Of a stretch of 44,344 nucleotides of DNA, positions 1 to 44,344 are shown piece by piece. This DNA comes from an uncultured Pelagibacteraceae bacterium (GTDB lineage: Bacteria; Pseudomonadota; Alphaproteobacteria; Pelagibacterales; Pelagibacteraceae). The notes beneath the pieces are model-generated. The model had not been told where the DNA came from, did no database searches, and saw only the letters and a program-made list of their open reading frames with translations. The stretch lies in contig CACMMU010000006.1 of the NCBI GenBank assembly GCA_902614835.1, positions 1 through 44,344 of the forward strand. The letters are read 5' to 3'. Within the stretch, counting starts at the first letter, position 1. Each line of letters starts with the position of its first letter. Position numbers and translations under genes: made by a program.

Positions 1-491
1 ATTTTTAAAGGACCGGTAATTCCAACATGGACTGGTAAACTCTGTTTTGAAATAAATTCTTTAATCGGTTCAGGATTTAAAAGCCATTGCGTTACAATGT
101 AGTCTGCAAAGGGTTTTTTGTCTTTCATGGCTTTCTCCAAATCAGAATCCGATATATCAGGAGACCCCTCAGGATGTCCAGCAATTCCTATCTTAAAACC
201 TTCAAATAATCCTGTCTCTAATATCTGTAAGGAGCAGTGATAGTCCCCGATGGGTTCAGCACTACCACCAATTACAAGAGCTTGTTTTACGCCGAAATCT
301 TTACACATGGTAACGTAGTCTTTTAAATCTCCGGAATTTTTAATTGATCTCGCAGGAAAGTGAGGGACAGGATTAAACCCGGATTGGACTAGCTCTTTAG
401 CCTTGTTCGCTACTTCCCTAAAATCATTGCCAGGCAACATGGTTATGTAAACATCTTTGACCTTTGGCAAAACCGCAAGGTCTGTCTTCAT
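1..491 (-). CDS. Methylenetetrahydrofolate reductase (MetF-family) protein, 3' end beyond window
   Basis: The minus-strand frame is open from 491 down to base 1, about 163 residues, and the C-terminus is outside the window. It begins MKTDLAVLPKVKDVYITMLP and contains the segments VPHFPAR, LVIGGSAEPIGDY, IGIAGHPEGSP and VTQW, which match the flavin-binding TIM barrel of the methylenetetrahydrofolate reductase family. The reaction would interconvert methylene- and methyl-tetrahydrofolate. An in-frame ATG at 515 is a possible alternative start adding 8 residues; 491 was preferred because the family-like sequence begins there. It is divergent from formate dehydrogenase, so a role in one-carbon oxidation rather than methionine synthesis is plausible but inferred. 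Confidence 0.8.
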   Translation of the reverse strand, partial: MKTDLAVLPKVKDVYITMLPGNDFREVANKAKELVQSGFNPVPHFPARSIKNSGDLKDYVTMCKDFGVKQALVIGGSAEPIGDYHCSLQILETGLFEGFKIGIAGHPEGSPDISDSDLEKAMKDKKPFADYIVTQWLLNPEPIKEFISKQSLPVHVGITGPLK

Positions 492-520
492 TGTTATCTC
501 TAAAGAAAAATGCATATTTC

Positions 521-556
521 CCGGGATATACCAGGGGACCCCTCGGCGTGTCCAGA
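521..556. promoter_or_regulatory. GC-rich dyad in the divergent metF-like/fdh intergenic region
   Basis: This short block is far richer in G and C than its surroundings. It holds an exact dyad (AGGGG-A-CCCCT at 533-543) and flanking complementary pieces (CCGGG at 521-525 and CTCGG at 542-546, with one G-U pair). It lies 40 to 80 bases upstream of the likely fdh transcription start and in the leader of the opposite gene. It could be an operator or a structured RNA leader; no known riboswitch consensus was recognised. Confidence 0.3.
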
Positions 557-591
557 AAAATCAATACAAGAAGAGTTTGACTTTGTGCCGC

Positions 592-597
592 TATAAT
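592..597 (+). promoter_or_regulatory. Probable -10 box for formate dehydrogenase
   Basis: A perfect TATAAT lies 22 bases before the fdh start codon. A good ribosome binding site (GGGAG at 613-617) follows. A TTGACT at 577-582 is only 9 bases upstream, too close to be its -35 partner, so activator help from the upstream dyad is possible but unproven. Confidence 0.4.
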
Positions 598-619
598 AGT
601 CAAATAAGTACGGGAGAAA

Positions 620-1819
620 ATGAAAGTACTTTGCGTTTTATATGATGATCCTAAAGGGGGCATGCCCAAGAGCTACCCTGTAGCAAGTTTACCAAAGCTA
701 GATAAATACCCGGATGGTATGGCTTTGCCAACCCCTAAGGGAATAGATTTTAAGCCAGGTCAATTATTGGGGTGTGTTTCAGGAGAGTTGGGTTTAAGAA
801 AGTTTTTAGAGTCTAATGGACATGAATTAGTTGTAACTTCTGATAAAGATGCAAAAGGTTGTAAAGCAGACAAGGAATTGGTAGATGCGGATGTTGTTAT
901 ATCTCAACCTTTTTGGCCCTATTATTTAACAAAAGAGAGGATTAAGTCTGCAAAAAAATTAAAAATGGCAATTACTGCTGGTATTGGTTCAGATCACGTA
1001 GATTTACAAGCGGCAATGGATAATAAAATTGATGTGGTTGAAGTTACTTACTGTAATTCAAGATCTGTTGCAGAACACATTGTTATGATGATTTTGTCTT
1101 TAGTTAGAGATTATCACAACCAACATAATATCGTTAATCAAGGTGGTTGGAATATTGCTGATGCAGTTCACAGATCATACGATGTGGAAGGTATGCATGT
1201 TGGAACAGTAGCTGCAGGACGTATTGGATTAGACGCATTAAGAAAAATGAAGCCCTTCGATGTTCATCTACACTATTTTGATAGACACAAATTACCTGAT
1301 TCAGTTGAAAAAGAGCTTAATTTAACTTTCCACGAGTCAGTAGAATCATTGGTTAAAGTTTGTGATGTAGTAACAATCAATTGCCCTCTTCACCCTGAAA
1401 CAGAAAATTTATTTGACGACAAACTAATAAGCAAAATGAAAAAAGGTGCTTACATTGTTAATACAGCTAGGGGAAAGATTTGTAATAGAGAAGCAATAGC
1501 TAAAGCTCTTAAATCTGGTCAATTAAGTGGATATGCGGGGGATGTGTGGTTTCCTCAACCAGCGCCAAATGATCACATTTGGAGATCAATGCCAAACCAC
1601 GGTATGACACCTCACACTTCGGGAACCTCATTATCAGCACAAGCTAGATATGCCGCAGGTGTCAGAGAGATTTTAGAATGTTTCTTCGATAAAAAACCAA
1701 TAAGAGACCCTTACTTAATCATTAAAGATGGCCAACTTGCAGGTATGGGTGCTCACTCTTACAGTAAAGGAAGCGCAACTGGTGGGTCGGAAGAAGCAGC
1801 TAAGTACAAAAAGAAATAA
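620..1819 (+). CDS. fdh: NAD-dependent formate dehydrogenase
   Basis: This 399-residue cytoplasmic enzyme would oxidise formate to CO2 and make NADH. It belongs to the D-2-hydroxyacid dehydrogenase superfamily, and its length is almost the same as the roughly 400-residue bacterial FDHs. Visible signatures are the nucleotide-binding segment VGTVAAGRIGLDALR, then HYFDRHKLP, whose Asp fits NAD preference. The catalytic segments are VNTARGK (Arg), QPAPNDHIWR and TPHTSGTSLSAQARYAAG (active-site His). The start ATG is backed by a GGGAG ribosome binding site. It converges with fhs, leaving only 3 bases between the stops. With fhs and the MetF-like gene it forms a one-carbon oxidation cluster that yields energy and reductant. 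Confidence 0.97.
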   Translation: MKVLCVLYDDPKGGMPKSYPVASLPKLDKYPDGMALPTPKGIDFKPGQLLGCVSGELGLRKFLESNGHELVVTSDKDAKGCKADKELVDADVVISQPFWPYYLTKERIKSAKKLKMAITAGIGSDHVDLQAAMDNKIDVVEVTYCNSRSVAEHIVMMILSLVRDYHNQHNIVNQGGWNIADAVHRSYDVEGMHVGTVAAGRIGLDALRKMKPFDVHLHYFDRHKLPDSVEKELNLTFHESVESLVKVCDVVTINCPLHPETENLFDDKLISKMKKGAYIVNTARGKICNREAIAKALKSGQLSGYAGDVWFPQPAPNDHIWRSMPNHGMTPHTSGTSLSAQARYAAGVREILECFFDKKPIRDPYLIIKDGQLAGMGAHSYSKGSATGGSEEAAKYKKK

Positions 1820-1822
1820 ATT

Positions 1823-3508
1823 TTAAAATAAACCTTCTATTTCACCTTTTTTATTTAATTTAATATTATCTGCAGCTGGAACTCTTGGAAGACCTGGCAT
1901 GGTCATTATAGAACCACAAATAACTACTATGAATTCAGCTCCACTAGATAATCTTACTTCTCTTACAGACAATGTATGACCAGAAGGAGCTCCCTTTAAT
2001 TTAGGGTCAGTGGAGAAGCTATATTGTGTTTTTGCTATACAAACTGGAAGTCTTCCAAACCCTGCCTGCTCTATTTTTTTAACTTGTTCTTTGATTTTTT
2101 CGTCTACCTCAATCCCTTTTGCACTGTAAATTTCTTTAGCAATTTTTTCTACTTTTTCTAAAATTGATGTTTGATCAGAATATAAATGTTTAAATTTAGA
2201 TGTGTCGTTATTCTTACATGTTTCTATCACATTATTTGCTAAATCCTTAGTCCCGCTTCCACCATCTGACCAATGTGTACAAAGACTTACTTTAACTCCA
2301 AGTTTAGAACATTGTTCTTGGATAATTTTAACTTCCTTGTCTGTGTCGGTAATAAAATGGTTGATTGCAACTATTACTTCTAAACCAAACTTTTTAATAT
2401 TTTTTATGTGTCTTTCTAAATTAGGTATACCTTTTTTGAGTGCATCAAGATTTTCTTTCTTAATATCGTCTTTCTCGACACCTCCATGCATTTTTAAAGC
2501 TCTTATTGTGGCAACAAGAACTACGCAACTTGGTTTTAGTTCTGCTTTTCGACATTTTATATTTAAAAATTTTTCAGCACCAAGGTCAGCCCCAAAACCT
2601 GCTTCGGTAATTACATATTCAGATAGTTTTAAAGCAGTTTTGGTAGCAATAATTGAGTTGCATCCATGGGCAATATTTGCAAATGGACCGCCATGAATAA
2701 TTGCAAGATTATTTTCTAATGTTTGAACTGCATTAGGTCTGATTGCCTCTTTTAATAATACTGTCATAGGACCATTGGCTTTTAAATCTTTTGCATAAAC
2801 AGGTTTTTTATCTTTGGTATAAGCAACTGTAATATTTCCAATTTTTTCTTCTAAATCTTTGATGCTGTTTGATAAACAAAATATTGCCATTACTTCTGAG
2901 GCAACAGTAATATCAAAACTGTCGTCTCTTGGAATATTTGCTTTTAATTTTTCGAGATTTATCTTTATTTTTCTAAGACCACGATCGTTTAAATCTACTA
3001 CACGTTTCCAAACTATATTTTCTGAATCTATTTTTAGTTTGTTTCCCCAATAAATATGGTTATCAATTAAAGCTGATAATAAATTGTGTGCTGAGGTTAT
3101 TGCGTGAAAATCTCCAGTGAAATGTAAATTTATTTGTTCCATTGGAACAACTTGTGCGTATCCCCCTCCAGCAGCTCCGCCTTTCATTCCAAAAGAAGGT
3201 CCTAAACTTGGCTCCCTGAGACAAACAATTGATTTTTTTCCAATTTTATTTAAACCATCATTTAAACCGATCGAAGTAGTTGTTTTTCCTTCTCCTGCTG
3301 GCGTTGGTGTTATGGCAGTTACTAAAATAAGATTACTTTTTTTTTCTTTTAATTTATCGATGTATTCAAAATTTAATTTTGCAATATGTCGACCCATTGG
3401 ACTAAAAGAAAAGGGATCGTCAGGTATATTAAATTTTCCAAGAACATCCCCTATTGGTTTCATTTTAGATGCTCTTGCTATTTCAATATCTGATTTAATT
3501 TTGGTCAA
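1823..3508 (-). CDS. fhs: Formate--tetrahydrofolate ligase
   Basis: This 561-residue ATP-dependent enzyme links formate and tetrahydrofolate to 10-formyl-tetrahydrofolate and can run in reverse during one-carbon oxidation. The P-loop [16 protein letters not shown] (about residues 68-83) is clear, followed by [37 protein letters not shown] and the C-terminal [12 protein letters not shown]. The length is normal. The start is TTG, because no ATG exists before the family's N-terminal KSDIEIARA block. The frame stays open some way upstream without a better start. It is convergent with fdh, whose product pathway it feeds or drains. Confidence 0.97.
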
Positions 3509-3567
3509 TAAGGTACCTGCGTTATTTTTGGCTTGGACTATGCCATAAAACTTGGTTACTTTAAATT

Positions 3568-3939
3568 ATGAAAAAAATATTGGTAATATTAGTTTTATTA
3601 ATTCAGTTTCCAGCAAATGCAGCTGATAAATACACGAATTTTTCTCTATCAAGCTTAGAAAAAGCAAAAAATACCGGCAAAACAGTAGTAGTTAATTCTT
3701 ATGAACCTTGGTGCTGGTCTTGCAGAAAACAAGACAAGGTGCTTATTGGTGCAAAAGACGAATTTAAAGGCGTAGTGTTTTTGACCTATCAACAAGGAAA
3801 ACATAAAGACATTGCTGAAGCACTAAATATTAGTGTGAGAACTACTATAGTAGTTTTTAAAGGTAAAAAGGAAGTTGCAAGAATAATTGGTCAGACTGGA
3901 AAAACTGAAATTTATTCGGCTATTAAAAAAGGTATTTAG
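3568..3939 (+). CDS. Exported thioredoxin-like protein
   Basis: The gene encodes 123 residues. An N-terminal hydrophobic stretch of about 18 residues ending in NAADK is a good Sec signal peptide, so the product should act in the periplasm. The rest fits a thioredoxin fold with the redox motif CWSC (about residues 49-52) within EPWCWSCRKQD, then the segment TTIVVFKGKKEVARIIGQTG, where Thr replaces the usual loop cis-Pro neighbourhood residue. The likely role is thiol-disulfide exchange; the partner is unknown. It is divergent from fhs and stands alone, followed by tRNA-Phe on the other strand. Confidence 0.8.
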   Translation: MKKILVILVLLIQFPANAADKYTNFSLSSLEKAKNTGKTVVVNSYEPWCWSCRKQDKVLIGAKDEFKGVVFLTYQQGKHKDIAEALNISVRTTIVVFKGKKEVARIIGQTGKTEIYSAIKKGI

Positions 3940-3947
3940 TTTTAGTG

Positions 3948-4022
3948 TGGTGGCCTTGGTTTGAATCGCACAAACGACACATACCTTTTCAGGGTACTGC
4001 TCTACTACTGAGCTACAAGGCC
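3948..4022 (-). tRNA. tRNA-Phe (GAA)
   Basis: A complete cloverleaf is visible on the minus strand. The acceptor GGCCTTG pairs with CAAGGCC, the D-arm is GCTC/GAGC, the anticodon arm is GTACC-CTGAAAA-GGTAT with anticodon GAA, and the T-arm is GTTTG/CAAAC. The CCA end is encoded. It lies 6 bases downstream of infA on the same strand and may be co-transcribed with it. Confidence 0.95.
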
Positions 4023-4028
4023 ATATTT

Positions 4029-4244
4029 TTAAAATCTAAAAGTAATTCTGCCTTTAGTCAAATCATAAGGTGTCATTTCGACTAAGACTTGATCGCCAGC
4101 TAAGACTCTTATTCTATTCTTCCTTAATTTTCCAGCAGTATGAGCTAGAACTTCATGATTATTTTCTAGTTTAACTCTAAACATAGCGTTGGGAAGTAGC
4201 TCTGTAACTTTACCCTTAAATTCAATTTTTTCCTGCTTATTCAA
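4029..4244 (-). CDS. infA: Translation initiation factor IF-1
   Basis: This 71-residue OB-fold protein binds the 30S A site during initiation. It matches the family over nearly its full length ([51 protein letters not shown]). The start codon is TTG, and that TTG contains part of the hisD stop (TTGA), so translation is probably coupled to hisD. An AAAGGT sequence just upstream, inside the end of hisD, can serve as ribosome binding site. In related alphaproteobacteria extra genes usually separate hisD and infA; they are absent here. Confidence 0.97.
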
Positions 4245-5542
4245 TTTTTACCTTTAATTCTCATTCTTACAGAACTCGCGTGACCATGTAAATTTTCATA
4301 ATTTGCTAAATTTATAACCGATGGGCCAAGTCTTTCAATACCTGATTTAGAAATTTTAATTACTGATTGTCTTTTTAAAAAGTCAAGAACAGACAAACCA
4401 GATGAAAACCTAGCTGTTCCAGAAGTAGGAAGAACATGATTTGGTCCTGCAAGATAATCCCCCATGGCTTCTGGTGAAAAAGATCCTAAAAAAATTGATC
4501 CCGCATTATTAATTAGTTTTAAATAATTTTCAGGTTTTTTTGTACAAATTTCCAAGTGTTCAGGTGCAATTTTGTTTACAACGTTTGCAACATCTCTCAT
4601 ATTTTTTGCAAAAATAGCTAATCCAAAATTTTTTAAACTACTTTTTATAATCTTGTATTTTGGCAAAAGGGCTATCTGAAAACTTAAACATTTATTAACT
4701 TTATAAATTAATTCTTTGTTATTAGTAACAAGAATAGATTGAGAAAGTTCATCATGTTCTGCTTGAGCTATTAGATCAGCTGCTATCCATTTTGGATTAG
4801 AATATTTATCTGCAATAACAGTGACTTCGGATGGACCTGCGAACATATCAATACCAACTTCTCCAAATACCTCTTTTTTTGCTAATGAAACATATTGATT
4901 GCCTGGTCCTACAACTTTATCAACTTTTTGAACTGTTTCAGTTCCATATGCAAATGCTGCTATAGCTTGGGCTCCACCAAGTTTATAAATTTTTTTAACT
5001 CCACATTTTTTTGCAGCATATAAAATACCTGGATTTATTTTTTTATTTAAACTAGGTACAGTCATGAAAATTTCAGGTACTCCGGCAACAATTGCTGGAA
5101 TACAATTCATCAAGACTGAGCTTGGATAGCTTGCTTTACCCCCGGGGACATAAACTCCTATTTTTTCTATCGGCACAGTTCTATATGAAAATCTATTTTT
5201 AAATTTATCAGTTGTAGAAAAAGTCCTTATTTTCTGATTTTTATGAAAATTAAGAATTCTATTATAAGCTAAATTGATATCTTTTTTTGTTCTTTCATTT
5301 AATAAATTAATATTCTTTTGAATTTCAGAAGATGAAAAACAAAGATCTTTTTTTCTTAAATTTTTCAGTCTATTAAATTTTTTTTCATATTTTATTATAG
5401 AGGAGTCATTCCCTTTTTTGATATCATTCAAAATTTTCCTAACCGAAGATGCCTCCATGTTTGAATTTTTTTTCCTTAAGCCGAGATAATAAGATAATTG
5501 ATTATCAAATCCTTTACTGTTTGCATTTAAAATTTTATTCAT
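4241..5542 (-). CDS. hisD: Histidinol dehydrogenase
   Basis: This 433-residue enzyme carries out the last two steps of histidine biosynthesis, oxidising L-histidinol to L-histidine with NAD and zinc. Key segments are [55 protein letters not shown] (zinc ligand and catalytic His region), APEHLEI and [20 protein letters not shown]. The frame is open further up, but the ATG at 5542 is chosen. It starts the normal-length protein and overlaps the last codons of the DUF2948 gene (ATGAATAA), so translational coupling explains the poor ribosome binding site. Confidence 0.96.
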
Positions 5543-5984
5543 CAAATATATTGTGCCTTGGTTTGTTTTTTGTTTCCCATGGTTCTCCCTGGTCATCTAG
5601 AAAGCAATCTATTACTTCCGAATTTACCTTAATAAGTTTGTCTCCAGCAAAATGTAAAACTATTTCGTAACTTTTATCAGACAATATTTTACTTTCAATT
5701 GCTAAAAAGTCCAAGAAATGATCCTTTTTTTTTTGATTAAGATTTTTTGCATTAACTGATAATACATTTTCAAACTTTAAAATTGATAAAATTCTTTTAT
5801 TTTTCCTAAAAACTCCTTTTTCAACGTCTTCCCACATAAATCTATTAAATTGAATAAGAAGTATTCTATTTTTATTTAGATGTAGAATATTTCCTGGTTG
5901 AGTAATTGAGTCTTGCAAATGTGCTGATAGCACTTTTAAATCTTCAATAGTAGTAGCATTTAATTTTAAAAATTTAATGGTCAT
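5535..5984 (-). CDS. DUF2948 family protein
   Basis: The gene encodes 149 residues. It opens with LKLNATTIEDLKVLSAHLQDS, contains NRFMWED and ends near CFLDDQGEPWET, the features of the DUF2948 family that sits between murA and hisD in many alphaproteobacteria. No signal peptide or membrane segment is seen, so it is probably cytoplasmic. The biochemical function is unknown. Its position in a murA-hisD operon is conserved but does not by itself reveal the role. The stop overlaps the hisD start by 8 bases. Confidence 0.85.
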   Translation of the reverse strand: MTIKFLKLNATTIEDLKVLSAHLQDSITQPGNILHLNKNRILLIQFNRFMWEDVEKGVFRKNKRILSILKFENVLSVNAKNLNQKKKDHFLDFLAIESKILSDKSYEIVLHFAGDKLIKVNSEVIDCFLDDQGEPWETKNKPRHNIFDE

Positions 5985-5990
5985 TTATTT

Positions 5991-7253
5991 TTAGTTAGAT
6001 CTAAAAATATTAGCTTTACATTTTCTTAATTTATTTTCTAATTTTTCATATCCTCTATCTAAATGATAAACTCTGTTAATTATTGTCTCATCTTCAGCTG
6101 CTAATCCAGCTAAAACTAAACTCACTGATGCTCTAAGATCTGTAGCCATAACTTCTGCACCGTTCAATTGTTGTGGGCCATAAACTAAAGATGTATCACG
6201 AGAGATTTTTATTTTCGCTCCCATTCGATTAAGCTCAGGAACATGCATAAATCTTTTTTCAAATATATTTTCTTTTATTTTTGAAATTCCATTTGCTCTG
6301 GTCATTAATACCATTATTTGGGCCTGAAGATCGGTAGGGAAACCCGGATATGGCTGTGTGCTAATTGAGACAGGTTTTATATTTTTAGAATTTAAAATAG
6401 TTATATCATTTTTATTTACTCGTAATTTTACATTCATCTTTTTTAAAACTGAAATTTCTTTTTTTAAAATTTTTGTATCTATCCCAGAAATTTTTAATTT
6501 TTTTCCTGTCAATGCCCCGGCTATTACAAAGGTTCCTGCTTCAATTCTATCAAACATAACTGTATGAGATACAGATTTTAAATTATGACTTCCGGATATT
6601 TTTACTTTTCTTTCTCCAATCCATTGAATTTTAATTCCCATTTTTTTCAGGAAAATTGTTAAATCTTTTATTTCTGGCTCGCACGCACAGTTACTCAAAT
6701 AAGTTGTACCCTTCGCATAGCTTGCTGCTATTAAAGCATTTTCGGTTGCCCCAACTGATATTGACGGTAATCTAATTCTTTTTCCAATTAAACCTTTTTT
6801 TGTTTCGGCTAAAATATATCCGTTTTTAATTTTTATTTTTGCACCCAATTTTTTTAACACAAAAAGATGTATATCTACGGGTCGTGAACCTATGGCACAT
6901 CCACCTGGTAATGATACTTTTGCTTTTTTAAACTTCGACAACAATGGACCGAGGACTATTAAACCGGCTCTCATCGTCTTTAACAATTTATATGGAGCGG
7001 TTGTTTTCAATTTTCTATTTTGATTGTGTATCAAAATTTTATTTTTACTTAAATCAAACTTTATATTTGATCCAATGTGTTTTAACAGTTCAACCATTGT
7101 AATTACGTCTTTTACAATGGGAACCTTGTTGATCTCTATTTTTTTTTTGTTGAGTATAGAAGCTGCTAGAATTGGCAAGGTAGCATTTTTTGAACCAGAT
7201 ATCCTTATTGCTCCAGATAATTTTTTTTTACCTTTGACTACTAATTTTTGCAT
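5991..7253 (-). CDS. murA: UDP-N-acetylglucosamine 1-carboxyvinyltransferase
   Basis: This 420-residue enzyme adds enolpyruvate from PEP to UDP-GlcNAc, the first committed step of peptidoglycan synthesis. Visible motifs are ISGSKNATLPILAASIL near the N-terminus, LPGGCAIGSRPVDIH with the catalytic Cys, and QPYPGFPTDLQAQIM, followed by ATDLRASVSLVLAGLAA. The Cys implies sensitivity to fosfomycin in principle. The ATG at 7253 is directly preceded by an in-frame TTG (7256), which is less likely. It begins 3 bases after the dcd stop, so the two are in one operon. Confidence 0.97.
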   Translation of the reverse strand: MQKLVVKGKKKLSGAIRISGSKNATLPILAASILNKKKIEINKVPIVKDVITMVELLKHIGSNIKFDLSKNKILIHNQNRKLKTTAPYKLLKTMRAGLIVLGPLLSKFKKAKVSLPGGCAIGSRPVDIHLFVLKKLGAKIKIKNGYILAETKKGLIGKRIRLPSISVGATENALIAASYAKGTTYLSNCACEPEIKDLTIFLKKMGIKIQWIGERKVKISGSHNLKSVSHTVMFDRIEAGTFVIAGALTGKKLKISGIDTKILKKEISVLKKMNVKLRVNKNDITILNSKNIKPVSISTQPYPGFPTDLQAQIMVLMTRANGISKIKENIFEKRFMHVPELNRMGAKIKISRDTSLVYGPQQLNGAEVMATDLRASVSLVLAGLAAEDETIINRVYHLDRGYEKLENKLRKCKANIFRSN

Positions 7254-7256
7254 CAA

Positions 7257-7811
7257 TCAAACTTTAGGGAGTGTTACGCCTCTTTGTTTCATATACTTCC
7301 CTTTTCTTTTTGAATAAGAGACTTCGGGTTTTTCATTTCCTTTAATAAAAACAAATTGTGCTGCACCTTCATTAGCATAAATTTTTGCTGGTAGCGGGGT
7401 AGTATTAGAAAATTCAAGTGTTACATATCCTTCCCATCCTGGTTCTAGAGGTGTTACGTTTACAATTATTCCGCAACGAGCATATGTTGATTTGCCTAAA
7501 CAAATTACCATTACATTTTCTGGAATTTTGAAATATTCAACAGTTCTTGCAAGAGCAAAAGAATTGGGAGGTATGATACATACTTTTGATTTTTTTGAGA
7601 CAAAACCCTCTTTTTTAAATTTTTTTGGATCCACAATTGTTGAATTGACATTTGTAAATATTTTGAAATCATCCGAAACTCTTGCATCATATCCGTAAGA
7701 AGATAGACCAAATGAAATTTTACCTTTTCTTATTTGTTTTGAGATAAATGGAGATATCATTTTGTTTTTTTTGCACATATTTTTTATCCATCTATCTGAA
7801 AGAACGGTCAT
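7257..7811 (-). CDS. dcd: dCTP deaminase
   Basis: This 184-residue enzyme deaminates dCTP to dUTP, supplying precursor for dTMP. The family signature is strong: [50 protein letters not shown] and [14 protein letters not shown], which contains the catalytic Glu. QGVTLPK-like residues (RGVTLPKV) close the protein. The length is normal. Its ATG overlaps the stop of the small 39-codon gene upstream (ATGA), and murA follows at once. Confidence 0.96.
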
Positions 7812-7927
7812 TTTTTTTCCTTAGAAATTTTATATTTTTCTTTAAATTTTCTTCTTTTTTTTAAATTATTTTTTAAAGCTAAATCTTTCCTTGAAAGAGG
7901 TACCTCTTTTCTTTGAGTAACTTTCAT
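7808..7927 (-). CDS. Small basic protein of unknown function (39 aa)
   Basis: This short open frame runs ATG to TGA and encodes 39 residues, very rich in Lys and Arg ([20 protein letters not shown] and a Lys-rich tail). It fills the gap between the 64-residue gene and dcd exactly: 5 bases after the upstream stop and a 4-base ATGA overlap with dcd. This fit suggests a real coupled gene, although Lys-rich frames arise easily in AT-rich DNA. No domain was recognised. Confidence 0.5.
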
Positions 7928-7932
7928 AAAAA

Positions 7933-8127
7933 TTAATTTTTATCTGGATTTGTTAAATCATCCAAAGTTATAGGCTTTTGAATATCGTGCATCTTTTTTT
8001 CAGCTTCTTGATTATTTGAACGCGACATCCTCTTGGCTCTTCTTTCCTCTAGACGAGCCTTTCTTTTAGCTTCTTTTTTCATCGCTTTTTCGCCTCTGGT
8101 CGATTTATAATCGTAGTGAATACCCAT
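7933..8127 (-). CDS. Small charged protein of unknown function (64 aa)
   Basis: The gene encodes 64 residues. It starts MGIHYDYKSTRGEKAMKKEA, continues with a Lys/Arg/Glu-rich helical stretch and ends in a more acidic tail (TLDDLTNPDKN). No signal peptide or membrane segment is present, and the basic stretch could bind nucleic acid or form a short coiled coil. The function is unrecognised. It is the first gene of the run leading through dcd, murA, DUF2948 and hisD to infA, and a plausible promoter lies just upstream. Confidence 0.65.
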   Translation of the reverse strand: MGIHYDYKSTRGEKAMKKEAKRKARLEERRAKRMSRSNNQEAEKKMHDIQKPITLDDLTNPDKN

Positions 8128-8148
8128 AACTGCTCCGACATTTAGATA

Positions 8149-8177
8149 TTTTTACTTCTAAGTACAAATTAATGCAA
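8149..8177 (-). promoter_or_regulatory. Putative sigma-70-type promoter of the dcd-murA-hisD-infA run
   Basis: On the minus strand TTGCAT (8172-8177) and TAAAAA (8149-8154) are separated by 17 bases, about 20 bases before the first start codon of the run. The spacing is right but the -10 is weak and AT-rich DNA gives chance matches. Confidence 0.3.
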
Positions 8178-8270
8178 GTTTAATGTAAATCTGCATAAAT
8201 TATATCTGTTAGTTAGCTAAAATCTCTTAGTTTTAAGGTTCTTACTGAAGTAAAAAATTTTTAATGTACA

Positions 8271-9443
8271 TCAGCTTTTATCAATCCTATTTATTATTTC
8301 GCCTATAAATAGCTTATGCGCATCTTTCTTTAAATGTATTTTATCAAATAAAAAATCATCATAAGCAAATAAATCTCTTTTTTCCTTAACTAATTTTGAA
8401 AAATTTATATGTTCAACTTTCTTTGAATAAATTTCTTTATCAGAATTTAAAACTTCATGGATCAAGTCTGATACATCAATTATATTTTGTTGTGTACCTT
8501 CATAAATTTCTTTCATATTTCTTAAATGAGGGAAAGAAACTAAGTAGATTTTATCTAAAGTTTTTTTGTTTATAGCTTTGTTTAGATATTCTTTTAAGCT
8601 GGATTTAAAGTAAGAAATTTCATTTAGATTTTTATTAGTAAATTTTTTATAAACTGAGCACTTTTCTATTTTTTCATTCCTAAATATGTTGGAAATTTTA
8701 TAAAAGTTTCTTAAAAAAAATTTGTTTAATCTAAAAATTATTTCACTATTAGCAAAATCAAATACTTTTAAATATTTTTTTTTGGAGCTATATTTTATAT
8801 CTGATATTTCAATAATACGGTGATAATTAAAAGCAATTCTATCTAATGTTGTAGTCCCGCCTACACTCAAGAGTTTGTTGTCTTTATAGACTTTGTTATG
8901 TCTGTATCTGCAATTTTCATCGTTGATATCAGTCTGATCTATATACGCCACTATAATATTGGGATAAATATTAAAGTCTTTCTCTAAAACATCAAGTTGC
9001 ACTGTCATTAAAGATGGAGAATATGAGCTTGTTCCAGCATTAATAACTCCAATATTTTTAGACTGAGACCATTTTTTAATATAATTTAAAGATTTATGAT
9101 CTCCGTCAGATAAAGTGAAATTGTGAATATCATGGTGGTTCTTTGCATCATCATTAAGTGGATAATTAATTTGCTCAAACCAGGAGTCTCCCTGCATTAA
9201 AATCTTTTTATTATTATTAAATGAATTTATTTCAGAAAAAACGAGTTCGGTCGATTTAACATACTCGGGTCTTACATGATTTAAAATATTATAATATTTT
9301 TTTATAACATTTAGTCTTTGTTTAGATGAAAAGCTTATTTTATTTAAATGATCAAAATTTATATAATAAAATGTATAAAAAATTAAGTAACCTAACAACA
9401 ATCCGATTAAAATTGAGCAACTTACCAAAAATTTATTTTTCAT
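8271..9443 (-). CDS. Membrane-anchored SGNH-hydrolase-like protein
   Basis: The product has 390 residues. An N-terminal hydrophobic segment (about residues 6-30) anchors it, with the rest likely periplasmic. GDSWFEQ resembles block I of SGNH/GDSL hydrolases. GVINAGTSSYSPS and IIVAYIDQTDIND look like the following blocks, and FDKIHLKKDAHKLF near the end supplies a D..H pair as in block V. Such proteins often add or remove acyl groups on envelope polysaccharides. The substrate is unknown. Nearby glycosyltransferases (9607-12853) support a surface-glycan role, but tRNA-Thr on the other strand lies between. Confidence 0.6.
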   Translation of the reverse strand: MKNKFLVSCSILIGLLLGYLIFYTFYYINFDHLNKISFSSKQRLNVIKKYYNILNHVRPEYVKSTELVFSEINSFNNNKKILMQGDSWFEQINYPLNDDAKNHHDIHNFTLSDGDHKSLNYIKKWSQSKNIGVINAGTSSYSPSLMTVQLDVLEKDFNIYPNIIVAYIDQTDINDENCRYRHNKVYKDNKLLSVGGTTTLDRIAFNYHRIIEISDIKYSSKKKYLKVFDFANSEIIFRLNKFFLRNFYKISNIFRNEKIEKCSVYKKFTNKNLNEISYFKSSLKEYLNKAINKKTLDKIYLVSFPHLRNMKEIYEGTQQNIIDVSDLIHEVLNSDKEIYSKKVEHINFSKLVKEKRDLFAYDDFLFDKIHLKKDAHKLFIGEIINRIDKS

Positions 9444-9515
9444 CTCATTTAATAATACACTTTTTGTTTATGGGTTCCAATTGAGGAGATCGTTCTATAT
9501 TATATCTAGCAGTAA

Positions 9516-9588
9516 GCCCATATAGCTCAGATGGTAGAGCATTTCCATGGTAAGGAAAAGGTCGCCTGTTCGATTCAGGCTGTGGGCA
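9516..9588 (+). tRNA. tRNA-Thr (GGT)
   Basis: A full cloverleaf is visible. The acceptor GCCCATA pairs with TGTGGGC (one G-U), the D-arm is GCTC/GAGC, the anticodon arm is TTTCC-ATGGTAA-GGAAA with anticodon GGT, and the T-arm is CCTGT-TCGATTC-AGG. The discriminator is A and CCA is not encoded, so it must be added after transcription, unlike the two other tRNAs here. Confidence 0.93.
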
Positions 9589-9606
9589 AAAATAAAATTT
9601 AAAAGT

Positions 9607-9789
9607 TTATTTATTCAAAAACTTCAACAAAAGAATTTGGAGAAGCGAAAGCAAAACTGCTACAATTACGTCCCAAAATGCAGAAGCCTCGGGGTAACCA
9701 TAATTCCATAATATAACTAGTAAAAACCAAATCAGCCAAATACTTTTATTTATTTTTATAGTTCCACGAATTTTATTTTTTGATTTCAT
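9607..9789 (-). CDS. Small membrane protein (60 aa)
   Basis: The gene encodes 60 residues. A basic N-terminus is followed by two hydrophobic segments (IWLIWFLLVILWNYGYPEA and WDVIVAVLLSLLQILLLKFL) with a short loop, predicting two membrane helices. It overlaps the GT2 gene by 17 bases in another frame and is therefore probably translated with it. The function is not recognised. It may be an accessory membrane subunit for the glycosyltransferases upstream, but that rests only on position. Confidence 0.6.
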   Translation of the reverse strand: MKSKNKIRGTIKINKSIWLIWFLLVILWNYGYPEASAFWDVIVAVLLSLLQILLLKFLNK

Positions 9790-10507
9790 TTTTTTTAAAA
9801 TTTAAATTCTTTTCTACAAAAAGTATAAATAAATTTATTAGTGCTCTAAATAGTTCAATTCTAGCCATTTTAGATTTATGAAACTTTCTTTCTCTAAAGT
9901 GAATTGGAATTTGTTTCATTTGGTATCCCATTATATGAATTCTGAATACAGCCTCCATTAAAAAACTATAACCTTTGAATTTCATTACATTCAAGTCGAA
10001 ATTTTTTAATCCTTGTAAATTGAAACCTCTGTATGAAGTTGTAAATTCATCTAAATTAATATTTAAGACTTTTTTGATAAGTTTGTTTCCAAATCTACTG
10101 ATAAAATTCCTGTATCCAACATAATCACATTTGCCATTTTCCATATATCTGGAACCAATTACAAAATCATAACCATTATCTAATTCTTTTATTATTTCTA
10201 TAATAGATTTTGGTTCGTGTGAGTCGATGTCCATAGTTATGAGGTAATCATATTTTTTTTCTTTGGCATAAAAGAAAGCTTTTTTGTGAGCTGTATCTAA
10301 CCCCAATTTTTTTTCTCTTATTATAACTTTTAAATTTTTATATTTTTTTTGGAACTCTTTTAATTTCTTCCAAGTCAAATCTGGGGAATTATCATCAATA
10401 ACTAACAAATCAAAATCAATATTTATTTTATATATTTCATCAAAATACAATTTCAAATTTTTGAGCTCATTGTAAGTTGCGGTAAATATAAGTATTTTTT
10501 TTTTCAC
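9773..10507 (-). CDS. Family 2 glycosyltransferase, polyprenyl-phosphate sugar synthase-like
   Basis: The product has 244 residues with a GT-A fold. TATYNEL near the start, LLVIDDNSPDLTW, KLGLDTAHKKAF and the metal-binding DID motif in ITMDIDSHEP are typical of dolichyl-phosphate mannose synthase-like enzymes. GSRYMENG, TTSYRGFN and the basic segment near IPIHFRERKFHKSKM follow. It probably loads a sugar onto undecaprenyl phosphate at the inner face of the membrane. The start is GTG, 4 bases after the upstream polytopic protein's stop. That protein could be the acceptor-side GT-C enzyme. Confidence 0.85.
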   Translation of the reverse strand: MKKKILIFTATYNELKNLKLYFDEIYKINIDFDLLVIDDNSPDLTWKKLKEFQKKYKNLKVIIREKKLGLDTAHKKAFFYAKEKKYDYLITMDIDSHEPKSIIEIIKELDNGYDFVIGSRYMENGKCDYVGYRNFISRFGNKLIKKVLNINLDEFTTSYRGFNLQGLKNFDLNVMKFKGYSFLMEAVFRIHIMGYQMKQIPIHFRERKFHKSKMARIELFRALINLFILFVEKNLNFKKNEIKK

Positions 10508-10511
10508 AGTA

Positions 10512-11762
10512 TTAATTTTTTTTTCCCTGAAAAGATAAGATTGAAAAATAAGTTAACAATAAAACAATACTAATTAAAACTCTATGAGCTGAGCTATTTA
10601 AATGCCATGAAATATCATGTGGTGTTGAAAGATAGATAAAATATAAAAGGAAGTAATATATTATAGAGTTAAAAATAACAAATTTAAAAATCATTTCATT
10701 TTTTTTAAAATTTTTTAAAAATGCAAAACCAAAAATTATTAAAGAAATTATAAATTTCTCATTTAAAATTAGATAGTCAAGTATTAACTTATAATTGTCT
10801 AGGTCAGTAAGTCTTATAATTATTCTTTGGGTTAAACTTTCGCTATATACTGCTTCAATACCAAAGCCTATTATTCTAGGGTAAACTCCACCAGTAGTAG
10901 CCATGAATTTCCAAATAATTATTGGTAAAAAAATAAATATCCAAAAAAATAAATCTTCAAAACTGAAATTTCTTTTAGTTAATAATTTAAAAAAAATTGT
11001 AGAAATAAATATTATAAACATTATTACAAATCCCTCATTTTTTAATAAAGTTAAAATAATCCCAAATAAAATACCTAAAACTAAAATAATAGAACGATTT
11101 ATTTTTTTATTTTTAATAGATAAAAAATTTAAATTTTTTCCAATGAATAATTTGAAAATAACAAGACAACAACTTACAAAGTAAATTGCAACCAAGCCAT
11201 CCGTTCTACCATTTATTAAAATTCTTCCCGAAAATAATAGGATAAACATTAACCACATTAATTTAAATTTAGAGTCCTTTAAAAAAAAGCACTGTATTAA
11301 TACCGCAGGTAATACAAGTAGAATATTGGTACTTTTTGGAAATATTTCATTCCAATGTCCAATAAGCTTTGCAAGTGTTGCGGATAAAGATGGGGCGATT
11401 AAAGGGTAGGCGTTCATTAATTCTGGCATATAGTTATCAAAACCACCATATAAATCGTTATCTATATAAATTCTTTTTGCGTGAAATAACCAAACCGATC
11501 TAGCATCCCAATCTGTTAAAGCTGAGCCAAGACATAGGATTAACAAACTTAAAAAAAATAACTTAATAAAATTATATTTTTTAAACTCTCTGCTAACTAA
11601 AAAGTATGAAATTAAAAAAATTAGTATAGAAAAATTTACATACTTTAAAAAACTTAATGCATTTATCGCCCAAAAAAAATAATTTAAAAATATGGCGGAA
11701 CTTATTAGGAGACAAATAATTAATAATTTTGAGTCTTGATGATGTGTGCTTTTAACATTCAT
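10512..11762 (-). CDS. Polytopic membrane protein, probable GT-C-type glycosyltransferase
   Basis: The product has 416 residues and about ten hydrophobic segments. After the second or third segment it carries SALTDWDARSVWLFHAKRIY, an acidic first loop like the catalytic loop of GT-C enzymes that use lipid-linked sugars. LLKNEGFV and HDISWHLNSSAHRVL near the C-terminus also recur in such proteins. It overlaps its upstream neighbour by 11 bases and is followed closely by the GT2 gene, a classical donor-maker and donor-user pair. The sugar and the acceptor cannot be told from sequence. Confidence 0.65.
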   Translation of the reverse strand: MNVKSTHHQDSKLLIICLLISSAIFLNYFFWAINALSFLKYVNFSILIFLISYFLVSREFKKYNFIKLFFLSLLILCLGSALTDWDARSVWLFHAKRIYIDNDLYGGFDNYMPELMNAYPLIAPSLSATLAKLIGHWNEIFPKSTNILLVLPAVLIQCFFLKDSKFKLMWLMFILLFSGRILINGRTDGLVAIYFVSCCLVIFKLFIGKNLNFLSIKNKKINRSIILVLGILFGIILTLLKNEGFVIMFIIFISTIFFKLLTKRNFSFEDLFFWIFIFLPIIIWKFMATTGGVYPRIIGFGIEAVYSESLTQRIIIRLTDLDNYKLILDYLILNEKFIISLIIFGFAFLKNFKKNEMIFKFVIFNSIIYYFLLYFIYLSTPHDISWHLNSSAHRVLISIVLLLTYFSILSFQGKKN

Positions 11763-12129
11763 AAAGTTTTAGATCGTTTAATTTAGATTTTAATTTACAT
11801 GTATTACTCTTGTTCCTTAATGATATCACTGCTTTTGAAGTTTCGTTTAACCTTATCGGATAAGAAAACTCGACTATTCTCTGCTTAAAATAGCCATTAG
11901 ACATTAATTCTTCTGATAAGTTAAAATTTGTAATTTCATTTTCTATAAGTAATTTTTTTGCTTCGATAATATCTTTTTTTAAAGCAATATGTTCTCCATA
12001 ATTTTTTTTAAAAGAATTTAATAATATATCAGTAGAAAAATTTATTCTGCTATATCCAATTTGTACGAGCTTTAAAACACAAACAATTATTAATATAGCA
12101 AAAATATAAAGATCACTTTTTTTCATCAT
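11752..12129 (-). CDS. Membrane-anchored protein of unknown function (125 aa)
   Basis: The product has 125 residues. One hydrophobic segment near the N-terminus (IFAILIIVCVLKLVQIGY) is followed by a soluble, Lys-rich domain of about 95 residues, which would face the periplasm. It contains two Cys residues close to the C-terminus (NTCKLK and LYEC) that might pair. No family was recognised. Two consecutive Met codons (12129 and 12126) are possible starts. It overlaps the VTT gene by 17 bases and the GT-C gene by 11, so all three are likely translated together. Confidence 0.6.
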   Translation of the reverse strand: MMKKSDLYIFAILIIVCVLKLVQIGYSRINFSTDILLNSFKKNYGEHIALKKDIIEAKKLLIENEITNFNLSEELMSNGYFKQRIVEFSYPIRLNETSKAVISLRNKSNTCKLKSKLNDLKLYEC

Positions 12130-12853
12130 TAGGTTTAAAAAAAAATTTTTTTATAACAAACGAGACTACTAAAATTACAAAAAAACCAATTATGGGTAAA
12201 TAAATTTCCGGTGAAGAAATTACTTTGAAGGCACTCAGATTTACATTCTTATCAATAACATTCTCTATGCCGCTTCCCAATGAAACGGTTACAAACATCG
12301 CTGGAAGACTACCAAAAAAAGTCCCTAGTATATAATTTTTTACTCTCATATCAAAAAGAACTGGAAGAACATTCTGTATTCCATAAGGAGTGCCGCCTCC
12401 TCCAACAAATCTAAAAATTGTAAAATATAATAACTCATCCTTTTTAAAAAAAGCCTTTAAATTAGAAAATTTTGGAGATAATTTTTCCTCAATTATATCT
12501 CTGAAAAATAAACTTGCTAGAAGATACAATAGTGTTGCTCCTATTGTTGTAGAAATTATAATGATAAAAGTTCCCCACCACTTCCCAAATACAAAACCAG
12601 CAAATAAAAGAAGCGGCATCCCAAATCCAAGCATCAATACCCAAATAATTGAAAAAATAAAAAAACTAAAAGTTAACAAAATAAAATTATTATTTTTATA
12701 ATTTAATATTAAGTCCTTGTTTAATCTAATGAATTCATAATTGGTTAAATTTCTAATATCAATTGTCGAAAATAAAAAATATAATCCAGCAAATAGTATC
12801 GTTAAATAAATAGCCCCAATCGTAAATTTTAAGTTTTTTGAACTTATTTTCAT
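12113..12853 (-). CDS. VTT (TVP38/TMEM64, DedA-like) membrane protein
   Basis: The product has 246 residues with about five or six membrane segments. The VTT domain is visible: GFGMPLLLFAGFVFGKWWGT, then TIGATLLYLLA, then FRFVGGGGTPYGIQNVLPVL and a later GSLPAMFVTVSLGSG. DedA/VTT proteins are linked to lipid scrambling, including recycling of undecaprenyl phosphate carriers, which would fit the glycosyltransferases downstream. That link is an inference. It is divergent from rpmH and heads the minus-strand membrane-protein run. Confidence 0.85.
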   Translation of the reverse strand: MKISSKNLKFTIGAIYLTILFAGLYFLFSTIDIRNLTNYEFIRLNKDLILNYKNNNFILLTFSFFIFSIIWVLMLGFGMPLLLFAGFVFGKWWGTFIIIISTTIGATLLYLLASLFFRDIIEEKLSPKFSNLKAFFKKDELLYFTIFRFVGGGGTPYGIQNVLPVLFDMRVKNYILGTFFGSLPAMFVTVSLGSGIENVIDKNVNLSAFKVISSPEIYLPIIGFFVILVVSFVIKKFFFKPNDEKK

Positions 12854-12932
12854 TGAATAACTTTTAACTGTACTTATACAAGCTTATTACCTATAAATAT
12901 CAAAAAATTTAAGGAAGAATCAAATAAATCTT

Positions 12933-13067
12933 ATGAAAAGAACTTATCAACCCAGTAAATTAGTTAGAAAAAGAAGGCATGGTTTCCGATCAAGAATGTC
13001 CACAAGAGGAGGCCGAAAGCTTATTGCAAGAAGACGTGCAAAAGGAAGAAAAAGACTATCAACATAA
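12933..13067 (+). CDS. rpmH: 50S ribosomal protein L34
   Basis: This gene of 44 residues begins [20 protein letters not shown] and ends in an Arg/Lys-rich stretch closing with RKRLST, unmistakable L34. L34 is a small 50S protein. The stop is 7 bases before the rnpA start, the universal bacterial rpmH-rnpA pairing. An AAGGAAGAA sequence about 14 bases before the ATG may act as a distant ribosome binding site. Confidence 0.97.
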
Positions 13068-13074
13068 TCAGGAA

Positions 13075-13428
13075 ATGACCAAGCTTCAAAGTTTAAAAAA
13101 AAATTCACATTTTGAGACTGTATTAAAAAATAGAGTAATTAATAATGATTTATTTTCAATTTACCGAGTTAAAAACTTTATTGAAGAAAAAAATACTAAA
13201 AAAAATTTGTACATAAGTTTTGTGATGAGAAAAAAAATTGGTAATGCAGTTAAAAGGAATAGGATAAAAAGAAAATTAAAGTCAATTGTTTACAAATTGT
13301 TAAAAAAAAATAGTTCAATTAACATTGACTATACATATATAGTTTTTGGAAAATCCAAAGTTTATGATGAAGATGGCTTGCAATTATTTGAGAAAATGAG
13401 AAAAAGTTTTAAAAGCATGGGCAATTAA
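13075..13428 (+). CDS. rnpA: Ribonuclease P protein component
   Basis: This gene of 117 residues encodes the protein that helps the RNase P RNA cut the 5' leaders from tRNA precursors. The signature is VMRKKIGNAVKRNRIKRKLK, the conserved basic helix, preceded by YISF. The frame is open upstream through rpmH (to 12979), but that stretch is L34 read out of frame. The ATG at 13075, with AGGA close before it and 7 bases after the rpmH stop, gives a normal-length protein starting MTKLQSLKKNSHF. Confidence 0.95.
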   Translation: MTKLQSLKKNSHFETVLKNRVINNDLFSIYRVKNFIEEKNTKKNLYISFVMRKKIGNAVKRNRIKRKLKSIVYKLLKKNSSINIDYTYIVFGKSKVYDEDGLQLFEKMRKSFKSMGN

Positions 13429-13429
13429 A

Positions 13430-13687
13430 ATGATGAATAAAATAAATTTTTTACTAATTAACATAATAAAGTTTTATAGATATTTTTTATCTCCGCTGTT
13501 CGGACATAATTGTAGATTTTTACCCACATGTTCTGAATATTTTATTGAATCTTTAAAAACACACGGAACATTAAAAGGTCTATATCTTGGTTTTAAAAGA
13601 ATTGGAAAGTGTCATCCAATAAAAATCTTAGGCGGTAGATCTGGTTTAGATTTAGTTCCAAAAAAAGAGACTATTAGAAAAAATTAA
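13430..13687 (+). CDS. yidD: Membrane protein insertion efficiency factor YidD
   Basis: The product has 85 residues and a single amphipathic N-terminal helix followed by the diagnostic Cys-rich core YRYFLSPLFGHNCRFLPTCSEY, then KGLYLGFKRIGKCHP. YidD sits at the inner membrane and assists YidC-dependent insertion. It starts one base after the rnpA stop (two adjacent ATG codons) and ends directly against the yidC ATG. This gives the standard rpmH-rnpA-yidD-yidC operon. Confidence 0.96.
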   Translation: MMNKINFLLINIIKFYRYFLSPLFGHNCRFLPTCSEYFIESLKTHGTLKGLYLGFKRIGKCHPIKILGGRSGLDLVPKKETIRKN

Positions 13688-15370
13688 ATGGATTTAAGAA
13701 ACGTAATTTTTGCAATAGCTTTATCATTTGCGGTCTTATTTGGGTGGTCAGTAATTTTTGAAACTCCACAGATAGAAAAGCAAAAAGAATTAGAGCAAGT
13801 TCAAACCAAAAATGAAGATTCTAGTACCCCAAGTGTTAACTTAGTGGATACTAAAAATTCTGTTATCTCAAGAGAAGAGGCTGTAAAGACCTCAGCGAGG
13901 GTAATATTTGAGAATGAAAATGTTAAAGGATCAATAAGTCTTAAAGGAGCACTTATAGATGATATTACTTTTAAAAAATATAACGAAACTATTTTAGAAG
14001 AAAAAAAAGTTACCTACTTAAATCCATTAGATACAAAAGATGGTTATTTCGTTGAAACTGGATGGGCAGCTAGCAACCTCGCAAAAGTTGAGCTTCCAAA
14101 TACTAAAACTGTATGGACTGTGAAGGGAAATAAAAGACTTTCAGATGTAAATCCTGTTGTATTAGAGTGGGATAATAATTCAGGCTTAATATTTAGAAAA
14201 AAAATTGAATTAGATGACAAATTTTTATTTAGAGTAACTCAAGAAATTCAAAATAAATCAAAACAAACTGTAGAACTTTATCCTTATGCCCAAATAACTA
14301 GAAACGAGAATCCAGATGTTACAGATTTTTATATTTTGCATGAGGGTTTTATTGGAGTTTTTGACGAAGAGCTTAAAGAAGACAGTTATAAAGATATAGA
14401 GGAAAGAAAAAAAGAATATACAGCTGAAGATGGATGGATAGGTATAACAGATAAGTATTGGCTGACAGCATTGGTTCCAGAAAAAAACCAATCTTTTAAA
14501 GGTGAGTTTTTATACAAAAATGGTTTTAAGGCTAATTATATTCAAAACAAACCAGTGATTATTAAACCGTCTTCCTCAAATTCCTCTGAAACTAGGATAT
14601 TTATTGCAGCTAAGGAAGTTAAGGTTATTGATGGATATGCTGAGTCAGAAAATATTAATAAATTTGATTTAACAATTGACTGGGGTTGGTTTTACTTTTT
14701 CACAAAACCTTTGTTTTTTATTATGAATTATTTGTTTGAACTAACCAAGAATTTTGGAATAGCAATATTGCTAGTCACAGCTGCAGTAAGATTGCTATTT
14801 TTTCCTTTAGCAAACTATTCTTTTAGATCAATGGCTAAAATGAAAATTTTGCAACCTGAGTTACTGAGACTAAAAGAATTACACAAAGACGATAAGGTAA
14901 AGTTACAACAAGAAATGATGTCGCTGTACAAAAGGGAAAAGGTAAATCCTTTGTCAGGATGTTTGCCAATTTTAATTCAAATACCTTTCTTTTTTGCTAT
15001 TTACAAAATGCTTTTTATTTCTTTGGAAATGAGACACCAACCATTTTTTGGTTGGATTAAAGATTTATCTGCACAAGATCCGACTTCTATATTTAACTTG
15101 TTTGGATTAATTCCTTGGGATCCACCTTCGTTTTTAATCATTGGGGCTTGGCCAATTTTAATGGGCGCGACTATGTATTTGCAGCAAAAACTTAATCCCA
15201 CGCCGCCTGATCCTGTTCAGGCGAAAATATTTATGTTCTTCCCTCTTTTTCTAACAATTATTTTAGCTCCATTTCCTTCTGGATTGGTTGTCTATTGGAC
15301 TATAAACAACATACTAACTATAGCACAACAGTGGGTAATCATGAAACGAACGACAGTAAAAACTAAATAA
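13688..15370 (+). CDS. yidC: Membrane protein insertase YidC
   Basis: The product has 560 residues. An N-terminal membrane anchor (IFAIALSFAVLFGWSVIF) is followed by a periplasmic beta-sandwich domain of about 300 residues. The conserved five-helix insertase core comes after it (GIAILLVTAAVRLLFFPLAN with the groove Arg, then PLSGCLPILIQIPFFFAIYK, then FPLFLTIILAPFPSGLVVYW). It inserts inner-membrane proteins alone or with SecYEG. The length fits the Gram-negative form. The gene for EngB, which often comes next in alphaproteobacteria, is absent; argB begins at the very next base. Confidence 0.98.
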   Translation: MDLRNVIFAIALSFAVLFGWSVIFETPQIEKQKELEQVQTKNEDSSTPSVNLVDTKNSVISREEAVKTSARVIFENENVKGSISLKGALIDDITFKKYNETILEEKKVTYLNPLDTKDGYFVETGWAASNLAKVELPNTKTVWTVKGNKRLSDVNPVVLEWDNNSGLIFRKKIELDDKFLFRVTQEIQNKSKQTVELYPYAQITRNENPDVTDFYILHEGFIGVFDEELKEDSYKDIEERKKEYTAEDGWIGITDKYWLTALVPEKNQSFKGEFLYKNGFKANYIQNKPVIIKPSSSNSSETRIFIAAKEVKVIDGYAESENINKFDLTIDWGWFYFFTKPLFFIMNYLFELTKNFGIAILLVTAAVRLLFFPLANYSFRSMAKMKILQPELLRLKELHKDDKVKLQQEMMSLYKREKVNPLSGCLPILIQIPFFFAIYKMLFISLEMRHQPFFGWIKDLSAQDPTSIFNLFGLIPWDPPSFLIIGAWPILMGATMYLQQKLNPTPPDPVQAKIFMFFPLFLTIILAPFPSGLVVYWTINNILTIAQQWVIMKRTTVKTK

Positions 15371-16240
15371 ATGTTAGAGGAAGAAAATTTAGATAAATTT
15401 AAAAAATTTTGGCCTAAAGATGCGCCAGATATCAATAATATTCCTAAATATATTAAAAAATATAAAGATGAATTAATAGTTATTAAATATGGTGGTAACG
15501 TTTTAATAGATAGGAAAATATTCAACAATTTTATAGAGGATATTGCTGTTTTAAATAAACTAGGACTTTCAATTATAGTTGTACATGGCGGAGGTCCAAG
15601 AATTGAAAGGGAATTAAAAAAAGCAAATATTCAAACTAATTTTATAAATGGTTTAAGAGTAACTGATAAAAAAGTTATAAAAATAGTTGAAGAGGTTTTG
15701 ATAGACTTTAATAATGATATTGTAACCTCCCTTAACAAAAAAGGTTCAAAAGCGATATCAATTAATACAAAGTCAAATAATGTAATTAATGTAATTCCAG
15801 ATAAACAAGAACTGGGTTTTGTAGGTATACCAGATAAAATTAATACAGATTTCATTAAAGAAAAAGTGAATCAAAATCAAATACCTATTGTTGCGCCATT
15901 AGGCTTGGGTCAAAATAACCAAACCTATAACATAAACGGAGATACCGCAGCCAGTGCTATTGCAAAGAAATTAAAATCCAGAAGACTTTTATTGATGACA
16001 AATGTGGAAGGAGTTTATGATGATAGAAAAAGTTTAATTTCAGAAATAAAACCTTATGATATGGAAAATTTAGTAAATTTAAAAATTGTTCAGGGGGGCA
16101 TGCTTCCAAAAATAAAAAATTGTATAGATGCGGTTGAAAATGGAGTAAGAGGTGTTGTTATACTTGATGGTAGAAAACCCCATTCTATATTAAAGGAAAT
16201 TTTTTCAGACAAGGGTGCGGGCACGTTAATAAGAAAATGA
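15371..16240 (+). CDS. argB: Acetylglutamate kinase
   Basis: The product has 289 residues. It phosphorylates N-acetylglutamate in arginine biosynthesis. The amino-acid-kinase fold is visible: IVIKYGGNVLID near residue 37, IIVVHGGGPRIE, GLRVTD, INGDTAASAIAKKL and LLLMTNVEGVYD. KIVQGGMLPKI and GVVILDGRKPHSIL follow near the C-terminus. The ATG follows the yidC stop with no gap. The gene's end overlaps the HAD phosphatase start (ATGA), so yidC, argB and the phosphatase are probably one transcript. Confidence 0.97.
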   Translation: MLEEENLDKFKKFWPKDAPDINNIPKYIKKYKDELIVIKYGGNVLIDRKIFNNFIEDIAVLNKLGLSIIVVHGGGPRIERELKKANIQTNFINGLRVTDKKVIKIVEEVLIDFNNDIVTSLNKKGSKAISINTKSNNVINVIPDKQELGFVGIPDKINTDFIKEKVNQNQIPIVAPLGLGQNNQTYNINGDTAASAIAKKLKSRRLLLMTNVEGVYDDRKSLISEIKPYDMENLVNLKIVQGGMLPKIKNCIDAVENGVRGVVILDGRKPHSILKEIFSDKGAGTLIRK

Positions 16241-16908
16241 AAGAGCTTATCAACATTAAGTATTGGGTATTTGATTTGGACAATACTCTCTATTCGGGAG
16301 ACACAAAGGTTTTTGATCAAGTAGATAAAAAAATGTCAGCCTACATTTCTAAAAAACTCAATGTAAGTATAGAAGAGGCCAAAAAAATTCAAAAAAATTA
16401 CTTTCATGAATACAATACAACATTAAATGGAATGATTAAAAATCATGAGATTGATGCGAAAGAATTCTTAGATTTTGTTCATGATGTTGATTTGAGCTTC
16501 CTCAAAAATGATAAAGCTTTAGAGAGTGAACTAAATAAAATAAAAGATAAAAAAATAATTTTTACCAATGGATCGAAGGCTCATGCGGAAAATGTTACCA
16601 AAAAAATAGGTATTAATAAGCTATTTGATGGAATTTTTGACATTGTAGATTCAGATTTTGTGCCCAAACCAGCAATCGAAACCTATAAAAGACTAATTGA
16701 TAAATACAAAATTGAGCCACAATATTGTATATTAGTAGAGGATATCGCTAGAAATTTAAAACCGGCACATGAACTAGGAATGAAAACTGTTTGGATTATA
16801 AACAAAGAACCTTGGGCTGCTGAGTTTTCTAACGAGAACTTTATAAATTACAGGACTGGAAATTTAACAAATTTTTTAAAGGAAATTAATGAACTTAGAA
16901 AAAATTGA
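16237..16908 (+). CDS. HAD-family hydrolase, pyrimidine 5'-nucleotidase-like
   Basis: The product has 223 residues. The four HAD motifs are visible: [11 protein letters not shown] (nucleophile Asp), [10 protein letters not shown] (Thr), the KP pair in [13 protein letters not shown] (Lys) and [16 protein letters not shown] (acidic pair). The overall pattern matches the pyrimidine 5'-nucleotidase (SDT1-like) subgroup that sits beside argB and dapD in alphaproteobacteria. The likely reaction is phosphate removal from nucleotides or another small phosphoester. Its true substrate is uncertain. It overlaps argB by 4 bases and dapD by 20. Confidence 0.87.
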
Positions 16909-17713
16909 AAAACAAGTAAATGAAGCTTTTGATAGCAAGGACAAAATTAACACGTCTGACAAAGCTTTAAATGATTTAATAAAAAATACGATTGATTTGT
17001 TAGATCAGGGAAAAATTCGTGTTGCAGAAAAAAAAGATGGTTCCTGGAAAGTTAATCAATGGATTAAAAAAGCAATACTGCTTAGTTTTAGAGTTAATAA
17101 AATGAAAGCATCTAAAGGTCCTTATTCTACCTGGTACGATAAAATTGATGGAAAAACTCAAGGATGGAGCGAAGAAGAAATTAAGAAAGCTGGCTTCAGA
17201 TATGTTCCAAATGGAGTAATAAGAAAAGGTGCATTCATTGCAAAAAATGTTGTCTTGATGCCTTCGTTTGTAAATGTTGGAGCATATGTTGATCAAGGAA
17301 GCATGATTGACACCTGGGCTTCGGTAGGGTCTTGTGCACAAGTTGGAAAAAATTGTCATATATCAGGTGGCGCTGGTATTGGAGGTGTTTTAGAACCAAT
17401 GCAAGCTAACCCGACTATAATAGAAGATGATTGTTTTCTTGGAGCGAGAGCAGAAATTGCCGAAGGTGTTATTGTTGAAAAAGGTTCGGTATTGTCCATG
17501 GGAGTATATATAGGTGCTTCAACTAGAATAATTGATAGATCTACCGGACAGATTCATTATGGAAAAGTTCCTGCATACTCAGTTGTTGTACCAGGATCTA
17601 TGCCAAGCAAAAATAGTCCTGCCGGACCATCATTGTACTGTGTGGTAATTGTCAAAAAAGTAGATGAAAAAACTAGAAGTAAAACTTCAATAAACGATTT
17701 ATTAAGAGAATAA
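16889..17713 (+). CDS. dapD: 2,3,4,5-tetrahydropyridine-2,6-dicarboxylate N-succinyltransferase
   Basis: The product has 274 residues. It succinylates tetrahydrodipicolinate in the succinylase route to meso-diaminopimelate and lysine. An N-terminal helical domain is followed by a left-handed beta-helix of hexapeptide repeats ([59 protein letters not shown]) and the closing [14 protein letters not shown]. The length is normal. It overlaps the end of the phosphatase gene by 20 bases and is 7 bases from dapE, the enzyme that later removes the succinyl group. Confidence 0.97.
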
Positions 17714-17720
17714 CTTACTC

Positions 17721-18860
17721 ATGCTAATAAGTGAATTAAAACTTGCTAAAGAATTGATTCGTAAACCAAGTGTTACGCCGGAAGATGCTGGAGCAATAAA
17801 TTTATTAGCTAAAAATTTAAAATCTCTTGGTTTTAATTGTAAATTAGTAAATTTTAAAAATATTAAAAATTTATACGCAAAACTTGGAAAATCTTCGCCA
17901 AATTTTTGTTATGCTGGACATACGGATGTCGTGCCCCCTGGTAACATAAGTGACTGGAGTATCAATCCATTTAAACCAGTAGTAAAAAATAATAAATTAA
18001 TTGGACGAGGTGCTAGCGATATGAAAGCTTCAATTGCTTGTTTTGTTGCTGCAGTGAGTAAATTTAAAAACAAAAATAAAAAATTCAAAGGTTCAATAAG
18101 TTTGCTGATTACTGGAGATGAAGAAGGGATAGCAGTAAATGGAACAAAAAGGCTTGTAAAATATTTAAAAAGAAAAAGGGAAAAAATAAATTTTTGCTTA
18201 GTGGGTGAACCTACAAATCCAAGCAAACTTGGAGAAATGATTAAAATAGGCAGAAGAGGAAGTATTACTGGTAGGTTAACTGTTATTGGAGTCCAAGGTC
18301 ATGTAGCTTATCCTCATAAAGCTAATAATCCTGCTAATACAATTGTTAAAATTCTAAAAAAGATTAAAGACTTAAAATTAGATAAAGGAACAAAAAATTT
18401 TCAACCTTCTAATCTAGAAGTTACAAAAATTAATATAGACAATCATGCTGATAATGTGATTCCAGGTTCAGCAAATGCAGTGTTCAATATAAGATTTAAT
18501 GACAAGCATTCTGCAAGTTCATTAAAACGAAAATTAAATAATATCTTTAGATCTATGTCTAAAAGTAATAAATGTAGATTTAATATAAAATATGAAGTGT
18601 CAGGTGGTGCATTTTTAACCAAACCTAACAAAACTACTTATATGATACAAAATATCATTAAAAAAATTACTGGTATTAAACCTAAATTGTCTACTTCTGG
18701 TGGAACTTCTGATGCTAGATTTCTTAGAAATATTGCACCTTGTTTAGAGTTCGGTTTGGTAGGTAAAACAATGCATAAAATAGATGAGAATGTTTCAGTG
18801 TCTGATTTAAAAAAATTAACTAAAATATATGAAAATATTTTAACAAATTATTTTAATTAA
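17721..18860 (+). CDS. dapE: Succinyl-diaminopimelate desuccinylase
   Basis: The product has 379 residues. This M20-family zinc hydrolase removes succinate from N-succinyl-LL-diaminopimelate, feeding both lysine and peptidoglycan. Visible are the metal ligands in YAGHTDVVPPGNISDW and GRGASDMKASIA, the catalytic Glu in ITGDEEG, then LVGEPTN and STSGGTSDARF. A dimerisation lid domain lies between. It follows dapD in the same transcript. It converges with the Lon-like gene, leaving 11 bases between stops and no visible hairpin terminator. Confidence 0.96.
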   Translation: MLISELKLAKELIRKPSVTPEDAGAINLLAKNLKSLGFNCKLVNFKNIKNLYAKLGKSSPNFCYAGHTDVVPPGNISDWSINPFKPVVKNNKLIGRGASDMKASIACFVAAVSKFKNKNKKFKGSISLLITGDEEGIAVNGTKRLVKYLKRKREKINFCLVGEPTNPSKLGEMIKIGRRGSITGRLTVIGVQGHVAYPHKANNPANTIVKILKKIKDLKLDKGTKNFQPSNLEVTKINIDNHADNVIPGSANAVFNIRFNDKHSASSLKRKLNNIFRSMSKSNKCRFNIKYEVSGGAFLTKPNKTTYMIQNIIKKITGIKPKLSTSGGTSDARFLRNIAPCLEFGLVGKTMHKIDENVSVSDLKKLTKIYENILTNYFN

Positions 18861-18871
18861 AATTTTAAGAT

Positions 18872-19498
18872 TTATTGTAAAATTTTGTTTTGGTCGGTAA
18901 TTTCGTATAAGTTAAAATTTGTTATATCATTTAAGACATTGGTCATCTCATACAAATCTGCTATCTCTAACAGCTTTTGTTTTTCCTCAACAGAAATAGG
19001 TGAAATCATTGCCAAAGTATAAACTTGTTTGTAATCACTTAACTTTGAGAATTCATTCCAGTTTATTTCGATACCTTGCTTCTTAAAAAGATTCTTTGAT
19101 TTTTCTATAGCACCTTTTAAATCTTCATTTTCAATTTTAATTTTTTTTAAATTTAAATCCTCTTTAAAAATACCGTAATTTACTAAAAACTCTCTATATG
19201 GTTCTTTATTTTCAGTTTCTTTAACAATCTTGAATCTAGTTACCCCTCTTAAGTTTATGAGTATTCTTCCATCTGGTGTTTTGCTATGATCCTCTATTCT
19301 TCCTAAACAACCAACTTGATATATTTCTCCATTAATTTCTTTTGATTGTACCATTCCTAAAAATTTATCATTTTTTAAAATATCATTTGTCATCTTTAAA
19401 TATCTTTCTTCAAAAATATTTAGAGGTAAATTGGTCTCTGGAAAAAAAATGACTCCTCTTAAAGGAAATATTGGTATTTTTTTTGGTAACTGTATCAT
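18872..19498 (-). CDS. Lon N-terminal-domain (LonN) protein
   Basis: The product has 208 residues. It resembles only the N-terminal substrate-recognition domain of Lon protease (IFPLRGVIFFPETNLPLNIF, then ERYLKM, MVQSKE, YQVGCLGRIEDHSKTPDGR and INLRGVTRFKI). There is no ATPase or protease part. Such stand-alone proteins are common in alphaproteobacteria and their function is unsettled; protein binding is likely. It lies 3 bases after truA and closes the def-fmt-truA run. Confidence 0.88.
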   Translation of the reverse strand: MIQLPKKIPIFPLRGVIFFPETNLPLNIFEERYLKMTNDILKNDKFLGMVQSKEINGEIYQVGCLGRIEDHSKTPDGRILINLRGVTRFKIVKETENKEPYREFLVNYGIFKEDLNLKKIKIENEDLKGAIEKSKNLFKKQGIEINWNEFSKLSDYKQVYTLAMISPISVEEKQKLLEIADLYEMTNVLNDITNFNLYEITDQNKILQ

Positions 19499-19501
19499 TT
19501 T

Positions 19502-20242
19502 TTAATATTTCACCTTATAAAGATAAAGCCCGTGTGCTGGTGCTGGTGGAGCACACATTGATCTTTTTTTTGATAAAAATGCCTTTTTAAAATCTTTCAA
19601 ATTCCACTTGCCTTCCCCTAAATATTTAAGACAACCTACCATAGATCTTACTTGTTGTTGTAAAAAAGACTGTGACGAAAAGGTTAGTATAATTTTATCT
19701 TTCTGCTTTTTAATCGTTGCTTTTTTCATAGTTTTAATTGGGGACTTCGCCTCACAGGAAGAAGACCTAAAAGTTGAAAAATTATGTGTTCCTTTCAATA
19801 ATTTAATACCTTTCTTCATAACTTTAAGATTAAGCTTCTTTTTAATATGCCAGGCTTTATTTTTTTTTAATACTAAAGATGAAAGCCTATTAATGATAAA
19901 ATATTTATAAGTTCTGTTATTTGCACTATGCCTAGCATGAAACCCTTTGGGTCTTTTTTTTAAACTTAAAATTGCAATTGGATAATTTTTTAAAAAATAA
20001 TTTATGGAGCTTATAAATTTCTCTTTATAAATTATTTTTTTTGGGGTGGTAAAATGAGCTGATTGTTCATTTGCGTGGACACCTGCATCTGTACGTCCAG
20101 AGCCAATAACTTTAATTTTATTATTCAAAAACTTAGATAAAACTTTTTCTAAAATTCCCTGTATTGAAAGTCCATTTTTTTGTATTTGCCAGCCAACAAA
20201 ATCTGATCCTGAATATTCTATTTTAATTTGATAAACAAACAT
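19502..20242 (-). CDS. truA: tRNA pseudouridine(38-40) synthase
   Basis: The product has 246 residues. It makes pseudouridine at positions 38 to 40 in the anticodon arm of many tRNAs. YSGSDFVGWQIQKNGLSIQG and the catalytic Asp motif GSGRTDAGVHANEQSAHF are clear, with FHARHSANNRTYKY and FLQQQVRSMVGCL further on. The length is normal. Its ATG overlaps the fmt stop by one base (TAATG), indicating coupled translation. Confidence 0.96.
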   Translation of the reverse strand: MFVYQIKIEYSGSDFVGWQIQKNGLSIQGILEKVLSKFLNNKIKVIGSGRTDAGVHANEQSAHFTTPKKIIYKEKFISSINYFLKNYPIAILSLKKRPKGFHARHSANNRTYKYFIINRLSSLVLKKNKAWHIKKKLNLKVMKKGIKLLKGTHNFSTFRSSSCEAKSPIKTMKKATIKKQKDKIILTFSSQSFLQQQVRSMVGCLKYLGEGKWNLKDFKKAFLSKKRSMCAPPAPAHGLYLYKVKY

Positions 20243-21162
20243 TAGATTAACAAAACTCCTTTTTTTATTTTATTACCTAGCAAAAACTTATCTATTTGTT
20301 GTCTATTTTTTCCTTCTTTTTGGATCTCTATAATCTCAATGGATTTTTCTTTACATGCTATAATTAATTTTTCATCAACAATTTTTCCTGCTTGTCCATT
20401 TAGACTGGATATTTTGGCTCTCCATACTTTATATCTCTCTTTATTGATCTCAAACCAAGCACCAGGATTAGGATTTAACCCATTAACTTTCGCCAAAACT
20501 TTTCTTGCACTCTCATTCCAATTAATTTTAGCTTCACTTTTTGATATCTTTTTTGCATAAGTTGCCATCTCATGATCTTGCGGTTTGAAGTTTGCTTCAC
20601 CTTTTTCAATTTTTTCTAAAGCGCTTATTAAAGATTTGGCTCCAAGTTGAGATAGAAGCTTTGATAAAATCAAAGAATCTATATTTTGATTTATTTTAAT
20701 TTTATCTTGGCTCAGAATTGGACCAGAGTCTAAATGTTCAGATATTTTCATAATGCTAATACCCGTTTCACTATCTAAGTTCATTATTGATCTTTGTATT
20801 GGAGCAGCGCCTCTCCATCGAGGCAATAAAGATGCATGAACATTAATAAATCCAAATCTAGGTATATTTAAAAATCTTTTTGGAATGATTTTCCCATAAG
20901 CAACTACTATTACAATATCTGGCTTTATAGATTTTAAAAAGTTATATTCTTCATCCGTATCTAATTTTGCTGGAGTTCTTACTTTTAAAGAAAATTTTTC
21001 TGAAATAATTTCTATTTTTGATTTTATAATTTTTTGACCTCTATTTGCTTTGCTAGCAGGTTGAGAATAAACTGATATTATTTTGTGTTTGGAATTTTTT
21101 AATGCTTCTAGGCTAGGAACTGCGAACTCTGGGGTCCCCATAAAAACAATTTTTTTTGACAT
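20242..21162 (-). CDS. fmt: Methionyl-tRNA formyltransferase
   Basis: The product has 306 residues. It formylates initiator Met-tRNA using 10-formyl-tetrahydrofolate, the compound made by the fhs gene in this window. The motifs are VFMGTPEFAVPSLEAL at the start, VAYGKIIP, NVHASLLPRWRGAAPIQRSI with the catalytic Asn/His region, and ISIMKISEHLDSGPIL. A C-terminal OB-like domain includes NGLNPNPGAWFE. It lies 12 bases downstream of def, whose product removes the same formyl group from new proteins. Confidence 0.97.
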   Translation of the reverse strand: MSKKIVFMGTPEFAVPSLEALKNSKHKIISVYSQPASKANRGQKIIKSKIEIISEKFSLKVRTPAKLDTDEEYNFLKSIKPDIVIVVAYGKIIPKRFLNIPRFGFINVHASLLPRWRGAAPIQRSIMNLDSETGISIMKISEHLDSGPILSQDKIKINQNIDSLILSKLLSQLGAKSLISALEKIEKGEANFKPQDHEMATYAKKISKSEAKINWNESARKVLAKVNGLNPNPGAWFEINKERYKVWRAKISSLNGQAGKIVDEKLIIACKEKSIEIIEIQKEGKNRQQIDKFLLGNKIKKGVLLI

Positions 21163-21174
21163 TAAATTATTTAA

Positions 21175-21699
21175 TTAAACCACTACCCTTTCCAACTCTT
21201 TTTTGTCTTTAGAAACTTTTTTTATAATCATATCCTTTTTTAATTTTGACAAATAATCTATAAATAAAACCCCGTTTAAATGATCTATTTCATGTTGAAT
21301 ACAAGTAGAAAGCAAACCTTCTGCTTCAAGTTTTTTTTCATTACCTTCGTAATCAAGATATTTGATATGACATTTGTCTGGTCTTTCTACCTTTGCGAAT
21401 TGATTTGGTATTGAAAGACAACCCTCTTCGTAAGATGAATTAACGTTTGATTTCCAAATAATTTCAGGATTAATAAAATACATAGGTTTTTTTCTGTCTG
21501 GATTTTTTGAAAGATCCATCACAACAACTCTTTTAGGAACTCCTATTTGGACTGCAGCCAAACCAATACCTGGTGCGTCGTACATAGTGCTAATCATATC
21601 ATCCATTAAATTTCTTATTTCTTTATCAACTTTCTCTACTGAAAGAGATTTTTTACGTAACAATGGGTCAGGAATTGTCAAAATTTTTCTGATAGTCAT
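21175..21699 (-). CDS. def: Peptide deformylase
   Basis: The product has 174 residues. This metalloenzyme removes the N-formyl group from nascent proteins. All three signature motifs are intact: GIGLAAVQIG (motif 1), EGCLSIP with the metal-binding Cys (motif 2) and QHEIDHLNGVLF with the HExxH pair (motif 3). The length is normal. It is the first of the def-fmt-truA-LonN run and begins 17 bases after the end of the large exported protein gene. Confidence 0.97.
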   Translation of the reverse strand: MTIRKILTIPDPLLRKKSLSVEKVDKEIRNLMDDMISTMYDAPGIGLAAVQIGVPKRVVVMDLSKNPDRKKPMYFINPEIIWKSNVNSSYEEGCLSIPNQFAKVERPDKCHIKYLDYEGNEKKLEAEGLLSTCIQHEIDHLNGVLFIDYLSKLKKDMIIKKVSKDKKELERVVV

Positions 21700-21716
21700 G
21701 AGAATTTATAATACAA

Positions 21717-23486
21717 TTATACTCTCAAAGGTAGTGTGAGATAAAGAATTTGGTTTCTAACTTTTTTTATATTTGCTTTGTTGAGAACATTAACAATAAA
21801 ATATAAGGTTTCTGGATCTAAATTTTCAACATCATCGCTACCTATTATCTCAACAAGTTTAAACATTAACATTCCAATTTCACCTTTTTCTACCAATAAG
21901 TTGATATTTGTTGGGATTGTAAGATCTTTTGTGAGCTCTTTAATATTGAGATCTTTTGGCATTTCTATGCCATCAGAAAATAAGCTCTCTAAAAGCATTA
22001 CATCCTTGATTGAAAAAAAATACTTTTTATTTTTGCTTATTTTTTTATAGATTTTTATAAAATCTTTGTTAATTTTGTCTTCATTAATATTTTCTCCACT
22101 AAAAAGTTTAATTACCTTAGATCTATGCAAAACCTTGTCGTCATACTTAATTTTTCCTAAATCATTATTTTTCTCTAAAATAATGTTTCTATTAACTATT
22201 TTATTAAACTCTTCCGGAATTTCATTTGGATCAATATTTTTTAAGGTATTACTTAGATATTCGCTATAAACATTTTTAAGTTTATCTTTTTCAAATAATT
22301 CTTTTAAAAGAAACAAAAGGTTTAATTTATTTTCTAAGTTATCCGATAACAAAATCTTTTGGTAAATTAATGCTCTTGACTCATAGCCGGTTAAAGTTTG
22401 ATATACTGTATCAGCATTTATAAGTTGATTAATGCTGAAGGGTACTGAAAGGTAAATTTCAAATATTTTATCTTTATCAAAATTTCCTTCATTTGCAGCA
22501 ATTTCATATTTCTTTATCACTTCTGGGTCTTCCAGTTTTTCAATATTAATAAGATTTGAAGCTGTGAGATATTTCCATATATTTTTATCTGTTTTTTGAG
22601 TTGGTTCATATTTAAAATTTTCAATAGTAACTGAGGAGAGATAAAAATATAAAAGATTTTTATCTGAAATCTTTTGTACAGTTTTGCTATTAATGCCAAG
22701 CAAAAATAAAATTTTGCTATCAAAAAATTTATCTGATTTACCTTGCTCTCTTAGAAGATCAAAATTTAATTGTGCTTCTTCATTTTTTTTATTCAGGATT
22801 AAACAATAGATCCTAAATTTCTCAAGATAGCTATCTTTAATATCCTTACTTATAAAATTTGATTTTTTACAACCTTCAGAAAGGTCTGCGGAAGAAATAT
22901 AATGGTCTACCAAATGTTTAATTAATTTAGACTTGCCATTAAATTCTAGATTATTGTTCAAAAATTTTTCAATGAGGCTATTTTTATTATTTTTTATTAA
23001 CCAATTTAATTTTAAATCTAAAAATTCTTTTTCAGATAACTTATTTTTAGGAGCGTATGAATAAGTCATTATAGTGTTTACAAACATATCTTCTGAAAAT
23101 TTTGATAATTTAATTTTTTCAATCCTTCTAAAAGTGGTTTTGATTGTTTCACCATCTGTATTCGACCACATGTCTAAGTTTAAATCATTTTTTTGAGGGT
23201 CGTAAAGACCAACTAATTTTATATCTTTGTTTTCATCTTGATTTTTATTTTCAGTTATTTCTATTTCATTAATTGTATTATTATTAATTTTATTAAAATT
23301 AATCTTTATTTCCTCTTTTGGTTTGACCAAACTTTTTTCTGAGCTATTTTTTTTTTGAATTTCTGAATTTTTCCATATATCGACTGGCTCATTGGCATTG
23401 GAGGTTTTGAAAAAAGTAAAAATAATTAAAAGTATATAAAAAATTTTATTATTTTTATTTAATTCTGATAATAGTTTCAGTAACAT
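21717..23486 (-). CDS. Exported helical protein of unknown function (589 aa)
   Basis: From the ATG at 23486 the product has 589 residues. A signal peptide is visible (IFYILLIIFTFF, then SNANE as a plausible cleavage site). A low-complexity Asn/Lys/Glu linker of about 70 residues follows, and then a long helix-rich region of about 450 residues without recognisable motifs. Most of it would be periplasmic. The frame is open to 23534, but the upstream part has no signal-like character and overlaps the neighbour, so the shorter start was chosen. It overlaps the small membrane protein gene by 32 bases, which suggests a functional pair. Confidence 0.65.
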   Translation of the reverse strand: MLLKLLSELNKNNKIFYILLIIFTFFKTSNANEPVDIWKNSEIQKKNSSEKSLVKPKEEIKINFNKINNNTINEIEITENKNQDENKDIKLVGLYDPQKNDLNLDMWSNTDGETIKTTFRRIEKIKLSKFSEDMFVNTIMTYSYAPKNKLSEKEFLDLKLNWLIKNNKNSLIEKFLNNNLEFNGKSKLIKHLVDHYISSADLSEGCKKSNFISKDIKDSYLEKFRIYCLILNKKNEEAQLNFDLLREQGKSDKFFDSKILFLLGINSKTVQKISDKNLLYFYLSSVTIENFKYEPTQKTDKNIWKYLTASNLINIEKLEDPEVIKKYEIAANEGNFDKDKIFEIYLSVPFSINQLINADTVYQTLTGYESRALIYQKILLSDNLENKLNLLFLLKELFEKDKLKNVYSEYLSNTLKNIDPNEIPEEFNKIVNRNIILEKNNDLGKIKYDDKVLHRSKVIKLFSGENINEDKINKDFIKIYKKISKNKKYFFSIKDVMLLESLFSDGIEMPKDLNIKELTKDLTIPTNINLLVEKGEIGMLMFKLVEIIGSDDVENLDPETLYFIVNVLNKANIKKVRNQILYLTLPLRV

Positions 23487-23637
23487 CTTTTTTGATTTCT
23501 TTTTGTGGTGAAGGTAATTTGATTTTTTCAACAAAGTAAAAAACTATCCCAAGAATAGTAAGAATTGCAAATACCTTGGCTAAAGATCTTGTAACTGGAC
23601 TAGTTTTTTGTCTTAGCGGGTTTAATCTGTGTTGCAT
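23455..23637 (-). CDS. Small single-pass membrane protein (60 aa)
   Basis: The product has 60 residues. A basic, Arg/Gln-rich N-terminus (MQHRLNPLRQKTSPVTRSLA) comes before one hydrophobic helix (VFAILTILGIVFYFVEKI) and a charged tail. This predicts one membrane span with the N-terminus inside. It overlaps the large exported protein gene downstream and is divergent from aroK. No family was recognised. Confidence 0.6.
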   Translation of the reverse strand: MQHRLNPLRQKTSPVTRSLAKVFAILTILGIVFYFVEKIKLPSPQKEIKKDVTETIIRIK

Positions 23638-23710
23638 AGTTAAAAAATATATTTAAACTCAGAAATTAAGACAAATTTGTGATTAATCAAATTAAAATTT
23701 TTGGCATAAA

Positions 23711-24220
23711 TTGAAAAAAAACCTTGTTTTGATTGGAATGATGGGAGTGGGCAAGTCTACTGTTGGTAGATTTATGTCTAAAAAACTCAAAATGCCTTTT
23801 AAGGATTTGGATAGACAAATTGAAAAGTTAGAGTCACTTACAATTAAAGAAATTTTTGATTTGAAAGGAGAGCCGTATTTTAGAAATTTGGAGGAAGCGG
23901 AAATTTTAAAGATTATTAAAAAAAAAGGTAGAGTAATAGCTTTGGGTGGAGGAACTTTCATTAATCAAAAAGTAAGAAAAAACATAAAAAAAACATGTTT
24001 TTCTGTATGGTTAGATCTACCTCCTGAAAAGATTTTCAGTAGAGTGAAAAAAAATAAGAGAAGACCTTTGCTATCGCAGGCTAAGTCAATAAAAGATGTA
24101 GAAAAGATTTACTTAAATAGAAAAAAAATATATGCATTGTCTGACTACAGATTAAATTGCGCTAATAAAAGTATAAAACAAATAGCAAGTGAAATAGAAA
24201 AAATTTATGAAAATCTATAA
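23711..24220 (+). CDS. aroK: Shikimate kinase
   Basis: The product has 169 residues. It phosphorylates shikimate in aromatic amino acid biosynthesis. The P-loop GMMGVGKSTVG (Walker A) is near the N-terminus, followed by the substrate-binding DLDRQIE, GEPYFRNLE, VIALGGGTF and the lid Arg in KRRPLLSQ. The start codon is TTG; no ATG gives a complete P-loop strand, because the next Met codons fall inside it. It overlaps aroB by 14 bases, the usual aroK-aroB pair. Confidence 0.95.
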   Translation: MKKNLVLIGMMGVGKSTVGRFMSKKLKMPFKDLDRQIEKLESLTIKEIFDLKGEPYFRNLEEAEILKIIKKKGRVIALGGGTFINQKVRKNIKKTCFSVWLDLPPEKIFSRVKKNKRRPLLSQAKSIKDVEKIYLNRKKIYALSDYRLNCANKSIKQIASEIEKIYENL

Positions 24221-25316
24221 AACAAATGTTAAAAACATTAACAGTAGATATTCTATTTTAATCGGGTTTGGGGCTATCAATCAACTCAAAAAAAATATTA
24301 GATCTGTATGTCCAAATACAAAAAAAATTGCTTTAATATTTGATAAAAAAATACCAAATAGGATGCTTAATAAAGTTAAACGTCAAATAAGAGATTATAA
24401 AATCTTTGTATATAAATATTCTGTCAATGAAAACCTAAAGTCTTTTGAAAAGGTGAATTCTTTAAATGAAAGTCTGCTCGCCAAAAATTTTAATAGAAAT
24501 GATTTGCTAATTGCAGTTGGTGGTGGAGTAATAGGTGATTTTGCAGGTTTTGCAGCAAGTATTTTAAAAAGGGGAGTAAACTTTATAAACTTACCTTCCA
24601 CATTGTTGGCGCAAGTTGACTCATCAATAGGTGGTAAAACTGGTGTAAATTCTAAAAAAGGAAAAAATTTAATAGGTACTTTTTATCAACCAAAATTGGT
24701 TATTAGTGAGCTTGAATTTTTAAAAAGTTTACCAAGAAGAGAAATTATTTGTGGTTTTGCTGAAATACTAAAGCATTCTTTTATATCTGATAAAAAATTT
24801 TTTAAATGGATAGAAAAAAATACAAAAAAAATTATAAATAATAAAGATTATAAAATTATAAATTCTGCAATATTTAAAAGTTGTAAAATTAAAATTTCTT
24901 TTGTTCAAAAGGATGAAAAAGAAAAAGGAGATAGAGCTATCTTAAATTTTGGTCACACCTTTGCTCACGGAATTGAAGCTGCTAGTAATTTTTCAAAAAA
25001 AATTAATCATGGAGAAGCTGTGCTTATAGGTATGTACTTGGCTTCAAAGTTGTCAAAAGATAAAAATATATGTTCAAAAAAAACATTGGGTAAAATAATT
25101 AATTTTTATAAGGAGAATAATCTACCTAATGATTTAAAACAATTTTCTTTGAAAAATAAATTAGATAAAATCATTGAACTTATGAAAAACGATAAAAAAA
25201 ATGTAGACTCTAAAATTAGTCTTATTTTATTGAAGCGAATTGGTAAAACTACAAAACCGGGTAGAATAAAAATGACCCCAAAACAAATTAAGTTGTCATT
25301 AAAAAAATTTACTTAA
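24207..25316 (+). CDS. aroB: 3-dehydroquinate synthase
   Basis: The product has 369 residues. It converts DAHP to 3-dehydroquinate, the second step of the shikimate pathway, with bound NAD and a divalent metal. Motifs are IAVGGGVIGDFAGFAASILKRGV with the NAD-binding glycines, LPSTLLAQVDSSIGGKTGVN, KNLIGTFYQP, CGFAEILKHSFI (metal ligand Glu) and ILNFGHTFAHGIE with a metal-binding His. The HGEAVLIGM segment gives another. Its end overlaps the bolA stop on the other strand by 8 bases. Confidence 0.97.
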   Translation: MKIYKTNVKNINSRYSILIGFGAINQLKKNIRSVCPNTKKIALIFDKKIPNRMLNKVKRQIRDYKIFVYKYSVNENLKSFEKVNSLNESLLAKNFNRNDLLIAVGGGVIGDFAGFAASILKRGVNFINLPSTLLAQVDSSIGGKTGVNSKKGKNLIGTFYQPKLVISELEFLKSLPRREIICGFAEILKHSFISDKKFFKWIEKNTKKIINNKDYKIINSAIFKSCKIKISFVQKDEKEKGDRAILNFGHTFAHGIEAASNFSKKINHGEAVLIGMYLASKLSKDKNICSKKTLGKIINFYKENNLPNDLKQFSLKNKLDKIIELMKNDKKNVDSKISLILLKRIGKTTKPGRIKMTPKQIKLSLKKFT

Positions 25317-25563
25317 TTTTAATTTCTAAAGCGTGTATTTGATTTTTTAGCTCTTCAGATAATATTTTCATAATTTTTTTGTGGGCGTCTAACTTGGATA
25401 AAAGTCTGAGCTCTTCTGATTCAATTTTCAATGTCAAATGGAATTGATTTTTTTTTAAAGATTTATGTTTAATATGCTTGTGAGTATTGTCCAATATTTC
25501 TATTTTATCAATACGAATATTTTTTTTGATTCTATCCTCTATATTTTGTATAAAACTTTTCAT
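25309..25563 (-). CDS. BolA-family protein
   Basis: The product has 84 residues. The BolA fold is recognisable from HKHIKHKSLKKNQFHLTLKI and LDAHKKIMKILSEELKNQIH ending ALEIKIK, which corresponds to the helix-turn-helix-like end of the family. BolA proteins pair with monothiol glutaredoxins and take part in iron-sulfur cluster handling. No glutaredoxin gene is in this window. Converging with aroB and divergent from the J-domain gene, it is transcribed alone. Confidence 0.86.
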   Translation of the reverse strand: MKSFIQNIEDRIKKNIRIDKIEILDNTHKHIKHKSLKKNQFHLTLKIESEELRLLSKLDAHKKIMKILSEELKNQIHALEIKIK

Positions 25564-25599
25564 TAAAATTTAATTCTACTATATTATAAGTAAATTTTT

Positions 25600-26118
25600 A
25601 TGAAAAATATTTGTGATTGGGAAAAATGTAACAGAATCGGTTTGTATAGAGCCCCGATTGAGAAAGATAATAGCAAAAATTTTAGGCTGTTATGTTTAGA
25701 ACATATTAAGATCTTTAATAAAAATTGGAATTATTTCTCTGATATGGGTGAAAGTGAAATAGAGAGATTTATTAAATCCGATCTTACATGGCATAAACCC
25801 ACTAAAAGTTTTAGTTCATCTGAAAACTTTTTTAAAATTCTTTGGAAAAATACACTTGATGATAAAACAAATTTTTTTGACCAAAACGATTTTGGTGGTT
25901 TTAAAAAATCAAGATTTTCAGAAAAAGACCGTGATGCATTAGAAGTTTTAGGTCTAAGAGGCGAGGCAAAATGGCTAGATATACAAAAAAAGTTTAAAAC
26001 TCTTGTAAAGAAATACCATCCTGATAAAAATCAAGGCAGTAAAAAATATGAAGATTTGTTAAAAAAAATAACTTTAGCATACAGCCAACTTAGGATAAGT
26101 ATGGAAAAAACTAAATGA
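25600..26118 (+). CDS. J-domain (DnaJ-like) protein
   Basis: The product has 172 residues. The J domain is at the C-terminus (about residues 112-168), with [20 protein letters not shown] and the essential [10 protein letters not shown] motif, so it should stimulate DnaK. The N-terminal part has paired Cys residues ([16 protein letters not shown], then LLCLEHI) that could bind a metal, and an aromatic-rich middle. The same arrangement, a J-domain gene before cobS and cobT, is widespread in alphaproteobacteria. Its stop overlaps the cobS start (ATGA), so the three genes are probably one operon. Confidence 0.9.
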
Positions 26119-27095
26119 ATACAAATTTTGAAATTGAAAGACCGGATATAAAAATTTCTGTTAGACAAACCTTTGGTTTAGATACCGATATGGAAATTGA
26201 TGCATTTTCAAAAAAAAATCAATATGTCCCAAAAATTGATACACATTATAAATTTGACAAAGATACTACACTGGCAGTTCTTTCGGGATTTGCTTTTAAT
26301 AAAAGAGTTTTAATTCAAGGTTATCACGGAACTGGAAAATCAACTCATATAGAACAGGTTGCGGCTAGATTAAATTGGCCTTGCGTTAGGGTTAATCTTG
26401 ATAGTCACATCAGTAGAATAGACCTGATTGGTAAGGACTCGATTGTTGTAGAGGAGGGCAAACAGATAACAAAATTTAAAGAGGGAATCTTGCCCTGGTC
26501 AATTCAGAATCCTATAGCTTTAGTTTTTGATGAATATGATGCTGGAAGGCCAGATGTAATGTTTGTGATACAAAGAGTTCTCGAAAGTGATGGTAGATTC
26601 ACTTTGTTGGACAAAAATAAAGTTATAGAACAAAATAAATTTTTTAGAATGTTTGCAACAACTAATACAGTTGGTTTAGGAGACACCACTGGACTTTATC
26701 ACGGAACTCAACAGATTAACCAGGGTCAAATGGATAGATGGAATATTGTTGCAACTTTGAATTATTTGAAATTTGAAAAGGAATTAGAAATTATAATAGC
26801 TAAAAATAAAAATTTAAATAACAAAGATGGAAAAGAAAAAGCATCTAATATGATTAAAGTTGCAGAACTTACTAGAAATGGTTTTGTGAATGGTGATATT
26901 TCTACGGTAATGAGTCCAAGAACTGTCCTTCATTGGGCAGAGAATTCTGAGATTTTTAAAGATGTTGGGTTTGCATTTAGAGTAACTTTTTTAAATAAAT
27001 GTGATGAGCTTGAAAGAAAAATTATAGCAGAATATTACCAAAGATGTTTTGGGGAAGAACTTGCCGAGTCCTCTGTTAATGTCAAAATTTCATAA
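26115..27095 (+). CDS. cobS: CobS-type AAA+ ATPase (cobaltochelatase small subunit family)
   Basis: The product has 326 residues. Walker A is [18 protein letters not shown], Walker B is [15 protein letters not shown], with sensor-1 [11 protein letters not shown] and the arginine region [10 protein letters not shown]. In aerobic cobalamin synthesis CobS powers cobalt insertion with CobT and the large CobN. No CobN and no other cobalamin gene is in the window, and SAR11 bacteria are known not to make cobalamin from scratch. It may therefore act as a MoxR-like chaperone for another metal or protein target. It overlaps the J-domain gene by 4 bases. Confidence 0.9.
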
Positions 27096-27104
27096 AAATA
27101 AATT

Positions 27105-28916
27105 ATGAAAAATGAAGAAAATTTTTTAGAAGATTTTAAAAAAGCTATTATTTCAACGGTAAAATCTATTTCCCAACAAAAAGATTGTGAAATTAAATTT
27201 GGAAGCTCAGAAAAGATTTCCGAAAATAGTGTAAATTTACCAGAAATAAAGAAGCTTGATGCTTTAAATGACATAATAAATGTGAGAGCATCAGCAGACT
27301 CTGAGGCTCTCAGATTAAAATACAGCAATAAAGATACCTTTGATCTTTATAAACCTCACGGTGAAATATCTGAAAAACTTTATAAAATTGCTGAAAAAAT
27401 AAGATATGAAAAAATTGGTAGTGAAGAATTTAAAGGTATAGAAAAAAATATCTCAGTTGCATTTAATAATTATGAAAAAAACTTTGAGAGCAAAAATTTT
27501 ATAAAAGAAAATAAAAAAAACGATTTAATCGAAGAAAACTTTGATGCTTATTTAAGAAGTTTTTTGTTTAAATTAGATAATAAAAAAATTCCTATAAAAT
27601 TTAAAAAAATAAAGAAGGAGTGGGATAAAAATTTTAAAAAAGATCTTAATGTTCTTAAAGCGAACCTAAAAAATCAGGATACTTTTAATCAAACTGTTGC
27701 TAAAATTATAACCAATATTGATATTAAAGAGGAGAAGGACGACAAAGATGAAATGTCTAATAAAGAAAGATTTGAGGATATAGATAAAAGTGAAAAACAG
27801 GAAAAAAAAGAGGGTAAACCTGATAAAAATAATAAGGAACAAAATATTACTATTGCTGCGGATCTGCCAGAAACTGAGAATTTGAGCGAAAAAAATAGTG
27901 AAGAAGAAAAATTTGAAGAAGTTGAAGATGAAAACGGTATTTCAAATAAAAAATTTAGAAAAATATTTTCTAAAAACGAAAAAAAATATAAGGTTTTTAC
28001 AAATGAATTTGATGAGTTCAGCAAAGCTGAGGATTTAGAAAATGAAGAAGAATTACTAAGGCTCAGAAGCACTTTGGACCAACAGCTTTTACAATTAAAA
28101 AATTTCGTTTCTAAATTAGCAAATAAGCTACAAAGAAAATTATTAGCAAAACAAAACAGGTCTTGGGAGTTTGATCTAGAAGAGGGAATGCTTGATACAT
28201 CAAAATTAACTAGAGTAATAATTGATCCATTTAACTCTTTATCTTTCAAAAGAGAAAAGCAAACAGAATTTAAAGATACATTGGTAACTATCTTGATTGA
28301 TAATTCCGGATCAATGCGTGGTAAACCTATTTCTGTTGCAGCCATATGCGCAGATATATTATCTAGAACACTTGAAAAATGTTCAGTAAAAGTTGAAATT
28401 TTGGGCTTCACCACAAAACATTGGAAGGGTGGATCAAGTCGAGAAAAATGGACTGCTTCAGGTAAACAAAAAAATCCTGGTAGGCTAAATGACCTAAGAC
28501 ATATAATTTATAAATCGGCAGATGTTCCTTGGAGACAAATAAAGAAGAATATGGGTTTAATGCTTAAAGAAGGCTTGTTAAAAGAAAATATAGACGGAGA
28601 AGCGCTTAGATGGGCTTTTAATAAAATGAACAAAAGAAAAGAGGAAAGAAAGATATTGATGGTTATATCTGATGGTGCGCCAGTTGATGACTCAACGCTT
28701 TCTACTAATTCGAGCGACTACTTAGAAAATGATCTGAAAAATACAGTCAACTCCATTGAAAAAACTTCTTCAATTGAAGTCGTAGCAATAGGAATAGGGC
28801 ATGATGTAACGAGATATTATAATAGAGCTGTTAAAATTACAGACGTTCAGGATTTAGGCGATGTAATGATAAATCAGCTTGGTGACTTATTTTCTGAAAA
28901 CAAAACTCTGCACTAA
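27105..28916 (+). CDS. cobT: CobT-type protein with von Willebrand A domain
   Basis: The product has 603 residues. The N-terminal half is helical. The middle (about residues 205-290) is a highly acidic and Lys-rich low-complexity linker. The C-terminal part is a VWA domain whose metal site [13 protein letters not shown] (the DxSxS motif) and [12 protein letters not shown] are intact. It matches CobT, the partner of CobS in the aerobic cobaltochelatase. It lies 9 bases after cobS. Without CobN the pair cannot do the canonical reaction, so its true role here is open. Confidence 0.9.
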
Positions 28917-28931
28917 ATAGAATACCAAACA

Positions 28932-29513
28932 TCATTTAATATACTGTGCCGCTGAGGCATCTTTAATTCTATTAAAAAAAATTCTAAATGGAATAAGCAT
29001 TATAAAAGATATCAGTAGCTTTACAGAAAAATCTCCGATAGCTAAAGTAACCCATGGTACCCCGGTTTTATAAAAAGAAATAAAGAAAAACAAAATAGTA
29101 TCTACCGATGAACCAAAAAAAGATGATGTAAGTGGTGCAATATACCAAACTTTTTTTCTAAGTTTATCAAAAACCTGTACATCTAAAAGTTGAGCAACTA
29201 AAAATGCAGTTCCAGATCCTATGGCAATCCTTATAGAAATAAAATCTTCAAAATTTGTAGAAAAAAATAAAGTTAACAAAACTCCAAGAAAAAAACCTAT
29301 ATAAACAATTTTTCTTGCTTTTTTTACACCATAACTTCTATTTGCTAAATCTGTTATTAGAAAAGTAACAGGATAACTAAAAGCACCATAAGTTAACACT
29401 TTATCCAAACCAAAATGATTTACTGGATACTGAACTAAAAAATTTGAAATAGTTACTAGTATAGCCATTGACATGGCTAAAATACCAAATAAACTTAAAT
29501 AACGTTTTTCCAT
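28932..29513 (-). CDS. VUT-family transporter, probable queuosine precursor transporter (YhhQ-like)
   Basis: The product has 193 residues and six predicted membrane segments. The signature VLTYGAFSYPVTFLITDLAN, with the Arg/Tyr pair in RSYGVKKARK, and the later segments IAPLTSSFFGSSVDTILFFF and VPWVTLAIGDFSVKLL match the VUT/DUF165 family. Family members import preQ0 or related 7-deazapurines for queuosine tRNA modification. This suits a streamlined cell that salvages rather than makes the base, but no queuosine gene is in view. It lies 7 bases after rpmB. Confidence 0.85.
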   Translation of the reverse strand: MEKRYLSLFGILAMSMAILVTISNFLVQYPVNHFGLDKVLTYGAFSYPVTFLITDLANRSYGVKKARKIVYIGFFLGVLLTLFFSTNFEDFISIRIAIGSGTAFLVAQLLDVQVFDKLRKKVWYIAPLTSSFFGSSVDTILFFFISFYKTGVPWVTLAIGDFSVKLLISFIMLIPFRIFFNRIKDASAAQYIK

Positions 29514-29520
29514 ACCGTGT

Positions 29521-29796
29521 TTACTTAGCTATAATTTTATTTCTAATTTTTTTTGCTTTTTTTGATAATTTTTTTGCTTTAGCGTTTTTGAGAAACTTAT
29601 CAATCCCGCCTTTGTAATCTACGGTTCTTAAAGCTGAATTTGATACACTTAAACTTATATTTTTTTTTAAAATATCACTTTTAAATGAAATCTTTTTTAT
29701 TCCAGGGAGAAATCTTCTTTTGGTTTTGTTATTGGCGTGACTGACTTTGTGTCCGCTCAAAGGTCTTTTGCCAGTTAATTCACAAATTCTTGTCAT
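29521..29796 (-). CDS. rpmB: 50S ribosomal protein L28
   Basis: The product has 91 residues. It starts MTRICELTGKRPLSGHKVSH and includes NNKTKRRFLPGIKKISFKSD, then LRTVDYKGGIDKFL, typical of alphaproteobacterial L28 with a Lys-rich tail. It lacks the paired zinc-binding Cys residues of some L28 forms; only one Cys remains. A good promoter lies just upstream. The VUT transporter gene follows 7 bases later and probably shares the transcript. Confidence 0.96.
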   Translation of the reverse strand: MTRICELTGKRPLSGHKVSHANNKTKRRFLPGIKKISFKSDILKKNISLSVSNSALRTVDYKGGIDKFLKNAKAKKLSKKAKKIRNKIIAK

Positions 29797-29811
29797 AAAA
29801 TATCCGCTAGG

Positions 29812-29840
29812 TGTATAGTCCGTGATGACATATTAATCAA
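29812..29840 (-). promoter_or_regulatory. Probable sigma-70-type promoter of rpmB
   Basis: On the minus strand TTGATT (29835-29840) and TATACA (29812-29817) are separated by exactly 17 bases, and the ATG follows 15 bases later. Both boxes match the consensus in 4 or 5 of 6 positions, the best-formed promoter in the window. Confidence 0.55.
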
Positions 29841-29890
29841 GAAAATTTATCTCTATTGACAATTTTACTCGTTAAGAATACTTAGTGTTC

Positions 29891-30982
29891 ATGGATTTTT
29901 TCCTTCCTGTTGCTCAAGTCAAAATAGATATTTCAGTAGTTATTTTCTTAAGTTTTTGTGTTGGATTTATATCTGGTTTATTTGGTATTGGTGGAGGGTT
30001 TTTGATGACACCTGTACTAATATTTTTAGGTATTCCCCCATCATTTGCTGTAGCAAATGAGGCGAACAATATTTTAGGAACATCGGTTTCTGGTGCTTTA
30101 ACACATTGGTTTAGACGAACCTTAGATTACAAAATGGGTTCTGTAATAGTTTGTGGTGGTGTAGCTGGAACTATTGTTGGAATGATAATTTTTCACTTCC
30201 TTAAAGAGATGGGACTTATAAATAATATTATAGCTTTGTCTTATATATACCTGCTGGTAATAGTTGGGACTTTGATGTTTGCTAGAGGAGCAAAAGAATT
30301 AATCAATATAAGAAAAAAAATTGTTGTTAAAAGAAAAGCACATGATCATTATTGGATTCATGGACTACCATTTAGAATGAAGTTTCATAAATCAAGACTT
30401 TATGAGAGCGCTTTAGTTCCAATAATGCTGGGTTTCATTGTGGGTATATTTGCGGCAATAATGGGCGTTGGTGGAGCATTTCTAATGGTTCCAGCAATGA
30501 TTTATATAATTGGTATGCCAACAAAATTAGTTCCAGGTACATCTTTATTTGTAACAATTTTTATTACTGCTCTAGTTGTGATTGGGCATGCATTTCAATT
30601 TAAAACGATTGATTTAGTTTTGGTCTTTTCTTTAATTTTTGGATCAATTATAGGTTTACACATTGGTCTTAAGGCAAGTGAAAAACTTAATGCATCAGAA
30701 TACAAAACTTTACTTGCAATTTTGTTGTTGGCTATTGGATTAATAATGGGTGTAGAAACTTTTGTTTTAAAGGACAGCCTATTCACAAATTTTCAACCTG
30801 GAGAGATAGACAATAGACTGTCTGAGTTAGTAATGAACTTTTCAAATAATTACCCGTTTGTTTACGGATTTACATCCATTATACTTGTAATTTTAATTGG
30901 TATGAGTTTTTCATATGTTAGAGAATTAATTCATTACATAAGATACGACATGAAAGAAAAAAAATATAAATTTTTTAACTAG
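29891..30982 (+). CDS. TauE/SafE-family anion exporter
   Basis: The product has 363 residues and about eight or nine membrane segments. Two internal repeats are visible: SGLFGIGGGFLMTPVLIFLG near the N-terminus and AAIMGVGGAFLMVPAMIYII in the second half, the hallmark of the TauE/SafE (DUF81) family. A basic cytoplasmic loop separates them. Members export sulfite, sulfoacetate or other organic anions; the substrate cannot be read here. The ATG at 29891 is preferred over the GTG at 29885 because family members start with MxxxLP-like residues (MDFFLPVAQ here). A TTGACA at 29856-29861 may be its -35 box. Confidence 0.88.
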   Translation: MDFFLPVAQVKIDISVVIFLSFCVGFISGLFGIGGGFLMTPVLIFLGIPPSFAVANEANNILGTSVSGALTHWFRRTLDYKMGSVIVCGGVAGTIVGMIIFHFLKEMGLINNIIALSYIYLLVIVGTLMFARGAKELINIRKKIVVKRKAHDHYWIHGLPFRMKFHKSRLYESALVPIMLGFIVGIFAAIMGVGGAFLMVPAMIYIIGMPTKLVPGTSLFVTIFITALVVIGHAFQFKTIDLVLVFSLIFGSIIGLHIGLKASEKLNASEYKTLLAILLLAIGLIMGVETFVLKDSLFTNFQPGEIDNRLSELVMNFSNNYPFVYGFTSIILVILIGMSFSYVRELIHYIRYDMKEKKYKFFN

Positions 30983-30986
30983 ATTA

Positions 30987-32033
30987 TTAAGAATAAGACC
31001 CAATAGCTTCTTTAATATTTCTGAAACCTTGCTCATTAAGTATTTTAATTAAATCCTTTTTGATTTCTTTTATAACCATAGGTCCGCCGTAGACCATTCC
31101 AGTATACAATTGTAAAGCTGTTGCTCCCGCAGCAATTTTTTCAAAAGCTGATTTGCCTGAGTCAATTCCACCTACGCCTATTATTGATGCTTTACCTTTT
31201 AAATCTTTATAAAATCTTTTTATCAATTTTGTAGAAAGGCTTCTTAATGGTTTTCCGGATAAACCGCCTGTCTCTATACTATTGTTGCTCAGTAGATTGT
31301 CCCTATTTCTATCAGTTGTATTTGTTAATATTATGCCATCAATTTTATATTCTAAAATTAAGTTTATTATTTCATCAATATTTTTCTCATTAAGATCCGG
31401 TGATATTTTTAATAAAAATGATTTCCTAAAACTACTTTTTTCTCTTATTTGATTTATTTTTATAAGCAATTCTTTTAAAACTTCTTTTTTATGAAAATCT
31501 CTTAAACCTTCAGTATTTGGGGAAGATATATTTATAGTTATATAATCACCTAAAGGGAAAAAAGTTTCTGCACAACTTAAAAAGTCTTGGCTCATATCTT
31601 TGGTTGCTTTGTTAGGTCCAATATTTATACCAAGGAGACTTTTTGGAAGATTATTTTCAATTCTTTTTTTTACTAAATCAGACCCATCATTGTTGAAACC
31701 CAATCTATTAATTAATGCAGAGTCTTTTTCTAACCTAAAAACTCTGGGCTTTGGATTTCCATATTGCTTATTTGGTGTTACAGTGCCAACCTCAACAAAA
31801 CCAAAACCTATTTTAAACATTTGATTGTAAACTTCTGCACTTTTGTCAAAACCTGCAGCAAGTCCTATAGGATTTTTAATTGATTTCCCAAAAAGATTGA
31901 TGCTTAGAATCTCTTCATTTTCTACCTTAAATAAACTCTCAGGTAATAAGTTGTATTTTAATGAACTAATTGCAAGTTTATGTGCTTTTTCTGGATCTAG
32001 ATTAAATATGTACGGCCTCAGGAATGAAAACAT
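30987..32033 (-). CDS. pyrD: Dihydroorotate dehydrogenase (quinone), class 2
   Basis: The product has 348 residues. It oxidises dihydroorotate to orotate in pyrimidine synthesis and passes electrons to quinone at the inner membrane. The N-terminal helix block (FLRPYIFNLDPEKAHKLAIS) is the class 2 membrane-association domain. Then come NPIGLAAGFDKSAEVYNQM, VEVGTVTPNKQYGNPKPRVF, ITINISSPNTEGLRDF with the class 2 catalytic Ser, and IGVGGIDSGKSAFEKIAAGA (FMN phosphate binding). It lies 5 bases after lysS and converges with the TauE/SafE gene. Confidence 0.96.
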   Translation of the reverse strand: MFSFLRPYIFNLDPEKAHKLAISSLKYNLLPESLFKVENEEILSINLFGKSIKNPIGLAAGFDKSAEVYNQMFKIGFGFVEVGTVTPNKQYGNPKPRVFRLEKDSALINRLGFNNDGSDLVKKRIENNLPKSLLGINIGPNKATKDMSQDFLSCAETFFPLGDYITINISSPNTEGLRDFHKKEVLKELLIKINQIREKSSFRKSFLLKISPDLNEKNIDEIINLILEYKIDGIILTNTTDRNRDNLLSNNSIETGGLSGKPLRSLSTKLIKRFYKDLKGKASIIGVGGIDSGKSAFEKIAAGATALQLYTGMVYGGPMVIKEIKKDLIKILNEQGFRNIKEAIGSYS

Positions 32034-32038
32034 TAAAT

Positions 32039-33604
32039 CTATATATTCAACTTTTTTTCCATTAAATCAATTGTCTCTTTGACGCCAAAAAAGCTTATAA
32101 AAAAACCCATTCTAGGACCATTCTCTTCTCCAAAAGTAACTTGATAGATCAATTTAAACCAATCGCGTAAATTTTCCTGATAACCATTTTCTTTTCCTGT
32201 TGAGTATATGATTGTTTGAATGTCTTCCGCTGGTGTAGTTTGTGAAACTTTTTTCAATTGTAAAATTAGATTTTGCAATGCCTTTTTTTCATTATTATTT
32301 GGTTTTTTAAATTTTTTATTTGGCTCAACCTCGTCCTCAAAATAATTAATAGCATAGTTTGTCAGCTCGTCTAAAATTTTGTGGTTTTTAGGATTTATTT
32401 CTTTGTGAAATTTATTAATAAATTTCCATAAAACATCTTTGTTTTTAGCATTGCTAGATCCTACTATATTTAAAAGCATTGAAAAAGGCATCACTATTTT
32501 TTCACTAGGTGGTTTTCCGTTATGAACATGCCAAACAGGGTTTAATATTTTTTCATTTGGCTTTTGTATAGAAAATTTTTGAATACATGTCAGATATTCA
32601 TCAACTGCTTTAGGTACGACTTCTGGATAAAGTTTTTTTGCTCTTTTAGGATTTTGGTACATATACAATGATAAACTTTCTGGTGAGGCGTATCTTAACC
32701 ATTGATCAATCGTAATTCCATTTCCTTTTGACTTGGAAATTTTTTCCCCTTTCTCATCCAAAAATAATTCGTAAGCAAAACCATTTGGAGGTTTTTTCCC
32801 TAATGCTTCACAAACCTTGCTAGATATTATAGCACTTTCAATTAAATCTTTACCATACATTTCGAAGTCAACGTCGAATATAAACCATCGCATTGCCCAA
32901 TCAACTTTCCATTGGAGTTTGCAGCCACCATTTAAAATATCTACTTCAATTTTTTTTCCATTATTGTCAAAAACTATTTTATTATTTTTTTTATTAAATT
33001 CAGAGATCGGAATTTCTAGAACTTTACCGGTCTCAGGACATATTGGGAGGAATGGACTATAAGTCTTTCTTCTTTCACTTCTTAGAGTGGGCAAAATTAT
33101 ATTCATAATTTCATCATATTTTTCTAAAACTCTTAAAATTCCATTATTAAAAACTCCTTTTTTGTAATTTTCTGTTGAACTTTTAAAATTAAAGCTAAAT
33201 TTGAATTTTTTTAAAAATTCTATAAGCAAACTATTATTGTGCTCACCAAAACTTTTATATTTTTTAAATGGATCGGGAATGTTTGTGAGGGGCCGTCCAA
33301 GGTTATCCTGTAATATTTTAGCATTCGGGATGTTGTCAGGAATTTTTCTTAGTCCATCCATATCATCAGAGAAAGTTATGAGCTCAGTTTCAATTTTTCT
33401 TATATGATTTAAAGCATTAATCATCATACAAGTTCTAGACACTTCCCCAAAAGTACCTATATGAGGAAGTCCACTTGGTCCATAACCTGTTTGAAAAGTA
33501 ATTTTATTTTTTTTTTCAATAATAGACTTTCTCTCTTTAAGAAGTTTGCGCACCTCCACAAAAGGCCATGATGATGTTGATTGAATTAGGCTAGACTCTA
33601 ACAT
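32039..33604 (-). CDS. lysS: Lysyl-tRNA synthetase, class I
   Basis: The product has 521 residues. This is the class I form, unrelated to the usual bacterial class II enzyme but common in alphaproteobacteria and archaea. The HIGH-type motif is GPSGLPHIGTFGE, the KMSKS-type motif is EKISKSKGNG, and WPFVEVRKL opens the protein. The C-terminal part is the alpha-helical anticodon-binding domain. It charges tRNA-Lys. It precedes pyrD on the same strand by 5 bases and is divergent from trkH. No class II lysS is in the window. Confidence 0.95.
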   Translation of the reverse strand: MLESSLIQSTSSWPFVEVRKLLKERKSIIEKKNKITFQTGYGPSGLPHIGTFGEVSRTCMMINALNHIRKIETELITFSDDMDGLRKIPDNIPNAKILQDNLGRPLTNIPDPFKKYKSFGEHNNSLLIEFLKKFKFSFNFKSSTENYKKGVFNNGILRVLEKYDEIMNIILPTLRSERRKTYSPFLPICPETGKVLEIPISEFNKKNNKIVFDNNGKKIEVDILNGGCKLQWKVDWAMRWFIFDVDFEMYGKDLIESAIISSKVCEALGKKPPNGFAYELFLDEKGEKISKSKGNGITIDQWLRYASPESLSLYMYQNPKRAKKLYPEVVPKAVDEYLTCIQKFSIQKPNEKILNPVWHVHNGKPPSEKIVMPFSMLLNIVGSSNAKNKDVLWKFINKFHKEINPKNHKILDELTNYAINYFEDEVEPNKKFKKPNNNEKKALQNLILQLKKVSQTTPAEDIQTIIYSTGKENGYQENLRDWFKLIYQVTFGEENGPRMGFFISFFGVKETIDLMEKKLNI

Positions 33605-33700
33605 TAATTAAGGTTTATAAAATTTTTGGCATAAAATACAGTTATAATTACATTAGAATAAGTTGAATTTTACAACTATTTAAATATTGTCTGAAATTTA

Positions 33701-35146
33701 ATGGGATCAAATAAAACTGTTTTTTTTATTACAGGTATTCTTGTGGTGATTCTTGGTATTTCCATGATGATACCATACGGGGTACAGCTTGTTTATTCTG
33801 AAAATGACAATAGTTTTTTATCATCTTCTATAGTTACAATTTTTATTGGAATTTTAATAATACTTATAAATCTAAAGAAAGATAACCAGCTTAACCTTCA
33901 ACAAGCTTTTCTTTTTTCTGTATTAGCATGGGTGAGCATAGCAATATTTGGAAGTTTACCATTTATGTTATCAAGTTTAAATTTATCATTTAGCGATGCT
34001 TTTTTTGAAAGCATGTCTGGTATTACTACTACCGGATCAACAGTAATTTTAAATTTGGATACATCACCCAAAAGTATTTTAATTTGGAGAGCAATTATGC
34101 AATGGCTTGGTGGCATAGGAATAATTGTTATGGCAACAACTGTTCTTCCTCTTTTAAAGGTTGGTGGAATGCAGCTTTTCAGAACTGATGCGTCTGGAAC
34201 TGAAAAAATATTGCCAAAAACTATTGAGGTCGCAACTACGATAATTTCAATATATGTAATTTTAACTCTTTCATGTGCATTAATATATTGGATACAAGGA
34301 ATGAATGCTTTTGACAGCGTAGCTCATTCTTTCACCACTCTTGCAACTGGTGGCTTTTCAACACACAACGAGTCAATTGGATTTTTTAAAAACCCTGGAA
34401 TTGAGATTACTGCAACTTTATTCATTATTTTAGGTAGTATACCATTCATTGCTTATTTAAAATTCATAAAAGGAAATAAGAAAATTTTTTTTGAGGATGT
34501 ACAAATTAAAGGTTTTGTTTACCTAATATTAATTTCTATATTAGTAATGTTTGCTTATCTGTTTATCAATAATAATAATCATTCTTTTTTTGATAATTTA
34601 AGAATTTCATCTTTTAATGTGATTTCTATTCTTTCCGGAACAGGATATGTAACTGATGACTTTGGATTGTGGGGAGAATTTCCATTAATTTTTTTTCTTT
34701 TTTTAATGTTCATTGGTGGATGTGCTGGATCTACCACTTGTGGTATTAAAGTTTTTAGATTGCAAATTTTATTTGTTTTTATAAAAAATCAAATTAAAAA
34801 ATTAATATATCCTAACAGAATTTTAGTACTAAGTTATAATAAAGAAAAGATAGAAGATAGTTTTATCAACTCGGTAATAATTTTTATTTTCTCATATTTG
34901 TTTCTGTTTTTAATAATAGCTATGCTGTTGTCTATAACTGGTCTTGACTTTCTGTCGGCTATCTCGGGTGCTGCTACTTCAATATCTAATGTGGGGCCAG
35001 GTCTAGGAGAAATGATAGGTCCAAATGGTAACTTTAGTGAAGTATCAAATAGTTCAAAGTGGATACTTTCTTTTGCAATGTTGCTTGGAAGGTTGGAAAT
35101 TTTTGCAGTGTTGGTGTTGTTTTTACCATCTTTCTGGAGATCATAA
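33701..35146 (+). CDS. trkH: TrkH-family potassium uptake protein
   Basis: The product has 481 residues with about ten membrane segments arranged as four pore repeats. Pore-loop signatures are SGITTTGSTV, LATGGFSTHN, SGTGYVTDDFG and SNVGPGLGEMIG, whose glycines form the potassium filter. TrkH normally works with the cytosolic NAD-binding TrkA, which is not encoded here and must lie elsewhere. Its few Arg codons are all AGA or AGG by my reading, the host style. It is followed by ampG 20 bases later. Confidence 0.94.
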   Translation: MGSNKTVFFITGILVVILGISMMIPYGVQLVYSENDNSFLSSSIVTIFIGILIILINLKKDNQLNLQQAFLFSVLAWVSIAIFGSLPFMLSSLNLSFSDAFFESMSGITTTGSTVILNLDTSPKSILIWRAIMQWLGGIGIIVMATTVLPLLKVGGMQLFRTDASGTEKILPKTIEVATTIISIYVILTLSCALIYWIQGMNAFDSVAHSFTTLATGGFSTHNESIGFFKNPGIEITATLFIILGSIPFIAYLKFIKGNKKIFFEDVQIKGFVYLILISILVMFAYLFINNNNHSFFDNLRISSFNVISILSGTGYVTDDFGLWGEFPLIFFLFLMFIGGCAGSTTCGIKVFRLQILFVFIKNQIKKLIYPNRILVLSYNKEKIEDSFINSVIIFIFSYLFLFLIIAMLLSITGLDFLSAISGAATSISNVGPGLGEMIGPNGNFSEVSNSSKWILSFAMLLGRLEIFAVLVLFLPSFWRS

Positions 35147-35166
35147 ATTAATCTATAATCTTATTA

Positions 35167-36543
35167 ATGGAAATTTATCAAAAACAATCCTTTGCAGATT
35201 CTTTTAAAGTTTATTTAGACAAAAGAATGCTTCGCATTTTATTGTTGGGAATAATAAGTGGTTTTCCTTGGGTTATTATTGGAAGCAGTTTAAGTCTCTG
35301 GTTAAAGGAAGATGGACTTAGTCGAAGTACGGTTGGTTGGGCAGGTTTAATATTTGCAGTCTACGCATTTAATTATTTGTGGGCTCCATTAATTGATAGA
35401 ATTCGTATTCCTTGGTTAACTAATAAAGTTGGACATCGTCGTGGCTGGATTATATTTATGCAGCTAGTTATCTTACTAAGTTTGGTTTCTTGGTTTCTTC
35501 TGGACCCAACAGCAAATCTTGCATTAGTGATTACAATTGGTTTAGTTATTGCAATTGCCTCAGCAACCCAAGATATTACTGTTGACGCTTTAAGAATTGA
35601 ACAGATTGGAAAAAATGAGGGAAAATCAATGCAGGCCGGGGCTGCTATGGCTGTAGTTGGTTGGTGGACTGGATATAAACTTGGTGGTGTAATCGCTCTG
35701 AACGCAGCAGAATATTTTGAGAAAGCAGGTTTTGAAAATTACTGGCAGCTTACTTTTCTGGTACTAGGTATAGTTATTATAACATGCAATATTGCTTTGA
35801 TGTTTGTTCATGAATCGCAGCCTACGGAAAGACAAGAGGCTCAAAGAAAAACTGACGAGATGATTCAAAATAAGCTGGGGTCCCCAAATTTTTTAACAAA
35901 GTCTGCTGCATGGATTAGCGGCACAATTGCTGGTCCTATATTAAGTTTTTTTAAAAAAAATGGATTTAAAATTGCTCTTGGTATTTTAGGATTTGTATTT
36001 CTTTTTAAGATTGGAGAAGCATTTCTAGGAAGAATGTCCATAATATTTTATAAAGAAATAGGTTTTTCAAAAGCAGATATAGCAATATATTCTAAAGGCC
36101 TAGGCTGGATTACCACAGTTATTTTTACTCTTTTGGGTGGGCTATTTGCTATCCGTTCTGGGGTTATCAAAGCCATGTTTGTCTCAGGAATTTTAATGGC
36201 GTCAACAAATCTTTTGTTTTCTCTGCTTGCTTGGTCAGGAAAGTCTGAATTGTTGTTTGCCATAGCTGTAATTTTTGATGATATGGCTGCAGCTTTTGCA
36301 ACTGTTGCCTTTGTTGCTTTCATTTCGATGTTGGTAGATAGAACATATACTGCAACTCAATATGCCTTGCTCGCTTCAATTGGAACAGCTGGCAGAACTA
36401 CATTGGCAGCATCTTCAGGTGCAATGGTAGATTGGCTTAATGGTGACTGGGGGATATTCTTTATAATCACAGCTATTATGGTTATACCATCTTTAATTTT
36501 TCTTTATTTTATAAAAAACGATATCAAATTAAGTGAAAAATAA
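35167..36543 (+). CDS. ampG: AmpG-like muropeptide permease (MFS)
   Basis: The product has 458 residues with about 12 to 14 membrane segments. AmpG features are ISGFPWVIIGSSLSLWL at the first helix, YLWAPLIDRIRIPWL, GHRRGWIIFMQLVILL, then DPTANLALV and ASATQDITVDALRIEQI. It imports anhydro-muropeptides from the periplasm for cell-wall recycling. The neighbouring NlpC/P60 enzyme overlaps it by 11 bases and could process the imported peptides. By my count 6 of 14 Arg codons are CGN, more than in trkH, so codon bias is not uniform here. Confidence 0.85.
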   Translation: MEIYQKQSFADSFKVYLDKRMLRILLLGIISGFPWVIIGSSLSLWLKEDGLSRSTVGWAGLIFAVYAFNYLWAPLIDRIRIPWLTNKVGHRRGWIIFMQLVILLSLVSWFLLDPTANLALVITIGLVIAIASATQDITVDALRIEQIGKNEGKSMQAGAAMAVVGWWTGYKLGGVIALNAAEYFEKAGFENYWQLTFLVLGIVIITCNIALMFVHESQPTERQEAQRKTDEMIQNKLGSPNFLTKSAAWISGTIAGPILSFFKKNGFKIALGILGFVFLFKIGEAFLGRMSIIFYKEIGFSKADIAIYSKGLGWITTVIFTLLGGLFAIRSGVIKAMFVSGILMASTNLLFSLLAWSGKSELLFAIAVIFDDMAAAFATVAFVAFISMLVDRTYTATQYALLASIGTAGRTTLAASSGAMVDWLNGDWGIFFIITAIMVIPSLIFLYFIKNDIKLSEK

Positions 36544-37276
36544 TTTTGGAAATAATTTACCTGTAATTAATCTTTATAAAAAAAAGAGCCTTAAATCTCC
36601 AATTGATTCACAATTGCTTTATGGCGATAATTTTAAAATTATAAAAAAATTTAGTGGTTGGAAAAAGATTAAAATAAAAAAGGATGGCTATGTAGGTTAC
36701 ATTAAAAACAAAAAATTACATAGCCCGATCAAATCAAATTTCAAAGTTTCTGTTGTAAAAGCAAGGGTCTACAGTAAGCCCAATCTAAAAAGAAAGTTGA
36801 ATAAATTTCTTCCCTATGAATCAAGACTAAGAATAGTAAAGAAGAGTGGTAAGTTTGGTAAATTTGAAAAATACTGGATTAAAATTTCTGATGTTAAAAA
36901 AATTAATTTTAAAAAAAAAAATATTTTTAAAGATGTAATGTTGTTCAAAAATACAAAATATTTATGGGGTGGAAAAAGTTATAAGGGTATTGACTGTTCT
37001 GCCTTGGTTCAAATTTTCTTTAATCACAATAACAAATTTTGTCCTAGGGATTCTAAAGATCAAGAAAAGTTTTTTAAGAAAAAGGTAAAAATTAAAAATA
37101 TAAAAAAAAATGATATGATTTTTTGGAAAGGGCATGTTGCAATAGTCTTGTCAAAAAATAAATTAATACATGCTTACGGTCCCATGAAAAAGGTAGTTAT
37201 AATGGATATAAAGAGAACAATTGAAAGAATAAAAAGAACTGCTAATTTACAAATAACTAGTATAAGGAGAAACTAA
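36533..37276 (+). CDS. NlpC/P60 family endopeptidase with SH3-like domains
   Basis: The product has 247 residues. The C-terminal NlpC/P60 domain shows the catalytic triad: Cys in GIDCSALVQIFF, His in FWKGHVAIVLS and a third polar residue in KLIHAYGP. NTKYLWGGKSYKGIDCS is the usual lead-in. Two SH3-like segments precede it (GWKKIKIKKDGYVGYIK and YWIKISDV). It should cut bonds in cell-wall peptides, for example the gamma-D-Glu to diaminopimelate bond. No signal peptide is seen, so action on recycled peptides in the cytoplasm is possible. The start is GTG inside the end of ampG. Confidence 0.87.
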   Translation: MKNNFGNNLPVINLYKKKSLKSPIDSQLLYGDNFKIIKKFSGWKKIKIKKDGYVGYIKNKKLHSPIKSNFKVSVVKARVYSKPNLKRKLNKFLPYESRLRIVKKSGKFGKFEKYWIKISDVKKINFKKKNIFKDVMLFKNTKYLWGGKSYKGIDCSALVQIFFNHNNKFCPRDSKDQEKFFKKKVKIKNIKKNDMIFWKGHVAIVLSKNKLIHAYGPMKKVVIMDIKRTIERIKRTANLQITSIRRN

Positions 37277-37277
37277 A

Positions 37278-37346
37278 ATGCGATACGTGCTCTATGGAAT
37301 TGCCTTAGGATTCATATTTTATTTAGGCGATAAGTATTTGTTCTAA
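37278..37346 (+). CDS. Candidate 22-codon single-span membrane peptide
   Basis: The ORF has 22 codons, MRYVLYGIALGFIFYLGDKY followed by LF and a stop. An almost perfect Shine-Dalgarno sequence AAGGAG (37264-37269) lies 8 bases before its ATG, much better than most genes here. It starts one base after the NlpC/P60 stop. The hydrophobic stretch could span the membrane once. It could also be the remnant of a longer gene cut off by the insertion next to it (the tRNA-like repeat begins 4 bases after the stop). Confidence 0.4.
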   Translation: MRYVLYGIALGFIFYLGDKYLF

Positions 37347-37350
37347 TTGT

Positions 37351-37382
37351 CGGAGAGAGTGAGATTCGAACCCAAGATACGC
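37351..37382 (-). repeat. Imperfect copy of the 3' end of tRNA-Ser (left end of the insert)
   Basis: These 32 bases match 39365-39396, the 3' end of the intact tRNA-Ser(GGA) gene, at 29 of 32 positions in the same orientation. The part covers the 3' acceptor strand and T-arm. No matching 5' acceptor (GGAGAG) occurs within 90 bases, and the T-stem has lost a base pair, so it cannot be a working tRNA. A weak resemblance to tRNA-Ser may continue towards 37430, so a decayed whole tRNA gene is the alternative. Confidence 0.6.
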
Positions 37383-37439
37383 GAAAGGGGTCCTGTTTTG
37401 AGGTTTAAAACGCGCACTTACTAATCGCAAAAAAAATAG

Positions 37440-37445
37440 TATAAT
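37440..37445 (+). promoter_or_regulatory. Probable -10 box giving a leaderless transcript
   Basis: A perfect TATAAT ends only 6 bases before the oxygenase ATG, so transcription would start at or next to the start codon. No ribosome binding site is present in the T-rich gap. A weak -35 candidate is CTTACT (37417-37422), 17 bases upstream. Confidence 0.45.
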
Positions 37446-37451
37446 TTTTTT

Positions 37452-38447
37452 ATGAAAACGTCTCGAGACAAATTAAATTCCAAGAAATCTGATACCACCG
37501 ATATCAGTAAGCCTTGGGATAAAGATAATCAAGCCTGGTGGGACTGGTATGTTGGTCTTGCAGACAATAATATTAAAAAGGATCCGATAATCACTGCTGA
37601 GCCTTTACCAGATGTTTCAATCCCCAGTAATGATGAAGTTCTCTCTGAACTAACCGAAACTTATCCTTTGACGAATGAACAAATAGTTTTTTTTAAAAAA
37701 AATGGTTTTATTAAACTCAAGAAAGTTTTTTCGCCTGGGGTTGTGCTAAAACTTCGAACTGAATTGATCAACCTATTAAAAAAAGAATTTAATGTTGATC
37801 CTGATAAAGAAGCACATGACCGGTTCCTTAGTCTTGAAATGATCTGGCCCAAAAACAAATTTCTACGTGCATACGTATTGTCACCCCGTCTAGGACAAAT
37901 CTCTGCAGATCTACTTGGAGTCTCGGCAGTTAGACTTTACCATGATAATGTTTTAGCAAAACAAGCTGGTTGTGGTAGAACGCCATGGCATTTTGATGAC
38001 CATCATTTTCCATTAGACACTAATGATGTAGTTACTGCTTGGGTACCAGCACAACCAACCCCAATAGAGATGGGACCTCTCTCTTTCGCCTATCCGCTAG
38101 ATGTACATAATCTAGTTAATTCTGTTAAATTTGAAAAGACTGGTACTGGCTATGACCGAGGTGTATCTGAAGTTTTTAAAAAAAATGGTGTAGCTGTAAA
38201 TGAAACTCCATTTGAGTTGGGTGAAGTTAGCTTCCATCATAATTTAAATTTTCATACTGCATCAAGAAATCGAACTAATCGTAGCCGAGTTGCTCTTGCA
38301 AATACTTATTATAGAGATGGGGCCCGGGTAATAAATTCCCCTACAATGGTATCTGGTGATTGGCAAAAATTTATGCCAAATATAAAACCTGGCGAAGTGG
38401 CTGCTAGTGCCTTAAATCCAATTTGTTGGCCAGTTGATGAAAAATAA
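37452..38447 (+). CDS. Phytanoyl-CoA dioxygenase (PhyH)-like Fe(II)/2-oxoglutarate oxygenase
   Basis: The product has 331 residues. The iron-binding HxD is in PWHFDDHHFP (about residues 178-187) and the distal His in FHTASRNRTNRSRVAL, whose Arg should bind 2-oxoglutarate. MGPLSFAYP lies between, as in PhyH proteins. An N-terminal extension with PWDKDNQAWWDWYVG is unusual. It probably hydroxylates a small molecule, but the substrate is unknown. Arg codons CGA, CGT and CGG are frequent, unlike most neighbours. It overlaps the methyltransferase start by 11 bases and lies in the tRNA-Ser insert. Confidence 0.85.
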   Translation: MKTSRDKLNSKKSDTTDISKPWDKDNQAWWDWYVGLADNNIKKDPIITAEPLPDVSIPSNDEVLSELTETYPLTNEQIVFFKKNGFIKLKKVFSPGVVLKLRTELINLLKKEFNVDPDKEAHDRFLSLEMIWPKNKFLRAYVLSPRLGQISADLLGVSAVRLYHDNVLAKQAGCGRTPWHFDDHHFPLDTNDVVTAWVPAQPTPIEMGPLSFAYPLDVHNLVNSVKFEKTGTGYDRGVSEVFKKNGVAVNETPFELGEVSFHHNLNFHTASRNRTNRSRVALANTYYRDGARVINSPTMVSGDWQKFMPNIKPGEVAASALNPICWPVDEK

Positions 38448-39354
38448 AGATATAAGTGATCAGAGTGGCTTAAAATCAATCTGGACTGATAATCTTGCTA
38501 ATAATAAACAGCCAGACAGTAAAGCGTTACTCGCTCACCTAAGAACTGTGCATCAACATCACGCTGGTTTTACTGAGAAGTGTGCAAGCACTTGTCGGGA
38601 TAAGTCTGGGTATAACAGTTACGAATGGCTAGCTGAAATTGTGCCTGATATCGAGGGCACTCGAGTTTTGGATCTTGCTTGCGGATCAGGACCATTATTA
38701 AAAATTTTGCATGATCGAAATAAAAATCTCAAATTAAAAGGGGTAGACATGTGTCCTGAAGAATTAGCACTTGCTAAAGCGCGTATGTCAGACGATGCGG
38801 TCGATCTATTTAAATTAGAGGCACAAAATTTGACTTCAATTAAAGATAATTCAATTGACATTGTGCTATGCCATTGGGCTTTGACACTCATGGACCCAAT
38901 TGCCCCAGTGTTAAATGAAGTGCGTCGTGTACTATCCTCAAATGGAAGATTTGCAGCATTGATTAATGGGCCTATGAGTGGAGCACCAAGTTATAGCGAT
39001 GTACATAATTTAATCTATGGATATGTGAAATCTAAGCTACCTAGTTATGGTGAGATTGATTTAGGAGATCCAAGAATACGTAGCGAAAATAGTTTAAATA
39101 ATCTTGTTAGTGAAGCTTTTCCAGAAGCTAACGTAAGTGTCGAAAACAATATAGTATCTATGGAAGGACCTGTTTCTGAGGTTGCCGAAACTGCTGCAGG
39201 ATTTTTTTATGCTTCGTTTATCTTGTCACCAGATATCCGTAGAAAAATGCTTTCAGAGTTATCCAACCTTCTTGACATATCAAAACAAAGCGGAAGCCTG
39301 GAAAGGTGGGGAAGATTTGCAATGCCAGTTAGTAGATTGGTAGTTAAGAAGTAG
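38437..39354 (+). CDS. Class I SAM-dependent methyltransferase (type 11-like)
   Basis: The product has 305 residues. Motif [16 protein letters not shown] (about residues 76-90), then [16 protein letters not shown] (motif II) and [20 protein letters not shown] (motif IV) define a Rossmann-type methyltransferase. [17 protein letters not shown] is the usual motif VI region. A His-rich N-terminal segment ([11 protein letters not shown]) and a C-terminal helical part may shape the substrate site. The ATG at 38437 is preferred to the TTG just before it. It probably methylates the product or substrate of the oxygenase it overlaps, which is an inference from operon structure. Confidence 0.87.
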
Positions 39355-39361
39355 TTTGCAA

Positions 39362-39451
39362 TGGCGGAGAGAGTGGGATTCGAACCCACGAAACGGTTTC
39401 CCGTTTACACACTTTCCAAGCGTGCGCCTTCAACCACTCGGCCACCTCTCC
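39362..39451 (-). tRNA. tRNA-Ser (GGA)
   Basis: This class II tRNA has a long variable arm. The acceptor GGAGAGG pairs with TCTCTCC, the anticodon arm is CACGC-TTGGAAA-GTGTG with anticodon GGA, the variable arm is AAACGG/CCGTTT, and the T-arm is GTGGG/CCCAC. The CCA end is encoded. Its 5' end directly abuts the lepA stop codon on the same strand. It serves as one end of the inferred insert at 37351-39361. Confidence 0.95.
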
Positions 39452-41260
39452 TTAAGTTTCTTTATTGATTTTAAGCACGCCAATAAAAGCTTCTTGTGGT
39501 ATTTCAACTCTACCAAATTGTTTTGCGCGAGCTTTTCCTTTTTTTTGTTTTTCCAATAGTTTTCTTTTACGATCCCTTGCCCCTCCTCCATGAATTTTTG
39601 TTAGTACGTCTTTTTTAAAACCTTTTATACTTTCCCTGGCAACAATCTTACCTCCAATGGCTGCTTGGATTGGTATCATGAAGTTATGTCTTGGAATTAA
39701 ATCTTTTAATTTTTCACAGACAAGTCTTCCTTGGTTTTGAGCAAATGCTTTATGAATTATCATAGATAAAGCATCAACTGACTCGTTGTTTACCAATATC
39801 CCTAATTTTACTAAATCGCCCTCTCTATAACCAGTAATCTCGTAATCAAAACTTGCATAACCACTTGTTATAGATTTTAGTCTATCATAAAAATCAAAAA
39901 CAACCTCATTAAGTGGAAGCTCATAAACTAAAACGGCCCTATTGCCCGAATAAGATAAATCTTTCTGAATACCTCTTTTGTCTTGGCATATTTTAATTAT
40001 TGATCCTAGATATTCATCTGGAGTAATAATAGTTGCTTTTATCCATGGTTCTTCAATAAATTTAATTTGAGATGGATCGGGCATAGTTGTAGGATTTTGA
40101 AGATCTACAATCTCATTATTAATTTTATTAACTTTATATACAACCCCTGGAGTTGTGGTTATTAAATTAATATCAAACTCTCTCTCCAATCTTTGTGTAA
40201 TTATTTCTAAATGAAGCAAACCTAAAAACCCACATCTAAATCCCAATCCAAGAGCGCTAGAAGATTCAGGTTCAAAAGAGAAACTAGAATCGTTTAATTT
40301 TAGTTTTGCCAAACCATCTTTGAGTTTTTGGTACTCTGAGCTATCTACTGGAAATAAGCCGCAAAATACAACTGGTTTGCTTGGTTTAAATCCAGATAAA
40401 GGTTTTTCTATTGGGTCGTTTGGATCACATATGGTATCTCCAACTTTTGTTTCTGATAAGCTTTTTATTCCAGTAATTATAAATCCAATTTCGCCCGCAC
40501 TTAATTCTTCAACATCTTTGGCTTTGGGTGTAAATACACCAACTTTTTCTATTTCGTAATCCTGATTTGTTGACATCAATTTAACTTTCATTCCTTTTTT
40601 AATTTTGCCATCGAGAACACGAACTAATATTACTACACCTAAATAACTGTCGTACCAACTATCAACCAACAAAGATTTAAGCTTTGATGATTGATTTCCT
40701 TTCGGAGTTGGAAGGTCTTTTACTATCGACTCTAAAATTTCCTCAACTCCTTCTCCTGTTTTTCCTGAACAAGAAATAGCTTTGGAAGTATCGATGCCAA
40801 TTACATCTTCGATCTGCTTTTTTACTTTTTCTACATCTGATGCAGGAAGATCTATCTTATTAAGTACAGGAATAATATGATGATTTGAGTCTAGAGCCTG
40901 GTATACATTTGCTAAAGTTTGTGCTTCAACTCCTTGAGAACTATCTACAATTAATACAGAGCCCTCACATGCAAGAAGAGAGCGGCTGACTTCGTAACTA
41001 AAATCTACATGTCCGGGGGTGTCAATAATATTTAAAATGTACTCTGAACCATTTTTTGATTTATAATTTAATTTTACTGTTTGTGCTTTAATGGTGATTC
41101 CTCTTTCTCTTTCTATATCCATGGAGTCCAAAACTTGCTCTTTCATCTCTCTTTCTGAGAGGCCTCCACAGATTTGGATCATTCTGTCAGCAATTGTTGA
41201 CTTTCCATGATCAATATGTGCGATAATCGCAAAATTTCTTACGTTTTTTATATGAGACAT
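39452..41260 (-). CDS. lepA: Elongation factor 4 (LepA)
   Basis: The product has 602 residues. This ribosome-associated GTPase back-translocates or remodels stalled ribosomes. G1 is AHIDHGKST, the switch-I segment is [14 protein letters not shown]3 is [12 protein letters not shown], and G4 is LNKIDLP. The EF4-specific C-terminal domain ends in the basic [19 protein letters not shown] and [18 protein letters not shown]. The length is normal. Its ATG overlaps the pheT stop by one base (TAATG). Its stop touches tRNA-Ser, so that tRNA is likely cut from the lepA transcript. Confidence 0.97.
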
Positions 41261-43333
41261 TAGGATCTTATTGTTCCACCAGTCTTAGCTTTAACAATAT
41301 TTATAATTTTTTGACTTACATCATTTATATCTTTTTCAGAAAGAGTTTTTTCCATTGATTGAATTGTTACATTAATAGCTATAGATTTTTTTCCTTCAGG
41401 CATATTGCCGCCTTCAAAAACATCAAATATCAAAACTTTTTGAATTAGGCTATTATCAACCTCGCTAATTATTTTTTCAACATCTCCTGCTTTATAATTT
41501 TTGTCAATTATAAAAGCAAAATCTCTTTCGGATTTTTGAAACTCTGATACTGAGTAGTTTCTTTTGATTAGCCTATATTTTTTTTTCGGTTCGGGAATAT
41601 TTTTTAAAAAAATTTCAAATCCACAAACATTTTGTTCTTTAAAATCTAAATTTGAAACTATAGCTGGATGTATTTCTCCAAAAAAAGCTAATTGGGAACC
41701 ATTTGCAGATTTATATTTTACCGAACCAGACCTTACAGGATTGTAATAATCTTCAGTTTGGTTGCTAATATGTAGATCATTTTCTTCGATACCAAGCTCA
41801 ATCAATGTTTTTATAGCATCTGCTTTAACATCAAAAACATCTATATTTCGAGCTTTGGAATCCCAGCTTTTTCTATTTGCAACGCCAGATTTTAAACCTC
41901 CAAGCACTACCTGTTGTTCTCCTGGTTTGTTGCCAGAAAAAATCGGGCCAATTTCAAATAATGAAATGTCAGGATAACCTCTGTCTTGGTTTTTTTTTAA
42001 ATAAATTATTAAATTTGAAAATATCGATCTTCTTAAAACATTTAGATCGCTAGAAATTGGATTTGTGATTTCTATTTCTTTTTTTCCTTTTGAAAACTGT
42101 TTGTCTATAAGTGAATCAGTGAATGACCAAGTTACTGCTTCCAAATACCCTTTATTAGCCACAGCTCTTTGAGAAAGGTGAAATAATTTTTGTTTAAAGT
42201 TAAGAGTATCTTTTGATCTTTTTCTTTCAGGATCTACTAAAGATATTTTGTCAAAACCTTTTATTCTAATTAACTCCTCAATAATATCTATGTCTTGATT
42301 TACATCTGGTCTCCAAGTTGGGATTTCAACTTTCAAACTCTTTTTTGAAACTTTTACTTTAAATCCTAGTGAAGTAAGAATTTTTTTTGCCTCAACTGAC
42401 GAGATTGGAATTCCTATAACTTTTTTGAATTTATTATTATCAATTTCAATTACTCTATTTTTAACTTTTGGCTTACCTGTAATAGAAAATTTACTTGCTT
42501 GTCCGCCGCAAATTTTAATAATTAAATCAGTGGCTAACTCAAGGCCTTCTGTTATTGAGTTGGGATCTATTCCCCTTTCAAATCTATATTTTGCATCGGT
42601 ATCAATATCTAGAATATTTGAGGTTTTCCTTACTGAAGATGGATAAAAATATGCTGCTTCCAATAATATATTCTTTGTATCCAATTCAGTTCCTGAACGA
42701 GTCCCTCCAATTATACCTCCAAGCCCCAATGGGCCTGATCTATCAGAAATAACGCACATATTTTTTTTAAGTTTATATTGTTTGCCGTCTAGTGCTTCAA
42801 AGCTTTCCTCTGGTTTGGAATTTCTTACTATAATCTCTTTATCTACTTTATCGGCATCATATGCATGTAATGGTCTATTAAGATCTAACATTACATAATT
42901 GGTAATATCTACCACCGCGGATATTGGCTTTAAGCCAAGAGAAATTATTTTTTCTTTTAACCATGTTGGACTTTCTTTGTTTTTGATATTTCTTATGTAA
43001 CAAGCACCAAATGACATACACCCCTGATTTTTTTCTTTTGTAATAGAAATCTTCATAGGTTGAGAAAAATTTTGTTTAATTTTTGTTTTTTTTAAATTAG
43101 AAAGCCTTCCTAAACCAGCAGAGGCAAGATCTCTGGCTATTCCTCGAACACCTAAACAATCAGGTCTATTTGGGGTAATTGATACATCTATAGATTTTTC
43201 TCCTTTGCTTTTAAAATAATTTTTTCCAATATCCTTTTCTCTATTCTTAAGTTCAATTATTCCGTCACTTTCGTCTGAAAGGTTAAGTTCACTCTCAGAG
43301 CAGAGCATGCCGTGAGACTCAACACCTCTTATT

Positions 43334-43353
<20 letters not shown>
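41260..43353 (-). CDS. pheT: Phenylalanyl-tRNA synthetase beta subunit, main part after a frame break
   Basis: This frame gives about 697 residues, [19 protein letters not shown] to a C-terminal ferredoxin-fold anticodon-binding domain (ERDFAFIID, then [14 protein letters not shown]). The core carries [24 protein letters not shown] and the B3/B4 editing region, then the B5 segment around [18 protein letters not shown] normal pheT product has about 800 residues; the first 110 are in the adjoining frame (43334-43663). The TTG at 43353 is only the first start-like codon in this frame and is probably not a real start. With one A removed from the A6 or A4 run at 43354-43364 the two frames join exactly. 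Confidence 0.9.

Positions 43354-44344
<991 letters not shown>

Follow-up and report, generated by a model that had tools for sequence, protein, structure and literature searches.

How two genes come to lie exactly between an intact tRNA-Ser gene and a displaced copy of its 3' end, with no integrase beside them, is the question raised by one locus of a SAR11 genome. Few free-living cells have genomes as small as those of SAR11. SAR11 populations differ in gene content despite these small genomes and despite the rarity of prophages in SAR11, which is remarked upon also in parts of PMC7771536. The window, the whole stretch of 44,344 nucleotides that was analysed, is contig C6 of the genome labelled G000 (858,459 bases in 38 contigs; assembly ~79% complete). 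We compared it with a genus set of 31 genomes, G000 included, and with a family set of 397 genomes. The gene order at the locus runs from nlpC through a 22-codon ORF, a worn tRNA-Ser 3' copy, an oxygenase, a methyltransferase and tRNA-Ser(GGA) to lepA, and the features are as follows.

36533..37276, + strand: nlpC (NlpC/P60 with SH3 domains; PF00877), the conserved left flank of the variable interval, with a match in 23/31 genus genomes.
37278..37346, + strand: 22-codon ORF MRYVLYGIALGFIFYLGDKYLF, left flank, read from the sequence; by alignment it adjoins the tRNA in the empty site of G003 too.
37348..37385, - strand: decayed displaced copy of the tRNA-Ser(GGA) 3' end, a putative left att remnant (28/32 to its own tRNA).
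37402..37451, + strand: probable promoter region of the pair (..AAAACGCGCACTTACTAAT..TAGTATAAT), proposed from comparison by eye.
37452..38447, + strand: PhyH-family Fe(II)/2-oxoglutarate oxygenase, 331 aa (PF05721, 4.8e-13).
38437..39354, + strand: class I SAM methyltransferase, 305 aa from ATG (PF13847/PF08241).
39362..39451, - strand: intact tRNA-Ser(GGA) (ARAGORN and Rfam RF00005), the integration target and reconstituted right boundary in the proposed model.
39452..41260, - strand: lepA, the conserved right flank.

A preliminary description of this DNA had read the locus as the layout left by tRNA-targeted integration, with a repeat of 29/32 bases between 37351-37382 and 39365-39396. The repeat proved real, ungapped and in the same orientation, although the identity is 28/32. 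It stands far above 60 dinucleotide shuffles of the window, for which the best match was 20/32 (mean 18.6), and nothing elsewhere in the window reaches 21/32 to the tRNA-Ser 3' end. By local alignment the match of the left copy spans 37348-37381 with its own tRNA and extends to 37385 with the allele of some relatives, and no tRNA was called in it by ARAGORN or Rfam. The locus therefore has an intact tRNA at one end and a displaced fragment at the other, as tRNA-targeted genomic islands do. Between the copies lie the oxygenase (PF05721) and the SAM methyltransferase only, as had been described, and the stop codon of the latter is 7 bp from the tRNA 3' end. The reported lack of an integrase was likewise borne out, both among the genes of the insert and as an absence of PF00589 matches in the ~79% complete G000 assembly, so that the insert does not share the internal integrase of a tRNA-targeted island. 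The CGN shares of arginine codons that had been offered in support were counted correctly (oxygenase 10/14, methyltransferase 8/15, trkH 0/7, ampG 6/14), and the pair ranks first and second in CGN share among the 36 window ORFs of at least 150 aa (total 63/441). The GC content of the pair is 0.38-0.39 versus 0.30 in the window, with GC3 (0.24-0.28) just slightly high, and the codon argument adds little to the integration reading.

The identity of the left copy was more informative when the tRNA alleles of relatives were considered. It matches the allele of G025, G026 and G019 at 32/35 positions versus 28/35 for the window's own allele, and this closeness to another allele fits integration, in which the displaced fragment would be the old allele and the restored 3' half the new one. 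The intact left copy of G002 likewise carries an allele other than that of its tRNA; the copies in G021, G014 and G007 have the same allele as their tRNA, which counts against the argument. Among the 17 carriers of the oxygenase, a tRNA remnant upstream of the gene beats 300/300 shuffles in four (G000, G019, G021, G011) and is weaker in G024 (p 0.007), while in the 12 others the upstream match was not significant against 300 shuffles. It was noted by eye that several of the carriers with a non-significant match show a short tRNA look-alike at the same place.

The left copy of G021 is nearly a full-length tRNA-Ser with a changed anticodon, called as tRNA-Tyr by ARAGORN. It thus bears in part on the objection, raised in advance, that the left copy might be a decayed second tRNA-Ser gene, an objection that otherwise found no footing. 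It also bears on a plainer account, in which an ordinary old gene pair of the lineage had tRNA-Ser duplicated beside it and one copy decayed, with no mobile element involved. This account draws further on the wide occurrence of the oxygenase, which is present in 20/31 genus genomes (three cut at contig ends) at 87-93% identity to the window's, and on the lack of arm repeats in the pair, described below; the fit of the left copy to a different tRNA allele speaks against it.

We assessed the same locus across the genus, where 23/31 genomes (the window's included) have nlpC and tRNA-Ser on one contig and so give complete intervals. Outside these, G005, G008 and G012 show the oxygenase/methyltransferase side alone, in G018 and G020 a short contig carries lepA but not the pair, and G004, G016 and G023 are unreadable here. 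The interval from nlpC to tRNA-Ser varies from 77 to 5745 bp across the 23 genomes, with differing gene content; the pair fills it in 17 and is absent in six. One of the six, G003, represents an empty site such as tRNA-targeted genomic islands leave, with nlpC, the same 22-codon ORF and then tRNA-Ser without an insert. Its junction aligns with the left junction of the window at 89/112 bases, and the flank alone beats 1000/1000 simple shuffles. Other small ORFs occupy the interval in the remaining five (G001, G015, G025, G026 and G030). Both arrangements that the preliminary description had proposed to look for in relatives were consequently found, namely tRNA-Ser next to the NlpC gene with no insert, and different cargo in that position, in part enclosed by tRNA-Ser 3' copies. 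The opposite outcome, a pair present in all close relatives by vertical descent, was not encountered, as the pair is missing from 6/23 intervals and its synonymous divergence is not simply vertical. The empty site and the variable cargo support the tRNA-targeted layout, but the pair is not a recent private insert; its oxygenase occurs in 20/31 genus genomes, which points to an ancient insertion or to one that recombination has spread.

Synonymous divergence was examined with the 17 carriers placed by eye in five clades from the core tree, within-clade pairs being dropped. The oxygenase had a median between-clade dS of 0.72 and the methyltransferase one of 0.59, about one third to one half of the values for five flanking genes (nlpC 1.31, pheS 1.53, ampG 1.64, lepA 1.70, trkH 1.92). 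The oxygenase value was below that of lepA in 92/92 between-clade pairs and below that of trkH in 88/88. The GC3 of the pair is slightly above that of the flanking genes, an excess that hardly explains the low dS, and the low synonymous divergence relative to the flanks indicates that the pair moved between lineages. Topology tests were dropped as proof of transfer; the core topology was rejected for the oxygenase (log-likelihood difference 111) and the methyltransferase (377), and the control genes reject it too (lepA 83, ampG 49, trkH 31, nlpC 28; quicker tree search, 15-16 taxa), so dS was relied on. Given the empty site, joined at the tRNA end, and the low dS, duplication of the tRNA beside a resident pair is disfavoured. 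It also leaves aside the 12 genomes of other genera that hold both genes with no tRNA in the fetched flanks and the many other inserts with the same boundaries, and we regard it as quite improbable.

Another alternative is homologous recombination. Incoming DNA with tRNA-Ser and flank homology would have replaced the interval with no integrase, the left copy dating from an earlier insertion. Such exchange is frequent here, with the core topology rejected for lepA, trkH, ampG and nlpC too, and it could have moved the pair. Topologies conflict for every gene tested, and the G000 methyltransferase groups with G006, G012 and G029, not with the core sister G002, its end resembling those of G006 and G012. 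The low dS of the pair and its armless ends also suit this route, which nevertheless leaves the origin of the tRNA repeats and the left-right arm match unexplained. Taken by itself, we hold it to be a possible explanation on the doubtful side; it is compatible with our preferred reading, trans-mobilised cassettes at the tRNA, in which it can serve as a later spreading step.

Beyond the genus, 12 genomes of other genera carry the oxygenase (76-84% identical) and after it a homologue of the methyltransferase (64-69%); the fetched flanks of these loci contain no tRNA. The putative promoter region at 37402..37451 resembles, by eye, that of other SAR11 genera, where the oxygenase stands without a tRNA in the fetched flanks. 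The same third-gene start follows the pair in all eight of these loci that read forward, three of which were translated, and the one third gene put to Pfam is an EgtD-like histidine methyltransferase (PF10017). Within the window's genus, 24/31 genomes have just a distant homologue of this third gene, located elsewhere (41-48% identical, one fragment 54%). From this longer operon, the insert would correspond to the promoter and its first two genes, set exactly between the tRNA copies, and the pair accordingly looks like a piece of a longer operon from other SAR11 genera. Both genes look functional, judging from dN/dS of 0.08-0.10 for the oxygenase and 0.14-0.22 for the methyltransferase (four pairs each).

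To characterize what else occupies this tRNA, we collected inserts bounded by copies of its 3' end. In G002, G014 and G007 (two in tandem), full-strength tRNA-Ser copies bound inserts of 535-1515 bp, and these four genus inserts have nearly the same ends and unrelated genes. Copies were found to bound inserts in 6/28 genus genomes scanned and in 10/19 further family genomes, eight of the latter having been picked for visible neighbouring copies. A search of the 397 family genomes with a 30-base tRNA-end pattern picked out eight further genomes, all of other genera, in which two or three copies neighbour one another. From 16 SAR11 genomes, 22 inserts between tRNA-Ser copies were extracted at loci with copies of at least 22/32 (genus) or at least 22/30 (family), a selection that is not a full census. 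They measure 423 to 2401 bp and hold one to three genes, with no integrase among their ORFs, and tandem arrays occur in G007, G104, G089 and G114. In most inserts the shared copy extends from the 3' end of the tRNA as far as its anticodon stem. Outside this shared part, many of the ends can be grouped into a few families, with 13 left ungrouped. When two cassette ends were folded as RNA, neither stood out from its shuffles (z -0.66 and 1.39).

The ends of these cassettes show a regular geometry. A pair of 8-nt direct repeats is present at each end in 11/22 inserts, with a period of 11 bp in all 11, the registers having been set by eye and afterwards checked by script. The left pair starts 126-137 nt past the left copy's first base, and the right pair precedes the right copy by 66-69 nt. 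All four genus inserts have a diverged second left repeat (5/8). Three inserts have one such end (G114b right, G128 right, G144 left), and eight have none, comprising three oxygenase-methyltransferase inserts, four coiled-coil inserts and G130a. Arm repeats are absent from the window insert, which could not accommodate them at the usual distances. An automatic single-end search over periods 10-12 recovered pairs of at least 7/8 in 12/22 right ends and 8/22 left ends, all of period 11; its own shuffles reached such pairs in 0-9 of 200, and control windows of the same length, searched at period 11 alone, in 4/681. The repeats vary among cassettes, yet within a single cassette the left and right ends agree (mean distance 1.25 versus 3.61 shuffled, p 0.00015), in a test with 8 independent cassettes in which the four genus inserts were counted once. 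This left-right match is broken in two of the 11 two-armed cassettes, G089c and G130b.

An alternative considered for the 11-bp repeat pairs is that they serve the cassette genes as operators or leader elements and are not arm sites of an integrase. In its favour, cassettes of the G002 type have their right pair immediately in front of the start codon of the cargo, a place fit for an operator. Regulation of cargo sits poorly with pairs at both ends, at near-fixed distances and even past the 3' end of a gene, and with a match that runs between the two ends of one cassette. Similar pairs also lie upstream of 6/10 related integrases at other sites, in regions searched longer than the control windows. 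We consider the operator reading unlikely, and arm sites of an integrase remain the preferred reading of the pairs.

Integrase genes were found at the same tRNA-Ser in two genomes, G128 and G036, both of other genera. In G128 a tyrosine integrase of 346 aa (PF00589, PHROG 1) lies between tRNA-Ser and the contig end. The integrase side bears CGACGACA-cac-CGACGACA, 77 nt from the tRNA, and the probable other half of the element, at a separate contig end, bears GGACGACA-tat-GGACGACA, 167 nt after the tRNA copy. These pairs sit further in than those of the cassettes, and the two contigs that hold the element ends have an unbridged gap between them. Two genes beside the G128 integrase are homologous to two genes of the G007b cassette (E 6e-25 and 1e-9). 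The G036 integrase is 47% identical to that of G128 and belongs to an element of ~5 kb that also encodes an AAA/helicase-primase protein and gives a small-terminase match slightly below the Pfam cut-off. Flanked by an intact tRNA-Ser and a displaced 5' half, this element apparently rebuilds the opposite half of the tRNA. The 397 genomes contain 12 related integrases, which sit at several tRNAs, and eight of them, G128 included, have an upstream period-11 pair of at least 7/8. Among the integrases of the window's genus, none was on the contig holding its own tRNA-Ser.

Viral contigs were searched for the same signals. The short arm pattern had 33 matches there, which were set aside as chance, since blastn with the cassette ends gave 19-29 nt matches alone, to six loci. 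Four longer arm/att patterns had no match, and the G128 integrase had no relative, in the viral contigs. Against phage records, all 267 matches to this integrase were below 60% identity, and among the 15 matches listed identity was near 30%.

These results are best accounted for, in our judgement probably, by mini-cassettes at tRNA-Ser(GGA) that would be mobilised in trans, of which the window's pair would be an old and worn member. Under this model, the tRNA-Ser(GGA) beside lepA would be an attachment site for tyrosine-integrase elements in SAR11, with crossover in the anticodon stem-loop region. Incoming DNA would restore the 3' half of the tRNA and displace the previous one downstream, so that a direct repeat remains. 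The site would host an integrase element (G128), a satellite at the opposite flank of the tRNA (G036) and integrase-free mini-cassettes of ~0.4-2.4 kb, some in tandem. Most likely, an integrase of the G128/G036 clade finds its core in the tRNA-Ser anticodon region and its arm sites in the 11-bp repeat pairs. Arm pairs persist at both ends in half of the examined cassettes, and satellite integrases acting in trans are therefore the most likely agents of integration and excision for cassettes that retain core and arms. On this reading the repeats would bind the integrase, which would act in trans; where arms are later lost, a cassette may become fixed or spread by homologous recombination.

For the pair in the window, the integration signature is good, and its arms would be gone or were never there. 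Because it has no arm repeats, its own route of entry is an inference: it presumably entered by the integrase route rather than by homologous recombination between tRNA-Ser copies. A wider scheme may be put forward tentatively, as a proposal that falls somewhat short of an even call. SAR11 would possess an integron-like system of single-operon, integrase-free cassettes with a tRNA-Ser 3'-half core, in which the matching arms would act as an address, different satellite integrases would move different cassettes in trans, and arm loss would leave fixed genes such as the window's pair. If true, this would be a concrete, testable route of gene exchange for streamlined cells, one to three genes at a time at a tRNA site, and the cassettes could be found in metagenomes by their end sequence with no integrase gene to search for. 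Tiny integrase-free cassettes, whose ends often resemble landing sites of recombinases, may be how very small genomes swap genes.

Several known systems resemble the SAR11 site. CIMEs are att-flanked DNA without a recombinase of their own, found in tandem at one site; they derive from conjugative elements and are larger. The 22 SAR11 inserts are likewise att-flanked and without an integrase ORF, and stand in tandem in G007, G104, G089 and G114; in contrast to CIMEs, they hold one to three genes and half have arm repeats at both ends. A further likeness is to additive flexible genomic islands. Parts of PMC7771536 describe gene cassettes with tRNA direct repeats in such islands of Actinomarinales, and parts of PMC10872708 describe cassette islands with tRNA direct repeats, of 330 bp to 42 kb, in Methylopumilus. 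As far as those parts go, these islands share with the SAR11 site small cassettes at tRNAs and partial-tRNA direct repeats in streamlined aquatic bacteria (PMC7771536, PMC10872708), and our 22 inserts in 16 genomes are equally variable cassettes bounded by partial tRNA direct repeats. They differ in lineage and in the tRNAs used, and arm repeats, a helper integrase and left-right matching are not described in those parts.

Tycheposons, according to sections of PMC10872708, are likewise tRNA-targeted marine cargo elements; they measure 4-200 kb and have a tyrosine recombinase, whereas the SAR11 mini-cassettes measure 0.4-2.4 kb without one, and the window insert, at 2.0 kb, falls outside that class. 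The G036 element is comparable to PICMI, small marine integrative satellites with integrase and primase in the parts of PMC10803314 seen; PICMI insert next to fis and encode AlpA, whereas G036 has its element at tRNA-Ser with a small-terminase match. The window insert is not a PICMI, with integrase, AlpA and primase all absent. In passages of PMC11389934, CALIN and MITEs are also integrase- or transposase-free units moved in trans via recognised ends; their ends are attC or terminal inverted repeats, whereas those in SAR11 are a tRNA core with direct-repeat arms. Neither a SAR11 genome survey (PMC7318151) nor a paper on Pelagibacterales islands (PMC11898729) mentions the site in its tRNA passages. 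A literature search covering mainly openly available papers found no report of this SAR11 tRNA-Ser site. Cassettes bounded by tRNA copies are known in other streamlined plankton, and the arm code and the integrase link are new.

The cargo of the inserts was examined for function. It consists of small secreted or membrane proteins, a coiled-coil protein of ~520 aa in five inserts, a weak PhyH relative, and DUF805 and SHOCT proteins; Pfam gave no family for 9/12 cassette or integrase-neighbour proteins. PADLOC matched two of nine cargo proteins: the methyltransferase of the window hit mads_2 (E 7e-13), and a protein of G007a gave a weak cyclase match (E 0.0037). A defence role of the cargo was set aside, the mads_2 hit being taken as a general methyltransferase match and the cyclase match being weak. 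A cargo protein of 579 aa, with no Pfam match, has the look of a beta-barrel autotransporter by eye. For the oxygenase of the window, the nearest solved structure by sequence is SnoK (5epa, E 9.6e-13).

Outside the genus, the oxygenase-methyltransferase operon was also found in other SAR11 genera (loci L254-L265), and an EgtD-like gene came next after the pair wherever the sequence was translated (L254, L256, L261). SnoK is the oxygenase's nearest counterpart of solved structure, which makes a small-molecule pathway likely.

Five of the tRNA-Ser inserts were found to carry a gene for a coiled-coil protein of ~520 aa, at a position within the array that varies between inserts. In 4/5, its stop codon lies immediately against the CCA end of the tRNA, and none of these four contained the arm repeats, the paired 8-nt direct repeats proposed as integrase arm sites. 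An element of another kind, satellite-like and ~5 kb long, was noted at tRNA-Ser/lepA in G036; its genes comprise an integrase, an AAA/helicase-primase and a terminase small subunit match, and the tRNA half that it restores seems to be the 5' half and not the 3' half.

Elements at tRNA-Ser by locus and genome
L177 (G104), coiled-coil gene insert
L178 (G100), coiled-coil gene insert
L179 (G089), coiled-coil gene insert
L180 (G114), coiled-coil gene insert
L188 (G060), coiled-coil gene insert
L247:4895-9810 (G036), satellite-like element

A further integrase adjoins tRNA-Met in G005 (L197, contig C2), with a phage-like primase fragment, identified by eye, downstream; this locus is probably a prophage or satellite. 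In G020 (L131, contig C26), purM-purN-ndk-pepA-like genes (by eye) adjoin tRNA-Ser and lepA, the purM-like ORF carries a fused methyltransferase-like fragment, and the right end is of the cassette type. This arrangement represents either a rearrangement or a chimeric contig.

The 5' side of tRNA-Ser, up to lepA (39452 side in the window), was noted as a second variable spot. Across 23 genus genomes, this interval measured 1 to 5963 bp and no tRNA repeat was seen in it; several relatives hold glycosyltransferase-like or sugar-nucleotide-like genes there (by eye). Immediately 3' of nlpC, a hydrophobic 22-codon ORF (window 37278-37346) is conserved in nearly all relatives compared, and in many of them another very short ORF comes next, encoded on the other strand.
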